From: Sphingomonas sp. SUN019
GTDB taxonomy: Bacteria; Pseudomonadota; Alphaproteobacteria; Sphingomonadales; Sphingomonadaceae
Length of the DNA stretch: 64,000 bases
Assembly (NCBI RefSeq): GCF_024758705.1
Contig: NZ_CP096971.1
Location: forward strand, 3,315,501 to 3,379,500
Direction: 5' to 3'
Part shown: positions 1-64,000 of the stretch, piece after piece
How the letters are laid out: each line of letters opens with the position of its first letter
Numbering within the stretch: the stretch's first letter is position 1
Notes under the pieces: generated by a model
What the model was told of the DNA's origin: nothing
Database searches by the model: none
What the model saw: only the letters and a program-made list of their open reading frames with translations
Made by a program: the position numbers and the translations under genes

Positions 1-1185
1 CCGATCTGGCTGGCGCGTGCCGACGGTCACGCGGGGTGGGCCAATACCGCCGCGATGAAGGAGGCGGGCGTCACCGCCGCCACCGTCTCGCCGCCGGGCG
101 GACGGATCGAGAAGACCGGCGCAGCTCCGTCGGGCGTGTTCGTCGACGCGGCGCAATCGCTGATCGACAAGGTCGTGCCGCAGCCGCTGCCGAAGGAACG
201 CGACGCCGCCTTCCTGACCGCGCAGAACATCCTGTTGCGCTACGGCGTCACCGCGGTCGCCGACATGGGCACGACGCTGGACGACTGGCTCAGCTATCGC
301 CGGATGGCCGACATCGGCGCGCTGCGGGTGCGGATCATGGGTTATGCGCTGGGCGTCGAGACCGCTGGGCGGATCGGCGGCAAGGGGCCGACGCCGTGGC
401 TGTACGACGACCGGCTGCGGCTGGGGGGCGTGAAGCTGTACGCCGACGGTGCGCTGGGGTCGCGCGGCGCGTGGCTGAAGAAGCCCTATGCCGATGCGCC
501 GGGGCAGACGGGCCTGGGCTTCTTGACCGACACGCAGTTGCAGAACCAGATGAGCCGCGCGGCGATGGACGGGTTCCAGGTCGCGGTCCACGCGATCGGC
601 GACAAGGCCGACGAACAGGTGCTCGACGCGATCCAGGTGGAGAGCGAGACCTACACCGGCGATCGGCGCTGGCGGATCGAACACGCACAGATCGTCGATT
701 CCGTAGACCTGCCGCGCTTCGGGAAATTCGGCACGATCGCGTCGATGCAGCCGGTTCACCAGACCAGCGACCGCACGATGGCGGAGGCGCGGCTGGGGCC
801 GCAGCGGCTGACCGGGGCCTATGCGTGGAAATCAATGCTGGCCAACGGATCGAAACTGGCGTTCGGCACCGATTTCCCGGTCGAGAAACCCGATCCGTTC
901 GCGACCTGGGCGGCGGCGTTCACGCGGACCGGGGCGGACGGCCAGCCGCAGGGCGGATGGCAACCGCAGGAACTGATCACACGCGAACAGGCGTGGTGGG
1001 CGATGACCGGCGCGGCGGCCTATGCCGGATTCGCCGAGACGAAATTCGGCACGCTCGCCCCCGGGCAACGCGCCGATTTCATCATCGTCGACCGCGACCC
1101 GATGCTCATCAGCCCGAGCGAATTGCGCGGGACGCAGGTGCTTCAGACGTGGATCGGCGGGAAGAAGGCGTTCGAGCGGAAGTGA
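1..1185 (+). CDS. Amidohydrolase family protein (YtcJ-like), 5' truncated by window edge
   Basis: A metal-dependent amidohydrolase of the YtcJ/amidohydrolase-3 group whose reading frame is open from base 1, so the N-terminus lies outside the window. Frame 1 begins PIWLARADGHAGWAN, the usual DGH..WAN motif of this group, followed by VKLYADGALGSRGA, a HAIGDKAD motif, a RIEHAQ metal-site segment, and FGTDFPVE near the C-terminus, as expected for the TIM-barrel metal site. These enzymes hydrolyse amide or ester bonds; many carry an export signal, but that part is not visible here. The substrate cannot be told. The gene ends 37 bases before the convergent ATPase gene. Confidence 0.88.
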   Translation, partial: PIWLARADGHAGWANTAAMKEAGVTAATVSPPGGRIEKTGAAPSGVFVDAAQSLIDKVVPQPLPKERDAAFLTAQNILLRYGVTAVADMGTTLDDWLSYRRMADIGALRVRIMGYALGVETAGRIGGKGPTPWLYDDRLRLGGVKLYADGALGSRGAWLKKPYADAPGQTGLGFLTDTQLQNQMSRAAMDGFQVAVHAIGDKADEQVLDAIQVESETYTGDRRWRIEHAQIVDSVDLPRFGKFGTIASMQPVHQTSDRTMAEARLGPQRLTGAYAWKSMLANGSKLAFGTDFPVEKPDPFATWAAAFTRTGADGQPQGGWQPQELITREQAWWAMTGAAAYAGFAETKFGTLAPGQRADFIIVDRDPMLISPSELRGTQVLQTWIGGKKAFERK

Positions 1186-1222
1186 AGCGCGAACGGTGCA
1201 GCGTTGACGTCATGGCGGTGCG

Positions 1223-2866
1223 CTAGCGGCGGAACAGCCCGCCTAGGACGCCGCGCAGGACCGACCCGACCAGTCCGCCGCCAGCCTTGCTGGCGCGACC
1301 GCCGCCGAGGACGGCCTTGCCGATTTCGTTCGCGACCTGTCGGCCGACCGATGAGCTGGCGGCACGCGTGGCGGAGGTTACGGCCTTGTTCCACGGGCTG
1401 TTTGCGGCGGCGCGTTCGGCCTCCCTGGTTTGGCGTACGGCCTCCTTGTCGGCGGCGATACGGGCGCGTTCGGCTTCCTTTGCGGCGACCGCGTCGGCCT
1501 TCGCTTGAACGGCCGCGGCTTTCTCGGCGTCGTTCTGCGCGCGCTCGGCAGCGGCCGCTGCCGCGGCTTCGGCGGTCTTGGCCGATAGCAATTCCTCGGC
1601 CGATTCACGGTCGACCAGCGTATCGTATTTGTCGCCGATCGCGTCGGTCTGGATCAGCACGCCGCGCTCGACCGGCGTGACCGGGCCGACGCGACTGGCG
1701 GGGGGCTTGATGAGCGTGCGTTCGACCGGGCTGGGCGAGCCGTCGGGGAGCAGGAGCGACACGAGCGCCTCGCCAACCTTCAATTCGGTGATCGCGGTCG
1801 CGACATCGACGCCGGGATTGGCGCGGAACGTCTCGGCGGCGGATTTGACCGCGGCCTGATCGCGCGGGGTGAAGGCGCGCAGCGCGTGCTGGACGCGGTT
1901 GCCGAGCTGTCCCGCCACGGTATCGGGAATGTCGATCGGGTTCTGCGTGATGAAATAGACGCCGACGCCCTTCGATCGGATCAGGCGGACAACCTGCTCG
2001 ATCTTTTCCAGCAGCGCCTTGGGCGCTTCGTCAAACAGCAGATGCGCCTCATCGAAGAAGAAGCACAGCTTGGGTTTGTCGGCGTCGCCGACCTCCGGCA
2101 GCGCTTCGAACAATTCGCTCATCAGCCACAACAGGAAGGTGGAATACAGCTTCGGGCTGGCCATCAATTTATCGGCGGCGAGGATGTTGACGATCCCGCG
2201 GCCCTTGTCGTCAGTGGTAAGGAAATCGTCGAGGTCGAGGGCTGGTTCGCCGAAGAAATGCTCTGCGCCCTGCGAGCGCTGCTGGAGCAGCGAACGCTGG
2301 ATCGCGCCGATGCTCTGCTTGCTGACGTTGCCATAGGTGGTGGTCAGTTCGTCGGCGCGGTCGGCGCAATGCGACAGCATCGCCTGCAGATCGTCGAGGT
2401 CAATCAGCAGCAATTTGTCGGTGTCCGCCACGTGGAAGGCGATCGTCAGCACGCCTTCCTGCACTTCGTTCAGGTCCATCAGGCGGGCGAGGAGGAGCGG
2501 CCCCATTTCGCTGACGGTGGTGCGGATCGGGTGGCCCTGTTCGCCGTATAGATCCCAGAATTGCACCGGCGTGTCTGCATACGCCCAGTCGGTCAGGCCG
2601 ATTTCCGCGGCGCGCGCTGTGAAGATCGCGTGGGTCTTGGCCTGTGGCGAGCCCGCCATCGCCAGGCCGGACAGGTCTCCCTTCACGTCGGCGACGAAGC
2701 AGGGCACGCCAGCGGTGCTGAACCCCTCGATGATGCCCTGAAGCGTCACGGTCTTGCCGGTGCCGGTCGCGCCCGCGATGAGGCCGTGGCGGTTGGCGCG
2801 TTTGAGTTCCAGCGTCTGCGGCTGCGCGCCGCCTGCGCCCGCACCGATGAAGATTCCGTCGCCCAT
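1223..2866 (-). CDS. HerA-like P-loop ATPase (DUF853 / YjgR family)
   Basis: A 547-residue ATPase of the DUF853 (YjgR) family, distantly related to HerA/FtsK DNA-pumping ATPases. Walker A is [11 protein letters not shown] near residue 35 and Walker B is [12 protein letters not shown] near residue 270; the region after that carries the arginine-finger and sensor segments usual for the family. The last 130 residues are an Ala/Glu/Lys/Arg-rich probable coiled coil, then a Gly-rich tail ending FRR. The ATG at 2866 is preceded by GGAG at about 8 bases. The family's biological role is unsettled. It is on the same strand as degP, from which it is separated by a perfect hairpin, so it is probably transcribed alone. 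Confidence 0.85.
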
Positions 2867-2920
2867 CTGCCGCTCTCCGCCGTTTGGGTGCCGAGACTAG
2901 ACGCGGTTGGGCGGACACGC

Positions 2921-2954
2921 AAAGGGCGTCGCGAGTTGCCTCGCGACGCCCTTT
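2921..2954 (-). terminator. Perfect 15-bp stem-loop after degP
   Basis: Bases 2921-2935 and 2940-2954 are exact inverted repeats around a 4-base loop, immediately downstream of the degP stop and before the next gene's start. There is no T-run on the degP side, so this could be a factor-assisted terminator or an mRNA 3'-end stabiliser rather than a classical intrinsic terminator. Confidence 0.55.
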
Positions 2955-2976
2955 GTCAGTCAGTCGTGAACCGTGG

Positions 2977-4512
2977 TTACTTGATCTTCACGGCGATGAA
3001 AGCCGCCGGATTGCGACCGCGGACAACCGACAAAAGCACCTGCGGCCGGTTCGCCGCCTTTGCCGCAGCGACGCCGCGCGCGACATCGGCAGCGGTGCGT
3101 GCAGGGACGCTGTTGACCGAAACGATCACGTCGCCGCGGCGCAGTTTCTGCCCCGCGTCGCTCGACGCGTCGACCGAGGCGATAACGACGCCCTGTACGG
3201 TCGAATCGACCCCGATCGAGCGCGCGATGGCCGGGGTCAACGGCTGTACCGTCACGCCGATCGAGTTCGCGGCCGGGGCGACTGCGCCGGGGGTATCATC
3301 GTCGGGGAAGGCATCATCGCCATCGGTGCCCGTCGCGGCGGCAAGCTGTTCCTCGGGCGGACGCTTGGCGACCGTCGCGGTCACGCTGGTCGGGCGACCG
3401 TCGCGTACCAGGTCCAGTTTCGCCGCGCCGCCCGGTGCCACGTTCGCAACGAGATAGGACAAAGTGTTGTCCGGGGTCACCGGCGTACCGTTGACGCGCG
3501 TTACCACGTCACCGGCGCGAAGCCCGGCCTTCGCCGCGGGACCGGCGGGTTCGACCCGGCCGATGATCTCACCCGAGTTCTTCGGCAGGCCGAGAGCGGC
3601 GGCGATATCGTCGCTGAGTGGCTGGATGCCGACACCGAGATAGCCGCGTTCGACCGCGCGGCCCTTCATCAGCGTGTCGATGATCGGCTTGGCTTCTTCT
3701 GCGGGGATCGCGAAGCCGATGCCTATGTTTCCGCCCGACTGCGAGAAGATCTGGCTGTTGATGCCGATGACGTTGCCGTTCAGGTCGAACATCGGACCGC
3801 CCGAATTGCCTTGATTTATCGAGGCGTCGGTCTGGATGAAGCGATCGTTCGCACCCTGTCCGGTTACGCGGTGAACCGCGGAGATAATGCCTGCGGTCAC
3901 GGTGCCGCCAAGCCCGAACGGGTTGCCGATCGCGACGACCCAGTCGCCGACACGCGCACGCGCGGAATCGCCGAACTTCACATACGGCAGCGGACCGGGT
4001 GCGGAAATCTTCAGGAGCGCGAGGTCCGACGCGGTGTCACGCCCGATCAGCTTGGCGACATATTCCTTGCGGTCGGGCAAAGTAACCCGGATCGCTTCAA
4101 CGGTCGCCCGCGCATTGCCCGGCGCGACGACGTGGTTGTTGGTCACGACATAGCCGTCGGGCGAGATGATGAAGCCCGAGCCGAGCGACTGCGCCTCCCG
4201 CGTGATCGGCGCGCCGTTCTGGCCCTGACCGCGCTGCTGCTGGCCGAACAATTCGGCGAACGGCGTGCCCGCGAACGGGTTCGCCTGCGCTTGCACGGTC
4301 ACCTTCTGATCGGTTGAGATGTTGACGACCGCGGGCTGCAGTTTCGCGACCATGTCGGCGAAGCTCATCGGCGCGCCCGCGCGCGGCGCGGCGGCGGCGA
4401 TCGCGCCGGGTTCGTTCTGCGCACTTTGCGCGGTGGCGGGATTCTGGAGCATCAGCGATGCGGCGGTGCCGCCCAGCAGCAGCGCGCCGGTCAATGCGTA
4501 AGCGTATCGCAC
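2977..4512 (-). CDS. degP: DegP/DegQ (HtrA) periplasmic serine protease
   Basis: A Do-family periplasmic protease/chaperone that degrades misfolded envelope proteins. An N-terminal signal peptide (hydrophobic ALTGALLLGG, end near PATAQ) is followed by a trypsin-like domain with the triad His in VTNNHVV, Asp in TASDLALLK and Ser in NQGNSGGPMF, then two PDZ domains; the second starts near VTVQPLTPAIAR. About 511 residues is normal. I place the start at the GTG at 4512, which has AGAGGA about 11 bases upstream; an in-frame GTG at 4536 lacks a ribosome site. It follows hflK-hflC on the same strand, a common alphaproteobacterial arrangement that groups membrane protein quality control. Confidence 0.93.
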   Translation of the reverse strand: MRYAYALTGALLLGGTAASLMLQNPATAQSAQNEPGAIAAAAPRAGAPMSFADMVAKLQPAVVNISTDQKVTVQAQANPFAGTPFAELFGQQQRGQGQNGAPITREAQSLGSGFIISPDGYVVTNNHVVAPGNARATVEAIRVTLPDRKEYVAKLIGRDTASDLALLKISAPGPLPYVKFGDSARARVGDWVVAIGNPFGLGGTVTAGIISAVHRVTGQGANDRFIQTDASINQGNSGGPMFDLNGNVIGINSQIFSQSGGNIGIGFAIPAEEAKPIIDTLMKGRAVERGYLGVGIQPLSDDIAAALGLPKNSGEIIGRVEPAGPAAKAGLRAGDVVTRVNGTPVTPDNTLSYLVANVAPGGAAKLDLVRDGRPTSVTATVAKRPPEEQLAAATGTDGDDAFPDDDTPGAVAPAANSIGVTVQPLTPAIARSIGVDSTVQGVVIASVDASSDAGQKLRRGDVIVSVNSVPARTAADVARGVAAAKAANRPQVLLSVVRGRNPAAFIAVKIK

Positions 4513-4610
4513 GGTCTTCGTGTTCCTCTCAATCACTCGGCCACGACAAGCAGGTCGCGGCCGGGTCGGGATTAAAATGCGTCCGCCGCGATGAACGGCG
4601 TTTGAATATG

Positions 4611-4635
4611 AACGTTTCGACAGGCGCGTTGTTCA
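4611..4635 (-). promoter_or_regulatory. Possible EcfG-type promoter for degP (one mismatch)
   Basis: On the minus strand TGAAC (4635-4631) is followed after 16 bases by CGTT (4614-4611). The alphaproteobacterial general-stress consensus is GGAAC-N16/17-CGTT, so the -35 box has one mismatch. It lies about 100 bases upstream of the chosen degP start, in the gap after hflC. A stress-inducible promoter for degP inside the hflKC-degP operon would make sense, but the match is imperfect. Confidence 0.28.
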
Positions 4636-4651
4636 CGCTCCATCGCCCGGA

Positions 4652-5524
4652 TTACTTCTGCCCCCGAAATTCGCGCAGATAATCGTTGCCGGGGCTGAGG
4701 ATGATGTTGGTCGAACCGGTCGGCGCGGGGCCGCCGTCGGCGCCGAAGGTTCGGCGGTACGATTCCATCGCGCGGTAGAAATCGTAGAATTGCGCGTCCT
4801 TGCTGAAGCTTTCGGCATAGATGCGGGCGGACTGCGCCTCCGCCTCGGCGCGGACGATCTGCGCCTGCTTCTGACCCTGCGCGCGGATCGTGTTGGCCTC
4901 CTGCTGACGCGCGGTGCGCATCCGTTCGAGCGCGCTTTCCAGCGGGCTGCCGTCGGGCAGGTCGGCGTGCTTGATCCGTACGTCGACGATTTCTGCGCCA
5001 TATTGCTGCGCGTTGCGCTGGAGCGAGGCCTGGATCGCGTCCATCACCCGGCCACGTTCGGGGCTGAGCAGCGAGGAGAACGGCACCTTGCCGAGTTCGT
5101 TGCGCAGCGCGGTGCCTAGCAATGGGCGAAGCTGATCCGCGACGCGCTCCTCGGTGTTAGAGGTGCTGCCGGTCGAGGTCACCGCCTTCAGCGGATCGAC
5201 GATGCGGAAACGTGCGAAGGCGTCGACGTTCAGACGCAGCTGATCGGTCGACAGCACCAGCGTGTTGTCGAGATCGGCGTCGAGCACGCGTTTGTCGATC
5301 CACACGATCTTGTCGATGAACGGGATGCGCGCGATCATGCCCGCGCCGGTGCGGCCGAAGACCTGTCCCGGCTGCCACTGGTTGATCGTCGCGACCGGAT
5401 TTTCGAAGCGCAGGATCACCGCCTGCTTGGTTTCCGGCACGATCGCGAACGTGGCGGCGGTCAGGATAGCGGCGGCGAGCGCGGCGAAGCCCGCGGCGAC
5501 CGGATTGCGGAACAGCGCGTTCAT
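4652..5524 (-). CDS. hflC: HflC, SPFH-family membrane protein, FtsH modulator
   Basis: A 290-residue stomatin/prohibitin (SPFH) protein. HflK and HflC form a large membrane assembly that encloses and modulates the FtsH protease. One N-terminal membrane helix (AAGFAALAAAILTAATFAI) is followed by the SPFH/Band 7 domain and a long Ala/Glu/Gln-rich helical segment (QEANTIRAQGQKQAQIVRAE) typical of the HflKC coiled coil. The ATG overlaps the stop of hflK by 4 bases (ATGA), so the two are translationally coupled. About 115 bases separate it from degP. Confidence 0.95.
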   Translation of the reverse strand: MNALFRNPVAAGFAALAAAILTAATFAIVPETKQAVILRFENPVATINQWQPGQVFGRTGAGMIARIPFIDKIVWIDKRVLDADLDNTLVLSTDQLRLNVDAFARFRIVDPLKAVTSTGSTSNTEERVADQLRPLLGTALRNELGKVPFSSLLSPERGRVMDAIQASLQRNAQQYGAEIVDVRIKHADLPDGSPLESALERMRTARQQEANTIRAQGQKQAQIVRAEAEAQSARIYAESFSKDAQFYDFYRAMESYRRTFGADGGPAPTGSTNIILSPGNDYLREFRGQK

Positions 5525-6648
5525 CGCGGGGCTCCCGTCGTCGGTGCGGGCTGGGCGGGCAGCGTGGCGGGGGCCGCTGCGCGAGGCTCCTCCAGCTTTC
5601 GCTGCTGACCGAGCGGCAGATACGGCATCACGCCCGACGGTTCGACGATCGTCTTGTCGGTCTTGGCCAGCACCGCCTCCATCGTCTCATAATACATCCG
5701 GCGGCGGGTGACTTCGGGGGCGAGCTTGTATTCGCCGTACACCTTGTCGAAGCGCGCGGCCTCGCCCTGCGCCTGCGCGATCACCTGCTGCGAATAGCTG
5801 CGCGCGTTGTTCAGTGCGCCGACCGCCTGTTGCTGAGCGGCGGTGACGGCGTTGAAGTCGTCGATCAGGCTGGCCGGAGCCGACGCCTGTTTGATCGACA
5901 CGCCCTGCACGCGGACGCCGGCCTGATAATCGTTCAATATCTGCTGCATCGTCTGCGCCACGCGCGCCTCGATCGTGGTGCGGCCGGCGCCGATCGCCTC
6001 GTTGAGGGTGGTCGTCGCGATCACCGCGCGCATCGCGCTTTCGGCGGTGGCGCGGACGGTTTCCTCGGGATCCTGGATTTCGAACACGAAATCGCGCGGA
6101 TTCTCGACCCGCCAGCGCACGGTGTAAGCGAGATCGAGGATGTTCTGGTCGCCGGTCAGAACGTTTTCGCTGCCGTCGCGCGGGAATTCGTCGTTGCGGA
6201 CCTGCTCCACGTCGACCTTCTGGACGTTGACGATCGGCGCGGGGAGCGTGAGGCGGATGCCCGGATTGAGAATGCCCGAATAGCGTCCGAAATAGGTGAC
6301 GACGCCGCGCTGCTGCGGGCCGATCTGATGGAACGACGTCCACACCACCCATACGATCACGATCAAGGCGACCGCGATGAGCCAGAGCGCGCGCGCGTTC
6401 GCGCCGCCGGGCAGTTGCGGCATCCCGCCGCCACCGCCACCGCCACCGACGTTCTTCGCGCGGTTCAGAAATTCGTCGAGCGCGGTCGGTTTCGCCGCCT
6501 TCTTGCCGCCCGGCGGGACCGACCACGGATTGCGCGGGCCGCTTTTCTCGTCGTCGTTCCCCGGCCCCCACGGACCCTTGGAATTATCGGCGGCGAGGGT
6601 CGTTGGCAGGATTGAGGGGCGCCTGAGCCACGCCGGCAGGATCTTCAT
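5521..6648 (-). CDS. hflK: HflK, SPFH-family membrane protein, FtsH modulator
   Basis: A 375-residue partner of HflC. The cytoplasmic N-terminus is rich in Gly, Pro and Lys, with PWGPGNDDEKSGPRNPW and a run of nine glycines near residue 50, then one membrane helix (ALWLIAVALIVIVWVVW), the SPFH domain and a C-terminal helical region. The frame is open far upstream, but the ATG at 6648 is clearly the start: AAAGGAGGG sits just upstream and the protein from there matches the family's usual length. It heads the minus-strand operon hflK-hflC-degP and is divergent from mrp, with 66 bases between the two starts. Confidence 0.95.
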   Translation of the reverse strand: MKILPAWLRRPSILPTTLAADNSKGPWGPGNDDEKSGPRNPWSVPPGGKKAAKPTALDEFLNRAKNVGGGGGGGGMPQLPGGANARALWLIAVALIVIVWVVWTSFHQIGPQQRGVVTYFGRYSGILNPGIRLTLPAPIVNVQKVDVEQVRNDEFPRDGSENVLTGDQNILDLAYTVRWRVENPRDFVFEIQDPEETVRATAESAMRAVIATTTLNEAIGAGRTTIEARVAQTMQQILNDYQAGVRVQGVSIKQASAPASLIDDFNAVTAAQQQAVGALNNARSYSQQVIAQAQGEAARFDKVYGEYKLAPEVTRRRMYYETMEAVLAKTDKTIVEPSGVMPYLPLGQQRKLEEPRAAAPATLPAQPAPTTGAPR

Positions 6649-6714
6649 CCCTCCTTTATAAGGGCCGCGCCGCCGAAAAACAGTGGCAAGCGGCGCGGGC
6701 GCGCGTAACGAACG

Positions 6715-7656
6715 ATGTCCATGGATGAGAATGAAGTGAAGGGCGCGGTCGCCGCGGTCGCTGGCGCGCGCGCCACGGTGCGAATCGAGGGCGACAAGGT
6801 CGGCGTGGTGCTCGACGCGACCGGGCTGGATGCGGTCGCGCGCGAGGCGATGGAGGCGGCTGTGAAGATGGCCGCGGGGCCGGCCGCGCGTGTCGTCGTG
6901 ACCGCCGAACGCACGACGCGGCGGTCGATCGCGGTGGCCAGCGGGAAGGGCGGGGTCGGCAAGTCCACAATCTCCGCCAACCTCGCGATCGCGATGGCGC
7001 GCGCCGGGCGGCGCATCGGGCTGGTCGACGCCGATATCTATGGACCGTCGCAGCCGCGGTTGATGGCGGCGGAAGGGATCCGGCCGCAGGCGCGTGACAA
7101 GGTGCTGATGCCGATCGCCACGCGCTACGGCGTGCCGATGCTGTCGATGGGGCAGTTGATCGAGCCGGGCAAGGCGATCGCGTGGCGCGGGCCGATGGCG
7201 GCGGGGGCGCTGGGGCAATTGGTCGACGCCGATTGGGGCGCGACCGATACGCTGGTGCTCGATCTGCCGCCGGGGACGGGCGACGTGCAGTTGACGATGA
7301 TTCAGAAACATCGCCCAGCGGGCGCGGTGATCGTCTCTACCCCGCAGGATCTGGCGCTGATCGACGCGACGCGCGCGATCGACCTGTTCACGCAGGCTGG
7401 CGTGCCGATCATCGGCGTGATCGAGAATATGGCGGGCTATGTCTGCCCGCATTGCGGCGAGGCGTCCGATCCGTTCGGGAACGGCGGGGCGGAGGCGACC
7501 GCGAAGGAACTGGGCGTGCCGTTTCTGGGTCGCGTTCCGCTCGATATCGCGATCCGTCGTGCGTCGGATGCGGGGACGCCGCCGGCTGCCGATCCGGGCG
7601 ATACGGTGTTCGCCGCGTTAGCCGATCAAATCATTTTGTGGCTGGGAAACCGTTGA
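6715..7656 (+). CDS. mrp: Mrp/NBP35-family Fe-S cluster carrier ATPase
   Basis: A 313-residue Mrp (ApbC) ATPase that carries iron-sulfur clusters to apoproteins in the cytoplasm. A short N-terminal region is followed by the deviant Walker A GKGGVGKSTISANLA near residue 80, the ADIYGPSQPRL motif and the Cys pair of VCPHCGEAS, which binds the bridging cluster between two monomers. The usual N-terminal DUF59 domain appears reduced. The ATG at 6715 has no clear ribosome site. The gene stands alone, divergent from hflK. Confidence 0.92.
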   Translation: MSMDENEVKGAVAAVAGARATVRIEGDKVGVVLDATGLDAVAREAMEAAVKMAAGPAARVVVTAERTTRRSIAVASGKGGVGKSTISANLAIAMARAGRRIGLVDADIYGPSQPRLMAAEGIRPQARDKVLMPIATRYGVPMLSMGQLIEPGKAIAWRGPMAAGALGQLVDADWGATDTLVLDLPPGTGDVQLTMIQKHRPAGAVIVSTPQDLALIDATRAIDLFTQAGVPIIGVIENMAGYVCPHCGEASDPFGNGGAEATAKELGVPFLGRVPLDIAIRRASDAGTPPAADPGDTVFAALADQIILWLGNR

Positions 7657-7743
7657 GGTTGTAACACGTTAAGGAATTACCGGTCGTGCCCGGCGCGTAC
7701 AGCCCGCGGCACGAGCGGACCAGTTTTTGAAGGGGCGTTTCCA

Positions 7744-8172
7744 ATGCCGCTGACGACTGATGCCGAGATCAAGGCTTTGCTCGAGGAGACGCGCACGATC
7801 GCGCTGGTCGGCGCATCGGACCGGCCCGATCGCCCGTCCTATGGCGTGATGGCGAAGCTGCAGGCGCATGGGTATCGCGTCATCCCGGTCAACCCGCAGA
7901 TCACCGGCGAGCATCTGCACGGCGAATTCGTGTTCCGTGATCTCGCTCAGCTTGGCGACCCGATCGACATGGTCGACATCTTCCGCCGCTCGTCGTCCGC
8001 GGGCGAGGTGGTCGATCAGGCGATCGCGATCGGCGCGAAATCGGTGTGGCTGCAACTTGGCGTGATCGACGAAGCCGCCGCAGCGCGTGCGGAGGCGGCG
8101 GGGCTGAAGGTGGTGATGGACCGCTGTCCGGCGATCGACATCCCGCGGCTAGGCGTGGCGAAGGCCTCCTAA
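7744..8172 (+). CDS. CoA-binding domain protein (YccU family)
   Basis: A 142-residue single-domain protein with a Rossmann-like CoA-binding fold, as in the N-terminal domain of succinyl-CoA synthetase alpha. The pattern TIALVGASDRPDRPSYGVM near residue 20 is the nucleotide loop, followed by GYRVIPVNPQ and DMVDIFRRS. Members bind CoA; their physiological role is unclear. AAGGGG lies 8 bases before the ATG. The gene stands alone, followed by a palindromic element. Confidence 0.9.
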   Translation: MPLTTDAEIKALLEETRTIALVGASDRPDRPSYGVMAKLQAHGYRVIPVNPQITGEHLHGEFVFRDLAQLGDPIDMVDIFRRSSSAGEVVDQAIAIGAKSVWLQLGVIDEAAAARAEAAGLKVVMDRCPAIDIPRLGVAKAS

Positions 8173-8180
8173 CTCTTGCC

Positions 8181-8286
8181 GTCATCCCCGCGAAAGCGGA
8201 GACCCATGGCGCGCTTTCGCAGCAAATTGCGACCTTCGGATGGAAGGCGATCGTCGGCCATGGGTCCCCGCTTTCGCGGGGATGAC
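8181..8286. repeat. Palindromic intergenic element, GTCATCCCCGCGAAAGC family
   Basis: Arms 8181-8210 and 8257-8286 are 30-base inverted repeats with a single mismatch around a 46-base centre. The same type of sequence (GTCAT-CCC-CGCGAA) recurs at 36846-36943. It lies between the CoA-binding gene and the DUF1206 gene and may fold at the end of the upstream transcript. Confidence 0.85.
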
Positions 8287-8350
8287 GCTGGATTGGGCGA
8301 TGCGGAACGCGCCTCACACTTGGTCGTTTCCCGATCGAAGGGGACCAAGA

Positions 8351-9136
8351 GTGACGCGTACCAACAGTATCGAGCTGGCGACCCGCATGGGCTTTGCCGC
8401 TCGGGGATTGATGTATCTGCTGATCGGCTGGCTCGCGGTTCGGCTCGGGCGGACCGAGGGGCAGACGGGGGCGCTGGAATATCTCGACAGCGCGGGCGGA
8501 CGGGTCGTCCTGTTCGTGATGGGCGTCGGGTTCTTTGCTTACGCCGCGTGGCGGATCGGGGAGGCGGCGATCGACAGCGAGGGGCAGGGGTCAGGCGCAG
8601 GTGGCATCGTCCAGCGGCTGGGCGGCGTGGTGTCGGGGGTGATCCACATCGGGCTGTCCTATGCCGCGTTCCGGCTGGCGTCGGGATTGCGCGCGGGCGG
8701 CGGCGATATGGCGGAGGAGGGCACGTCGACCGCCCTGGTCCTGCCGTTCGGCGAGGCGTGGGTGATGGTCGCTGCGGCGGTGCTGCTCGGCACCGGCGCG
8801 TATCAATTGGTGAAGGCGGTGAAGCTCGGTTTCCTGAAACACATCGACCCAGCGGTCGCGGGGAAGCCGTGGGTCGCGTGGGTCGGGCGGCTCGGCTATC
8901 TCGCGCGCGGCGTGGTGTTCATCGTGATGGCGTGGTTCCTGTGGAACGCCAGCCGCCAGTCGGACGCGGAGGCGGCGGGCGGGCTGGACCAGGCGCTCGA
9001 CGCGATGCCGGGGTCGCTGCAACTATTGGTCGCGGGAGGGCTCGCGATGTTCGGGGTCTTCAGCCTGGTCGAGGCGCGATATCGGCGGATCACCGACCCG
9101 AAGGTCGTGGAACGGCTGAAGCGGGTGGTGGCTTAA
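8351..9136 (+). CDS. DUF1206 multi-pass membrane protein
   Basis: A 261-residue integral membrane protein of the DUF1206 family, built of three similar two-helix units, each with an ARG[LV] followed by a hydrophobic helix (AARGLMYLLIGWLAV, GGVVSGVIHIGLSYAAF, LGYLARGVVFIVMAWFL). Function is unknown. I choose the GTG at 8351, which follows AAGGGGA by about 5 bases and begins VTRTNSIELATRMGFAARG, typical of the family. The frame extends upstream to 8240, but that part is read through the palindromic element and is unlikely to be coding. Confidence 0.82.
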   Translation: MTRTNSIELATRMGFAARGLMYLLIGWLAVRLGRTEGQTGALEYLDSAGGRVVLFVMGVGFFAYAAWRIGEAAIDSEGQGSGAGGIVQRLGGVVSGVIHIGLSYAAFRLASGLRAGGGDMAEEGTSTALVLPFGEAWVMVAAAVLLGTGAYQLVKAVKLGFLKHIDPAVAGKPWVAWVGRLGYLARGVVFIVMAWFLWNASRQSDAEAAGGLDQALDAMPGSLQLLVAGGLAMFGVFSLVEARYRRITDPKVVERLKRVVA

Positions 9137-9195
9137 GGGACAAATCGACGTTTTGAGCGGTTGGCTTATCCATTCGGCACGGCATAACGTCTCGC

Positions 9196-10032
9196 ATGAT
9201 TTTCTCACATGAGTTCCGTATGATGGCCCAAGAGGGTCATCTGGCAAGCACATCACTTTTGGCGGGCTTCGAGGCGTTAGCAAAAATCGACTACGATAAA
9301 CCGGGGACGGTTTACTCAACGCTTTCTCTGCTCGCAACCGGTCTTGAAAGGACAATGAAGATCGGATTCATTCTCGATTACAAAGCTCGCAACGGTTTGA
9401 AAAATCCTACCGATAAACACCTTCGCAAGCTCGGTCACTCGATAACAGACCTCTACGATAAAATGAGAGAGGCAGCTCTACCTCGGTCAATTACTGACGG
9501 CTGGTTTGAAAAAAGTAGTGAACACGGTGAAATTATTACGATACTTTCAGAATTTTCTCGCGCTTCCCGCTATTACAATACTGATCAGCTCACCAATGGG
9601 CGGGATGATCCAGACCCACTACACCGATGGTTTGCTGTTCACATGAGAGTGGCGGAATCTGTCTTCAGTTACAGGCGGTTGAGTGTAATTATGGAACGAG
9701 CGCAAAGATATTGCGATGCACGAAAATTGTTCGGATGGGAAATGGGGCCGAAGGGTCAATACGATTTAACCGTGGATGTAACGTATCAGCTTGAGGTTGC
9801 GCGCTTGAGTCGTGGTCACTGTGTATGGACTATCGTCGAGATTTTAAAGCCAATCTACAGCCTTATCGATCGACTTACCCAAGAGGTTCACGAAATTGAA
9901 ATGCGGGAGAGAATAGACAATCTAACGGTCCCATACATGGTAGAGTTCTTTCCGTTCTGTCTCGCCGATAAAGCGACCGCCGTCAGACGGAAATCATGGA
10001 CAACGCTCTTTCACATCGCGGGTCGGGTTTAG
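9196..10032 (+). CDS. Uncharacterised helical protein, possibly HEPN-like; probable acquired gene
   Basis: A 278-residue protein I cannot assign. It is visibly much richer in A and T than all its neighbours and uses AT-ending codons (aaa, att, gat) that they avoid, which suggests recent transfer. It is mostly helical, with no signal peptide or membrane segment. The stretch LATGLERTMKIGF followed by HLRKLGHSITDLYDKM and SRASRYYNTD resembles a group of bacterial HEPN-like proteins of unknown role; RKLGH could be a degenerate R-x-H motif. There is no clear ribosome site before the ATG at 9196; an ATG at 9220 is an alternative. It is tail-to-tail with acs, 7 bases apart, and has no evident partner gene. 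Confidence 0.7.
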   Translation: MIFSHEFRMMAQEGHLASTSLLAGFEALAKIDYDKPGTVYSTLSLLATGLERTMKIGFILDYKARNGLKNPTDKHLRKLGHSITDLYDKMREAALPRSITDGWFEKSSEHGEIITILSEFSRASRYYNTDQLTNGRDDPDPLHRWFAVHMRVAESVFSYRRLSVIMERAQRYCDARKLFGWEMGPKGQYDLTVDVTYQLEVARLSRGHCVWTIVEILKPIYSLIDRLTQEVHEIEMRERIDNLTVPYMVEFFPFCLADKATAVRRKSWTTLFHIAGRV

Positions 10033-10039
10033 CAGGGCA

Positions 10040-11977
<1,938 letters not shown>

Positions 11978-12084
11978 GAAGCTCTCCTGTTGCGGGCGTG
12001 ATGGCGGTCGCCAAGCGGGTTTGCAAGACGGTTGGCGCGCGATGGGTTTCAGGTTAAAACTTATCGTACCAAGGGAGAATGACG

Positions 12085-13101
12085 ATGGCGGGCAATGTTC
12101 TGGTGACCGGCGGCAGCGGGTACATCGCGGGGTTCCTGATCCGGCAGCTGGCCGCGGCGGGGTGGACGATCAACACCACGATCCGGAGTCTCGCGAAGGA
12201 AGCCGCGGTGGTGCAGCGGCTGGGGGTGCCGGCGGAGCAGGTGCGCTTCTTCGCCGCCGATCTGGAGAACGATGCGGGCTGGGCGGAGGCGGTGGCGGGC
12301 TGTACGCACGTCGCGCATCTCGCCTCGCCATTCCCGGTCGATGTACCAAAGAACGAGGACGAATTGATCGTTCCGGCGCGCGAAGGGGCGCTGCGCGCGC
12401 TGCGGTTCGCGCGTGATGCGGGGGTGAAGCGGTTCGTGATGACCAGTTCGGCGGCGGCGATCGCTTATGGGCACGATCGCAGCCGGACCAGCTTCACCGA
12501 GGCCGACTGGACCAACGTCGATGCTGCGGGTGTGCAGCCGTACATCAAGTCGAAGACGATCGCCGAGCGCGCCGCGCGCGAGTGGGTGGCGCGCGAGGGC
12601 GGAGGGATCGAGTTCTGCACGGTGAACCCGGCGGCGATCCTCGGGCCGGTGCTGGGCGACGATTACGCCGCTTCGGTCGAGATCGTGAAGCGGCTGATGG
12701 ACGGATCGATTCCGGCGTGCCCCGACATCGGTTTCGGCATCGTCGACGTGCGCGACGTGGCCGACCTGCACGTCCGCGCGCTGACGGCCGAAGGCATGGC
12801 GGGCGAACGTTTCATCGCGTCGGGGCCGTTCATGAAGATGATCGACGTCGCGCGGGTGGTGAAGGCCGGGATGGGACCGGCGGCGCGCAAGGTTCCGACG
12901 CGGCGGCTGCCCGATTTCGCTGTACGGATCTTCGCGATATTCGATCCGGCGGTGCGGCAGCTGACCGGCGAGATCGGCAAGACCCGCGGGATGGACGCGT
13001 CCCATGCGAAGGCGGTGCTGGGATGGGAAGCGCGGCCTGTGGAGGGGACGATCCTGGAGACGGCGCGAAGCCTCGTGGAGCACGGGGTGGTGCGGGGTTA
13101 A
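12085..13101 (+). CDS. NAD(P)-dependent epimerase/dehydratase (dihydroflavonol-4-reductase-like)
   Basis: A 338-residue extended short-chain dehydrogenase. The Rossmann motif [13 protein letters not shown] is at the N-terminus, and the active site has Ser in [12 protein letters not shown] and the YIKSKTIAE Tyr-x3-Lys pair near residue 155. These enzymes reduce carbonyls of varied small molecules; the substrate is not evident. The ATG at 12085 is favoured over the in-frame ATG at 12079 because AAGGGAG at 12071-12077 is then correctly spaced. The stop overlaps the first base of a palindromic element that separates it from the convergent regulator gene. Confidence 0.88.
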
Positions 13102-13221
13102 TCCTCCCCTGCAAGGGGAGGTGGCGCGCGTTAGCGCGACGGAGGGGTGTCACCCTCCGTTACTGATGTCGACACCCCTCCGTCAGGCTTCGCCTGCCAC
13201 CTCCCCTTGCAGGGGAGGATT
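13100..13221. repeat. Nested palindromic element between convergent genes
   Basis: Outer arms 13100-13125 and 13196-13221 are exact 26-base inverted repeats (CCTCCCCTGCAAGGGGAGG core). An inner exact 14-base pair lies at 13138-13151 and 13171-13184. It fills the whole gap between the reductase and the ScfR gene, touching both stop codons, so it probably also acts as a bidirectional transcript end. Confidence 0.88.
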
Positions 13222-14577
13222 TTAGACCACCCGATACGGCACCACCCGCCGCACCTCCGGCTCCACCACGATCGCGCGATCGGTGGGCGGGAAGGCGCGC
13301 TGGTCGCAGTCGTCGCGCGGGCACAGGCGGCAGGAGATGCCGATCGGGGTCGGCGGGCCGGTTCTGTCGATCGCGTCGGCGTAGACGAAATCGCTGGCGT
13401 GGATCGCCTCGCAGCCCAGCGCCACGGCATAGCGCCGCGGGCTGCGGGCGAAGCGGCCCGACGGCTTCACCAGCCCCTTCGCCATCGACACGTAGCGCAC
13501 CCCGTCGGGCGTCTCGGCGTGCTGGACCAGGATGCGGTCGGGGATCGCGACCGCTTCGTGGACGTGCCACAAAGGACACGCACCGCCGAAGCGCGCGAAT
13601 TGCAGCCGCGTGGCGCTGTGCCGTTTGGTGATGTTGCCCGCCATGTCGACGCGGCAGAAATAGAACGGCACGCCCTCCACGCCGGGGCGCTGCAGCGTCG
13701 AGAGCCGGTGGCAGGCCTGTTCGAAACTCACCCCGAAGCGACGCGACAGGCGGTCGATGTCATGCCGCACATCGCGCGCGGCGGCGCGGAACGCGGCGTA
13801 CGGCATGACGAGCGCACCCGCGGCGTAATTGGCCAGACCGACCGACAGCAGGCGGCGTGCTTCGGGGCTGGAAAGGTCTGCGCCTGCGACGATGTCGGCG
13901 ATCGGATCGGCGAAGGCGGTCGCGGCGAGGCGGTGCGCGATCAGGAAGCGGCGGCTTTCGGGCGGGAGCGCGGCGTTGAGGGTGAGGGTCGCGCCATCGA
14001 AGCGGGCGAGCGGGGCGTCTTCATGCTGGTCGGTGGCGAGTGTGATCGCGAACCGAGAGAGCGCCTGTTCCACGTCGGAGGGGAAATCCTCCGCCGCCCG
14101 GTCCAGCACGTCGACGTAATTACCCGCCTCGTGGAACCAGTCGCGCACCGCTTCCCACGGCAAGCGCGCACCAGCGCCCGCTGTCATCGTTTCCTCCGCG
14201 ATCGCGAGCCGGTCCTCCGCAGCCCGCTTCGCCATGTGCAGCGCGACCAGGCGATCGGCGATCTCGGGGCGTTCCTCCGCCAGTCGCGCGGCGTCCTCGG
14301 CAGGCAATGGCGTCAGCGACGGATCGGCGAGCGCCGCGGCGAGCGCGGTCAGGCGGCGGGCGGGGGCCTCGCCCTCGATCGCCGCCAGCGTTTGCGGATA
14401 ATGTCGCGCAAGCGCCGCGACGACGGCGGCGGTCAGCGGGCGCTCGCCGCCTTCGAGTTGCGAAAGATAGCTGATCGACAGACCGAGCCGCGCCGCCATC
14501 GCGCGCTGGTTAAGGCCCGTGGCGCGACGCAACGCGCGAAGCTGATCGCCAGCGTAGAGACGAGTGCGACCCATCAA
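13222..14577 (-). CDS. pccR: Short-chain fatty acyl-CoA regulator (ScfR/PccR type), XRE-family
   Basis: A 451-residue transcription factor with an N-terminal XRE helix-turn-helix (residues about 8-62; GLNQRAMAARLGLSISYLSQLE), a central IrrE/ImmA-like region (with LIAHRLAATAF) and a C-terminal DUF2083-type domain ending in the Cys cluster GISCRLCPRDDCDQRAFPP. Proteins of this architecture sense short-chain acyl-CoAs; PccR of Rhodobacter sphaeroides controls propionyl-CoA carboxylase. Here it is divergent from pccB with 100 bases between starts, and that gap holds repeated TTCGCAA boxes. Control of the propionate operon and of its own gene is therefore the likely role. Confidence 0.9.
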   Translation of the reverse strand: MMGRTRLYAGDQLRALRRATGLNQRAMAARLGLSISYLSQLEGGERPLTAAVVAALARHYPQTLAAIEGEAPARRLTALAAALADPSLTPLPAEDAARLAEERPEIADRLVALHMAKRAAEDRLAIAEETMTAGAGARLPWEAVRDWFHEAGNYVDVLDRAAEDFPSDVEQALSRFAITLATDQHEDAPLARFDGATLTLNAALPPESRRFLIAHRLAATAFADPIADIVAGADLSSPEARRLLSVGLANYAAGALVMPYAAFRAAARDVRHDIDRLSRRFGVSFEQACHRLSTLQRPGVEGVPFYFCRVDMAGNITKRHSATRLQFARFGGACPLWHVHEAVAIPDRILVQHAETPDGVRYVSMAKGLVKPSGRFARSPRRYAVALGCEAIHASDFVYADAIDRTGPPTPIGISCRLCPRDDCDQRAFPPTDRAIVVEPEVRRVVPYRVV

Positions 14578-14587
14578 GCCAGGCTAG

Positions 14588-14632
14588 TTCGCAAATCTGC
14601 CTTTCGCAACTTCGCAAGTTCACATTTGCCAC
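14588..14632. promoter_or_regulatory. Candidate PccR/ScfR operator: repeated TTCGCAA boxes
   Basis: The divergent gap holds three copies of TTCGCAA followed by A, C or G, at 14588-14595, 14603-14610 and 14611-14618, plus a related TTTGCCAC at 14625-14632. The second and third copies abut. The PccR target as I recall it from R. sphaeroides is a pair of TTTGCAAA half-sites, so this is a close but not identical match. The boxes begin 10 bases before the pccR start and end 45 bases before pccB, suiting control of both. Confidence 0.65.
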
Positions 14633-14677
14633 GCGCGCTCCCCGAGGGCAGGAGGCGTGCACGCTCAGGAGATATGG

Positions 14678-16204
14678 ATGTCGTCGACGATCGCCGAACT
14701 CGCACGCCGCCGCGACGCCGCCCGGATGGGGGGCGGCGAGAAGCGCATCGCCGCGCAGCACGCCAAGGGCAAGCTGACCGCGCGCGAACGGCTTGATGTG
14801 TTGCTCGACGAGAATTCGTTTGAGGAACTCGACATGTTCGTCGAGCATAATTGCGTCGATTTCGGGATGCAGGATCAGGTCATTCCGGGCGACGGCGTGG
14901 TCACGGGATCGGGCACGATCAACGGGCGGCTGGTGTTCGTGTTCTCGCAGGACTTCACCGTCTTCGGCGGGTCGCTCAGCGAACGCCACGCGCAGAAAAT
15001 CTGCAAGGTCATGGACATGGCGCTGAAGGTCGGCGCGCCGGTGATCGGGCTGAACGACAGTGGTGGCGCGCGCATCCAGGAGGGGGTCGCCTCGCTTGGC
15101 GGCTATGCCGAGGTGTTCCAGCGCAACGTGCTGGCGTCGGGCGTGGTACCGCAGATCAGCCTCATCATGGGGCCATGCGCGGGCGGCGCGGTGTATTCGC
15201 CCGCGATGACCGACTTCATCTTCATGGTGAAGGATTCCAGCTACATGTTCGTCACCGGCCCCGATGTAGTGAAGACGGTGACGAATGAGGTCGTGACGCA
15301 GGAGGCGCTGGGCGGCGCGGTGACGCACACGACCAAGACGAGCGTCGCGGACAATGCGTTCGAGGACGATATCGAGGCGCTGCTGGCGGCGCGCGATTTC
15401 TTCGATTTCCTGCCCGAGTCCAACCGCGCGGGCGTGCCCGAGCGGCCGACCGCCGATGCGTGGGACCGGATCGAAGACAGCCTGGACACGCTGATTCCAG
15501 CAAGCGCCAATCAGCCGTATGACATGCACGAGGTCGTGCGGAAGGTGCTGGACGAGGGTGATTTCTTCGAGGTGCAGCCGAAGCACGCGGCCAACATCCT
15601 GATCGGTTTCGGGCGGATCGAGGGGCGGACGGTCGGCGTGGTCGCGAACCAGCCGATGGTGCTGGCTGGGGTGCTGGACATCAATTCGTCGAAGAAGGCG
15701 GCGCGCTTCGTGCGCTTCTGCGACGCGTTCGATATCGCGATCCTGACCTTCGTCGACGTGCCGGGGTTCCTGCCGGGTACGGCGCAAGAGCATAACGGTA
15801 TCATCAAGCACGGCGCGAAGCTGCTGTTCGCTTATGCCGAGGCGACCGTGCCCAAGATCACCGTCATCACGCGCAAGGCCTATGGCGGCGCGTATGACGT
15901 GATGGCGTCGAAGCATCTGCGCGGCGATCTGAACTACGCCTGGCCGACCGCCGAGATCGCGGTGATGGGGGCGAAGGGCGCGGTGGAGATCATTTTCCGC
16001 GGCAAAACGACGGACGAGATCGCTGAGCGGACGGCGGAATATGAAGCCCGGTTCGCCAACCCGTTCGTGGCGGCGAGCAAGGGGTTCATCGACGAAGTGA
16101 TCCAGCCGCATTCCACCCGGCGGCGGATCGCGCTGGGGCTACGGAAACTGCGCGGGAAGCAGCTGGAGAATCCGTGGAAGAAGCATGACAATATCCCTCT
16201 CTGA
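14678..16204 (+). CDS. pccB: Propionyl-CoA carboxylase, beta (carboxyltransferase) subunit
   Basis: A 508-residue carboxyltransferase that transfers the carboxyl group from biotin on PccA to propionyl-CoA, giving (S)-methylmalonyl-CoA. The two crotonase-like halves are both present: the N-terminal half has [17 protein letters not shown] and [12 protein letters not shown], the C-terminal half has [23 protein letters not shown] and [12 protein letters not shown]. The ATG at 14678 follows AGGAG by 6 bases; an in-frame GTG at 14657 lacks support. It is the first gene of the propionate operon, downstream of the ScfR boxes. Substrate choice (propionyl rather than acetyl) is inferred from mce and mutase in the same operon. 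Confidence 0.95.
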
Positions 16205-16772
16205 TCCGGTCGCAAGCCGATCATCGAAGCGGCGCAAGGTCTGGCTGCGGATTGCCGGTGGCTTGGCGCTGGTGCTTCTTGCGCTTGTAGCGGCCGGGGT
16301 GTTGCGAGCGCGATCTTTCGACAGCGGTCCACCACCACCGTCTCTTGCGGTGTCGGGGCAACTTCCGATTACGTTGCCGGATGGTCGACGTGCACACTTG
16401 CGCGACATGATCCGGCCGGGGATACCGACCGTCATTAACCTTTGGGCAAGCTGGTGTGGCCCCTGCCGGAGTGAAGCGCCACGCTTGGCCGAGTTGCGGC
16501 GGTACGGGCGCAATCAACTCAATCTTGTACATCTTAACGTCAGGGACGCGGCGTCATCGGCGCAGGACCGCGCCGATTTTCTCACTGCTGTCGGGCTGCC
16601 TTCTTCGAGTTATGCAGTCTTGGATGACGGACGGATTGGCGAACTGACCAGTGCCGCTAACAGTCTCATTCCCCGCACCATTGTCTTTGATGGATCCGGG
16701 ACGCCGATTGCGACCATAACCGGCTACAAGCCTTTGGCGCTCGCACGGATCAAAGAGCTGGTAAGTCGATGA
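16185..16772 (+). CDS. Membrane-anchored TlpA/ResA-like thiol-disulfide protein
   Basis: A 195-residue thioredoxin-fold protein with one N-terminal membrane helix ([18 protein letters not shown]) and the active site [19 protein letters not shown] near residue 93, so the domain faces the periplasm. It probably reduces or exchanges disulfides of envelope proteins. Its start overlaps the end of pccB by 20 bases. Base composition is visibly less GC-rich than pccB and mce on either side. No link to propionate metabolism is obvious; together with the next small gene it looks like an insertion between pccB and mce. Confidence 0.85.
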
Positions 16773-16788
16773 CCGTTGGAGACAATTG

Positions 16789-16947
16789 ATGCGGACCTAC
16801 ACTGCTCGAATGAGCTTCACCGTACCCACCGGTACTAAGGCACGATGGAAAAAAATAGCAAAGGCGCAAGGGATGTCGCTGAGCGAACTCATTCGTCGAG
16901 CTACTGCTGAAGATCGTCTCCGCGTGGATGATACGGTGATCCGATGA
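16789..16947 (+). CDS. Small ribbon-helix-helix (CopG/Arc-like) protein
   Basis: A 52-residue frame that starts at ATG 16789 (an alternative ATG is at 16810) and ends in TGA overlapping the ATG of mce by 4 bases. The product has the RHH order: a beta strand MSFTVPTGT, helix KARWKKIAKAQG, a turn, and helix MSLSELIRRATAEDRL. Such proteins are DNA-binding dimers and often antitoxins, but no toxin gene lies beside it. Composition resembles the preceding redoxin and is AT-richer than the operon. Being translationally coupled to mce, it is probably expressed. Confidence 0.68.
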   Translation: MRTYTARMSFTVPTGTKARWKKIAKAQGMSLSELIRRATAEDRLRVDDTVIR

Positions 16948-17363
16948 ACCTCGGCCGCCTCAACCATGTCGGCGTCGCGACGCCGTCGATCGAGAAGTCG
17001 ATCGCGACCTATCGCACGCTGCTCGGCGCGGAGGCGATCGGGGCGCCGTTCGATCTGCCTGCGCAGGGCGTCAAAGTCTGCTTCATCGATGCGCCGAACA
17101 CGCAGATCGAGTTGATCGAGCCGTATGACGAGAGCTCGCCGATCGCGGGGTATCTGAAGAAGAACCCGGCGGGGGGGCAGCATCATGTTTGTTTCGAGGT
17201 GCCCGACATCACGCAAGCCGTCTTCGAGCTGAAGGCGAACGGCGCGACGGTGCTGGGCGAACCGCGGATCGGCGCGCACGGGACGCCGATCGTGTTCGTC
17301 CATCCGAAGGATTTCGGCGGCGTGCTGGTGGAATTGATGGAGACGCCGAGGGAGGCGCACTGA
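16944..17363 (+). CDS. mce: Methylmalonyl-CoA epimerase
   Basis: A 139-residue vicinal-oxygen-chelate enzyme that interconverts (S)- and (R)-methylmalonyl-CoA, the step between PccAB and the mutase. The N-terminus LNHVGVATPSIEKSIATY carries the first metal His, QHHVCFEVPDI the second and VLVELME the metal Glu near the C-terminus. Length and pattern are standard. Its ATG overlaps the stop of the small RHH gene. A palindromic element follows. Confidence 0.95.
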   Translation: MNLGRLNHVGVATPSIEKSIATYRTLLGAEAIGAPFDLPAQGVKVCFIDAPNTQIELIEPYDESSPIAGYLKKNPAGGQHHVCFEVPDITQAVFELKANGATVLGEPRIGAHGTPIVFVHPKDFGGVLVELMETPREAH

Positions 17364-17370
17364 CCACAGC

Positions 17371-17474
17371 CCGCTCATCCCGAGGAGGCATTGAGCTTGT
17401 CGAAATGCCTTCTCGAAGGATCGTGGTTCGAGACGATGCTTCGACAAGCTCGGCATCTCCTCACCATGAGCGGG
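17371..17474. repeat. Palindromic element, CGCTCATCC-GAGGAG family
   Basis: Imperfect inverted arms at about 17371-17390 and 17454-17474 (CCCGCTCAT against ATGAGCGGG), with inner complementary TTGAGCTTGTCGAA and TTCGACAAGCTCGG. The same family occurs at 24796-24922 and in degenerate form near 29969-30144. It fills the gap between mce and the hydratase, ending about 26 bases before the latter's ATG. Confidence 0.75.
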
Positions 17475-17500
17475 CAGGGAAACGAATCTAGGAGAGAAGA

Positions 17501-18289
17501 ATGCCCGAATACGAGACGATCCTGACCGAGAAGCGCGGCGACGTGATGGTCATCACGTTGAACCGCCCCGAGCGCCTGAACGCCGCGCCGCCGCAGATGG
17601 CGGATGATCTGGCGGTGGCGCTGCGCAACCTGGACGGCGCGCGCGCGGTGCTGATCACCGGGCAGGGGCGGGCGTTCTGTTCGGGGGCCGACCTGCAGGC
17701 GCGTGGCGGCGCGAGCGCGGTCAGCGGCGGCGATGTCAGTCATCAGGCGCTGTCGCGGCACTATAACCCGACGATGGTGGTGCTGAGCGAACTCGACGTG
17801 CCGATCGTCACTGCGGTCAATGGTCCGGCGGCGGGTGTGGGGTGTTCGATCGCGCTGTGCGGCGATTTCGTCGTAGCGGGAAAGAGCGCGTATTTCTTGC
17901 AGGCGTTCGTTAATATCGGGCTGGTGCCGGACGGCGGATCGACGTGGATTCTCGCCAAGACATTGGGCAAGGCGCGCGCGACGCAGATGATGATGCTGGG
18001 CGAACGGATTTCGGCCGAGCAGGCGGAAAGCTGGGGCCTGATCTACAAGGCGGTAGAAGATGCGGCGCTGATGGACGAGGCGCTGGCGCTGGCGACGCGG
18101 CTGGCGGCGGGGCCGACCGTGGCGCTGGGATCGATGCGGCGCACGATCAAGCTGGCGCTGGACGGGTCGTTCGAACAGGTGTTGGCGGCGGAGGCCGCGG
18201 GGCAGCGGATCGCGGGCGGATCGGCCGATGCGCGCGAGGGGGGGCGGAGCTTCCTCGAGAAGCGCAAGCCGGTGTTTGCGGGGAAGTGA
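17501..18289 (+). CDS. Enoyl-CoA hydratase/isomerase family protein (PaaG-like)
   Basis: A 262-residue crotonase-fold enzyme. The oxyanion-hole segments FCSGADL and NGPAAGVGCSIAL are present, and the catalytic loop reads GLVPDGGSTWIL, where Asp replaces one of the paired hydratase Glu residues, as in the PaaG isomerase group. AGGAG is well placed before the ATG. Its position between mce and the mutase suggests work on short or branched acyl-CoAs that drain into propionyl-CoA, but this is inference. Confidence 0.87.
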   Translation: MPEYETILTEKRGDVMVITLNRPERLNAAPPQMADDLAVALRNLDGARAVLITGQGRAFCSGADLQARGGASAVSGGDVSHQALSRHYNPTMVVLSELDVPIVTAVNGPAAGVGCSIALCGDFVVAGKSAYFLQAFVNIGLVPDGGSTWILAKTLGKARATQMMMLGERISAEQAESWGLIYKAVEDAALMDEALALATRLAAGPTVALGSMRRTIKLALDGSFEQVLAAEAAGQRIAGGSADAREGGRSFLEKRKPVFAGK

Positions 18290-18308
18290 GCTCTGCCCCC
18301 ACAGCTTT

Positions 18309-18416
18309 ACCACCCCGGCGAACGCCGGGGTCCAGTGTCGAGGTATCTTGTGACTGAGGACTTCGCTCCGTTCCGACGACCTTTGCAACTGGACCCCGGC
18401 GTTCGCCGGGGAGGTG
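18309..18416. repeat. Palindromic element, CCCCGGCG-AACGCCGGGG family, carrying the mutase ribosome site
   Basis: Arms 18309-18335 and 18389-18416 are near-perfect inverted repeats, each itself palindromic around CCCCGGCG-CGCCGGGG. The right arm ends in GGGGAGGTGAG, and GGAGGTGA at 18409-18416 is the best Shine-Dalgarno match for the mutase ATG at 18425. The same family occurs at 20581-20651, 28602-28712 and as a half copy at 37704-37734. Confidence 0.88.
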
Positions 18417-18424
18417 AGTAAGAA

Positions 18425-20566
18425 ATGACCGACACGAAACCCACCCTCGACGACTGGGCCGCCGCCGCCGCGAAGGAGGTGAAGGGCGCGGACCTGACGT
18501 GGCCGACGCCGGAGGGGATCGACGTCAAGCCGCTCTACACTGCCGAGGACGTGACCGAAGACCCAGGCCTGCCCGGCTTCGCGCCGTTCACGCGCGGGGT
18601 GCGCGCGTCGATGTATGCGGGGCGGCCGTGGACGATCCGGCAATATGCGGGTTTCTCGACTGCGGAGGAATCGAACGCCTTCTACCGCCGCAACCTGGCT
18701 GCGGGGCAGAAGGGGCTTTCGGTCGCGTTCGACCTCGCGACGCATCGCGGCTACGATTCCGATCACCCGCGCGTGACCGGCGACGTCGGCAAGGCGGGCG
18801 TCGCGATCGACAGCGTCGAGGACATGAAGATCCTGTTCGACGGCATCCCGCTCGACCAGATGAGCGTCAGCATGACGATGAACGGCGCGGTCATCCCGAT
18901 CCTCGCCTTCTTCATTGTCGCGGGGGAAGAACAGGGCGTGCCCCGCGCCAAACTCGACGGAACCATCCAGAACGACATCCTGAAGGAGTTCATGGTCCGC
19001 AACACATATATCTACCCGCCCGAACCATCGATGCGCATCATCAGCGATATCTTCGGTTACACCAGCCGCGAGATGCCGAAGTTCAACAGCATCTCGATCA
19101 GCGGCTATCATATGCAGGAGGCGGGGGCGACGCAGCTGCATGAGCTGGCGTTCACGATCGCCGACGGCATGGAATATGTGAAATACGGCGTTGCTTCCGG
19201 CCTCGACATCGACAAGTTCGCCGGGCGGCTGTCGTTCTTCTTCGCGATCGGCATGAATTTCTTCATGGAGATCGCGAAACTGCGCGCCGCGCGGGTGCTG
19301 TGGCACCGCGTGATGACGCAATTGGGCGCGAAGGACGAACGCAGCAAGATGCTGCGGACGCATTGCCAGACCAGTGGTGTGTCGCTGACCGAGCAGGACC
19401 CGTATAACAACGTCATGCGCACCACCATTGAGGCGATGGCGGCGATGCTGGGCGGTACGCAGTCGCTTCACACCAACGCGCTGGACGAGGCGATCGCGCT
19501 CCCCACCGATTTCTCCGCCCGCATCGCGCGCAACACGCAGATCGTGATCCAGGAAGAAACGGGCATGACGAAGGTCGTCGATCCCTTGGGCGGCAGTTAT
19601 TACGTCGAGAGCCTGACGCAAAGCCTGGTCGACGGCGCGTGGGAGATCATCGAGCGCGTGCAGGCCGAAGGCGGGATGGCGAAGGCGGTGGCCGCCGGCT
19701 GGCCCAAGGCAATGATCGAGGAAGCGAGCGCGGCTCGCGCGGCTCGGGTCGATCGCGGTGAGGACGTGATTGTCGGGGTCAACAAATACAAGCTCGCGCA
19801 GCAGGATGCTATCGAGATCCTCGACGTGGATAACTTCGCGGTGCGGGAATCGCAGATCCGGCGGATCGAGCGGGTGAAGGCGACGCGGGATGAGGCGGCG
19901 TGCCAGTCCGCGCTGGATGCGTTGCGCGAGGGTGCGAAGGGTAGCGGGAATCTCCTCGCGCTCGCCGTCGACGCCGCCCGCACTCGCGCCACGCTCGGGG
20001 AAATCTCGCAGGCGATGGAGGATGTGTTCGGCCGCTATGGGACTCAGCCGACGCCGGTGAAGGGTATCTACGGCGGCGCATATGTCGACGACGCGCGCTG
20101 GGCGCGGCTTGAGGACGGCGTGGAGGCGACCGAACGGCGGCTGGGGCGCAAACCGCGGATGCTGGTCGCCAAGATGGGGCAGGACGGGCACGATCGCGGC
20201 GCGAACCTCGTGTCGTCGATGTTCGGTGATCTGGGGTTTGAGATCGTGCCGGGGCCGTTGTTCCAGACCCCGTCCGAAGCCGCGAAGCTGGCGCTCGAAA
20301 AGGACGTCGACGTCGTCGGCGCGTCCAGCCTCGCGGCGGGGCACAAGACGTTGATCCCCGAGCTGATCGGTCACCTGAAGGACGCCGGTCGCGCCGATAT
20401 CAAGGTGATCGCGGGCGGGGTGATCCCCGCGCAGGATTACCAGGCGCTGCGTGACGCCGGGGTGCAGGCGATCTTCGGCCCCGGCACCAATTTGATCCAG
20501 GCGGCGGAGGAGGTGTTGCGGCTGCTCGGCCACAATATGCCGCCGCAAGAGGAAGCTGCTGAATGA
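18425..20566 (+). CDS. scpA: Methylmalonyl-CoA mutase, single-chain
   Basis: A 713-residue adenosylcobalamin enzyme that converts (R)-methylmalonyl-CoA to succinyl-CoA. The N-terminal TIM barrel (to about residue 560) includes [19 protein letters not shown] and [20 protein letters not shown]; the C-terminal domain carries the cobalamin-binding [13 protein letters not shown] with the base-on His. As a full-length large-subunit chain it resembles the homodimeric ScpA type. Its ribosome site is supplied by the preceding palindromic element, and its stop overlaps the next ATG. No MeaB-type chaperone gene is seen in the window. Confidence 0.97.
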
Positions 20567-21006
20567 ACGTCCATCTTGCCACCACCCCGGCGAACGCCGG
20601 GGTCCAGTTGCGAGCAGCCCGATGCTGGACCCCGGCGTTCGCCGGGGTGGTAGTTTTTCTTCTGGGCTGCGCGCCCGCCATCGCGCAAACCCAGTCACAG
20701 ATGAACGCGGGCGCGGGCAACGATCTACGCGCCGCCGACGCCACGATGACCGCGCAGTGGAAGCGGACTTATGCGGCGATGAAGCGGCGCGATGCGCAGG
20801 ACACTTCGCGTGGCGGCGGGTTCGGCTATGCTGCGGCGTTGCTCGAAAGCCAGCGCGCGTGGCTCAAATTCCGCGATACGCAGTGCGTGATCGAGGGTGG
20901 CGAGTTCGCCGGCGGATCGCTGCAGCCGATGGTGCGCGGGAACTGCCTGACGCGGCTGACGCGCGAACGGACGAAGCAATTGGAGAATTTGTTGTGGAAG
21001 CGGTGA
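20563..21006 (+). CDS. DUF1311 / LprI-like exported protein with a repeat-encoded signal peptide
   Basis: A 147-residue exported protein with a DUF1311 (lysozyme-inhibitor LprI-like) domain: [35 protein letters not shown] and the second Cys in [19 protein letters not shown], the usual paired cysteines. Its ATG overlaps the mutase stop. Residues 7 to about 30 are the translation of a palindromic element, and the hydrophobic end of that element plus [12 protein letters not shown] forms the signal peptide (cleavage after AIA, or lipidation at LLGC). An in-frame GTG at 20647 is an alternative start, but would give a signal without positive charge. Confidence 0.8.
20581..20651. repeat. Perfect palindromic element inside the DUF1311 gene
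   Basis: Arms 20581-20607 and 20625-20651 are exact 27-base inverted repeats around a 17-base centre. It belongs to the same family as the elements at 18309-18416 and 28602-28712. Unlike those it lies within a reading frame, just after its ATG, encoding TTPANAGVQ on the left arm and WTPAFAGV on the right. Confidence 0.9.
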
Positions 21007-22019
21007 TCGAGCGCGAGGCTGTGGAGCGAGAGGCGGTGCGCACCGATTGGACCCGCGAAGAAATCGCCGCGCTGTTCGACCTGCCGTTCGACGATCTGAT
21101 GTTCCGCGCGCAGACCGTCCACCGCGCGCATCATGCGGCGGGGGAGGTGCAGCTTTGCACCCTGCTGTCGATCAAGACCGGCGGCTGCCCGGAGGATTGC
21201 GGTTATTGCTCGCAATCCAAATCCGCCGACAGCGGGGTCAAGGCGACGAAGCTGATGGACCCGCGCGCGGTGCTGCAGATGGCGGCGCAGGCGAAGGACA
21301 GCGGGTCGCAACGCTTCTGCATGGGCGCGGCGTGGCGCAACCCGAAGGACCGCGACATGCCCGCCATCGTCGAGATGGTGAAGGGCGTGCGCCAGATGGG
21401 CATGGAAACCTGCATGACGCTGGGGATGCTGACGCCGAAACAGGCGGGGATGCTCGCCGATGCGGGGCTCGATTACTACAACCACAATATCGACACCTCG
21501 CCCGAGCGGTACGAGTCCGTCATCACCACGCGGACCTTTGGCGAGCGGCTGGAGACGCTGGAGCATGTGCGCGAGGCCGGGATCAACGTCTGCTGCGGCG
21601 GGATCGTCGGGATGGGCGAGACGCGCGCCGACCGCGTCGGTTTCGTCCACGCACTCGCCACGCTGCCGCGGCATCCCGAGAGCGTGCCGGTCAATGCGCT
21701 GGTGCCGGTGAAGGGCACGGTGCTGGGCGACATGCTCGCCGACACGCCGCTGGCCAAGATCGACGACATCGAATTCGTCCGGACGGTGGCGGTCGCGCGG
21801 ATCACGATGCCGCTGAGCATGATGCGGCTGTCGGCGGGGCGCGAGTCTATGTCCGAGGCGACGCAGGCGTTGTGTTTCATGGCGGGCGCGAACTCGATCT
21901 TCACCGGCGACAAGTTGCTGACGACCGGCAACCGCGGCGACAGCGCGGACGCGGCGTTGATGGCGAAGCTGGGGCTGCGGCCGATGACGGCGGATGAGCC
22001 GATGCGGGTGGGCGCGTGA
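20994..22019 (+). CDS. bioB: Biotin synthase
   Basis: A 341-residue radical SAM enzyme that inserts sulfur into dethiobiotin. The [11 protein letters not shown] motif (Cys-x3-Cys-x2-Cys) binds the radical [4Fe-4S] cluster near residue 65; [13 protein letters not shown] and the Arg of the [2Fe-2S] site ([20 protein letters not shown]) follow. The start is a GTG at 20994, 8 bases after GGAG; a GTG at 21003 overlapping the previous stop is the alternative. It sits in the propionate operon rather than with other bio genes, which suggests that biotin supply is tied to PccA. Confidence 0.95.
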
Positions 22020-22020
22020 T

Positions 22021-22254
22021 ATGCCGACTGTGCTGCGGATCGGGGCTTTCCGTTTCTATTTCTACAGCCACGAGCCGAACGAGCCGCCGCACGTGCATGT
22101 TGATCGCGGCGAGGCGACGATGAAGGTCTGGCTTGAGCCGGTCGAGGTCGCCAAGAGCCGCGGGTTCCGCGCGCATGAGATCAATGGCATTGTCGCGATG
22201 GTCGCGGAGCATCGCGAGCGTCTGCTGGAGGCGTGGCATGAATATTTCGGCTAG
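22021..22254 (+). CDS. DUF4160 domain protein
   Basis: A 77-residue DUF4160 protein. The family core FRFYFYSHEPNEPPHVHVDRG is present almost whole, followed by ATMKVWLEPVEVAKSRGF and a helical C-terminus ending WHEYFG. These proteins are nearly always paired with a DUF2442 gene, as here, where the two overlap by 17 bases. The pair is suspected to be a toxin-antitoxin-like module, but I know of no firm mechanism. The ATG follows the bioB stop by one base. Confidence 0.88.
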   Translation: MPTVLRIGAFRFYFYSHEPNEPPHVHVDRGEATMKVWLEPVEVAKSRGFRAHEINGIVAMVAEHRERLLEAWHEYFG

Positions 22255-22498
22255 GGTGACCGACGAGCGCATTCTCGACGTGCGGTTCGACGACGCCAGC
22301 CTGATCGTCGATCTGATGGACGGACGGACGATCTCCGCCCCGCTCGCCTGGTATCCGCGCCTGTTGCACGCGACGCCTGACCAACGCTTGCGGTGGGAAA
22401 AGGCCGGGGCAGGTTACGGCATCCACTGGCCCGAGATCGACGAAGACCTGAATAGCGAGGGACTGCTCCGTGGCGCGCCGTCGCCGAAAGCGGCGTGA
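22238..22498 (+). CDS. DUF2442 domain protein
   Basis: An 86-residue DUF2442 protein with the family motifs VRFDDASLIVDLMDGRTISAPLAWYPRL and GYGIHWPEIDEDLNSEGLL. Its ATG lies inside the end of the DUF4160 gene, 17 bases before that stop, so the two are made together. DUF2442 partners are thought to be small DNA- or protein-binding modulators. Composition matches the host, so the pair has been resident for some time. Confidence 0.88.
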   Translation: MNISARVTDERILDVRFDDASLIVDLMDGRTISAPLAWYPRLLHATPDQRLRWEKAGAGYGIHWPEIDEDLNSEGLLRGAPSPKAA

Positions 22499-22701
22499 AG
22501 CGTGCTTCGATTATTGTTGGTTCGTTGCTGTATTTTGCAGTGCTGACAGCCGGTTTCTTCTTGATCGCGACGCGGTGCGCCGGTGTCATTGGAGCCTGCA
22601 ACGACAACGGCGCTGCGTTCGAATCGACGTTTGTCTGGTGCGGCGGCGCGTTGCTCTACCTGATCGTTTTTCTCATTATTTCGTACAGGCACAGGGCATA
22701 G
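22495..22701 (+). CDS. Small two-helix membrane protein
   Basis: A 68-residue protein starting at GTG 22495, which overlaps the DUF2442 stop. It has two hydrophobic helices, IIVGSLLYFAVLTAGFFLIA and GALLYLIVFLIISY, joined by a loop with Cys residues (TRCAGVIGACNDNG). Composition is somewhat AT-richer than the flanking genes. No family recognised. It ends 7 bases before pccA and is likely co-translated with the preceding pair. Confidence 0.6.
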   Translation: MKRASIIVGSLLYFAVLTAGFFLIATRCAGVIGACNDNGAAFESTFVWCGGALLYLIVFLIISYRHRA

Positions 22702-22708
22702 ATTAGAG

Positions 22709-24778
22709 ATGTTCAAAAAAATCCTGGTCGCCAATCGCGGCGAGATCGCGTGTCGGGTGTTTCGCACCGCCAAGAAGATGGGGCTGAAGACCGTCGCGGT
22801 ATATTCGGATGCCGATGCGCGGTCCCCGCACGTGCTGATGGCGGACGAGGCGGTGCGGCTGGGGCCGGCGCCCGCGGCTGACTCGTACCTCAAGGCCGAG
22901 CTGATCCTGCTCGCCGCGAAGGAGACGGGGGCGGATTGTATTCATCCCGGCTATGGCTTCCTGTCCGAGCGCGAGAGCTTCGCGCGGGCCTGCGCGGAGG
23001 CGGGGATCGCCTTTGTCGGACCGCCGCCGAATGCGATCGCGGCGATGGGGGACAAGATCGAATCGAAGAAGCTCGCCAAGGCCGCGGGGGTCAATGTCGT
23101 CCCGGGCTTCCTGGGCGAGATCGCCGATACCGACGAGGCGGTGCGTATCGCCACCGACATCGGCTATCCGGTGATGATGAAGGCCAGCGCGGGCGGCGGC
23201 GGCAAGGGGATGCGGCTGGCATATAGCGAACAGGACGTGCACGAAGGGTTCGAGGCGACCAAGCGCGAGGGGCTGGCCAGCTTCGGCGACGACCGCGTGT
23301 TCATCGAAAAGTTCATCGAAAGCCCGCGCCATATCGAAATCCAGGTGATCGGCGATCAGCACGGCAACGTCGTGTACCTGAACGAACGCGAATGCTCGAT
23401 CCAGCGCCGCCACCAGAAGGTGGTCGAGGAAGCGCCGTCGCCGTTCGTGACGCCGAAGATGCGCAAGGCGATGGGCGAACAGGCGGTCGCGCTGGCGCAG
23501 GCGGTGGGTTATTATTCGGCGGGAACGGTCGAGCTGATCGTGTCGGGTGCGGATACCACGGGCGAGGGATTCTACTTCCTCGAGATGAACACCCGGCTGC
23601 AGGTGGAACATCCGGTGACCGAGGAGATCACCGGCGTCGATCTGGTCGAACTGATGATCCGCGTCGCGGCGGGGGAAAAGCTGCCGTTTGGGCAGGATGA
23701 TGTCGGGATCAATGGCTGGGCGATCGAGAACCGGGTGTATGCCGAGGATCCGTATCGCGGGTTTTTGCCCAGTATCGGGCGGCTGGTTCGGTATAATCCT
23801 CCTTCCTCCTCCGTCATTGCGAGCGAAGCGAAGCAAGCCAGTGACGGACCGCGTGACTCTGGGTTGCTTCGCTCCGCTCGCAATGACGATGTTGTGGTCC
23901 GCGTCGACGACGGTGTTACCGAGGGCGGCGAGGTGTCGATGTTCTACGACCCGATGATCGCGAAGCTCATTACCTGGGCGCCGACGCGCGAGGCGGCGAT
24001 CGATGCGCAGATTGCGGCGCTCGATGCGTTCGAGATCGACGGGCCGGGCAACAACATCGACTTCCTGTCCGCGCTGATGCAGCACCCGCGTTTCCGGTCG
24101 GGGAACATCACGACCGGCTTCATCGCGGAGGAATATCCCGACGGTTTCCACGGCGCGCCCGCGTCCGACGAACTGGTCCGCACGCTGGCGGGCGTCGCGG
24201 CGTTCGCGGCGACCGCAGAGGCGGATCGGGCGCGGCGGGTCGACGGACAGCTTGGCGACAAGCTGCAGCCGCCCGCCGACTGGGTAGTGCGGATCGGGAA
24301 GGTCGATCATGCGGTGACGATCTCGACCGATGGGCTCGTCGTGGACGGCGAAGAGATCGTGGCCGCGATGGAATATACGCCGGGCGACCGGATGGTGCTG
24401 GTGGAGAGCCTGTCCGATGACGGCGCGGACCTGAGCGTCCGCATCGCTAGGACGCGCACCGGGTTCAGGCTGACCACCCGCGGCGCGTCGCACATCGCCC
24501 GCGTCCTGCCCGCGCGGGTCGCGCCTTATGCCAATCACCTGATCGACAAGGTGCCGCCCGATTTGTCCAAATTCCTGATCGCGCCGATGCCGGGGCTGTT
24601 GGTGCGGCTGGACGTGGGCGTCGGTGACCGGGTCGAGGCGGGGCAGCCGCTGGCGGTGGTCGAGGCGATGAAGATGGAGAATATCCTGCGCGCGGAGAAA
24701 TCGGCGGTGGTGAAGGCGATCAGCGCGCAGCAGGGGGAAAGCCTGAGCGTTGATCAGGTGATTCTGGAGTTGGAGTAA
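22709..24778 (+). CDS. pccA: Propionyl-CoA carboxylase, alpha (biotin carboxylase + biotin carrier) subunit with repeat-derived insertion
   Basis: A 689-residue biotin-dependent subunit that carboxylates biotin with ATP and bicarbonate. In order: biotin carboxylase N-domain (ILVANRGEIACRVFRTAK), ATP-grasp domain with KASAGGGGKGMRL, the C-domain with EMNTRLQVEHPVTE, a linker domain, and the C-terminal biotinyl domain with the target Lys in VVEAMKMEN near residue 654. Residues 368-394 (starting SVIASEAKQ, ending RSARNDD) are encoded by a palindromic element and fall between RLVRYNPP and VVVRVDDGV, where relatives have a short turn. The frame and all motifs after it are intact, so the enzyme is probably functional. 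Confidence 0.96.
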   Translation: MFKKILVANRGEIACRVFRTAKKMGLKTVAVYSDADARSPHVLMADEAVRLGPAPAADSYLKAELILLAAKETGADCIHPGYGFLSERESFARACAEAGIAFVGPPPNAIAAMGDKIESKKLAKAAGVNVVPGFLGEIADTDEAVRIATDIGYPVMMKASAGGGGKGMRLAYSEQDVHEGFEATKREGLASFGDDRVFIEKFIESPRHIEIQVIGDQHGNVVYLNERECSIQRRHQKVVEEAPSPFVTPKMRKAMGEQAVALAQAVGYYSAGTVELIVSGADTTGEGFYFLEMNTRLQVEHPVTEEITGVDLVELMIRVAAGEKLPFGQDDVGINGWAIENRVYAEDPYRGFLPSIGRLVRYNPPSSSVIASEAKQASDGPRDSGLLRSARNDDVVVRVDDGVTEGGEVSMFYDPMIAKLITWAPTREAAIDAQIAALDAFEIDGPGNNIDFLSALMQHPRFRSGNITTGFIAEEYPDGFHGAPASDELVRTLAGVAAFAATAEADRARRVDGQLGDKLQPPADWVVRIGKVDHAVTISTDGLVVDGEEIVAAMEYTPGDRMVLVESLSDDGADLSVRIARTRTGFRLTTRGASHIARVLPARVAPYANHLIDKVPPDLSKFLIAPMPGLLVRLDVGVGDRVEAGQPLAVVEAMKMENILRAEKSAVVKAISAQQGESLSVDQVILELE
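23812..23888. repeat. Palindromic element inserted in frame in pccA
   Basis: Arms 23812-23836 and 23864-23888 are 25-base inverted repeats with one mismatch (CATTGCGAGCGAAGCGAAG core) around a 27-base centre. This VIASEAKQ-type repeat is normally intergenic in alphaproteobacteria. Here it is wholly within the biotin carboxylase C-domain coding region and keeps the frame open. It is the only copy of this family seen in the window. Confidence 0.9.
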
Positions 24779-24795
24779 GGCGCGAACCGGGCATC

Positions 24796-24922
24796 CCAAA
24801 ACCCGCTCATCCTGAGGAGCGGCTGAGCGAAGTCGAAGACGCGTCTCGAAGGGCGGTCTTGGCGCGTCCTTCGAGACGGGCCTTCGACAAGCTCAGGCCC
24901 TCCTCAGGATGAGCGATTTTGG
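24796..24922. repeat. Palindromic element after pccA, likely operon end
   Basis: Arms 24796-24819 and 24900-24922 pair with one base bulge and a mismatch (CCCGCTCATCCTGAGGAG against CTCCTCAGGATGAGCG). The interior holds further complementary CTTCGAGACG segments. It is the fuller version of the element at 17371-17474. It begins 18 bases after the pccA stop, so a transcript would end in a large hairpin here. Confidence 0.85.
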
Positions 24923-25009
24923 TTTGATCGTCCTTTCATCGCACTCACGTTACAATTCGCGACACTAAATTGCTGGACGATCAGCAGTGTGTTGGCCATC
25001 TCCGCCACC

Positions 25010-26464
25010 ATGAACCGCGTCCGCGCCCTTTTGCTGTTGCCCGTCCTGCTCGCGGGTTGTTCGGTCGGTCCCGATTACCGGCCGCGACCGGCGTCCGAAC
25101 TCGGTGTGCCCGACGCCTATTCGGTCACCGCCGCGCCGACGCCCGAAGACCTGACGCGCTGGTGGCAAAGGTTCGACGATCCGGTGCTCGGCCAACTCGT
25201 CGAGCGTGCCGCCACGACGAACCTCGACATTGCGCAGGCAGTCGCGCGGTTGCGGCAGGCGCGTGAGGGACTGGTGCAGAGCCGCGCGTCGCTGCTGCCG
25301 TCACTCGGCGGGTCGACGAGCTACAACCGGTCGCAACCGATCGTCGGATCGCGCACGACGACGCTGCCCGACGGATCGATCATCACCACCGGCGCGGACG
25401 GGTCTGACACGTTTTCGGCCGGGCTGAACGCGTCGTACCAACTCGGGCTGTTCGGCGAGATTCGCCGCACCGTGGAGGTGAGCCAGGCGCAATATGAGGC
25501 GTCAGGCTACGATTATGCGAACGTCCTGCTGACGGTGCAGAGCGAGGTCGCACGTAACTATGTGCTCGCGCGGCTGTATCAGGCGCAACTCGCCAATGCG
25601 CGGAGCAGCCTGACGCTGCAGGACGACAATCTCGAGATTGCGGGCTTCCGGGTGCAGGCCGGGCTCGTCTCCAGCCTCGATTCCGAACAGGCCCGCGCGC
25701 AGCGGGCGCAGACCGCGGCGTCGATCCCCAGCCTGGAACAGCAATATAACGCCGCCGTCTCGCGGATCGGCGTGCTGACCGGCGAAGCGCCCGGCGCGTT
25801 GAAACCCGCGCTGGCCGCGCCGAAGCCGATCCCGCGCGGCCCGATGAGCGTGGGCGTCGGCATCCCGGCGGATGTGCTGCGCCAGCGGCCCGACGTGCGC
25901 ACCGCCGAACGCAATCTGGCCGCCGCGACCGCGCAGATCGGGATCGCGAAGGCCGAACTCTATCCGGCGCTGGCGATTAGCGGCAACATCAACACCAACG
26001 CACCCTCCGCCACGTCGTTGTTCGACGCGATCACCGGCAGTTTGTTCGCCGGGCTGACGCAGGCGATCTTCCAGGGCGGACGGTTGAAGAGCCAGGTGCG
26101 CGGGGCGGCGGCGGCGGCCGACGGCGCGCTGGCCGCGTACAAGTCGACTGTGCTGCTCGCGCTGGAGGATATCGAGAATGCTGTCGTCGCGCTGAAGGCG
26201 GCGCAGGAACGCGAGCGGCAATTCGCGATCGCGCTGGACGCCGCGCGCAACTCTGCGATCCTGAGCCGCAGCCAATACCGCACCGGACTGACCGACTTCA
26301 CGACGCTCAGCCAGCAGGAATCGAGCCTACTGTCGGCGCAGAACGGCGCGACGCAGGCGCGCGCCGACGCCGCGAGCGCGCTCGTCCAACTCTACAACGC
26401 GCTCGGCGGCGGATGGGATTCCGCTGTTGTCCCGACCGCTCCAGACAGATCCGGAAACCGCTGA
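25010..26464 (+). CDS. NodT-family outer-membrane efflux lipoprotein
   Basis: A 484-residue TolC/OprM-type outer-membrane channel. The N-terminus MNRVRALLLLPVLLAGC is a lipoprotein signal with lipobox LAGC, followed by SVGPDYRPR, typical of NodT/OprM. Two OEP repeats follow, the second around VLRQRPDVRTAERNLAAATAQ. The ATG at 25010 is chosen because it places the lipobox correctly; a GTG at 24989 is unlikely. Its stop overlaps the ATG of the adaptor gene, so it heads a three-component export operon. A TACAAT at 24951 could be a -10 box, without a convincing -35. Confidence 0.92.
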   Translation: MNRVRALLLLPVLLAGCSVGPDYRPRPASELGVPDAYSVTAAPTPEDLTRWWQRFDDPVLGQLVERAATTNLDIAQAVARLRQAREGLVQSRASLLPSLGGSTSYNRSQPIVGSRTTTLPDGSIITTGADGSDTFSAGLNASYQLGLFGEIRRTVEVSQAQYEASGYDYANVLLTVQSEVARNYVLARLYQAQLANARSSLTLQDDNLEIAGFRVQAGLVSSLDSEQARAQRAQTAASIPSLEQQYNAAVSRIGVLTGEAPGALKPALAAPKPIPRGPMSVGVGIPADVLRQRPDVRTAERNLAAATAQIGIAKAELYPALAISGNINTNAPSATSLFDAITGSLFAGLTQAIFQGGRLKSQVRGAAAAADGALAAYKSTVLLALEDIENAVVALKAAQERERQFAIALDAARNSAILSRSQYRTGLTDFTTLSQQESSLLSAQNGATQARADAASALVQLYNALGGGWDSAVVPTAPDRSGNR

Positions 26465-27870
26465 TGGCCGACCAGAATCTCGACGAATTCCTTGGCGTGA
26501 AGGAAGCGCCCGCGTGGCGGCGCTATGTAAAGTGGGTGGCGATCGCGATCGGCGTGATCCTGCTCGCGTTGCTCGGCTGGCGGCTGTTCGGGCCGACCGC
26601 GGCGGCGGGCTATGCCACCGCGCCGGTGTCGCGCGGGAACCTGACCGTGACGGTGTCGGCGACGGGCAAGCTGGCGCCGACCAATCAGGTGACGGTCGGG
26701 TCGCAATTGTCGGGGCTGGTGACGCAGGTCGTGGTCGACGTGAACGACACCGTGCGCGCGGGTCAGCCGCTGGCGCTGATCGATCCCGAGCAGCTCGACG
26801 ACCAGATCCGTCAGGGTAACGCGCAGCTTGCCGCGAACGTCGCAGGCGTCAATCAGGCGCGCGCGACGGTCAGCGAGGCGAATGCGCAGCTCGCGCGATT
26901 GCAGGAGGTCTACAAACTCTCGAACGGCCGCGTTCCGTCGAAGACCGAGCTGCAGACCGGGCAGGCGAACGCCCAGCGCGCGGTCGCCGCGCTGCGGGTC
27001 GCAGAGGCGAACGTTACCGCGGCGAAGGCGTCGCTGTCGCAAAGCCAGACGCAGCGCGCACGTGCGATCATCCGATCACCCGTCAACGGCGTCGTGCTCG
27101 CGCGGCAGGTCGATCCGGGGCAGACCGTCGCCGCGTCGTTCAACACGCCCACCCTGTTCGTGATCGCCGAAGACCTGAGCAAGATGAAGCTGGAGGTGGC
27201 GATCGACGAGGCCGACGTGGGATCGGTCAAGATCGGGCAGCGCGCGGACTTCACGGTCGACGCGTTTCCGGGGCGGACGTTTCCGGCGGAGATCACGCGG
27301 GTCGATCTGGGATCGAACCTGACGGTCAGTTCGGCGACCGCATCGTCCTCCACCACGACTACCAGCACGACGGGGCAGGTGGTGTCCTATGCCGCCGACC
27401 TGACCGTCGCCAACCCGACGCTGCAATTACTGCCGGGCATGACCGCGACCGCGGATATCGTGACGTCGGACAAGCGCAATGTGCTGCTGGTCCCCAACGC
27501 CGCGCTGCGCTTCAAGCCGGATACGGGCGCGGCGGCGGGGCAGAGCGGCGGCGGGATCGCGGGGTCGCTGACCTTCCGCCCGCAGCGCGGAAACCGCCCC
27601 GAACGCACCGCGACGCTGGCGCGCGGCGCGCGCCAGACGGTGTATGTGAAGAACGAGGACGGTACGCCGCGCGCGATCCAGGTGACGACCGGCGACACCA
27701 ACGGGACGCAGACCGAGGTGCTCTCAGGCGATCTGAAGCCGGGGATGCAGGTCATCACCGGGCAATTGTCGGGCGAAGAAGGCGCGAGCGGCCAGCGTTC
27801 GGGTGGCCAGCGGAGTGGTCAGGCGCGTCAGGGTGGCGCGCAGCGGCAGGGTGGTGGCGGTGGCCAGTGA
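26464..27870 (+). CDS. macA: MacA-like periplasmic adaptor (membrane fusion) protein
   Basis: A 468-residue adaptor linking the inner-membrane MacB-type ABC transporter to the outer-membrane channel. A cytoplasmic N-terminus is followed by one membrane helix (AIAIGVILLALLGWRLF), a lipoyl-like half (GNLTVTVSATGKLAPTNQV), a helical hairpin, and the beta-barrel region with GQRADFTVDAFPGRTFPAEI. A Ser/Thr run (SSATASSSTTTTSTTG) and a Gly/Arg/Gln-rich C-terminal tail are local features. It overlaps both neighbouring genes. Confidence 0.92.
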   Translation: MADQNLDEFLGVKEAPAWRRYVKWVAIAIGVILLALLGWRLFGPTAAAGYATAPVSRGNLTVTVSATGKLAPTNQVTVGSQLSGLVTQVVVDVNDTVRAGQPLALIDPEQLDDQIRQGNAQLAANVAGVNQARATVSEANAQLARLQEVYKLSNGRVPSKTELQTGQANAQRAVAALRVAEANVTAAKASLSQSQTQRARAIIRSPVNGVVLARQVDPGQTVAASFNTPTLFVIAEDLSKMKLEVAIDEADVGSVKIGQRADFTVDAFPGRTFPAEITRVDLGSNLTVSSATASSSTTTTSTTGQVVSYAADLTVANPTLQLLPGMTATADIVTSDKRNVLLVPNAALRFKPDTGAAAGQSGGGIAGSLTFRPQRGNRPERTATLARGARQTVYVKNEDGTPRAIQVTTGDTNGTQTEVLSGDLKPGMQVITGQLSGEEGASGQRSGGQRSGQARQGGAQRQGGGGGQ

Positions 27871-28576
27871 ACCCATCATCTCGCTGCGCGGCGTCACCAA
27901 GGTCTATGGTTCGGGGCCGACCGCGTTCGAGGCGCTCAAGGGCATCGATCTGGACATCACGGGCGGCGATTTCGTCGCGGTGATGGGGCCGTCCGGGTCG
28001 GGCAAGTCGACGACGATGAACATCCTCGGCTGCCTCGACGTGCCGAGCGCGGGGACGTTCCTGTTCCGCGGGCACCGTGTCGAGACGCTCGACCGCGATC
28101 AGCGCGCGTTGCTGCGCCGGAAGTATCTCGGCTTCGTGTTTCAGGGCTTCAACCTGCTCAGCCGCACGTCCGCGCTGGAGAATGTCGAGCTGCCATTGCT
28201 GTACCGCGGCGACGACAAGAAGGCGCGGCATGCGGCGGGGATGGAGGCGCTCGACCGCGTCGGGCTGGCCGACTGGTGGGATCATACCCCGGCCGAATTG
28301 TCGGGCGGGCAGCAGCAGCGCGTCGCCATCGCCCGCGCGATCGTCACGCGCCCCGACGTGCTGCTGGCGGACGAGCCGACCGGAAATCTCGATTCCGAAC
28401 GTTCGATCGAGATCATGCAATTGCTGACCGAATTCAATCGCGAGAGCGGGATCACCGTGCTGATGGTCACCCACGAAGCCGACATGGCGGCGTTCGCGCG
28501 CACCGTGGTGCATTTCAAGGACGGGCTGGTCGAGCGGGTCGACACGCAGCACGCGCAAGGCGAGGTTGTGGCGTGA
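27860..28576 (+). CDS. MacB-type ABC transporter ATP-binding protein
   Basis: A 238-residue ATPase of the LolD/MacB class, powering the export system together with the separate FtsX-like permease. Walker A is MGPSGSGKSTTMN, the signature is LSGGQQQRVAIARA, and Walker B is VLLADEPTGNLDSE. I start at the GTG at 27860, so it overlaps the adaptor stop by 11 bases; GTGs at 27851 and 27854 are possible. In E. coli MacB the ATPase and permease are one chain; here they are split, and a palindromic element lies between them. Confidence 0.93.
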   Translation: MASEPIISLRGVTKVYGSGPTAFEALKGIDLDITGGDFVAVMGPSGSGKSTTMNILGCLDVPSAGTFLFRGHRVETLDRDQRALLRRKYLGFVFQGFNLLSRTSALENVELPLLYRGDDKKARHAAGMEALDRVGLADWWDHTPAELSGGQQQRVAIARAIVTRPDVLLADEPTGNLDSERSIEIMQLLTEFNRESGITVLMVTHEADMAAFARTVVHFKDGLVERVDTQHAQGEVVA

Positions 28577-28601
28577 TGTCGAGTCTTCGCCTTGCGAGAA
28601 T

Positions 28602-28712
28602 GCACCTCCCCGGCGGAGGCCGGGGCCCAGTGGCATCGAACGAAGTAACGAAGGTCGTCGCGCGCCAACGAAGTTCATTGCAGCTGGGCCCCGGCTTTCG
28701 CCGGGGAGGTGC
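28602..28712. repeat. Palindromic element within the export operon
   Basis: Arms 28602-28630 and 28684-28712 are 29-base inverted repeats with two mismatches (CACCTCCCCGGCG and CGCCGGGGAGGTG ends). It is a GGGCCCAG variant of the family at 18309 and 20581. It lies between the ATPase and permease genes, 33 bases before the permease ATG, so its AGGTG is too far to act as a ribosome site. Confidence 0.87.
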
Positions 28713-28745
28713 TCCTTTCCTTGATTGTGGCCAAGGCGTTCGCTG

Positions 28746-29954
28746 ATGTTCGGCACCACCCTCATCCTCGCGCTGCGCTCGATCCGGCGTCACCTCCTGC
28801 GGTCGTTCCTGACCATCCTCGGCATCGTCATCGGCGTCGGCGCAGTCGTGACGATGGTCACGCTCGGCAAGGCGACGACCGCCGCGGTGCAGCAGCAGAT
28901 CAGTGCGCTGGGCACCAACATCCTGCAGATCCGTCCCGGCCAGGGCTTCGGCCGCGGCGGCGGCGGTCCGCGCCCGCCCGATTTCGAGATGGGCGACGTG
29001 GAGGCGGTGCGGCAGCAGGTCGCGGGCGTGAAGGCGGTCGCACCGCAGGCGTCGGCCACCGCGACCGCGATCTACGAAGGTGCGAACTGGTCGACGACGA
29101 TCCAGGGCACGACCGCCGACGTGTTCGTCGTCCAGCCGTGGCCGCTGGCGCAGGGCCGCATCTGGACCGCGGCGGAGGAGCAGTCGGGCAAGGCGGTGTG
29201 CATCATCGGCAATACCGTGCGGCAGAACCTGTTCCGCGGCGGCCGCGCGGTCGGCCAGCGTTTTCGGCTCGGCGCGATCAGTTGCGACGTGATCGGCGTG
29301 CTCACTACGCGCGGACAGGCCGGGTTCGGCGGCGATCAGGACGACACCGTCGTCATGCCGCTGAACGCGGTGCAACGCCGCTTCACCGGCAACCGCGACA
29401 TCCGCCTGATGCTGGTCGGCGTCGATCAGGCCTATTCCACCGAGAGCGTGCAGAGTTCGATCAGCACCTTGCTGCGCGAACGCCGCAACATCACCGGGGC
29501 GAAACAGGACGATTTCAACATCTTCGACACCAAGCAGATCAGCGACACGCTGACCGGCACGACGACGCTGCTGACCCGCATCGTCGCGGCGGTGGCGGCG
29601 ATTTCGCTGGTCGTGGGCGGGATCGGGATCATGAACATCATGCTGGTGTCGGTCACCGAACGCACGCGCGAGATCGGCATCCGCCTGGCGATCGGCGCGG
29701 TCGCGAACGAGGTGCTGCTGCAGTTCCTGGTCGAGGCGATCGCACTGTCGATGCTGGGCGGATTGATCGGGCTGGTGCTGGGGCAATTGGCGATCGTCAT
29801 CATCACCCCGCTGATGCAGGTGCCGTGGACGTTCGACCTGCAGATCAACCTGATCGCGTTCGCGATCTCGGCGGTGATCGGGGTGGTGTTCGGCTATTTC
29901 CCGGCGCGGCGCGCGGCGGCGTTGAACCCGATCGACGCGCTGCGGCACGAATAG
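28746..29954 (+). CDS. macB: MacB-type ABC transporter permease (FtsX-like)
   Basis: A 402-residue permease with the MacB topology: first membrane helix near the N-terminus (FLTILGIVIGVGAVVTMVT), a large periplasmic MacB_PCD domain (residues about 45-270), and three C-terminal helices of the FtsX domain (VAAVAAISLVVGGIGIMNIML, then IALSMLGGLIGLVLGQLAIV and LIAFAISAVIGVVFGYF). Such pumps push substrates from the periplasm through the TolC-like channel. The substrate could be a drug, peptide or siderophore and is not evident. Confidence 0.93.
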   Translation: MFGTTLILALRSIRRHLLRSFLTILGIVIGVGAVVTMVTLGKATTAAVQQQISALGTNILQIRPGQGFGRGGGGPRPPDFEMGDVEAVRQQVAGVKAVAPQASATATAIYEGANWSTTIQGTTADVFVVQPWPLAQGRIWTAAEEQSGKAVCIIGNTVRQNLFRGGRAVGQRFRLGAISCDVIGVLTTRGQAGFGGDQDDTVVMPLNAVQRRFTGNRDIRLMLVGVDQAYSTESVQSSISTLLRERRNITGAKQDDFNIFDTKQISDTLTGTTTLLTRIVAAVAAISLVVGGIGIMNIMLVSVTERTREIGIRLAIGAVANEVLLQFLVEAIALSMLGGLIGLVLGQLAIVIITPLMQVPWTFDLQINLIAFAISAVIGVVFGYFPARRAAALNPIDALRHE

Positions 29955-29968
29955 GTCCGCACTGTCTT

Positions 29969-30144
29969 CCCGTTCGTCCTGAGTAGCCGCTGAGCAAGTC
30001 GGGCACCCATGAAAATGACATTTTCATGGGACCCTGGCCGAAGCGGCGTATCGAAGGACAGGTTGGAGCGCGGAACGCTGCTTCGATACGAGTCTTCGAT
30101 ACGCTGCTGACGCAGCTACTCAGCCTCTACTCAGCACGAACGGG
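29969..30144. repeat. Degenerate palindromic region with an embedded AT-rich palindrome
   Basis: Outer arms about 29969-29986 (CCCGTTCGTCCTGAGTAG) and 30127-30144 (CTACTCAGCACGAACGGG) pair imperfectly; the interior carries several TCGATACG segments. Embedded at 30006-30030 is a perfect palindrome of two 12-base arms (CCCATGAAAATG) around one base, much AT-richer than its surroundings. The whole gap between the convergent permease and MocA-like genes is filled by this region. Confidence 0.7.
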
Positions 30145-30161
30145 GGGTGGGAATCTCTTGG

Positions 30162-30773
30162 TCAGACCACCGGCCGCGTCGCCGTTTGTTTCGGTGCGCG
30201 GATCAGTCGCCGCAGCCGTTCGAGATCCTCCGGCGTGTCAATGTCGATCAATTCCGCCGGCGTCGTGACGACATGCCGCCCGGCCTTCACCAGATCGCGC
30301 GCGCCCTTGTCGCCCTTCAGCGCCATCAGGAAATCGAACCGGTCCCGCCCGAACACGCCCGGCGGCATCGGCTGCACCCCGTCGCTCGATACGACCACCG
30401 CGTCTGACGATTCCGCCGCGTCCAGCAAGCGATAGATATGCGTCGCGGTGACGCGCGGCATGTCGGCCAGCGCGATCACCACCGCCGCCGCGCCGCGTTC
30501 CCTGGCGTATGCGACTCCGATCCGCACCGATCCCGACATCCCGCTGGCGGCATCCTCGTTGCGCAGAACCGTGAAATCGCGGCCTGCGAAATCCAGCGAA
30601 CAGCCGTCGATCACCGCGACGCGTTCCATGAACGGCATCTCCTCCAGCGCAGTGACGACGTGCAGCCCGACGGGCTTGCCGAGGAATTCCTCCTCCAGCT
30701 TGTTGCCGTCGCCGAACCGTTCCGACCGGCCCGCGGCGAGCAGGATGAGGACGCAGGTCTCAACCTCGATCAC
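30162..30773 (-). CDS. MocA-like molybdenum cofactor nucleotidyltransferase
   Basis: A 203-residue MobA-like nucleotidyltransferase. The N-terminus ILLAAGRSERFGDGNKL is the nucleotide-binding loop, and VVIALADMPRVTATH carries the metal-binding Asp. MocA adds CMP to molybdopterin to make the cytosine-dinucleotide cofactor that PaoC-type enzymes need. Being last in the operon with the molybdenum hydroxylase and XdhC supports that role. Its start overlaps the XdhC stop by 14 bases. Confidence 0.87.
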   Translation of the reverse strand: MIEVETCVLILLAAGRSERFGDGNKLEEEFLGKPVGLHVVTALEEMPFMERVAVIDGCSLDFAGRDFTVLRNEDAASGMSGSVRIGVAYARERGAAAVVIALADMPRVTATHIYRLLDAAESSDAVVVSSDGVQPMPPGVFGRDRFDFLMALKGDKGARDLVKAGRHVVTTPAELIDIDTPEDLERLRRLIRAPKQTATRPVV

Positions 30774-31680
30774 GGAACGCTCCTATCATCGCGGCGGCGA
30801 CGGACAGCGCGATTTCGGACGGACCGATCGCGCCGATGTCGATCCCGACCGGGGCATCGATACGGTCGATCTGCCCCGGAGTCAGCCCCGCTTCGGCCAG
30901 CCGTTCGCGGCGTGCGGCGTGACTGCGGCGGCTGCCGAGCGCGCCGACGTAAGCGGCGTCGGATTTGAGCGCGGCGATCAGCGCCGGATCGTCGATCTTG
31001 GTATCGTGGCTGAGCGTGACGACCGCGGTCGACGGGCCCGGCCTGTAGGCGGCGATCGCCTCGTCGGGCCAGCGATCGTCGAGCGTGGTGCCGGGAAAGC
31101 GTTCCTCGGTCAGGAAACGTCCGCGCGGATCGACGACGACGGTTTCGATGCCCAGCGTTGCGGCAAGGCCGACCAAAGCCTGCGCGATCTGCACCGCGCC
31201 GACGATGATCAGGCGGCGTGGCGGGTCGTAGCGATTGACGAACGCCGCGCCCTCCGCCGGGCGGAGCGAGCTTTGTCCGGTGTCTAGGTCGGTCGTGACG
31301 CTGAGCGCGCGGCCGTCGTCGCGCGCTTCGGTGATGCGGTCGAACAGTTCGGGGTCGAAGCCTTCCGCCGATACAGGCTGCACCAGCACCGAAATCTCGC
31401 CGCCGCAGGGGAGGCCGACTTCCCACGCGCTGGCGTCCTCCACACCGTAAGTCTTCACCGCGAACGGCGCGCCCGCGATCACCTGCGCCGCGGTGTCGAG
31501 GATGTCGCCCTCTACGCAGCCGCCCGAGACGGAGCCTTCGAAGCGGCCGTCGGCGTGGACCAGCATATGGCTGCCGCGGGGGCGGGGGGCGGAACCCCAT
31601 GTTGAGACGACGGTCGCCAGCGCGAGCGGCGCGCCTTTCCAAGCGGTGGCGGCGGTCAGGACGGAATCGTTTTCGGCCAT
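30760..31680 (-). CDS. xdhC: XdhC-family molybdenum cofactor insertion/sulfuration factor
   Basis: A 306-residue XdhC/CoxI-family protein that binds molybdenum cofactor and helps its sulfuration and insertion into molybdenum hydroxylases. The N-terminal domain has STWGSAPRPRGSHMLVH and SGGCVEGDI; the C-terminal Rossmann-like domain has RRLIIVGAVQIAQALVGLA and ALGSRRSHAARRERL. It serves the hydroxylase genes just upstream, from which it is separated by a palindromic element, and overlaps the MocA-like gene. Confidence 0.9.
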   Translation of the reverse strand: MAENDSVLTAATAWKGAPLALATVVSTWGSAPRPRGSHMLVHADGRFEGSVSGGCVEGDILDTAAQVIAGAPFAVKTYGVEDASAWEVGLPCGGEISVLVQPVSAEGFDPELFDRITEARDDGRALSVTTDLDTGQSSLRPAEGAAFVNRYDPPRRLIIVGAVQIAQALVGLAATLGIETVVVDPRGRFLTEERFPGTTLDDRWPDEAIAAYRPGPSTAVVTLSHDTKIDDPALIAALKSDAAYVGALGSRRSHAARRERLAEAGLTPGQIDRIDAPVGIDIGAIGPSEIALSVAAAMIGAFRDRG

Positions 31681-31691
31681 TCTTCTTCCTA

Positions 31692-31799
31692 AAGCCCCTC
31701 CCCTTCAGGGGAGGGGTGGGGGTGGGGTGTCTCAGTCTCACCGAGTGTTCGCACGTGGATAGACCCCGCCCCAACCCCTCCCCTGAAGGGGAGGGGCTT
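31692..31799. repeat. Palindromic element, CCCCTCCCCTTCAGGGGAGGGG family
   Basis: Arms 31692-31716 and 31775-31799 are exact 25-base inverted repeats; purine- and pyrimidine-rich tails extend the pairing inward. It fills the gap between the molybdopterin-subunit stop and the XdhC start within the operon. Confidence 0.88.
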
Positions 31800-31801
31800 G
31801 C

Positions 31802-34003
31802 TCAAACGGGCGGCAACCCAGCCAGCAGCTTATCCACCGTGATCGGGAAATCCCGCACCCTGACCCCGCACGCATCGAAGATCGCGTTCGCCACCGCCGC
31901 GGTCGCGCCCGAAATGCCGAGTTCCCCAATCCCCTTCGCGCCGACGGGGTTCGCGTGGCGATCGATCTCCTCGACGAAATACGCCTCGATCTGCGGCACG
32001 TCGGACTGCACCGGAATATGATATTCGGCCAGGTCGCGGTTCACGTACGCGCCGGTGCGCGGGTCGACCACGGCATGTTCGTGCAGCGCATAGCCGATGC
32101 CCCAGATCATCCCGCCGATCGCCTGGCTGCGCGCGGTCTTCGCGTTCAGGATGCGCCCGCAATCGAACACGCCGAGCATCCGCTTCACGCGCACCTCGCC
32201 AGTGACGCCGTTGACCCACGCCTCGACGAACTGCGCGCCGTGCGTCGCCTGGCTGTATTTCTGGTTGTTCTTGCCGGGATGGATCGTGCCGATCGCCTCC
32301 AGCGGGGCATCGCCGACCAGCTCGGACAACGGCACGCGGTGGTTGCCGGCGATGGCGTGGCCGTCCTTCAGCGTCATGTCGGCGGGCTTCGCGTTCATCC
32401 GTTTCGCCAGTTCGGCGACGATATCCTCGCACGCCAGCACCACCGACGACGTGCTGGACGCGGCGCCGAACGATCCGCCCGATCCCGCGCCGGTCGGGAA
32501 ATCGCTGTCGCCCAGTTTCACGTCGATACAGTGGATCGGCAGCCCCAGCGCCTCGCCCGCGACCTGCGCCAGGATGGTATAGGTGCCGGTGCCGATGTCG
32601 GTCATGTCGGTCTCGACCGTCGCGCGGCCATCGGGCGACAGGCGCACGCGCGCCGAGGAATCGGCGAGGAAGTTCACCCGCGCCGCGGTCGCGACGCCGT
32701 GTCCGACCAGCCATTCGCCCTCGATCCGGCGTTCGCGCGTGGCCCAGCCGAACTTTTCCGCGCCTTCGTCGAAACAGTCGATCAGGCGGCGCGAGGAGAA
32801 GGGCTTGCCGCTGGTCGGGTCGTTCTCCGGCTCGTTGCGGCGGCGCAGCTCGATCGGGTCCATGCCGAGTTCGCGCGCGAGTTCGTCCATCGCGCATTCC
32901 AGCCCGATCATCCCGACCGCCTCGCCCGGCGCACGCACCGCGCCGGTGGGGGTCAGGTTCAGTTCGACGATCTTCGTCGTGAAGCTGCGCGCAGGCGCGG
33001 AATAGAGGCCTACCGACCCCAAAGCGACCGGCTCGAAGAACCCGCCGCCCGGCTTCTGGCTGACGTAACTGTCCTGTCCGATCCCGCTCAGCACGCCGTC
33101 TTCGTCCGCCGCGAGGCGCAACCGCTGGCTGGTGTCCGACCGGCCATAGACCGAATGGAACAATTGCTGGCGGGTCAGCGCGACCTTCGCCGGGCGACCG
33201 GTTGCCTGCGACGCGATCGCCGCCAGAACCGTTTCCGGCCCACCGATCTTCCCACCAAACCCGCCGCCGATATAGTGCGAGATCATGCGCAATTTATCGC
33301 GCGGGATATCCAGCGAATTCGCGATCATCCCCTGCGCGAAGCCGAACAGTTGGATGCTGCCATACAAAGTGCAGGTGTCGCCGTCCCAGTCGACGATCGC
33401 GGCGTGCGGCTCCATCGCGGCGTGGACCTGGCGCGGCGTGGTGTAGGTGGCGTCGATCGCGACCGCGGCGTCCGCCATCGCGGCATCGACATCGCCCTTC
33501 ACCACGTCGGGCAGCATCGCGCCCTTGGCCGGTCCGTTTGCGCGGTCAGCGTCGACCATCATGTCGTAGCGGCCGTCTGCGGGCGTACACGTGACGATCA
33601 CCGCCCTTGCCGCGGCGCGTGCCTCCTCGAAGCTGTCCGCCACCGCGACGCCGACGATCTCGCCGTAACTGGCCAGTTCGCCTTCGACGCGGTTCATCCG
33701 TTCGACGCGGATCAGCGGAGATTCACGCGGCAGGCGCGGATCGTCGGTGATGATCGCCAGCACGCCAGGCATCGCCTCCGCCGCGGCCTTGTCGATCGAT
33801 GCGATCGTGCCGCTGGCGATGGTCGCTGTGATCGCGACACCGTACGCCATCGGGCGATCGAAGGTGAATTCGGCGGCATAGGTCGCCGCGCCCGTCACCT
33901 TCGCCGGGCCGTCGATCCGGTCCAGCCCCGCGCCCAGCAACCCCTGCGTCCCGCGATCGAGCGCGGTTTCGCCGTGCGCCTCGTCCATGCGATATTCGGT
34001 CAC
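31802..34003 (-). CDS. paoC: Molybdenum hydroxylase large subunit (PaoC/YagR-like)
   Basis: A 733-residue molybdopterin-binding subunit of the xanthine oxidase family that oxidises aldehydes or heterocycles using water. It has the N-terminal aldehyde-oxidase a/b hammerhead ([20 protein letters not shown]), the cofactor motif [14 protein letters not shown] near residue 245, [14 protein letters not shown], and the C-terminal catalytic-Glu motif [17 protein letters not shown]. Length matches PaoC. It is translated from an ATGA overlap with the FAD subunit gene. The substrate cannot be fixed from sequence. Confidence 0.92.
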
Positions 34004-34968
34004 GCGGTCAGATCCCTCAAACAGGCGATGAGCGTCCGCTTGACCAGCGGTATCTTGAAGTCATTGTGCCCGAAGCCGCGCGCGTCGGCGACCAGCGCCT
34101 CCGCGGCGGCGGCGAACGCCTCGCTCGAGGGGGCCTTCCCGACTAGCGCCGCCTCGACCGCCGCATCGCGCCACGGCATCGGGCCGAGCCCGCCGAACGC
34201 CAGCGCGGCAGAGGCGATCTTGCCGCCTTCCACCTTCACCACCCCCGCCACCGACACCAGCGCAAAGGCGTAAGACGCCCGGTCGCGCACTTTGCGATAG
34301 ATGTGCTTCGCGCCCTCGACCGGCGCGGGGAGTTCGACGTGGGTGATCAGTTCGCCCGGCTCCAGCACCGTCTCGATCTCGGGCGTGTCGCCCGGCAGGC
34401 GATAGAAGTCGTGGATCGAGATGCGCCGCCGATCGCCATCGGGCTTCAGCGTCAGGATCGTCGCATCCAGCGCGCGCATCGCGACCGGCATATCGCCCGG
34501 ATGCGTCGCGATGCAGTGCTCGCTTGTCCCCAGCACCGCGAGGATACGGTTGAACCCGCCGCGTGCATCGCATCCAGACCCCGGCGTGCGCTTGTTGCAG
34601 GCCGTCGCGGTATCGTAGAAATAATAGCACCGCGTCCGCTGGAGCAGATTGCCCCCGGTCGTCGCCTTATTGCGCAACTGCCCCGACGCGCCCGCCAGCA
34701 ACGCGCGGCTCAGCACCTCATATTTCGCGATCACGCGCGGGTCGGCGGCGAGGTCGCTGTTGGGCACCAAAGCGCCGATCGTCAGCCCGCCGTCGTCGCG
34801 CTCCTCGATATCGGCCAGGTCCAACCGGCTGATGTCGATCAATTTCTCCGGCGTTTCGATCTGCAGCTTCATCAGATCGAGCAGGTTCGTGCCACCCGCG
34901 ATGAACCGCCCGCCGCCGGCGACCGCGGCCTCGGGGCTGTCGGCCTTCGCATAATCGAACGTCTTCAT
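34000..34968 (-). CDS. paoB: Molybdenum hydroxylase FAD subunit with Cys-rich insertion (PaoB/YagS-like)
   Basis: A 322-residue FAD-binding subunit. FAD motifs are [15 protein letters not shown] near residue 30 and [13 protein letters not shown] near residue 110. Right after the latter comes an insertion with Cys residues in [17 protein letters not shown] and SEHC, the pattern that ligates an extra [4Fe-4S] cluster in PaoB and in 4-hydroxybenzoyl-CoA reductase. The ATG at 34968 overlaps the 2Fe-2S subunit stop and gives the usual N-terminus MKTFDYAKA. Confidence 0.92.
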
Positions 34969-35456
34969 GCCTTGGCGACCTCGCGAATGGCGTCGACGAT
35001 ATTGGGATACGCCGAACAACGGCACAGATTGCCGCTCATCCGTTCGCTGATCTCATCGTCGTTCAGATCGACCTCGGTCAGGTCGCCCGATACGTGGCTG
35101 CCCCAGCCCTTCGCGACCTCGTCCAGCATCCCGACCGCGGAGCAGATCTGCCCCGGCGTGCAATAGCCGCATTGATATCCGTCGTGCCGAACGAACGCGT
35201 CCTGTAGCGGGTGGAGATTACCGATCTGCCCAAGACCTTCGATCGTCGTAATGTCATCGTCCTGATGCATCACCGCCAGCGTGAGACACGCATTGATCCG
35301 CCGCCCGTTCACCAGCACGGTGCACGCCCCGCACTGCCCGTGGTCGCAACCCTTCTTGGTGCCCGTGAGCGCAAGATGTTCGCGCAATACGTCGAGGAGC
35401 GAAGCGCGAATGTCGGGGTTCGCCTCGCGGCTCTGGCCGTTGATCGTGAAATGCAT
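34965..35456 (-). CDS. paoA: Molybdenum hydroxylase [2Fe-2S] subunit (PaoA/YagT-like)
   Basis: A 163-residue two-cluster iron-sulfur subunit passing electrons from molybdenum to FAD. The plant-ferredoxin motif [17 protein letters not shown] near residue 40 binds cluster [10 protein letters not shown] and [15 protein letters not shown] bind cluster II. The ATG at 35456 has AAGGG upstream and begins at the ferredoxin fold, so there is no Tat signal as in E. coli PaoA; an in-frame extension upstream shows no twin-Arg motif either. First gene of paoABC-xdhC-mocA. Confidence 0.92.
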
Positions 35457-35508
35457 GGGTCGCCCTTCGCTGTCGGTGGGGGTAACGCTTTCGGTAGTGA
35501 CGATATCC

Positions 35509-36555
35509 GTGCGAACCATTCTCATGTCGGTCCTGCTGGTCAGCGCGTGCGCCGACGCGCAGGATAGGCCGATGACGGACGCACAACCATCCCTGTCGCC
35601 GCCAATCGTCATCGCACATCGCGGGGCCAGCGGCGAACGCCCTGAACATACGATCGCGGCGTATGAACTGGCGATCGCACAGGGCGCGGACGTGATCGAA
35701 CCCGATCTGGTGCCGACGAAGGACGACGTGCTGGTTGCCCGGCACGAGAACGAGATTTCGGAGACGACCGACGTCGCTTCTCACCCGGAATTCGCGGGGC
35801 GGAAGGCGACGAAGACGATCGACGGACAGAAAATGACCGGCTGGTTCGTCGAGGACTTCACGCTCGCCGAGCTGAAGACGCTGCGTGCGAAGGAACGCCT
35901 GCCGCTGCTGCGCCCCGGCAACACGGCCTATGACCGGAAGTACGACATTCCGACGCTGGCCGAAATCATCGCGCTGGCGAAGAAGCACAAGGTCGGCATC
36001 TATCCCGAAACCAAGCACCCGAGCTATTTCGCGTCGATCGGCCACGCGACCGACGCGCCGCTCGTCGCGCAACTGAAGGCGGCAGGGTGGGATTCGCCGG
36101 ATGCGCCGGTGTTCATCCAGTCGTTCGAGGTCGCAAATTTGAAACGCTTGGCACGCACGACGAAGCTGCGGCTGATCCAGCTGGTCGCAGGGGAGGGCGG
36201 TCCGGCCGATGGCGCCGCGCCCAGCTATGCCGCGATGATGACGCCCGCGGGCTTGCGAGAGGTCGCAAGCTACGCGTGGGGCATCGGCCCCGACAAGGCG
36301 ATGCTGTGGGACGGGAAGCTGCCGACCGGCTTGGTCCGCAACGCGCACGCCGCGGGGCTGCGCGTTCACCCGTGGACCTTTCGCGCGGAAAACTACTTCC
36401 TGCCTTCGCGCTTTCGCGACGGGCTGAACCCGCGTGGGCACGGCGATGTCGCAGGAGAGATCGCCGCCGCGCTCCGCCTTGGAATCGACGGATTCTTCAC
36501 CGATTATCCGGCAATTGGCGTAAAGGCGCGAAACGAAGCGCGGGGAGTGAAGTGA
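35509..36555 (+). CDS. glpQ: Glycerophosphodiester phosphodiesterase (GlpQ-like), probable lipoprotein
   Basis: A 348-residue phosphodiesterase that releases glycerol-3-phosphate from glycerophosphodiesters. The GDPD core has VIAHRGASGERPEHTIAAYE and the metal-site VIEPDLVPTKDDVLVARHE, then TKHPSYF and the C-terminal VHPWTFR. A short N-terminus RTILMSVLLVSAC contains a lipobox (VSAC), indicating a lipid-anchored envelope protein. I use the GTG at 35509; an ATG at 35524 would shorten the signal and neither has a good ribosome site. It is divergent from the hydroxylase operon with only 52 bases between. Confidence 0.88.
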   Translation: MRTILMSVLLVSACADAQDRPMTDAQPSLSPPIVIAHRGASGERPEHTIAAYELAIAQGADVIEPDLVPTKDDVLVARHENEISETTDVASHPEFAGRKATKTIDGQKMTGWFVEDFTLAELKTLRAKERLPLLRPGNTAYDRKYDIPTLAEIIALAKKHKVGIYPETKHPSYFASIGHATDAPLVAQLKAAGWDSPDAPVFIQSFEVANLKRLARTTKLRLIQLVAGEGGPADGAAPSYAAMMTPAGLREVASYAWGIGPDKAMLWDGKLPTGLVRNAHAAGLRVHPWTFRAENYFLPSRFRDGLNPRGHGDVAGEIAAALRLGIDGFFTDYPAIGVKARNEARGVK

Positions 36556-36836
36556 TGCGTAAGGTTGAAATCATACTGGCGGCGCTGCCGCTCCTCGCGA
36601 CCGGCGCGTGCGTGCGCACGGTCGGCAGCGTGGTGACCGCGCCGTTCAAGGCCGCGGGGCAAGTCGCCGACTGGACCACGACCAGCCAGGATGAGGCCGA
36701 CCGCAACTACGGGCGGAAGATGCGCAAGAAAGAAGCGCAGGAAGGCCGCGAACGCCGCGATTATGAGAAGAAATGCCGCAAAAATCCGGACGAATGCCGA
36801 GGGTATGAAGGCTATCAGGCGGCGGTCGACGATTAA
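36555..36836 (+). CDS. Small basic lipoprotein, unknown
   Basis: A 93-residue protein. The N-terminus MRKVEIILAALPLLATGAC is a lipoprotein signal with lipobox TGAC. The mature part has a short apolar stretch (VTAPFKAAGQVADW) and then a strongly charged helix (RKMRKKEAQEGRERRDYEKKC) with two Cys residues (KKCRKNPDEC). I know no named family. Its ATG overlaps the glycerophosphodiesterase stop, so the two are co-translated. Confidence 0.72.
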   Translation: MRKVEIILAALPLLATGACVRTVGSVVTAPFKAAGQVADWTTTSQDEADRNYGRKMRKKEAQEGRERRDYEKKCRKNPDECRGYEGYQAAVDD

Positions 36837-36845
36837 AACTCTCCA

Positions 36846-36943
36846 CCGTCATTCCCGCGAAGGCGGGAATCCATAGTCGCTGGTCTCGCAGCAGGTGCGG
36901 CAACGTCAGTGCTTATGGATTCCCGCCTTCGCGGGAATGACGG
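36846..36943. repeat. Palindromic element overlapping the hydrolase 3' end
   Basis: Arms 36846-36875 and 36914-36943 are exact 30-base inverted repeats (CGTCATTCCCGCGAAGGCGGG core). The right arm, read on the minus strand, encodes the last ten residues of the adjacent alpha/beta hydrolase, whose stop codon is at the inner arm boundary. It separates that gene from the convergent small lipoprotein gene. Confidence 0.9.
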
Positions 36944-37596
36944 AAGTCTTGTGTTCCCGCCAACACCTCCGCCACGGCCCGCAAAACCTGCGGCCGGTGC
37001 TGGACCCCCATGTGGCTCGCGCGGACCTCGATCGCGCGACACCCCGCTTCATCCGGCGCGTGGCAGATCAGGCCGTTGACGATGCCGTCGCTCGCGCTCC
37101 AAATCGCGGTGGCGGGGACGGGTAGTGGCGCGGCGATCTCGGCGCGGCGTGCGATCACGCCGTCGCTGTCGATCCGTTCGCCGGTCAGCCATTCGAAGAT
37201 GCGCCACACGTTGGTTGCGCGCGGATCGCCCGCATAGGGCGATGCGATCGTGATGACCTCCCGCACCGCGCCCGGAATGCGGTGCGAGGCGAGGCGCGCC
37301 ATGACCCCGCCCAGGCTGACGCCGATCAGCGTGACGGGGCCTGCGGTCGCGGCCGTGGCTTCGATAGCGGCGAACAGTATCTCGCCCTCGGCACCGATCG
37401 TCCGCGCACCGAAATTGCGGCCGAGGCCCCAGCCGTTCGCATCATAGCCGATCTGGCGCAGGTAACGGCGGAGGAAGACGTTCGACCGGTCGCTGTTGAA
37501 CAGGCCCGGCAGCAGCATCACCGCACGTCCGTCGCCGTGTGGCGTAGTGGCCAGGTCGCGGCGCGCGACGGCAAGCGAGGCGACGCCGATCGCCAT
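36913..37596 (-). CDS. Alpha/beta hydrolase (esterase/lipase-like) with repeat-encoded C-terminus
   Basis: About 227 residues from the first ATG at 37596. It has the oxyanion/lid segment VMLLPGLFNSDRSN, the nucleophile elbow IGVSLGGVMA, and a likely catalytic His in RASHMGVQHRP, preceded by AIWSASDGIVN, as in alpha/beta hydrolases. The reading frame and protein-like sequence (HYHHLPPPPLLRWAAEPAR) extend upstream of that ATG but contain no ATG, GTG or TTG; a strong GGGGAGAGGAG motif lies 8 bases before an in-frame ATC at about 37650. The C-terminal RHSREGGNP is encoded by a palindromic element. Substrate unknown. Confidence 0.78.
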   Translation of the reverse strand: MAIGVASLAVARRDLATTPHGDGRAVMLLPGLFNSDRSNVFLRRYLRQIGYDANGWGLGRNFGARTIGAEGEILFAAIEATAATAGPVTLIGVSLGGVMARLASHRIPGAVREVITIASPYAGDPRATNVWRIFEWLTGERIDSDGVIARRAEIAAPLPVPATAIWSASDGIVNGLICHAPDEAGCRAIEVRASHMGVQHRPQVLRAVAEVLAGTQDFRHSREGGNP

Positions 37597-37703
37597 CCGT
37601 GCGGGTTCGGCGGCCCAGCGGAGGAGCGGAGGTGGGGGGAGGTGGTGGTAGTGGATGAAGAATGCTCCTCTCCCCGAAGCTAACGCTTGAGCTCGCCTCT
37701 TGT

Positions 37704-37734
37704 CACCTCCCCGGCGAAAGCCGGGGCCCAGTTG
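37704..37734. repeat. Half copy of the CCCCGGCG palindromic family
   Basis: CACCTCCCCGGCGAAAGCCGGGG at this position matches the left arm of the element at 28602, but no matching right arm follows. It lies in the gap between lpdA and the hydrolase. The remainder of this 270-base gap shows no gene. Confidence 0.6.
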
Positions 37735-37820
37735 CGGGAGATTTGGTGGGGAGGGACGCACGAGCGATCGCGCCGCGGCAAAGCCGCGTCGTCGGACGGC
37801 GCTGTAGCACCGCCGACCGA

Positions 37821-37872
37821 TCTGATCGCGTGCGGCCAAGTTGCAACTTCGCTGCAACTTGGCGCGATCAGA
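37821..37872 (-). other. Long hairpin spanning the lpdA stop codon
   Basis: Two nested exact 10-base arm pairs, TCTGATCGCG (37821-37830) with its complement at 37863-37872, and CCAAGTTGCA (37836-37845) with its complement at 37853-37862, form a strong stem with a 5-base bulge on one side. The lpdA stop at 37868-37870 lies in the outer arm. No T-run follows, so it may be an mRNA 3' stabiliser or a factor-dependent terminator. Confidence 0.5.
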
Positions 37873-39262
37873 TATGTATCGGTTTCCCCGTCACTGCCAT
37901 CGCGGCTTCCTTCAGCGCCTCGGCGTGGGTCGGGTGCGCGTGGCAGGTGTAGGCGATGTCCTCGCTGGTCGCGCCGAATTCCATCGCGATCGCGGCCTCG
38001 GCGATCATCGTGCCAGCCAGGCTCGCGACGACCCACACGCCCAGCACGCGGTCGGTTTTCGCGTCCGCGATGACCTTCACGAAGCCGTCGGTGTCGCGGT
38101 TGGTCTTCGCGCGGCTGTTGGCCATCATCGGAAACTTTCCGACCTTCACGTCACCGCGTTCCTTCGCGGCTTCCTCGGTCAGCCCGACGCCCGCGATTTC
38201 GGGCGTGGTATAGACGACGCTGGGGATGACATCGTGGTTCACGATGCCGGTCTGCCCGGCGATGTTCTCGGCGACCGCGATCCCTTCGTCCTCGGCCTTG
38301 TGCGCCAGCATCAGGCCTGGCGCGACGTCACCGATCGCCCAGATGCCGTCGATATTGGTGCGGAAGTCGTGATCGATCGCCACCTGCCCGCGTTCGGTCA
38401 GCTTCACGCCCGCCGCCTCGAGGTTCAGCCCGTCGATGTTGGGCTTGCGCCCGATCGCCACCAGCACCGCGTCGGCCTGGAGCGTTTCGCCTTCGCCGCC
38501 CGCAGCGGGTTCGACCTGCACGCTCGCCTTGCCGCCCTGCACCGTGACGCCGGTCACCTTTGTGCTCGTCTTCAGTTCGAAGCCCTGCTTCTTGAACAGC
38601 TTGGCCGATTCCCTGCGCACTTCGCCGTCGAAGCCGGGCAGGATCTGGTCGAGATACTCGACCACCGTCACCTTCGCGCCCAGCCGCTTCCACACGCTGC
38701 CCAGCTCCAGCCCGATCACGCCGCCGCCGATCACGACCAGATGCTCGGGCACCTTCGGCAACGCCAGCGCGCCAGTCGAATCGACCACCACCGCCTGGTC
38801 GATCTCGACGCCGGGCAGCGGCGTGACCGACGATCCGGTCGCGATGACGATGTTCTTCGCAGTGACGGTCTGTTCGCCGACCTTGACGGTATGCGCATCG
38901 ACGAATTCGCCGCGGCCCTTCAGCCACGTCACCTTGTTCTTCTTGAACAGGAATTCGATGCCGCCGGTCAGTTCCTTGACCGCCTTCGCCTTTTCGGCGT
39001 GCATCTGGTCGAGGTTCAACGTCGCGCCCTGGATGTCGATGCCGAACTTCGCGAACGCGCCGTGGCTCGCTTCCTCGAACAATTCCGACGCGTGGAGCAG
39101 CGCCTTCGACGGGATGCAGCCGACGTTCAGGCACGTGCCGCCCAATGTCTCGCGCGATTCGACGCACGCGGTGTTCAACCCGAGCTGCGCGGCGCGGATC
39201 GCAGCGACATAGCCGCCGGGACCGCTGCCGATCACCAGCACGTCGAAATTGTCGTCAGCCAT
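37868..39262 (-). CDS. lpdA: Dihydrolipoyl dehydrogenase
   Basis: A 464-residue flavoprotein disulfide reductase, the E3 component of 2-oxoacid dehydrogenase complexes. The FAD motif VIGSGPGGYVAA is at the N-terminus, the redox pair is in GGTCLNVGCIPSKALLH (Cys-x4-Cys near residue 45), the NAD motif is VIGGGVIGLELGSVW near residue 180, and the C-terminal interface ends TCHAHPTHAEALKEA with the His-Glu dyad. The frame is open far upstream, but MADDNFDVLVIG from 39262 is the standard start. No E1 or E2 genes are nearby. Confidence 0.96.
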   Translation of the reverse strand: MADDNFDVLVIGSGPGGYVAAIRAAQLGLNTACVESRETLGGTCLNVGCIPSKALLHASELFEEASHGAFAKFGIDIQGATLNLDQMHAEKAKAVKELTGGIEFLFKKNKVTWLKGRGEFVDAHTVKVGEQTVTAKNIVIATGSSVTPLPGVEIDQAVVVDSTGALALPKVPEHLVVIGGGVIGLELGSVWKRLGAKVTVVEYLDQILPGFDGEVRRESAKLFKKQGFELKTSTKVTGVTVQGGKASVQVEPAAGGEGETLQADAVLVAIGRKPNIDGLNLEAAGVKLTERGQVAIDHDFRTNIDGIWAIGDVAPGLMLAHKAEDEGIAVAENIAGQTGIVNHDVIPSVVYTTPEIAGVGLTEEAAKERGDVKVGKFPMMANSRAKTNRDTDGFVKVIADAKTDRVLGVWVVASLAGTMIAEAAIAMEFGATSEDIAYTCHAHPTHAEALKEAAMAVTGKPIHI

Positions 39263-39357
39263 GTCCGCTCGCTTCGTTTCTGGATTCCGGGATCGAAGCG
39301 GGACATAGCCGCTGGCGACGGGCAAACAACCCCGCACGCACAACAGGAGGGACGGCG

Positions 39358-40590
39358 ATGGACCTGAACTGGAGCCCGGAGGAGCTGGCGTTCGAGGCCG
39401 AGGTGAAGGACTTTCTAGACACCGAACTGACTCCCGAATTGCGTCGTGCGGGGACGCTGTCGACCAGTGTCTATCCCGATCACCACGCGTCGATGGCGTG
39501 GCAGGAAATCCTCCGTAAAAAGGGTTGGGCCGCGCCGCACTGGGCGGCCGAACATGGCGGCACCGACTGGAGCGTCGCACAGCATTACATCTGGAACCGC
39601 GAACGCATCGCCGCGGGCGCACCCGCGCTGTCGCCGATGGGGATCAGCATGGTGGCGTACGTCATCATGAAATTCGGCACGCCCGAACAACAGACGTTCT
39701 TCCTGCCGCGCATCCTGTCGGGCGAAATTTTCTTCTGCCAGGGGTATTCGGAACCCGGCAGCGGCAGTGACCTCGCCTCGCTCCAGACCAGCGCGGTGGA
39801 GGATGGAGGCGACCTGATCGTCAACGGGCAGAAGGTGTGGACCACGCACGCGAACGAGGCGAACTGGATCTTCGCTCTGGTGCGCACGTCGAAGGAGGGG
39901 CGCCCGCAGCAGGGCATCACCTTCGTGCTGATCGACATGACCACGCCCGGCGTCGAGTTGCGGCCGTTCACGATGACCTCTGGCGAGCAGATCCAGAATG
40001 CGGTGTTCTTCACCGACGTGCGCGTGCCGCAGGTGAATGTGATGGGGCAGATCGGGCAGGGCTGGGGCGTGGCCAAATATCTGCTGGAATTCGAACGCGG
40101 CGGTCAGGCCTACGGCCCTGCGCTCAAGATTCGCGCTGACCAGATCGCGGCCCATGCCGCGGCAACGATCGGTGACGACGGTGCGCCGCTGATCGACGAT
40201 CCGGTCTTCGCGGCGAAACTGGCGCGCGCCCGGATTCGCGCCGACGTGCTGGAGATCACCGAGCTGCGCCTGCTGTCCTCGGCGTCGGATGGCGGCAGCG
40301 TCGGGGCGCTGTCGTCGATGATGAAGATCATGGGCACCGAACTCGCGGGCACGCTGACCGAACTCGCGGTCGAGGCGGCGGGGCCGTACGGCACGGTGTA
40401 CCAGCCGCACGCGACGATGCCGGGCGGGGATGTGCCGGGTTATACGCCACCCGCGGATGGGTACGTCGCGGGCGAGGAATGGCACGCGCTCGCCCCCTTG
40501 CGTTACCTGAATGAGCGCGCGGGGCCGATCTACGCCGGGTCGAACGAAATCCAGCGCAACATCATCGCGAAGATGGTGCTGGGTTTGTAG
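39358..40590 (+). CDS. Acyl-CoA dehydrogenase family protein
   Basis: A 410-residue FAD-dependent acyl-CoA dehydrogenase. The N-terminal helical domain is followed by the flavin-binding FCQGYSEPGSGSDLASLQT and KVWTTHANEANW, and the C-terminal domain contains GSNEIQRNIIAKMVLGL, the standard ending. AGGAGG sits 7 bases before the ATG at 39358. It resembles large-subunit pimeloyl/steroid-type dehydrogenases, but no partner gene lies alongside, so the substrate is unknown. It ends one base before the convergent DUF815 gene. Confidence 0.92.
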   Translation: MDLNWSPEELAFEAEVKDFLDTELTPELRRAGTLSTSVYPDHHASMAWQEILRKKGWAAPHWAAEHGGTDWSVAQHYIWNRERIAAGAPALSPMGISMVAYVIMKFGTPEQQTFFLPRILSGEIFFCQGYSEPGSGSDLASLQTSAVEDGGDLIVNGQKVWTTHANEANWIFALVRTSKEGRPQQGITFVLIDMTTPGVELRPFTMTSGEQIQNAVFFTDVRVPQVNVMGQIGQGWGVAKYLLEFERGGQAYGPALKIRADQIAAHAAATIGDDGAPLIDDPVFAAKLARARIRADVLEITELRLLSSASDGGSVGALSSMMKIMGTELAGTLTELAVEAAGPYGTVYQPHATMPGGDVPGYTPPADGYVAGEEWHALAPLRYLNERAGPIYAGSNEIQRNIIAKMVLGL

Positions 40591-40591
40591 C

Positions 40592-41398
40592 TCAGAGCGA
40601 GCGGCCCGCCCGCCCCGCGAGATCGACGACATACTGCCATGCGACCCGCCCCGACCGGCTGCCGCGCCGTGTCGCCCATTGCACTGCGTCGGCCGCGTCG
40701 AACGTCAGGCCGTGCCGCTCGGCATAGCCGCGCACGATCGCCAGATACGCCTCCTGATCGACGACGTGGAAGCCCAGGCTCAGCCCGAAGCGGTCCGCCA
40801 GCGCCATCTGGTCGTCGATCGCGTCGCGCGGGTTGATGGCGTTTTCCTGGTCATGAATGTCGCGCGGGATCAGGTGGCGGCGGTTGGAGGTGACGATCAG
40901 CCGCGCATTCGCCGGCCGCGCTTCCGCGCCGCCCTCCAGCAGCGATCTGAGCGTCCGCGCATCCGCGGCGGCGTCGAAGCCCAGATCGTCCAGGAAGATC
41001 GCGAACGCGCGGGCAACACCCGCGACATCGGCGAAAAGTCTCGGCAGCGTGTCGATCCGCTCCGCCAAAACCTCGATCAGCGCCAGCGCGCCGCCCGCCG
41101 CCTGCACCGCGGCGACCGCGGCCTTCACCAGCGCCGATTTCCCCGTCCCGCGCGCGCCCCATAGCAACGTGTCCTGCGCCGCATGGCCAGCCGCCAGCCG
41201 CTCCAGATTGCCGACCAGCGCCGCTTTCTGCGCATCCACCCCGTGCAACAGCTCCAGCGGCAATGGCGCGAAGGCGCGCGCTGCGACCAGCACGTCGTCA
41301 CGCCAGACATAGGCCGGGTGCGCCAGCGGGTCGGCCGCGGCGGGCGGGGGCGGGGCGAGGCGTTCGAGCGCGGCGGCGATACGGTCGATCGGGTCCAT
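40592..41398 (-). CDS. DUF815 AAA-like ATPase
   Basis: A 268-residue P-loop ATPase of the DUF815 family. Walker A is WGARGTGKSALVKAAV near residue 80; Walker B is AIFLDDLGFD; and TSNRRHLIPRD is the sensor-like segment. The N-terminus is Ala/Pro-rich. The function of the family is unknown; it is conserved in proteobacteria. It lies 9 bases downstream of the TPR gene on the same strand, so it may be expressed with the exopolysaccharide regulatory block, though a role there is not established. Confidence 0.88.
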   Translation of the reverse strand: MDPIDRIAAALERLAPPPPAAADPLAHPAYVWRDDVLVAARAFAPLPLELLHGVDAQKAALVGNLERLAAGHAAQDTLLWGARGTGKSALVKAAVAAVQAAGGALALIEVLAERIDTLPRLFADVAGVARAFAIFLDDLGFDAAADARTLRSLLEGGAEARPANARLIVTSNRRHLIPRDIHDQENAINPRDAIDDQMALADRFGLSLGFHVVDQEAYLAIVRGYAERHGLTFDAADAVQWATRRGSRSGRVAWQYVVDLAGRAGRSL

Positions 41399-41407
41399 CG
41401 CCCGCTG

Positions 41408-43402
41408 CTACACGCGCGGCGGCACCTTCAGCAACGCCTGAACCTTCCGCGCCAGCTGTCGCGCCGCGCGCGTGTCACCGGCCACATGCAACGCGCGGGC
41501 ATAGGCGTCGGCCGCGGTGGGGTTCATCGGCGCGAGGCGATAGGCGGCGCGCGCATACGCCTTCCCCGTCTGGGGATCGCCCGCGCCGGTGTAAGCGTAA
41601 CCCAGTTGCGCCAGCACTACCGCATCGCGCGGCCCTAGGGCGCCGCGCAGTCCCTCCAGCGTATCGATCGCGCCGGTCCAGTCGCGCGCATCGATCTGCA
41701 GGTTCGCCAGCGCGCGCCGCGCGACGATGCTGTCCGGGTTCTGCGACAGATACAGCGCCAGCGCCTGCGCGCCCGCGCGAGAACGCCCGCCACGCTCGCT
41801 CGCCTCGGCCATGCGCAGCAAGGTAGGTGCGTCGAAACGCAGGTCCGCCGCGCGGGCGTAAGCCGAAAGGGCAGCGCGAAAATCGCCGCGCGTCGCCAGC
41901 ACGTCGCCGACCATCAATTGCGCCCCTGGCGCGCCCGGCGAAGCGGCCGCGATCGCCTGCGCCCGCGCGTATGCGCCCGCCCCGTCGCCCGCGTCGATCA
42001 GCCCACGGACATAGGATACCGCCACGCCCGGATCGCCCGGCGCTGCGGCCGCCGCCTGCGCCAGTGCGGCCAGCCCGACATCCTCGCCGAACGACGGCGC
42101 GCTGCTCGCCGGCTGGCGCGCCGCGCGATCGAGCAATCCCGCCGCCAGCGCGCGCCGTCCGCTCGCCTCGAACGCGCGGCCCACCAGCGCCAACGTATAG
42201 CTGTCGGCATCGGGCCGCGTCGCGATCGGCTCCAGCGTGTCGAGCGCGCCCTGCGCGTCGCCAGACCGCAGCAGCGCCGCGCCCAGCAACCGCCGTGCGA
42301 CGATGTTCATCGGCTGGCGCGCGACCAGTTCGCGCCATTGCAGCACCGCCTGTTCGTATTTGCCCGCCGCCTGGTTCAGCGCGCCGCCCAGCAGCAGCAC
42401 GCCCGGTATCGATCCGCTGCCGCCGATCTTGCCCAGCATCGCGCGCGAAAGATCGAACCGGTCGGCGCGCGCCGCCAGCACCGCCAGCAGATACAGCGCA
42501 CGCGGATCGCCCGGCTTCGCCTCCAGCGCGCGCCGCGTCGTATCGAGCATAGCTTGGCTCTGCCCGGCGTCGCCCAATGTCGCAGCGTATTCGATCAGCG
42601 CCGGATAGTAATGCGCATCGCGCTTCAGCGCCGCCTCGAACCACGGCAGCGCCGCGATCAGGCCGTAGCGGCTGCGGATCACTTGTGCGCGCAACGTCAG
42701 CGCTTCGGGTGCGTCGGGATCGATCGTCAGCGACCGCTGCACCGCCTGATCCGCGCCCGTCACGTCACCCACGTCGAATCGGACCTGCGCGAGATCGGTC
42801 CACGCGTCGGCATCGCGCGGCGCGTCCGTCACCAACGCCTGCAATCCATGCGTCGCCGCGGGCGCGTCACCCATCGCCGCTAGCGTCCGCGACCGCACCC
42901 GCGCCGCGTATCGCGCATAGGCCGGGGCGGCGCGCGCCGTTTCATCGGCGGCGCGATCGGCATCACCCTGTTGCAGCCACGCATCGGCGAACAAATGATG
43001 CAACCGCGCGGCAGGCATCCCGCCCGCCGCCGCTCGGTTCAACGCCCCCTCCGCCGCCACGCCTTCGCGCAGCGCCAGATGGACGCGCCCCAACACTGCC
43101 TGCGCCAGTTCCCAATCGGGGCGCTCCGCAGTCGCCGCCTGGACGTGCGTTCGCGCCGCGGTGTAGTTGCCGCGCTCCAGCATCCGCAGCCCGGTCGCCA
43201 GTTCCGCGCGCGGATCGGGCGCGGACGCGCGCTGCGCGAGCAGCACGATCCCGCCGACCAGCGCCGCCGCGACAAGCAGCACTCCCGCCAGCCGCACCGT
43301 CCGTGCGCCAAGCCACGCCGGGCGCGCCATCCGCGCGCCGCGCCGCTTCCGCCGTCCGCGCAGCAACGGATAGGTATGCGTCGCCTCACCCATGAAGGTC
43401 AT
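41408..43402 (-). CDS. Membrane-anchored TPR protein of the PrsK/PrsR cluster
   Basis: A 664-residue protein with a basic N-terminus (RGRRKRRGARMARP), one membrane helix (VRLAGVLLVAAALVGGIVLLA) and then TPR-like repeats over nearly all the rest (for example GNYTAARTHVQAATAERPDWELA and YTGAGDPQTGKAYARAAYRLAP). It probably scaffolds envelope or exopolysaccharide machinery, like the TPR proteins found with exosortase-type loci. Its ATG at 43402 overlaps the prsR stop by 17 bases; an ATG at 43393 is also possible. Unlike the PrsT lipoprotein it shows no lipobox. Confidence 0.82.
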   Translation of the reverse strand: MTFMGEATHTYPLLRGRRKRRGARMARPAWLGARTVRLAGVLLVAAALVGGIVLLAQRASAPDPRAELATGLRMLERGNYTAARTHVQAATAERPDWELAQAVLGRVHLALREGVAAEGALNRAAAGGMPAARLHHLFADAWLQQGDADRAADETARAAPAYARYAARVRSRTLAAMGDAPAATHGLQALVTDAPRDADAWTDLAQVRFDVGDVTGADQAVQRSLTIDPDAPEALTLRAQVIRSRYGLIAALPWFEAALKRDAHYYPALIEYAATLGDAGQSQAMLDTTRRALEAKPGDPRALYLLAVLAARADRFDLSRAMLGKIGGSGSIPGVLLLGGALNQAAGKYEQAVLQWRELVARQPMNIVARRLLGAALLRSGDAQGALDTLEPIATRPDADSYTLALVGRAFEASGRRALAAGLLDRAARQPASSAPSFGEDVGLAALAQAAAAAPGDPGVAVSYVRGLIDAGDGAGAYARAQAIAAASPGAPGAQLMVGDVLATRGDFRAALSAYARAADLRFDAPTLLRMAEASERGGRSRAGAQALALYLSQNPDSIVARRALANLQIDARDWTGAIDTLEGLRGALGPRDAVVLAQLGYAYTGAGDPQTGKAYARAAYRLAPMNPTAADAYARALHVAGDTRAARQLARKVQALLKVPPRV

Positions 43403-44729
43403 AGCTTTTCAGCAGGTCGTACAGCGTCGGGCGGCTGACACCGAGCAGCTTCGCGGTGTTCGAGATATTGCCGTCCGCCCGCGCCAGCGCGTGGCGGATC
43501 GCATGCCGATCGGCGGCCTCGCGCGCGGCGCGCAGGTTGATCGGCCCGTCCTCGGGCGCGGCGAGATCGAGGTCGGCGGCAGTGACGAGTTTCCCGTCGG
43601 CCATGATGACCGCGCGCTTCACGCGATTTTCCAGTTCGCGGACGTTCCCCGGCCAGCGCCACGCGTCGATCGCGGCGCGCGCATCGGGCGACAGGCCGGT
43701 GACGCCGGTCTTCATCGCGTGCGCGTACTTCGTCACGAAATGCCGCGCGAGCAGCGCCGCATCGCCCGCCCGCTCGGCCAGCGTCGGGATGCGCACGACG
43801 ATCTCGGCCAGGCGATAGTAGAGGTCTTCGCGGAACCGCCCCTCGGCGACCATCGTGTCGATGTCCTGATGCGTCGCGCACACGATCCGCGTGTCGACGG
43901 GAATCGCCTTGCGCCCGCCGATTCGCTCGATCACGCGTTCCTGCAGGAATCGCAGCAATTTCACCTGCAGCGGGAGCGGCACGTCGCCGATCTCATCGAG
44001 AAACAACGTCCCCCCGCTGGCCTGTTCGATCTTGCCTTCGGTGGTCTTCACCGCCCCCGTGAACGCGCCCTTTTCATGCCCGAACAGCTCGCTTTCCAGC
44101 AACGTCTCGGGGATCGCCGCGCAATTGATCGCGACGAATGCGCCGTGGCGGCGGCGCGAGGCGTCGTGCAGTCCGCGCGCGAGCAATTCCTTGCCCGTGC
44201 CGCTCGCACCCAGCAGCATCACCGACACGTCGGCCGGCGCGACCCGCTCGATCGTGCGCATCACTTTCAGCATCTCGGGCGCGGCGGTTATCAGTCCTCC
44301 GAGACCAATATTGCCCCTCGCCGCCAGCCGCCGGTTCTCCGCCTCCAGCGCGTGCACATGGAATGCGCGCGCGACGATCAGGCCGAGCTGATCGATGTCG
44401 ATCGGCTTGCTGTAGAAGTCCCACGCGCCGTCGGCGATCGCGGTCCGCGCGCTTTCCCGCGCGCCATGCCCCGATGCGACGATCACCTTCGTAGCGGGTT
44501 TCAACGCAAGGATTTCGGCGAGCGTCGCAAAGCCCTCGGTCGTGCCGTCGGGATCGGGCGGCAGGCCCAGGTCGAGCGTGACTACCGCGGGTTCGTGCGC
44601 GCGCAACGCCTCGATCGCGCCTGCGCGGTCGCCCGCGACGATCACTTCGTATCCGTCATAGGCCCAGCGCAACTGCCGCTGCAGACCTGGATCGTCCTCG
44701 ACGATCAACAGTTTTTTGATCTCGGTCAC
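43386..44729 (-). CDS. prsR: PrsR, sigma-54-dependent response regulator (XrtA/PEP-CTERM type)
   Basis: A 447-residue NtrC-family regulator: receiver domain (LLIVEDDPGLQRQL, with a phosphorylatable Asp in VVTLDLGLPPD), AAA+ domain with Walker A GASGTGKELLARGL, the sigma-54 contact loop GAFTGA, and a C-terminal Fis-type helix-turn-helix (NISNTAKLLGVSRPTLYDLL). It pairs with PrsK. The GTG at 44729 overlaps the prsK stop. Targets are expected to be RpoN promoters of exopolysaccharide and PEP-CTERM protein genes; I did not find a clear -24/-12 site in the neighbouring gaps. Confidence 0.92.
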   Translation of the reverse strand: MTEIKKLLIVEDDPGLQRQLRWAYDGYEVIVAGDRAGAIEALRAHEPAVVTLDLGLPPDPDGTTEGFATLAEILALKPATKVIVASGHGARESARTAIADGAWDFYSKPIDIDQLGLIVARAFHVHALEAENRRLAARGNIGLGGLITAAPEMLKVMRTIERVAPADVSVMLLGASGTGKELLARGLHDASRRRHGAFVAINCAAIPETLLESELFGHEKGAFTGAVKTTEGKIEQASGGTLFLDEIGDVPLPLQVKLLRFLQERVIERIGGRKAIPVDTRIVCATHQDIDTMVAEGRFREDLYYRLAEIVVRIPTLAERAGDAALLARHFVTKYAHAMKTGVTGLSPDARAAIDAWRWPGNVRELENRVKRAVIMADGKLVTAADLDLAAPEDGPINLRAAREAADRHAIRHALARADGNISNTAKLLGVSRPTLYDLLKSYDLHG

Positions 44730-46774
44730 GCAGCCTCCGCCACATTGTTCGATGCGCGCAACGTGACGGTGAAGACCGTGCCGTCGCCCTCGCGGCTCTC
44801 CACGCTCAACCTGCCCCCCATCGCCTCGGCCAGCTGCCGCGCCTCGAACGCGCCCAGCCCGAAGCCGCCGGGCTTGGACGAGGTGAACGGGCGGAACAGC
44901 CGGTCGCGCACGAACCCGGGCGACATGCCGCACCCGCGATCGGACACCGCGACGCACACCGCGCCCGCGTCACCGCGCACGCTGATCGTCACCGGCGCAT
45001 CGGACGCGCTCGCCTCGATCGCATTCTGGACGAGGTGGCCGAGCAATGTCTCCAGCGCCGTCGGATCGGCGACCGCGACGGCCGTCGCATCGCCCTCCGC
45101 CACCACGCGGTGCTGCGCGCGGCGTGAATCGGCGACGCGTTCGGCGAGTTCCAGCAAAGCGACCGCACGCACCGGTTCGGCGCGGCCGTTATGGTGCTGC
45201 GACAGCCGCGCGAGCAGATGGTTCATCCGGTCGGCCGAATCCTTCAGCGTCGCGACCATGTCCGCCCGGAATTCGGGATTGTCGGCGTGGCGTTCGGCGT
45301 TGCGCGCGACCAAGGTCAACTGACTCACCAGATTCTTCAGATCGTGCATGATGAACGCGAAGCGGCGGTTGAATTCGTCGAAGCGCTGCGCGTCGGCCAG
45401 CGCATCGTGCGCGCGATCCTCCGCCAGATAACTCGCCGCCTGCCGCCCCGCGACGCCCAACAGGTCGAAATCCTCCCAATCGAGCGCGCGGTCGACCGGC
45501 GGGCGCGTGAGGACGATCGCCCCCGCCAACCGGTCGATATGCGCCAGCGGCACGACCGCCCACGCGTCGGCCCGGTCGCGCAGCCATCCGGGAACTGCCG
45601 CAATGTCGCCCGCGTCGGCTGTTCCGGCGCGCACCGCGTCCAGCTCGATGATCCGTCGCGTCGCCGCCAGATGCTGCGCCAGCGGCTCGCCGCCGGCTTC
45701 CGCGGTCCCGTCCCAATTCCACCCCGCGCCCGAATCGAGCGCCGCACCGTCGAGCAGCAGGCCGCCAGGCGAATCGGTCAGGTCGGCGATCGCCTTGACC
45801 ACCCGCACATCCAACGCGGCGTCGCCCCCCGGCGTACCCAGCGTCTCGGTAAAGCGCAGCCACTCGCTGCGATAATCGTACCGGTGGCGGAACAGGTGCT
45901 TGGCGACCATCACCTTCGCCCAGGCGCGCAGCCAGGGCGTCGATACGATCGTCAGCAGGGCGGCGGTGGTGCCGAACACGAAGGCGGTCTGCACCAGTCG
46001 CGCGTTCTGCCCGCCGAATTCCGCCAGCAACGCCGCCGCCACTCCGGTCACCGCGACGTACAGCCCGATCACGATCACCGTCAGCGCCTGGAACGCGACC
46101 GTGCGCGACAATTGCAGCGACCATGCGCCGTCCTTCTGCACCGCGATGCCCAGCATCGGCGCAACCGCAATCAGCGCGACGCCGCGCGCATCGACCAGCC
46201 CGCCGGGCCAGCGCCCGGAGGCCCAGCCCGCGACGTAGATCGCCAGATCGACCGACCACATCAGCGTCAGCGCCAGCGCCGCCATGCGCAATCCGCCGCG
46301 GTTGTCATCGCGCGCGTGCGACTGGAGATGATGGACCAGGATCAGCCCGCCGACCGCACCCAGCATCCTGATGGCAATCCGCGCGCTGCTGATCGCCAGG
46401 CGCGCGACAGGTTCGGCCGTCATTGCGCCTGCGACCGACAGGATTGCCGCACCGATGAAGACCAACGCCGTCGCGGCATAGACCGCCGTCACCCATGCGC
46501 GGCTGGACGCCGCATGATCGCGGCGCAGCATCGCGAACAGGAACGCGAGCCAGGCAAGGTTGCGGATGCTTTCCGCCACGCGGGTCGCGACGTCGCGCGC
46601 ATCGATTCCCGCTACCGCCAGCGCCCACAAGGCGGTCGCCGCCAGCGCGACGACGAAGGTGATGCGGGGCAGGCCGCCACCGTCGTGCCGCAGCCGCATC
46701 AGCGCCAGCGTTCCGAACAGCAACGCCGCCAGCGCGTGGGTCCACAACGTCATCGTCGGTTGGGTCAACTCCAT
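44726..46774 (-). CDS. prsK: PrsK, membrane sensor histidine kinase (XrtA/PEP-CTERM type)
   Basis: A 682-residue kinase. The N-terminal third has about eight hydrophobic helices, then a GAF-like region, then the kinase core: a dimerisation/His segment FAFIMHDLKNLVSQLTLVARN near residue 475 and ATPase boxes LLGHLVQNAIEAS, SDRGCGMSPGFV and GGFGLGAFEARQL. This layout is that of PrsK, which signals to PrsR in exosortase-containing bacteria. It is followed by prsR with a 4-base overlap and preceded, 4 bases away, by the sugar transferase. Confidence 0.92.
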   Translation of the reverse strand: MELTQPTMTLWTHALAALLFGTLALMRLRHDGGGLPRITFVVALAATALWALAVAGIDARDVATRVAESIRNLAWLAFLFAMLRRDHAASSRAWVTAVYAATALVFIGAAILSVAGAMTAEPVARLAISSARIAIRMLGAVGGLILVHHLQSHARDDNRGGLRMAALALTLMWSVDLAIYVAGWASGRWPGGLVDARGVALIAVAPMLGIAVQKDGAWSLQLSRTVAFQALTVIVIGLYVAVTGVAAALLAEFGGQNARLVQTAFVFGTTAALLTIVSTPWLRAWAKVMVAKHLFRHRYDYRSEWLRFTETLGTPGGDAALDVRVVKAIADLTDSPGGLLLDGAALDSGAGWNWDGTAEAGGEPLAQHLAATRRIIELDAVRAGTADAGDIAAVPGWLRDRADAWAVVPLAHIDRLAGAIVLTRPPVDRALDWEDFDLLGVAGRQAASYLAEDRAHDALADAQRFDEFNRRFAFIMHDLKNLVSQLTLVARNAERHADNPEFRADMVATLKDSADRMNHLLARLSQHHNGRAEPVRAVALLELAERVADSRRAQHRVVAEGDATAVAVADPTALETLLGHLVQNAIEASASDAPVTISVRGDAGAVCVAVSDRGCGMSPGFVRDRLFRPFTSSKPGGFGLGAFEARQLAEAMGGRLSVESREGDGTVFTVTLRASNNVAEAA

Positions 46775-46778
46775 GCCG

Positions 46779-48167
46779 TCACCGCGCCCCCGTCGGCCAC
46801 AGGACGACGCGCAACGTCTGCAGCAGGATCAGCAGGTCCAGGAACGGCGAATAGTTCTTGGCATAATACAGGTCGTATTCCAGCTTGTTGCGGGAATCCT
46901 CGATCGAAGCGCCATAGGGATAGTTGATCTGCGCCCAGCCGGTGATGCCGGGCTTCACCATATGGCGTTCGGCATAGAACGGCAGTTCGCGTTCCAGATC
47001 GTCGACGAATTGCGGGCGTTCGGGGCGCGGGCCGACGAAGCTCATCTCGCCCTTCAGCACGCTCCAGCATTGCGGCAGTTCATCGATGCGCACCTTGCGG
47101 ATGAAGCGCCCGATGCGCGTGATCCGCGGATCGTCCTCGGCCGCCCAGACCGCCTTCCCCGCGACCTCCGCATCCTGCCGCATCGATCGCAGTTTCAGGA
47201 TATCGAACGGCTCGTTGAACAACCCCACGCGGCGCTGGCGGTAGAAGGCCGGCCCTTTGCTCTCCAACTTGATCGCGACGGCGGTGCACAGGATCAGCGG
47301 CAGAGCTAAGACCAGCAGCAGCAGGCTGATGGTGATGTCGAACGCGCGTTTGAAGGCGCTGGACAGCATCCGGCCCGACGAAAAGCCGTCGGAAAAGATC
47401 AGCCACGACGGATTGACGCTCTTCAGGTCGATCCGCCCGGTCTCGCGTTCGATGAAGCTGGAGAAATCGGAGACGTGGACCCCGGTCGTCTTCACCCGCA
47501 GCAGATCCTTCAGCGGCAGTGAATTGCGCCGTTCCTCGATCGCCAGCACCACTTCGGTCGCACCGAGGAACACGACATGGTCGGCTAGATTGTCGATCGC
47601 GCCACGCGGAACCGATTGCCGGACCTCGATCGTCGGCTCGCCCATCGCGACGTGCCCGGCAACGACGAAGCTCGCCCCCGGCAACGCCGCCAGCGCCTGC
47701 AACCGTGCCGCGCGGGCTCCAGCACCCAGCACGACGACGCGGCGGCGCAGGCGCTCGCTGCCCAGCATGCGCCCGAATACCGCGCGCACCAGCACCAGCG
47801 CGGCGACCGCGATCAGCATCGCGAAGAACAGGGTCGATCGCCAGAAGGTGATGGCGGGAAACAGGAAGAACAGCACGCTCAGGAAGATGACGCCCAGCGA
47901 CACCGCCACCATCAGCCGCATCGTCGCCTGCCGCACCGACACCAGCACGTCCGCCCCATACACCCCGACCGCGACCATCGCGATCTGCAGCGGGGCGGCG
48001 AACGACAGTAATTGCGGGATACGCGTCCACACCGGCTCGACGCCCATGTCGATCTGCCACGCGCGCAGCAGCCAGCCCAATTCCGCCGACAGCAGCAGCA
48101 GGATCAGGTCGATCGCCGCCAGCAACAGCACCGCGTTCGGCACATAATGCTTGAACACCCTTATCAT
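46779..48167 (-). CDS. XrtA-associated exopolysaccharide sugar transferase
   Basis: A 462-residue polyprenyl-phosphate hexose-1-phosphate transferase that starts exopolysaccharide repeat units on the membrane lipid carrier. The N-terminal half has four to five membrane helices and a Rossmann-like domain (RRRVVVLGAGARAARLQAL); the C-terminal catalytic domain has a membrane segment then KLRSMRQDAE, DELPQCWSVLKGEMSFVGPRPE and KPGITGWAQINY. It fits the XrtA/PEP-CTERM sugar transferase subgroup. The ATG at 48167 gives the correct topology; the frame is open upstream. Confidence 0.92.
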   Translation of the reverse strand: MIRVFKHYVPNAVLLLAAIDLILLLLSAELGWLLRAWQIDMGVEPVWTRIPQLLSFAAPLQIAMVAVGVYGADVLVSVRQATMRLMVAVSLGVIFLSVLFFLFPAITFWRSTLFFAMLIAVAALVLVRAVFGRMLGSERLRRRVVVLGAGARAARLQALAALPGASFVVAGHVAMGEPTIEVRQSVPRGAIDNLADHVVFLGATEVVLAIEERRNSLPLKDLLRVKTTGVHVSDFSSFIERETGRIDLKSVNPSWLIFSDGFSSGRMLSSAFKRAFDITISLLLLVLALPLILCTAVAIKLESKGPAFYRQRRVGLFNEPFDILKLRSMRQDAEVAGKAVWAAEDDPRITRIGRFIRKVRIDELPQCWSVLKGEMSFVGPRPERPQFVDDLERELPFYAERHMVKPGITGWAQINYPYGASIEDSRNKLEYDLYYAKNYSPFLDLLILLQTLRVVLWPTGAR

Positions 48168-48344
48168 GGCTTGAGGCGGGTCCGATCGCGCTGGTGTAAG
48201 GTAATCCGACACACGCTGTCGCAGATATTGGCAAACGAAGCGTGAATGCGCGGGATCGCGATCTGCCGCTCGCACATTGCACGCGCAGCCCGTATGAGCA
48301 CCGGGAGCGTCGCGGGTAAGCGGCCGTCATACCGGGGGAAATCC

Positions 48345-49400
48345 ATGTCGAATGCCGCGCCGATCGTCCCCGTCATCCTGTCGGGCGGATCGGGCACCCG
48401 TCTGTGGCCGATGTCGCGCCCCGAAAGGCCCAAGCAGTTGCTGGCGCTGACCGCCGAACAGACGATGCTGCAATTGACTGCGCAGCGCACCGCGGGCGAA
48501 CGTTATGCCGCGCCGATCGTCGTCGCCAACGTGCGCCACGCGGACATGATCGACGAACAGCTCGCCGCCGCGACATGCGCCCCGCAGGCGCTGATCCTGG
48601 AGCCGGTCGCGCGCAACACCGCCCCCGCCATCGCGCTCGCCGCACTGGCGGCGACGGACGGCGCATCGCCGTTGCTGGTGATGCCGTCGGATCACGTCAT
48701 CGGCGACATCGACGCCTTCCACGCCGCGATCGTCGCCGCGCTGCCCTTGGTCGCCGACGGCTGGCTGGTGACGTTTGGCATCGCCCCCGACGCGCCCGAA
48801 ACGGGCTATGGCTATATCCAGATCGGCGAAGCGTTGGGCGAGGGCGTCCACGCGGTCAAACGCTTCGTCGAGAAACCGCCGCGCGCGATCGCGGAGACGA
48901 TGCTGGCCAGCGGCGACCATGCGTGGAACGGCGGCATCTTCCTGTTCCGCGCCGACGCGTTCCTGAACGCGCTCGCCGAACACGCCCCCGCGATGCTGGA
49001 CGCCGCGCAGGGTGCGATGGAAGCGGCAGACCGCACCGGCAACCGCATCACCCCCGACGCCGCCGCCTTCGCCGCCTCACCGTCCGAATCGATCGACTAT
49101 GCGGTGATGGAAAAGGCCGCACGCGTCGCAGTGGTTCCGGTCGCGATGGGCTGGAACGACGTCGGCAGCTGGGACGCATTGCACGCGATCAGCGCCGCGG
49201 ACGGGGCGGGCAACACCACGCGCGGCCGCGTCGTCGCGCTCGACACCAGCAACTGCCTGATCCAGTCCGACGGCGCGCGGATCGCGATCGTTGGGGTCAG
49301 CGACCTGATCGTCGTGGCGTCGGGCGATGACATATTGATCCTGCCGCGCGGCCGCAGCCAGGACGTGAAGAAGCTGCTCGAGGCGATGAAGGACGATTAA
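48345..49400 (+). CDS. manC: Mannose-1-phosphate guanylyltransferase
   Basis: A 351-residue nucleotidyltransferase making GDP-mannose from mannose-1-phosphate and GTP. The pyrophosphorylase motif VILSGGSGTRLWPMSRPERP is at the N-terminus; FVEKPP and WNGGIFLFRAD follow. Only the guanylyltransferase part is present; the isomerase domain of bifunctional AlgA/ManC proteins is absent. GGGGGAA precedes the ATG at 48345. It is divergent from the sugar transferase gene and probably supplies its pathway; the 177-base gap between them holds no gene I can see. Confidence 0.93.
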   Translation: MSNAAPIVPVILSGGSGTRLWPMSRPERPKQLLALTAEQTMLQLTAQRTAGERYAAPIVVANVRHADMIDEQLAAATCAPQALILEPVARNTAPAIALAALAATDGASPLLVMPSDHVIGDIDAFHAAIVAALPLVADGWLVTFGIAPDAPETGYGYIQIGEALGEGVHAVKRFVEKPPRAIAETMLASGDHAWNGGIFLFRADAFLNALAEHAPAMLDAAQGAMEAADRTGNRITPDAAAFAASPSESIDYAVMEKAARVAVVPVAMGWNDVGSWDALHAISAADGAGNTTRGRVVALDTSNCLIQSDGARIAIVGVSDLIVVASGDDILILPRGRSQDVKKLLEAMKDD

Positions 49401-49446
49401 TCCGCCACTTCTCCGCTATTCACAGGCTGTTCAATAGCCGCCGCCT

Positions 49447-49743
49447 ATGCGACCCGTCATGACGATGTTCGCCGCCCTCTCGCTGATCGCGCTCGCCGCC
49501 GCCGCGCCTGTCGACCAGCGTCGCGACGGGCTGGCCGCGACGCAGGCGCGGCGCGAGGGCGTGATGAAAATCCGCGAGGTCGAACGCCGGATCATCCCCA
49601 CGATGGGCGACGCGCAGTATCTTGGGTTCGACCTCGAAATGCCGAGCGGCGTTTACACGCTGAAGTTCCTGCGCGATGGAAATGTCATCTGGGTCGAGGT
49701 CGACGGACGATCGGGCCAGGTGATCGGCCGGAGCGGCCGATAG
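49447..49743 (+). CDS. PepSY-domain periplasmic protein
   Basis: A 98-residue protein with a signal peptide (MTMFAALSLIALAAAAPVD) and a single PepSY domain (YLGFDLEMPSGVYTLKFLRDGNVIWVEVDGRSGQVI). Small PepSY proteins often precede two-component genes and are thought to modulate the sensor or a protease in the periplasm. It lies 43 bases before the response regulator and is probably the first gene of that unit. Confidence 0.85.
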   Translation: MRPVMTMFAALSLIALAAAAPVDQRRDGLAATQARREGVMKIREVERRIIPTMGDAQYLGFDLEMPSGVYTLKFLRDGNVIWVEVDGRSGQVIGRSGR

Positions 49744-49786
49744 AGTTCCTTCGCCGGGCGATGCCTGCGGCAACACGGAGAGTTTC

Positions 49787-50452
49787 ATGCGGGTATTGAT
49801 CGTCGAGGACGAACCCAATCTCGGTCAGCAGTTGAAGAACACGCTGGAGGGCGCAGGCTATGCGATCGACCTCGCCACCGATGGTGAGGAGGGGCATTTT
49901 CTTGGCTCGACCGAGAATTACGACGCGGTCGTGCTCGACCTCGGCCTGCCCGAGATCGACGGACTGACGGTGCTCGATCGCTGGCGCAAAGAGGGCAAGA
50001 CGATGCCCGTGCTGGTATTGACCGCGCGCGACAGCTGGTCCGACAAGGTCGCCGGACTGGACGCGGGGGCGGACGATTATGTCGCCAAACCATTCCAGAG
50101 CGAGGAACTGATCGCCCGCCTGCGCGCGCTGATCCGCCGCGCATCGGGTAATGCGTCGTCCGAACTTACCGCGGGCGACATCCGGCTCGACACGCGCAGC
50201 GGCAAAGTGACGCGCGCGGGCGAACCGGTGAAGATGACCGCGCAGGAATACAAACTGCTCAGCTACCTGCTCCATCACAAGGGCAAAGTGGTCAGCCGCA
50301 CCGAGCTGATCGAACATATCTACGATCAGGATTTCGATCGCGATTCGAACACGATCGAGGTGTTCGTCACGCGTATCCGCAAGAAACTGGGGCAGGACGT
50401 CATCACCACGATCCGCGGCCTCGGCTACAGCCTGGAGGATCCCGCGGCCTGA
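49787..50452 (+). CDS. OmpR/PhoP-family response regulator
   Basis: A 221-residue regulator: receiver domain with MRVLIVEDEPNLGQQL, the phosphorylatable Asp in DAVVLDLGLPEIDG and Lys in YVAKPFQSEEL, and a C-terminal winged helix (TAQEYKLLSYLLHHKGKVVSRTELI, then SNTIEVFVTRIRKKLG). It is close to the PhoP/FeuP type, whose relatives respond to envelope or divalent-cation cues. Its kinase gene follows after an intervening antisense gene. Confidence 0.93.
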   Translation: MRVLIVEDEPNLGQQLKNTLEGAGYAIDLATDGEEGHFLGSTENYDAVVLDLGLPEIDGLTVLDRWRKEGKTMPVLVLTARDSWSDKVAGLDAGADDYVAKPFQSEELIARLRALIRRASGNASSELTAGDIRLDTRSGKVTRAGEPVKMTAQEYKLLSYLLHHKGKVVSRTELIEHIYDQDFDRDSNTIEVFVTRIRKKLGQDVITTIRGLGYSLEDPAA

Positions 50453-50456
50453 TGCG

Positions 50457-50711
50457 TTACAGGCTTGTGTCGCTCGCGTCCGGAACCGGTTCGTCCCACA
50501 ATCCGATGTGGCGATAGTTTGCCTCGCGCCAGTCGTCCGACGGCGGCACGACCCGCGCCGTCATGCGTTCGGGCCGGGGCGGCGTGGCATAGGCCGGGGT
50601 GATCCCCGAAATGGTATAGGAAGCGATGAGAAAACCGCCAGCCATGCTCGCCAGCGCGCCGGACAGCCCGGCGACGATTAGCGCGGCGTGGTTTGTCTTC
50701 GGTCGCGACAT
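50457..50711 (-). CDS. Small single-pass membrane protein under a stress promoter
   Basis: An 84-residue protein with one N-terminal membrane helix (AALIVAGLSGALASMAGGFLIA) and a Pro/Arg-rich tail containing DDWREANYRHIGLWDEPVPDASDTSL. No family recognised. AAGGGG lies before the ATG at 50711. It runs opposite to the regulator and kinase genes, in the gap between them, and has an exact EcfG-type promoter 26 bases upstream. A role in the general stress response is therefore likely; the mechanism is unknown. Confidence 0.72.
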   Translation of the reverse strand: MSRPKTNHAALIVAGLSGALASMAGGFLIASYTISGITPAYATPPRPERMTARVVPPSDDWREANYRHIGLWDEPVPDASDTSL

Positions 50712-50736
50712 CGCTGATCCCCTTGCCCTTGGCGTG

Positions 50737-50761
50737 AACGTCGCCGCGACCACCCGGTTCC
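50737..50761 (-). promoter_or_regulatory. EcfG-type (general stress response) promoter
   Basis: On the minus strand GGAAC (50761-50757) is followed after exactly 16 bases by CGTT (50740-50737). This is a full match to the alphaproteobacterial EcfG consensus GGAAC-N16/17-CGTT. It points at the 84-residue membrane protein, whose ATG is 26 bases downstream. Confidence 0.75.
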
Positions 50762-50774
50762 CGGACGCGGCGGG

Positions 50775-52139
50775 ATGAGCGCAGATGCGACGATACGGCC
50801 CGTCAAAGGCGGCGGTTCGCTCAGCCGCCGGATGATCGGTATCGCGGCGGTGTGGATCGTCGTGCTGCTGGCGGGCGGCGGCTTCGCGCTCGATCGCGTG
50901 CTGTCCAGCGCGGTCACGCAGAATTTCGACGATCAGCTCGAATATGTCCTGCGATCCCTGCTTGTCTCGGCCGAAATCGACCCGATCGGTGAGGTGAGTT
51001 TCAATCGCGAGCCCGCCGATCAGCGCTTCCTCGAACCCTATTCGGGGCTTTACTGGCAGGTGTCGGCAAAGGGGCATGAGGTTTTTCCGTCGCGTTCCTT
51101 ATGGGATCGCCAGCTCGGCTTCGGCGCGGCGCACAACGACCGCGCTGTCCATATCTACGACAGCGAACAATTCGCCGACGAGAAGATCCGCGTCGTCGAA
51201 CGCGACGTGACGCTGCCGCGCTCGACTGTGCGCTGGCGCTTCCAGGTCGCGCAAAGCCGCGACGGCCTCGACGCGCAGATACAGACATTGCGGCGGACAT
51301 TGGTGCGCAGTTTCCTGCTGCTCGGTATCGGGCTGCTGATCCTTGCCGCGCTGCAGACCTTCTACGGGCTGTGGCCGCTCCGTCAGCTCCGCGACGAAAT
51401 CGCGCTGATGCGCGCCGGCCGCGCGAACCGCATCGCGGGCAAGATGCCGATCGAGGTCGCCCCGATGGTCGAGGAGCTGAACGGGCTGGTCGCGCACAAT
51501 GAGACGCAGGCGGAAGAGGCCCGCCGTCACGCGGGCAACCTCGCGCACGCGCTGAAGACCCCGCTGACCGTCATCATGAACGCCGCTACCGCGGGCAGCG
51601 ACGATCTGGCCGACACCGTGGTGCGCGAGGCGCGGACGATGCGGCGGCAGGTCGACCACCACCTCGCCCGCGCCCGCGCCGTCGGCCGGCGGGGGTCGGC
51701 GCACAGCCGCGCGGAGGTGTGGCCCTCGGTCGAATCGGTCGATCGCGCCGTCGCCCGGCTCTATCCGCACGTCCGCATCGACATGGACGGCGTGAAGACC
51801 GCCATCGCGCATATCGAGCGGCAGGATCTCGACGAGATGATGGGCAATCTGGTCGAAAACGCCGCGAAATACGGCGGCGGCAGCGTGTTCGTCACGGTCG
51901 GCGTGCAGGCCGGGTTCGTTGAGATCATGGTCGAGGACGACGGACGCGGCATCCCGGAGGAAGACCGCCAGAGGATTTTCGACCGGGGGGTACGGCTCGA
52001 TTCGGGGAAGCCGGGGACGGGGCTGGGGCTGGCGATCGTGCGTGACGTTGCGGAAATCTACGACGGCACGGTGTCGCTGGAGGAGAGCGAAGATCTGGGC
52101 GGGTTGCTGGTCCGGTTAAGGTTGCCGGCGGCGGGGTAG
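50775..52139 (+). CDS. Sensor histidine kinase (PhoQ/FeuQ-like)
   Basis: A 454-residue inner-membrane kinase. Membrane helices lie near residues 20-42 and 180-200 with a periplasmic sensor between; then a HAMP-like linker, the His box NLAHALKTPLTVIMN near residue 256, the N box MMGNLVENAAKYGGG, and the G boxes VEDDGRGIPEEDRQRIF and GTGLGLAIVRDV. It is the likely partner of the response regulator upstream although an antisense gene separates them, so it may need its own promoter. Confidence 0.92.
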   Translation: MSADATIRPVKGGGSLSRRMIGIAAVWIVVLLAGGGFALDRVLSSAVTQNFDDQLEYVLRSLLVSAEIDPIGEVSFNREPADQRFLEPYSGLYWQVSAKGHEVFPSRSLWDRQLGFGAAHNDRAVHIYDSEQFADEKIRVVERDVTLPRSTVRWRFQVAQSRDGLDAQIQTLRRTLVRSFLLLGIGLLILAALQTFYGLWPLRQLRDEIALMRAGRANRIAGKMPIEVAPMVEELNGLVAHNETQAEEARRHAGNLAHALKTPLTVIMNAATAGSDDLADTVVREARTMRRQVDHHLARARAVGRRGSAHSRAEVWPSVESVDRAVARLYPHVRIDMDGVKTAIAHIERQDLDEMMGNLVENAAKYGGGSVFVTVGVQAGFVEIMVEDDGRGIPEEDRQRIFDRGVRLDSGKPGTGLGLAIVRDVAEIYDGTVSLEESEDLGGLLVRLRLPAAG

Positions 52140-52145
52140 GCTAAA

Positions 52146-52279
52146 AATCCTCCCCGGCACGGGGAGGGGGACCAGCCGCAGGCTGGTGGAGGGGGCGTGC
52201 CACAGCAGACTCGCTCGCGGAGAGCCCCCTCCACCCCGCCGCTGCGCGTCGCGGTCCCCCTCCCTGTGCCGGGGAGGAT
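52146..52279. repeat. Palindromic element, CCTCCCCGGCACGGGGAGG family
   Basis: Arms 52146-52173 and 52253-52279 are inverted repeats with one mismatch; the centre holds a second complementary pair (GGTGGAGGGGGC against GCCCCCTCCACC). It fills the gap between the convergent kinase and LLM oxidoreductase genes. A second member is at 53361-53490. Confidence 0.87.
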
Positions 52280-52283
52280 CTGT

Positions 52284-53282
52284 TCAGGCAGCCACCCTCA
52301 ACTCCTGCATCGCCCCCGCCGCGACCGTCAGGCTTTTCTTCCGCGCCTCATGGTCGAAGACCGAACTCGTCAGCATCACCTCGTCCACGCCGGTCCGCTC
52401 GACGAACGCCGCGATGCCGGCCGCGACCTTCGCCGGCGCGCCAACCGCCGAACATTGCAGCACATGATCCAGGATCGCCGCGTGCTGCGGCGGCAGGCTG
52501 TCGCGATAGCCCTCGACCGGCGGCTTCATCTTGCCCGGATTGCCGGTCCTGAGCGCAACGAACGCTTGCTGCTGAGAACTGGCGAGAAACTCGGCTTCCG
52601 CGTCTGTGTCTGCGGCGAACACGTTGAACCCGGCCATCGCATACGGCTTGTCCAATTGCGCCGAGGGCCGGAAGTCGCGGCGATAGATCGCCAGCGCCTG
52701 ATCGAGCGCATCGGGCGCAAAATGCGAGGCGAAGGCGTAGGGCAGGCCGACGATCGCGGCCACTTGCGCACCGAACGTGCTCGACCCCAGAATCCACAGG
52801 TCGACGTTAGCGCCTGCACCCGGCGTCGCGACGATCCCGGTGCGGCCGTCGTCGGCGAAATAGCTCTGCAGTTCGACCACATCGTTCGGGAAAGCGTTTG
52901 GATCGCTGTCGAGCGTCCGGCGGATCGCCTGCGCGACGCGCTGGTCCGATCCCGGCGCGCGGCCGAGGCCAAGGTCGATCCGGCCGGGGAACAATGCGTC
53001 CAACGTCCCGAACTGCTCCGCGATCTGCAGCGGAGCGTGGTTCGGCAACATGATCCCGCCCGCGCCGACGCGGATCGTATTGGTCGCCGCACCGACGTGC
53101 GCGATCACCACCGCGGTGGCGGCCGACGCGATCCCAGCCATGCCGTGATGTTCGGCGACCCAGTAACGGTTGAAGCCGAGGCTTTCGGCGTGGCGCGCAA
53201 GGTCGGCGGCATTGGCCAGTGCCTGGGGGACGGAACCGCCTTCGACGACGGGCACGAGATCGAGCAGGGAATATGCGGTCAT
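52284..53282 (-). CDS. LLM-class flavin-dependent oxidoreductase
   Basis: A 332-residue luciferase-like monooxygenase with a TIM-barrel fold: [14 protein letters not shown] at the N-terminus, [17 protein letters not shown] near residue 38, and [38 protein letters not shown] in pieces typical of the family. It probably uses FMNH2. The substrate is unknown. It stands alone between two palindromic elements of the same family. Confidence 0.9.
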
Positions 53283-53360
53283 GGAAAGAGATGTGGGGGC
53301 AAGGGTTGCGGAACGCTACCCGGTTCGGGCTTTGCGCGCGGCAATCAAAGCTACCACCCA

Positions 53361-53490
53361 AATCCTCCCCGGCACGGGGAGGGGGACCGTCGCAGACGGT
53401 GGAGGGGCAGCCAAGCAGGACCAGCGCGCGTGGCTGCCCCTCCACCACGCCGCTGCGCGTCGCGGTCCCCCTCCCCGTGCCGGGGAGGAA
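53361..53490. repeat. Palindromic element, CCTCCCCGGCACGGGGAGG family (second copy)
   Basis: Arms 53361-53389 and about 53463-53490 are near-perfect inverted repeats, with an inner complementary pair GGAGGGGCAGCCA and TGGCTGCCCCTCC. It is closely similar to the element at 52146-52279, and the two flank the LLM gene. It lies in the gap between two divergent gene starts (53282 and 53540). Confidence 0.88.
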
Positions 53491-53539
53491 TTGGGTTGCG
53501 CCTTGCCCCCATCACCCCCGCGACCTACAGCCCCGCACC

Positions 53540-54205
53540 ATGCCGCCCGGTCTCGATCACATTCGCACCTGGATCTTTGATCTCGACAATACCCTGTACC
53601 CCGCGAGCGCGAACCTGTTTGCGCGGATCGATGCGAAGATGACCGCCTTCATCGGCGATTTCCTGCAGGTTTCGCCGGAGGAAGCGCACCGCATCCAGAA
53701 GGAATATTTCCTCGGCCACGGCACGACGCTCGCCGGGCTGATGACCGAGCACGAGGTCGATCCGCACGCCTTCCTCGACTACGTCCATGATATCGAGATG
53801 GACGTGCTCGAACATGACGCGCCGCTCGCCGCCGCGATCGCGACGCTGCCGGGGCGCAAACTTGTCTTCACCAACGGCGATGCGCCCTATGCGCTGAAGG
53901 TGCTCGACCGGCTCGGCCTGAGCGGCAGTTTCGAGGCGGTCCACGACATCCACGCGATGGACCTGAAGCCCAAACCCGCGGAAAGCGCCTATGCCGGGCT
54001 CTGCGCGGCGTATGACATCGATCCGCACACCGCGATCTTCTTCGAGGATATGGCGCGCAATTTGAAACCGGCCAAGGCGATCGGGATGACGACGGTGTGG
54101 GTCGACAACGGTTCCGAACAGCATCACGACGCCGATCGCAGTTACGTCGATCACCACATCCACGACCTTACGACGTGGCTACAGACAATAACGGAGCGGG
54201 TATGA
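53540..54205 (+). CDS. Pyrimidine 5'-nucleotidase (HAD family)
   Basis: A 221-residue haloacid-dehalogenase-type phosphatase. Motif I is [17 protein letters not shown] near residue 12, motif II is LVFTNGD, and motifs III/IV are [12 protein letters not shown] and [19 protein letters not shown]. The FDLDNTLY form marks the pyrimidine 5'-nucleotidase (SDT1-like) group, which dephosphorylates nucleoside monophosphates. Its stop overlaps the dapD start, a pairing common in alphaproteobacteria. Confidence 0.9.
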
Positions 54206-55017
54206 GTGAACTTCCGCAAACAATCGACGCCGCCTGGGAAGACCGTGCCGACATAGGCCTGAACACCGGCGGCGCGGTGCGCAGCGCGGTCGATGCGGCG
54301 CTAGCGCAGCTTGATGCCGGGACCGCGCGGGTCGCCGAACCGGACGGGCAGGGTGGTTGGCGGGTCAACCAATGGCTCAAGAAGGCGGTGCTGCTCAGCT
54401 TCCGTCTCAACGACAATTCTCTTATCGATAACGGCCCCGGCGCGGGCCATTGGTACGACAAGGTGCCGTCGAAGTTCAGCGGCTGGTCCGAGGCCGAATT
54501 CCGAGCCGCGGGCTTCCGCGCGGTGCCCGGCAGCGTCGTCCGCAGCGGCGCGTTCGTCGGCAAGGGCGCGGTCTTGATGCCCAGCTTCGTCAACATCGGC
54601 GCCTATGTCGGCGAAGGCACGATGGTCGACACCTGGGCGACGGTCGGATCATGCGCGCAGATCGGCCGCAACGTCCATATCTCGGGCGGCGCTGGGATCG
54701 GCGGCGTGCTGGAGCCGCTACAGGCCGACCCCGTCATCATTGGCGACGGCGCGTTCATCGGTGCACGCTCCGAAGTGGCGGAGGGTGTCCGCGTCGGCGA
54801 AGGCGCGGTGCTGTCGATGGGCGTCTATCTCGGCGCGTCGACTAAGATCATCGATCGTGAGAGCGGCGAAATCTTCCGCGGCGAAGTGCCGCCGTACGCC
54901 GTAGTGGTGCCCGGCTCGACTGGCGGAAATCTGGGACTTTACTGCGCGGTGATCGTCAAGCGCGTCGACGAACGCACCCGCTCGAAAACCAGCATCAACG
55001 AACTGCTGCGCGACTGA
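54202..55017 (+). CDS. dapD: Tetrahydrodipicolinate N-succinyltransferase
   Basis: A 271-residue left-handed beta-helix enzyme of the lysine/diaminopimelate pathway that uses succinyl-CoA to acylate tetrahydrodipicolinate. The hexapeptide repeats are clear from [23 protein letters not shown] through [19 protein letters not shown], and [16 protein letters not shown] follows. The ATG at 54202 overlaps the previous stop by 4 bases, so the upstream extension of the frame is not used. Confidence 0.96.
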
Positions 55018-55043
55018 TCTGCGCGAATGAAAAGGGGATAGAG

Positions 55044-56012
55044 ATGCCAACAACCGCCAGCCAGGTGCTAGACCGGGTGCTCGTGCTCGAAATGGTCCGC
55101 GTGACCGAGGCCGCCGCGATCGCCGCCTCCACGCTCGTCGGGCGCGGCGACGAAAAGGCTGCCGACGCCGCCGCGGTGGAGGCGATGCGCGCCGCGCTGA
55201 ACGATCTGTATATGGACGGCACCGTCGTGATCGGCGAGGGCGAGCGGGACGAGGCTCCGATGCTGTTCATCGGCGAAAAGGTCGGCTCCGCGATCGGCAA
55301 GGGGCCGAAGATCGATATCGCGCTCGATCCGCTGGAGGGCACCACGATCTGCGCCACGGCGGGGCCGAACAGCTTGGCCGTGCTGGCGATCGCGGAAGAG
55401 GGCGGGCTGCTCAACGCGCCCGACGTGTACATGGACAAGATCGCGGTCGGGCCGGGGTATCCCGACGGCATCATCGACCTCGATCGCTCCCCCACCGAGA
55501 ACGTGAAGGCGGTCGCCAAGGCCAAGGGCGTCGAGCCGCGCGACATCATCGCCTGCGTGCTGGATCGCCCGCGCCACGAAAAGCTGATCGCCGAACTGCG
55601 TGCGGTTGGCTGCGGCATCATGCTGATCGGCGACGGCGACGTGGCGGGGGTGATCGCGACGACCAACCCCGACACCACGATCGACATCTACATGGGATCG
55701 GGCGGCGCGCCGGAGGGCGTGCTGGCGGCCGCGGCGCTGCGCTGCGTCGGCGGGCAGTTCAAGGGCCGCCTGTTGTTCCGCAACGACGACGAACGCGCGC
55801 GCGCCCGCAAATGGGGCGTGACCGATCTCGACAAGCAGTATGATTTGACCGAACTGGCCCGCGGCGACTGCATCTTCGCGGCGACCGGCGTGACCGACGG
55901 GTCGCTGCTGGCGGGGGTCAAGCGGCGCGTGGGCAAGATGACGACCGAGAGCGTCGTCATGCGCGCGTCGTCGGGCACGGTGCGCTGGGTGAAGGGCGAA
56001 CACCGCATCTGA
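55044..56012 (+). CDS. glpX: Fructose-1,6-bisphosphatase class II
   Basis: A 322-residue GlpX-type phosphatase of gluconeogenesis. Motifs are VIGEGERDEAPMLFIGE, the metal-binding IDIALDPLEGTTICA and GCGIMLIGDGDVAGVIA, then IYMGSGGAPEGVLAAAALRCVGGQ. AAAGGGG precedes the ATG. Spacing of 26 bases from dapD and 2 bases to the next gene suggests one transcript. Confidence 0.96.
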   Translation: MPTTASQVLDRVLVLEMVRVTEAAAIAASTLVGRGDEKAADAAAVEAMRAALNDLYMDGTVVIGEGERDEAPMLFIGEKVGSAIGKGPKIDIALDPLEGTTICATAGPNSLAVLAIAEEGGLLNAPDVYMDKIAVGPGYPDGIIDLDRSPTENVKAVAKAKGVEPRDIIACVLDRPRHEKLIAELRAVGCGIMLIGDGDVAGVIATTNPDTTIDIYMGSGGAPEGVLAAAALRCVGGQFKGRLLFRNDDERARARKWGVTDLDKQYDLTELARGDCIFAATGVTDGSLLAGVKRRVGKMTTESVVMRASSGTVRWVKGEHRI

Positions 56013-56014
56013 CG

Positions 56015-56710
56015 ATGCTGGTTCCCGCGGCGCTGGTGATCGCTCTCGTCGCGGCGAGCTGGCTGGTCCGCACGCATCTCCGTTTGCCCGGCAAGGGGCG
56101 GGATGCGGCCTATGCGACCGCGGCGGTGAAACAGGTCGCTGGGTTTGCGGTGCCTGCGCTGGCGGCGCTGTTGCTGATCGGGCGGGGCGGGGCGCTGGTC
56201 GTCATGCCGGGCGAGTTCGTCGTGGCGGGATGGACCGGCGATGCCGCCGACCTGTTGCCCGCGTTGGCGGTCGGTGTCGCTGGCGGGACGGTGATCGGGG
56301 CGCTCCTGGCCCGGCGGCGATGGCGGCGCACCGGGCGGCGAGGGCCTGTGCTGGGGGAGATCGGCTGGCTCAATCCCCGCAACCGGCGGGAGCTTGGTTG
56401 GACGACGCTGCTGGCGGTGTTGGCGGGCGTGTCGGAGGAGATGTTCTTCCGGTTGGTTCTCCCGTTGCTCGCTACGCTGGCGACCGGCAGTCTGCTTGCT
56501 GGGCAACTGGTCGCGCTGGCGATCTTCGGGGCGGCGCACCGCTATCAGGGACCGGCCGGCGTACTTGCCACGACCGCGCTCGGCGCGGTGTTCGCGGCGC
56601 TGTACCTCGCCAGCGGCAGCCTCTGGCTGGCGATTCTGGCGCACGTTCTGGTCGATCTTAACAGTCTGGTGATCCGTCCCGCCGTGACGGGGGCGTGGCG
56701 ACGCGACTGA
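56015..56710 (+). CDS. CPBP-family intramembrane metalloprotease
   Basis: A 231-residue multi-pass membrane protein with the CPBP (CAAX protease/bacteriocin-processing) motifs: EEMFFR near residue 142 (Glu-Glu-x3-Arg), FGAAHRYQG with a metal His, and HVLVDLNS with the second His. Bacterial members are thought to be membrane proteases of mostly unknown substrate. It begins 2 bases after the glpX stop. Confidence 0.87.
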   Translation: MLVPAALVIALVAASWLVRTHLRLPGKGRDAAYATAAVKQVAGFAVPALAALLLIGRGGALVVMPGEFVVAGWTGDAADLLPALAVGVAGGTVIGALLARRRWRRTGRRGPVLGEIGWLNPRNRRELGWTTLLAVLAGVSEEMFFRLVLPLLATLATGSLLAGQLVALAIFGAAHRYQGPAGVLATTALGAVFAALYLASGSLWLAILAHVLVDLNSLVIRPAVTGAWRRD

Positions 56711-56774
56711 CGTCGCATCCGTCCAAGCTTTTCGTTCGTATCAGGCTTATGCTGCACCGCACAGAAACGCTGCG

Positions 56775-56870
56775 ATGGGACGTCGGATGCGCTTGAGATA
56801 CGTCACGGCGGGGTTTTTCGCGGTACTGGCGTTTGCCGGGACCGCAGCGATTACCCTGATCGCGGCTTGA
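56775..56870 (+). CDS. Possible 31-residue single-helix membrane peptide
   Basis: ATG at 56775 (or 56787) opens a frame of 31 residues with a basic start (MGRRMRLRY) and one long hydrophobic helix (GFFAVLAFAGTAAITLIAA), ending TGA at 56868-56870, 2 bases before the convergent permease stop. The shape is that of known small membrane peptides, but there is no good ribosome site and no family evidence. Confidence 0.35.
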   Translation: MGRRMRLRYVTAGFFAVLAFAGTAAITLIAA

Positions 56871-56872
56871 GA

Positions 56873-57634
56873 TCAGGCCTTCAGCCGCCAGCCGGTACGG
56901 AAGATCGCGTAGATCGCGGCGAGGCAGGCGAACAGAAACGCGATCGTCACCGTCAGGCTCACGCCCAGCGCTACGTCGCTGGTCCCGAAGAAGGTCCAGC
57001 GGAAGCCGTTGATGAGGTACACGACCGGGTTGAACAGGGTGATCGTCCGCCACGGTTCGGGCAGGATCGACACCGAATAAAAGGCCCCGCCGAGGAACGT
57101 CAGCGGCGTGACGACGAGCAGGGGGATGACCTGCAATTGCTCGAATCCCTTCGCCCAGATGCCGATCGTGAAACCGAACAGACAGAAGGTCGCGGCGATC
57201 AACACCAGATAGCCGAGCATCGCGACCGGATGCGCGACGGGCAGGTCGACGAACAGATGCGCGGTGGCGAAGATCACCAGCCCGATCAGCACCGATTTCG
57301 TCGTCGCCGCACCGACATAGCCCAGCACGGTCTCCATCGGCGATAGCGGCGCGGACAGCAGTTCGTACATCGTGCCGGTGAATTTGGGCATGTAGATGCC
57401 CAGACTCGCATTCATGATGCTTTCGGAAAAGATCGCGAGCAGCATCAGTCCGGGCACGATGAACGCGCCGTACGGCACGCCCGACACCTGGCTCATCTGA
57501 CTGCCGATCGCGGTGCCGAAGACGACGAAATACAACGTCGTGGTGATGACCGGGACGGCGAGACTGGTCCAGATCGTCCGCCCGAACCGCGCCATTTCGA
57601 AGCGATAGATCGCCCAGATGCCATGCAGGTTCAT
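56873..57634 (-). CDS. ABC-2 type transporter permease
   Basis: A 253-residue permease of the ABC-2 family (YadH/NodJ-like). A short amphipathic N-terminus ([17 protein letters not shown]) leads to six membrane helices, including [29 protein letters not shown] and [20 protein letters not shown], with the conserved [15 protein letters not shown] segment. The ATG at 57634 overlaps the ATPase stop. Paired with that ATPase it forms an exporter of an unknown lipid, polysaccharide or drug. Confidence 0.92.
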
Positions 57635-58560
57635 GCGCGTTCCCCCACCAGGTCGACGAAGATGTCTTCCAGGCTCGATTTCGAGGTCTCCAGATCCTTG
57701 AACGCGATGCCGAGTTCGCCGACGCGCTGGAGAAAGGACGGGATGCCGGTACGTTCCTCGGTCGCGTTGAAGACGTAGCGCAGCGTGTGACCGTCGTTGA
57801 CCAATGCGGGGCTCCATTGTTCAAGCCCGTCGGGCACCGCGTCCATCGGCTCGACCAATGTCAGGTCCAGTTCGCGCTTCCCCAGCTTCGTCATCAGCGC
57901 GGCCTTGCTGTCGACCAGCAGCAGTTTCCCGCCGTTGATGACGCCAACGCGGTCGGCCATTTCCTCGGCTTCCTCGATGTAATGCGTCGTAAGGATGATC
58001 GTCGCGCCGCGGTCGCGCAGCTTGTGGACCAATTTCCACATATCCCGGCGCAGCGACACGTCGACGCCTGCTGTGGGTTCATCGAGGAACAGCACGTCAG
58101 GTTCGTGCGCCAGCGCCTTCGCGATCAGCACGCGGCGTTTCATTCCGCCCGACAATTCCATAATCTTGGCGTGGCGCTTGTCCCACAGCGACAGGTCGCG
58201 CAGCACCTGTTCGATGTAGTCGCTGTGGCCAGACCGCCCGAACAGGCGGCGGCTGAAGGTGACGGTCGCCAGCACGCTTTCGAACATGTCGACCGACAAT
58301 TCCTGCGGCACCAGCCCGATCGCGCGGCGCGCCGCCTTGTAATCGCGCTGCGCGTCATGCCCCGCGACGGTGATCGTGCCCGAGGACGGCGTGACGATGC
58401 CGCAAATGCAAGAGATGAGCGTCGTCTTGCCCGCACCGTTCGGCCCGAGCAACGCGAAAATCTCGCCCTTGCGGATGTCGAGGTCGACGGTGTGAAGCGC
58501 GGTGACGCCGCCGGCGTAGGTCTTCGAGACGCCGGAGACGCTCAGGATCGTTTCGGTCAT
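57631..58560 (-). CDS. ABC-2 type transporter ATP-binding protein
   Basis: A 309-residue ATPase (YadG/NodI-like). Walker A is [16 protein letters not shown], the signature is [17 protein letters not shown], Walker B is [12 protein letters not shown], and the H loop is [15 protein letters not shown]. The C-terminal 90 residues form the extra domain typical of ABC-2 ATPases. It is translationally coupled to the permease. Confidence 0.94.
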
Positions 58561-58622
58561 GCGGCCCCTGGATTTGTTACCGCAAAGGTCGGTGCGCGAC
58601 GCCTGTGCCGCAACCCCCCTTA

Positions 58623-59345
58623 TCAGGATTTGGCGCGCGTTGCGGCGATCGCGTCCTGCAATTGCTCGATCGGCACCGCGCCGGAGAGGACGCGGTCGCC
58701 CACGACCCAGCTCGGCGTGCCCGTTATGCCGAGCGTGGCGGCGACCGACAGGTTCTTCGCGATCTCCGCGTCCGCATCGTCAGGCAAACGTGCGATGTCG
58801 ACACTTGTACTGCGCGCGGTCGCGGCGATCGTCGCGTCGGTCACCGGACCGGCGGCATAGAGCGCGTCGTGGAACGCCTTGTATTTGCCCTGAGCGGCGG
58901 CGGCGAGCGAGGCGCGCGCGGCGCTGCGGCTCGATTCCGCTAGGACGGGAAGCTCGCGGAACACCACGCGGAGGTTCTTGTCGCCCGCCACCAACCGCTC
59001 GATCACCGGCAGGCTGGCGCGGCAATACCCGCAATTGTAATCGAAATACTCGACGAGCGTGACGTCGGCGTTCGGGTTGCCGATCCACGCCCCGGCATAG
59101 GGCTGTTCGATCTTGCCACGGCTGGCGGAAACCGCCTTGCCCGTCTCGCGCTCCTGCAATTTCTGCATCGCCTGCGGGATCAGCTCGGGATTGGCGAGGA
59201 CATAGTCGCGCACCACGCGTTCCACCTGCGCGCGATTGGCGGTGGTCAGGTCGCCCGGCGCGACGCGCGCGGCCAGCCACATCCCGCCCGCGCCGAACGC
59301 CGCGCCGATCACGACGAGCGCGAGCATCATCATGCGTTGGTTCAT
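58623..59345 (-). CDS. DsbA-family thiol-disulfide protein
   Basis: A 240-residue exported thioredoxin-fold protein. The N-terminus ([21 protein letters not shown]) is a signal anchor or signal peptide; a helical region with [19 protein letters not shown] follows, as in Com1/ScsC-like proteins, then the active site [18 protein letters not shown] near residue 103 and a cis-Pro loop in [12 protein letters not shown]. It probably oxidises or isomerises disulfides in periplasmic proteins. It starts 10 bases after the M48 protease stop. Confidence 0.9.
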
Positions 59346-59355
59346 AAGAGGGGAT

Positions 59356-60783
59356 TCATTTGCGTTTAAACTTCTTCGGATTGTCCTGGATGTCGTTTTG
59401 CGCGGTGATCGCGATGTCCTGCGCGCGAATCCAGTCGGGGGTGTTGGGGGGAATCCCGGCGAGCGCGGCGCGCGCGCTTAGCGCGGCGGTCGGGCTGTCG
59501 CCGACCATGCTGGCGCGTTCGGCGCTGGCGAGGGCAGCGCGGGCGGTGTCGCCGGTGCGTTCATAGACGGTGCCCAACTGCAGCCAGGCGAACGGGTTCT
59601 GATCGTCGCGCGCGACCGCAGTGCGCAGCACCTTCGTCGCCTCGGGGAAATTCGCCTGATCCTCGGTCGCGATCAGGGCGTGGCCGAGCGTGGTGCCGAT
59701 CAGCGGGTTGCTGCCCGACCCCTGAAACGCCTTGCGCAACGGGGGAAGCGCATCCTTCGGCTTGCCCGCCTCGAGCAGTATCTGCCCCTCTATCTCCAGA
59801 AAATAGGGGTCGCTCGGTTTGGCGGCGATCAGCGCGTTGGTTTCGGCATTGGCTTTGTCGGGATAGCCGGCGCGGTGATAGGCGTAGGCGCGCGCGTAAT
59901 GCGCGTAGATCGACTGGTCGCTGTCGGGATATTTCTGCAGCGCCTGCGGGGGCGGCATCAGGTAACCGTCGAGCTTCGCCTTCACCCGCTTGAACCGTTC
60001 TTCCCAATCCTGATTGAGCGGCTTGTTCCAGGCGGGGGATGCCTCCATCGTTTCGGTCAGGTTGGCGACGCGCTCGCTCGATACGGGATGGTCGAGCATG
60101 AATTCCATCTTGCGCGAGATGCCGTAGCGATATTCCATCTGCTGCAATTGCTTGAAGAAATTCAGATAACCCTTGCCGCTGATCCCGGCTGCGTTGAGGT
60201 AGCGCGCGCCCGCCGCATCGGTCGACGCCTCCTGCGCGCGCGAGAACGAGAGATAATTGCTCATCGCCGCCTGTTGCCCCGCGGCGAGGACGCCCATTCC
60301 CGCTTCTCCGCCGCCCGCCGCCATCGCCGCGAGGCCGAGCACGAGGCTGAGGATCGAGATGCCGGTCGCAGCCTTAGTTCCGCGATCGCCAAGGACGACG
60401 TGACCACCGGCGATATGGCCCAGCTCGTGCGCGATCACACCCTGAACCTCATTGGCGGTTTTTGCCGCCTGCAATGTACCGGAATGAATATAGACGACCT
60501 GCCCACCCGCGACGAAAGCGTTGATCGAATCGTCGTTGATCAGCACGACTTTCACGTCGCGGGGGCTGAGGCCCGCGGCGGTGATCAGCGGCGCGGTCAT
60601 GTCGGCCAGCAGCGCCTCGGTCTCGGCATCGCGCAGCACCGACTGCGCGCGCGCGGGCTGGGCGAGCACGAGAATCGCGACCGCGATCATCGCCAGCAAG
60701 TGCCGCCAGAACGGCGAATGTTGAGAATGTTGAGACGCTGGCGCTGTTTTGCCGGACCGCAGGGTGGTGATGTTCAACGCCAT
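59356..60783 (-). CDS. M48-family periplasmic metalloprotease with TPR domain (BepA-like)
   Basis: A 475-residue exported metalloprotease. A long basic N-terminus is followed by the hydrophobic signal segment LLAMIAVAILVLAQPARAQ. The zinc site is GVIAHELGHIAGGHV (His-Glu-x2-His) with a third ligand Glu in FSRAQEASTDAAGARYL; the C-terminal half holds TPR-like repeats. BepA-type proteases oversee outer-membrane protein assembly. The ATG at 60783 is used; an in-frame TTG lies 18 bases upstream. Confidence 0.91.
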   Translation of the reverse strand: MALNITTLRSGKTAPASQHSQHSPFWRHLLAMIAVAILVLAQPARAQSVLRDAETEALLADMTAPLITAAGLSPRDVKVVLINDDSINAFVAGGQVVYIHSGTLQAAKTANEVQGVIAHELGHIAGGHVVLGDRGTKAATGISILSLVLGLAAMAAGGGEAGMGVLAAGQQAAMSNYLSFSRAQEASTDAAGARYLNAAGISGKGYLNFFKQLQQMEYRYGISRKMEFMLDHPVSSERVANLTETMEASPAWNKPLNQDWEERFKRVKAKLDGYLMPPPQALQKYPDSDQSIYAHYARAYAYHRAGYPDKANAETNALIAAKPSDPYFLEIEGQILLEAGKPKDALPPLRKAFQGSGSNPLIGTTLGHALIATEDQANFPEATKVLRTAVARDDQNPFAWLQLGTVYERTGDTARAALASAERASMVGDSPTAALSARAALAGIPPNTPDWIRAQDIAITAQNDIQDNPKKFKRK

Positions 60784-60934
60784 GAACGCCTTACAGCACA
60801 ACGTGACCGTGTAGGACAGTCCGACGCGGTAGCCGGGGGTATGCGGCGGTTTGCATGAACCGGTGTGGAATGATCCACGGCCCGTGTGCTTCGACTTCGC
60901 TCAGCACGAACGGGGTCGGGGCCGCGGTCGAGCC

Positions 60935-60972
60935 TCAAAAACCATCACCCCAGCGGAGGCTGGGTGATGGTT
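60935..60972 (-). terminator. Intrinsic terminator downstream of rne
   Basis: On the minus strand a 14-15 base stem (60972-60959 with 60954-60940, one bulged base) with a 4-base loop is followed directly by TTTTTG. This is the classical stem plus T-run and lies about 90 bases beyond the rne stop, before the M48 protease gene. Confidence 0.68.
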
Positions 60973-61000
60973 GGGAGATCGGGTGCCAGAGAGCCGGAAA

Positions 61001-61047
61001 CGCCCGCATCGAAGGACAGGCCTGGAAGCCTGTGCTTCGATGCGGCG
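61001..61047 (-). other. Stem-loop immediately after rne
   Basis: CGCCCGCATCGAAGGACAGGC (61001-61021) pairs with 61028-61047 apart from one mismatch and one bulge. It begins 14 bases past the rne stop and lacks a T-run. It could protect the 3' end or act with the terminator at 60935-60972; in sequence it resembles the TCGAAG-type repeat remnants elsewhere in the window. Confidence 0.5.
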
Positions 61048-61060
61048 CATTTACCGCCGC

Positions 61061-63718
61061 TTACGCCCCGAAGGTGCGCTGCCACCAGCCGCGGCGGGGG
61101 GAGCCGTCGGCGTTGGTGCCGCCGCCTTCTTCGCCGTCGGCCGCTCCTTCCGCAGCGTCGTTCGCCGGTGCCGCAGTTGCGGGAGCGACGCTGGGAGCAG
61201 GCGTAGCCACCTCGGCTACCGCCGCCTCCGGCGCGTCGGCCTTTTTGCGGCGGGTGCGCTTCGGCTTGGCGGGCGCGTCCTCGGCGACCGGCTCCTCCGC
61301 GACCGGCTCGATCACCGGAGCAATCGCTTCTTCGGCAACGACGTCGGCCTTCTTGCGGCGCGACCTTTTGGGCTTCGGCGCATCTTCGGCGACCGGTGCG
61401 GACGCCTCGGCGTCAGCCTCGACCGGAGCGGCCTCTACCGGGGCCGCCACGACCGGCGCATTGGCGCGGGCGCCGGGACGACGGCGCGTCCGTGGGGCGG
61501 GCGCTTCCTCGACTGCGACGGGCGCTTCGCCGACGAACTCCGGCGCTGCCTCGGCTTCGGCCGTGTCGCTCGCAGGCGCTTCGCCAGCTTTCGCCCCTTC
61601 GCCACCACCCTCACGACGACGACCACGGCGTCCGCGACGGCTGCGACGACGGCCTTCGCGTTCGGCGTCGGCGCTGACTTCGCCGGTCGCTTCGACCTCG
61701 TCCTGTTCGCCGTCGGTCTCGACCTCGGCATCGCCTTCGGAAGCTTCACCGCGCTCGGCCTGCTCTTCACCCTCAGTCCGCGCACGACCGCGACGGCCGC
61801 GACGACGGCGGCGGCGACGGCCGCCCTCGCGTTCTTCGCGATCACCCTCGGGGCGTTCGGCGCGTTCCGCACGCGGCGCGCGCGCCTCCTGCGCCTCTTC
61901 CTCTTCGGCCTCGTCCTCTTCCTCGATCTCGACCTCGTCGAAATCCTCCTCTTCCTCCTCGACCAGCGCCTCGAACTTAGGGGCGTAGGCGGGCGGCGGA
62001 CCGGAGGCTTCGACGCTCATCCGTGCGCCTTCCTGCTCACCGTCGGGCAGGATTTCGACGCGCACGCCGTAGCGATCCTCGATCTCGGCGATGTCGGCGC
62101 GCTTGCGGTTCAGCACGTAGACCGCCGCCTCGACAGACGCGCGCAGCGTCAGCAGCGAGCCGCGGCCACGAGCGGCCTCATCCTCGATCAGGCGCAGCGC
62201 GGACAGCCCCGCCGACGATGCGGTGCGAACGAGGCCAGTGCCCTCGCAATGCGGACAGGCGCGGGTCGACGCCTCAAGCACCCCGGTGCGCAGACGCTGG
62301 CGGCTCATCTCCATCAACCCGAACGACGAAATGCGACCCACCTGAATGCGCGCGCGATCGTCCTTCAGCGCCTCCTTCATCGCCTTCTCGACCTTCCGGA
62401 CATTGGAATTATTGTCCATGTCGATGAAGTCGATGACCACCAGGCCCGCCATGTCGCGCAGCCGCAGCTGGCGCGCGATTTCCTGTGCGGCCTCAAGGTT
62501 GGTCGCGGTCGCGGTCTGTTCGATATTGTGTTCGCGGGTCGAACGCCCGGAGTTGATGTCGATCGAAACGAGCGCCTCGGTCGGGTTGATAACCAGATAG
62601 CCGCCCGATTTCAGCTGCACGACCGGATGGTACATCGCGGCCAGCTGATCCTCGACGCCCGCGCGCTGATACAGCGGTACGGGATCGCTGTAATGCTTCA
62701 CGCGACGCGCGTGGCTGGGCATCAGCAGCTTCATGAACTCGCGCGCCTGACGATAACCGTCGTCGCCCTCGACGATCACCTCGTCGATGTCCTTGTTGTA
62801 GATGTCGCGGATCGCGCGCTTCATCAGATCGCTGTCGCCATAGACCAAGGCAGGCGCGTCCGACGACAACGTCTTCTCGCGAATTTCGTCCCACAGCCGG
62901 GCGAGGTAATCGAAGTCGCGCTTGATCTCGACCTTGGTGCGCTGGAGGCCCGCGGTGCGGACGATGCAGCCCATCGACGGCGGCAGCTTCAGGTCCGCCA
63001 TGATCGTCTTCAGCCGCTTGCGATCGCCCGCGTTGCTGATCTTCCGGCTGATCCCACCGCCATGCGACGTGTTGGGCATCAGCACGCAATAACGGCCGGC
63101 GAGCGACAGATACGTCGTCAGCGCCGCGCCCTTGTTGCCGCGCTCTTCCTTGACGACCTGCACCAGCAGCACCTGACGGCGGCGGATCACGTCCTGAATC
63201 TTGTAGCGGCGGCGCAGGTTCATGCGGCGTTGGCGCAGCGCCTCGACCTGATCGTCGTTACCGTTCGACTTCCGGCGCGGCGCGGCGTCGGCCGAACCCT
63301 CGGCATCGGGCGTGTCGTCCTCGTCGCCGTGACCGCGATCATCCTCGAAGCCAGCGTCCTCGGCCTCGTCGTGATCGTCGTGATCCTCGTCGTCGTCCTG
63401 CGCCGCGCGCAGTTCGGCTTCCTCGGCGGCGTGTTCGGCCTCCTCACGCAGCAGCGCGTCGCGATCCTCCTTCGGGATCTGGTAATAATCAGGATGGATT
63501 TCGCTGAACGCCAGGAACCCGTGGCGATTGCCGCCGTAGTCGATGAACGCCGCCTGCAGCGACGGCTCGACGCGGGTGACCTTGGCTAGGTAGATATTTC
63601 CTTTGAGCTGCTTGCGCTCGGCACTCTCGAAATCGAATTCCTCGATCCGGTTACCCTTGACCACCGCCACACGGGTTTCTTCCCGGTGGCGTGCGTCGAT
63701 CAGCATACGCGTTGTCAT
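61061..63718 (-). CDS. rne: Ribonuclease E
   Basis: An 885-residue endoribonuclease of mRNA decay and rRNA processing. The N-terminal RNase H-like and S1 region (YLAKVTRVEPSLQAAFIDYGGNRHGFL) is interrupted by a long acidic insertion (about residues 85-155, rich in Asp, Glu and His), usual in alphaproteobacteria. The DNase I-like domain has the metal-binding FIDMDNNSN; the Zn-link is CPHCEGTG near residue 485. The C-terminal 350 residues are disordered, alternating acidic, Arg-rich (GGRRRRRRRGRRGR) and Ala/Pro/Val segments, the likely degradosome and RNA-binding platform. GGAG lies 8 bases before the ATG. Confidence 0.95.
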   Translation of the reverse strand: MTTRMLIDARHREETRVAVVKGNRIEEFDFESAERKQLKGNIYLAKVTRVEPSLQAAFIDYGGNRHGFLAFSEIHPDYYQIPKEDRDALLREEAEHAAEEAELRAAQDDDEDHDDHDEAEDAGFEDDRGHGDEDDTPDAEGSADAAPRRKSNGNDDQVEALRQRRMNLRRRYKIQDVIRRRQVLLVQVVKEERGNKGAALTTYLSLAGRYCVLMPNTSHGGGISRKISNAGDRKRLKTIMADLKLPPSMGCIVRTAGLQRTKVEIKRDFDYLARLWDEIREKTLSSDAPALVYGDSDLMKRAIRDIYNKDIDEVIVEGDDGYRQAREFMKLLMPSHARRVKHYSDPVPLYQRAGVEDQLAAMYHPVVQLKSGGYLVINPTEALVSIDINSGRSTREHNIEQTATATNLEAAQEIARQLRLRDMAGLVVIDFIDMDNNSNVRKVEKAMKEALKDDRARIQVGRISSFGLMEMSRQRLRTGVLEASTRACPHCEGTGLVRTASSAGLSALRLIEDEAARGRGSLLTLRASVEAAVYVLNRKRADIAEIEDRYGVRVEILPDGEQEGARMSVEASGPPPAYAPKFEALVEEEEEDFDEVEIEEEDEAEEEEAQEARAPRAERAERPEGDREEREGGRRRRRRRGRRGRARTEGEEQAERGEASEGDAEVETDGEQDEVEATGEVSADAEREGRRRSRRGRRGRRREGGGEGAKAGEAPASDTAEAEAAPEFVGEAPVAVEEAPAPRTRRRPGARANAPVVAAPVEAAPVEADAEASAPVAEDAPKPKRSRRKKADVVAEEAIAPVIEPVAEEPVAEDAPAKPKRTRRKKADAPEAAVAEVATPAPSVAPATAAPANDAAEGAADGEEGGGTNADGSPRRGWWQRTFGA

Positions 63719-64000
63719 ATGTTATTCTCCGGGCGCGGCACACGCCGCCGGGCGGCGGGCTCACGCGATAAGGGGGCGCTGACGGCCAGACATGGCCGGT
63801 CACGCTGAGTACGAAAAATGCCTTCGCTCGCCGCGCACGCCGGGGCGCATCGCCCGCGGACAGCCCCGCAACCGCACCGCCGGCACGTGCCGGGCGGATC
63901 AGCGGGCGGGGAAAATGCGACATTCGAACGTCAACCTGAAGGCCCGTCCCGATTGAACGCCGGGCGGGCGGTGGGCCGGGGAACAAGGTGCGAGAACACG
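63719..64000 (-). other. Non-coding region upstream of rne (probable long 5' leader)
   Basis: No convincing gene lies in these 282 bases. The region is GC-rich and can form hairpins, for example GACGGCCAGACATGGCCGGTC near 63780. In other bacteria the rne leader is long and mediates feedback by RNase E itself, so a similar role is possible. A divergent gene may begin beyond the window. Confidence 0.4.

What the first reader, a model, noticed from the sequence alone, without database searches (positions are those of the whole stretch)
23812..23888. A palindromic repeat is translated in frame inside PccA
A 77-base inverted-repeat element, of a type normally found between genes, lies inside the biotin carboxylase C-domain of a conserved enzyme and adds residues 368-394 (SVIASEAKQ...RSARNDD) without breaking the frame. 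All catalytic motifs on both sides are intact. This parallels the Rickettsia palindromic elements known to insert into proteins, but in a free-living alphaproteobacterium. The inserted peptide falls at a turn between YNPP and VRVDDG, where it could be tolerated as a surface loop.
Basis: partly seen in the sequence, partly recalled or inferred. Interest (0 to 1): 0.78.

Follow-up and report, generated by a model that had tools for sequence, protein, structure and literature searches.

The report
Enzyme loop repeatedly invaded by palindromes
A short palindromic DNA repeat sits in frame inside a surface loop of a metabolic enzyme, and related bacteria appear to have filled the same loop independently with different, unrelated repeats, so this loop and a few like it may act as landing sites through which selfish DNA keeps writing new protein sequence.

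Summary
In detail: window 23812-23888 is a 77-nt palindromic repeat (30-nt arms, 17-nt spacer), one of about nine copies in this 3.8-Mb genome, read in frame as residues 368-394 of an otherwise intact PccA. The larger finding is in the relatives. In 88 same-genus PccA loci the same loop ranges from 16 to 86 residues. 28 hold a palindrome stronger than all 100 shuffles (28 of the 31 loops of 40 residues or more); 34 match one of eight repeat families. On the PccA tree the strict set needs at least 25 changes of state, and sister species carry different families. The family in the loop tends to be abundant in that same genome (0 of 5000 label shuffles as strong). Of 149 testable repeat copies five lay inside genes: PccA, ValRS, LeuRS, DnaE, UvrA; ValRS, LeuRS and UvrA have loops of their own that hold different families in different species. 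AlphaFold puts the insert in a low-confidence hairpin loop; 10 of 12 informative pairs show relaxed constraint there. Best reading: permissive loops repeatedly capture, then erode, whatever palindromic repeat is spreading. Coding palindromes are known, also in sphingomonads; many-family capture at one protein site was not found in my searches. The mover is unknown.

The parts
22709..24778 (+). pccA, propionyl-CoA carboxylase alpha subunit, 689 aa, intact
   Evidence: model
23804..23899 (+). capture loop of PccA, about residues 366-397, between YNPP and RVDDGV; the only strongly length-variable segment of the protein in the rows compared (variance 296 against at most 12.4 elsewhere, 84 rows)
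23812..23888 (+). 77-nt palindromic repeat (two inverted CGTC-tagged units, 17-nt spacer), read in frame as residues 368-394
23812..23841 (+). left arm, 30 nt
23859..23888 (-). right arm, 30 nt, inverted copy
14657..16204 (+). pccB, beta subunit (Carboxyl_trans, 647 bits): likely partner of PccA, open frame

Best explanation
The PccA hairpin loop in the biotin carboxylase C-domain is a structurally permissive landing site. Several unrelated families of short palindromic repeats are spread through Sphingomonas genomes. Most insertions into genes are lost because they break an enzyme; insertions that are in frame, free of stops and fall in this loop (or in similar loops of ValRS, LeuRS, UvrA) survive as near-neutral surface peptide. 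The captured peptide then drifts, loses pieces in frame, and the site can be invaded again by another family. Shown: the insert, its repeat nature, many different families at the same site with a tree that demands many changes, match to repeats abundant in the same genome, relaxed constraint in most pairs compared, low predicted order. Inferred: translation of the peptide, neutrality for enzyme activity, and the transposition step itself (mobilising enzyme unknown).
For: Loop lengths 16-86 aa across 90 PccA loci, 88 of them same genus. 28 of 90 loops hold an inverted repeat beyond all 100 shuffles; 34 of 90 match one of 8 family consensuses better than all 40 shuffles; every one of these is same-genus. 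At least 26 label changes on a tree built without the loop (15 for repeat/no repeat), 25 for the strict 28 carriers, 24 without five long-branch or outgroup rows; different families in sister pairs L015/L018 (SH-aLRT 98), L042/L057 (98), L039/L080 (99), L036/L096 (90). Families F1-F5 are multicopy and patchy over 80 genomes; with the loop's own copy taken out, the 25 F1-F5 carriers sit at mean copy-number percentile 0.828 for their family against 0.591 with shuffled family labels (maximum 0.772), 0 of 5000 (0.848 against 0.594 with it left in). The same repeat is read in different frames: F3 as PSRLREGLGEG (L018) and PLPQAGGAGGG (L030) in PccA; F5 as SPQRKLGS in PccA (L073) and VTPAKAGVS in UvrA. 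Of 149 testable copies 5 are inside genes. ValRS site B: 20 of 46 parsed loci hold palindromic inserts (41-54 aa) and 26 are 9-17 aa; the own genome has an insert. LeuRS 8 of 26 read; UvrA 6 of 29 read. Loop pN/pS 0.50-0.81 in 10 of 12 informative pairs against 0.05-0.29 in the rest of the gene. Loop length variance 296 against at most 12.4 elsewhere. AF2: only segment below pLDDT 50 is 370-385.
Against: Two of 12 informative pairs show low loop pN/pS (0.03 for L107/L096, 0.18 for L024/L027), so some loops may be under constraint; pairs overlap and some compare independently gained repeats. One carrier (L091, genome G003) has no other copy of its assigned family by the pattern used. The eight consensuses were taken from the loops themselves; genome-wide copy number was checked for F1-F5 only, F7 and F8 by eye inside this window, F6 not at all. 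Beating 40 shuffles lets through about one loop in 41 by chance; an example is probably L136, a marginal F2 label in a non-palindromic loop. Three loops of 40 or more residues are not significant palindromes (L035, L045, L085), so other sources of loop growth may exist. Recombination within pccA could inflate the count of changes, and 32 of 87 inner branches of the tree are weak. No expression, proteomic or activity data.
Confidence: 0.83

Rival explanations
1. Targeted landing pads: the mobilising machinery prefers these sites (a DNA or structural signal, or a preference for earlier palindromes), so the concentration in a few loops reflects targeting and not only survival.
For: Only a handful of proteins turned up, and four of them (PccA, ValRS, LeuRS, UvrA) recur at one narrow site each; a filled loop often has a differently filled sister rather than an empty one.
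Against: The families differ in sequence and ends, so one shared target rule is unlikely; bases upstream of 15-20 copies per family carry at most 0.8 bit per position outside the element; 144 of 149 testable copies lie outside genes by the test used. The flank test is small and one-sided.
Confidence: 0.12
2. The hairpin is kept for a function in the mRNA or protein (ribosome pausing, transcript processing, or loop-mediated regulation), so different palindromes are interchangeable suppliers of a stem.
For: Very stable RNA stem; what the families share is the palindrome; two pairs with low loop pN/pS.
Against: 54 of 88 same-genus loci match no repeat family and 16-20 residue loops are common, so a stem is not required; some loops look like decayed half-elements (L026, L029, L070, L090: family match without a palindrome beyond all shuffles); different frames give unrelated peptides.
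Confidence: 0.06
3. The repeat is not in the protein: it is bypassed by the ribosome or removed from the RNA.
For: Would explain tolerance of bulky hairpins in conserved enzymes (inference only).
Against: No frame break at the loop was met in the 90 PccA loci read; the one frame break seen (L385) is near residue 322, outside the loop; same-genus rows listed show no stops inside. A bypassed insert would not need an open frame. Caveat: my loop reader requires an open frame; three same-genus genomes with partial matches (G007, G051, G084) were not read.
Confidence: 0.03

Closest known systems
CGTC-tagged REPs, CGTC-1 type, including intragenic REPs (Di Nocera, De Gregorio, Rocco 2013, PMC3733652; abstract, sections 6, 14, 15, first of two parts of section 17, and search passages read)
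   Same: CGTC end, CCA-like tail, inverted pairs, mostly alphaproteobacterial, mostly intergenic, apparently no dedicated transposase, occasionally inside genes (uvrA, dnaE, tRNA synthetases; also in S. alaskensis and E. litoralis).
   Different: They report REPs in genes of one functional category inserted at different sites, with recB of two Xanthomonas as the case of about the same site. Here one PccA loop takes eight labelled families in one genus, and three more enzymes show the same pattern; several of those families do not begin with CGTC.
Rickettsia palindromic elements (RPE; Ogata 2002, Claverie and Ogata 2003: recalled, and as cited in PMC3733652; the 2002 paper is not held)
   Same: Palindromic repeats inserted in frame in proteins that are likely functional; RPE-6 is equated with CGTC-1.
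   Different: Free-living genus, many unrelated families, turnover at the same protein position.
REPINs / RAYT-mobilised REPs (PMC3116915, PMC2817692: search listing and start of abstracts only)
   Same: Short palindromes, often in inverted pairs, spread through a genome without coding capacity (part recalled).
   Different: No Y1_Tnp (PF01797) match in this genome, so no RAYT candidate here.
MITEs linked to protein evolution in Coxiella (PMC5896051, search listing and start of abstract only)
   Same: Non-autonomous repeats proposed to feed protein evolution.
   Different: No parent transposon or target duplication was established here.

Membership tests
CGTC-tagged REP (CGTC-1) | terminal CGTC tag | tested here: met
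   both units begin CGTC at their outer ends
CGTC-tagged REP (CGTC-1) | complementary A-T at the first two stem positions and CCA tail | tested here: met
   met in the family rather than in this copy: other own copies read CGTC-ATTGC...GCAAT-CCA; in this copy both units read GCAA[G/C]-CC[A], so the first pair is lost; rule from section 6
CGTC-tagged REP (CGTC-1) | 8-bp stem and 4-nt loop of the published consensus | tested here: inconclusive
   the consensus is in a figure that is not held; half-units were not folded on their own
CGTC-tagged REP (CGTC-1) | mostly head-to-head dimers | tested here: inconclusive
   5 of 9 own elements show both half-sites about 51 nt apart in opposite orientation; the paper's head/tail naming could not be verified from the text
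CGTC-tagged REP (CGTC-1) | multicopy and mostly intergenic | tested here: met
   9 own elements, the other eight outside conserved ORFs by eye; 29 of 30 F1 copies not inside genes, the exception being this PccA
CGTC-tagged REP (CGTC-1) | no dedicated transposase | tested here: inconclusive
   only Y1_Tnp (PF01797) was sought: absent in own genome, control rings in 5 of 14 genomes
Rickettsia palindromic element (RPE) | in-frame palindromic insert in conserved protein | tested here: met
Rickettsia palindromic element (RPE) | occurs in Rickettsia, RPE sequence class | tested here: not met
   named close relatives of this PccA are Sphingomonas; no RPE consensus was compared
MITE | terminal inverted repeats of a resident transposase and target-site duplication | not tested
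   no empty sister site for a duplication test; only Y1_Tnp was searched

The most novel reading that the evidence does not exclude
A small set of enzyme loops in Sphingomonas (PccA, ValRS, LeuRS, UvrA, perhaps DnaE) are standing capture sites: continuously refilled by whichever of many palindromic families is active, so that selfish DNA is the main source of length and sequence evolution there, and possibly targeted rather than merely tolerated. They would serve as natural recorders of past repeat activity in each lineage.
Probability: 0.35. Interest if true: 0.85.

Novelty: new variant of a known kind. Interest (0 to 1): 0.72.

Why it matters
It turns a curiosity (one repeat inside one gene) into a replicated natural experiment: the same enzyme loop has accepted many different peptides of roughly 20-70 residues, in more than one reading frame, in living species. 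That makes it testable how selfish DNA creates new protein sequence, which sites of conserved enzymes tolerate it, and how fast such inserts erode. It also bears on the published speculation (PMC3733652, section 17) that repeats in repair genes such as uvrA may have changed their activity: in sphingomonads uvrA looks like one more permissive loop beside metabolic and tRNA-charging enzymes. And it suggests that repeats with no known transposase have moved recently enough to differ between sister species.

Tried and rejected
Pseudogene or second PccA copy: not supported. A RAYT as mover: no Y1_Tnp match in the own genome. A strong target motif upstream of the repeats: not seen, small samples. 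ValRS structure: the AlphaFold model is poor (mean pLDDT 53.9) and was not used; the sequence alignment to solved ValRS 1gax instead leaves two residues where this ValRS has 40. The idea that the PccA loop sits where E. coli AccC dimerises (Phe363/Arg366) is recalled only; the search found no held paper, so it is not used beyond the alignment (query 367 = AccC 362). UvrA was first read with patterns that matched nothing, then by eye and by a mended pattern. LeuRS: 26 of 31 loci read, 5 not (L424, L426, L427, L445, L446); a 13-residue LeuRS loop without a repeat (L435) scored 14.5 for F4, so scores near 14 are not safe. First pass of the copy-number test left the loop's own copy in; repeated without it, same conclusion. 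Literature searches touching this; in their listings, and in PMC3733652 as far as read, I found no description of many-family capture at one protein site apart from the recB remark.

Full report
What was checked first. Window 23812-23888 is 77 nt: two 30-nt arms around a 17-nt spacer, CGTC at both outer ends. Its inverted-repeat score (24) is beyond all 100 dinucleotide shuffles (mean 6.4) and the RNA folds at -57 kcal/mol, z -7.35. The own genome (one contig, 3.81 Mb; the window is 3315501-3379500) has 14 half-sites, which I pair into nine elements. By eye the other eight lie outside conserved reading frames. As a unit the 77 nt match end to end in five plasmid records of Novosphingobium and Methylosinus. 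The host gene pccA (22709-24778) is open over 689 codons and aligns over its full length to PCC alpha chains. pccB lies at 14657-16204 and the mutase, named by eye, at 18425-20566. The genome has 11 matches to PccA; only this one is listed, and the list goes down to 469 bits, so no second PccA of comparable score was seen.

The loop in relatives. I read the loop between the strand ending SIGRLVRY and EGGEVSMFYDP in 90 PccA loci (30 returned, 60 fetched): 88 loci from 87 same-genus genomes and 2 from the same order. Four same-genus genomes (G007, G026, G051, G084) were left out because their matches were partial; G026 was read later and has a frame break near residue 322, not at the loop; the other three were not read. 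Loop length runs from 16 to 86 residues. It is the only strongly length-variable segment: variance 296 against at most 12.4 elsewhere, in 84 rows (four long-branch or outgroup rows and two partial ones dropped). 28 of 90 loops contain an inverted repeat beyond all 100 shuffles. These are 28 of the 31 loops of 40 or more residues; the other three are L035, L045 and L085. None of the 59 shorter loops passes. 34 of 90 match one of eight family consensuses better than all 40 shuffles; about two such matches would be expected by chance. All carriers are same-genus. The window's family (F1) occurs in L015 (the window) and L042; the others hold F2 (CGTCATCCCCGCG), F3 (CCCCTCCCGC), F4 (CCGTTCG...GAGCGAAGTCGA), F5 (CGTCACCCCAGCG), F6, F7 and F8. 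Consensuses were drawn from the loops themselves, so genome-wide copy number was tested separately, for F1-F5.

Independent captures. A tree built from PccA without the loop (90 rows, 649 columns, quick method, 31 of 87 inner branches starred, 32 weak) needs at least 26 changes of the nine-state label and 15 for repeat/no repeat. Sister species with different families: L015 F1 / L018 F3 (SH-aLRT 98), L042 F1 / L057 F8 (98), L039 F3 / L080 F5 (99), L036 F3 / L096 F8 (90). A clade of eight close relatives holds F3, F4, F5 and F6. Counts of changes cannot tell gain from loss, and recombination inside the gene could add to them.

The loop samples the resident repeats. Genomes with a match, of 80 searched: F2 61, F1 17, F4 43, F5 63, F3 59. 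With the loop's own copy removed, the 25 carriers of F1-F5 have for their own family a mean copy-number percentile of 0.828; shuffling family labels among the same carriers gives 0.591 on average, 0.772 at most, 0 of 5000 as high (with the copy left in: 0.848, 0.594, 0.744). The window's genome and L042's genome are two of the 17 with F1 at all, and L042's has the most (358 half-sites). One carrier, L091 in G003, has no further copy of its assigned family.

How special is the site. 150 copies with 1.5 kb on each side were returned for F2, F1, F4 and F5, F3. They are the tool's choice among best matches, one or two per genome in the rows I saw, so not a random draw. By a codon-score test on both flanks, which of 90 PccA loops intragenic, 5 of 149 testable copies are inside genes: this PccA, and by eye a valyl-tRNA synthetase, a leucyl-tRNA synthetase, DnaE and UvrA.

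Three of those four behave like PccA. ValRS: between GWP and YPND, 20 of 46 parsed loci (50 fetched out of 80 genomes, partly score-selected, partly chosen by me; 4 unparsed) carry 41-54-residue inserts with inverted repeats: F4 4, F3 3, F8 8, unassigned 5 (family by score of 14 or more, no shuffles). The other 26 have 9-17 residues. The own genome's ValRS has an F8 insert there. Among 119 parsed of the 120 closest ValRS proteins, 50 have 10-11 residues and 69 are longer, 17-79; with coarse peptide labels of mine a tree of 118 needs 46 changes. Solved ValRS 1gax has two residues where this ValRS has 40. LeuRS, in 30 genomes, most of them picked for high repeat load, plus L256: of 26 loci read, 8 have inserts (loops of 41-52 residues; F3 4, F7 3, F4 1, by DNA score) and 18 have 13-18 residues. 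UvrA, same 30 genomes plus L320: of 29 loci read, 6 carry repeats (F3 3, F5 2, one weak F5 match, L392) and 23 do not. DnaE was seen once only.

Structure and constraint. AlphaFold2 of the window PccA (38-row alignment, mean pLDDT 87.0, pTM 0.81) has its only segment below 50 at residues 370-385, inside the insert, between strands 361-363 and 396-401; the best fold is PCC 3n6r. 3n6r itself has a long unrelated sequence here and 6ybp a shorter one, so the turn varies in length beyond this genus. Of 80 named loci 73 were parsed; among those not named Sphingomonas the loop is 16-40 residues, for example a conserved 29-residue form in Novosphingobium and Erythrobacter relatives, except Hephaestia mangrovi (54 residues, F4) and an unclassified Sphingomonadaceae MAG, L152 (47 residues, F4). 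pN/pS in the loop is 0.50-0.81 in 10 of 12 informative pairs (14 tried) against 0.05-0.29 in the rest of the gene; the exceptions are L107/L096 at 0.03 and L024/L027 at 0.18. The same repeat is read in different frames in different captures (F3 within PccA; F5 in PccA and UvrA), which speaks against selection for a given peptide.

Mechanism. Best supported: repeats of many families insert widely; selection removes those that break genes; a few loops tolerate in-frame, stop-free copies; captured peptide then drifts and is replaced. Not shown: translation, neutrality, and the mover. No Y1 transposase match exists in the own genome; PMC3733652 says CGTC repeats apparently lack a dedicated transposase (abstract). 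A one-sided look at 15-20 flanks per family for F1, F2, F4, F5 found no strong target motif.

Comparison with the literature. PMC3733652 (abstract, sections 6, 14, 15, first part of 17 and search passages read) describes CGTC repeats, equates R. conorii RPE-6 and RPE-4 with CGTC-1 and CGTC-4, and lists REPs inside genes including uvrA, dnaE and tRNA synthetases, with examples in S. alaskensis and E. litoralis. [quoted passage not shown] it speculates both about flexible loops and about altered repair functions. Many-family capture by one loop in one genus did not appear in the listings of searches of open-licence papers; that library lacks most subscription papers, so this is not proof of absence. 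I therefore rate it a new variant of a known kind.

Noticed in passing
window 24867-24915 and 17372-17420: Arms of a further repeat type, 84% complementary over 49 nt, lie just 3' of pccA and in another place before the mutase; not among the families counted.
   Followed up: no
window 52145-52278, 53356-53496, 31692-31799, 36846-36943, 8180-8287, 18308-18416, 28602-28712: Inverted repeats resembling, by eye, families that invade the PccA or ValRS loops elsewhere (F7, F8, F2, F5 types) in the window repeat list; their position relative to genes was not tested.
   Followed up: no
L362 / L386 (own genome, 137000-141000) and other ValRS loci: ValRS has a second variable stretch after WWGHRIPAWF: 32 residues in some species, 77-91 in others including the own genome, with no family match among 20 parsed loci. 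Origin unexplained.
   Followed up: partly
L053 and L056 (genome G025): One genome carries two similar PccA loci on different contigs.
   Followed up: no
L385 (genome G026): PccA reading frame changes near residue 322, away from the loop; may be a sequencing error.
   Followed up: partly
L412 (genome G083, uvrA): The UvrA frame is not continuous upstream of the loop in this genome; not read further.
   Followed up: no
Named loci L113-L158: Many Novosphingobium- and Erythrobacter-type PccA share a conserved 29-35 residue loop (such as PPVEGWTDDG..NGRRGVDG) at the same position: possibly an old, fixed capture.
   Followed up: no
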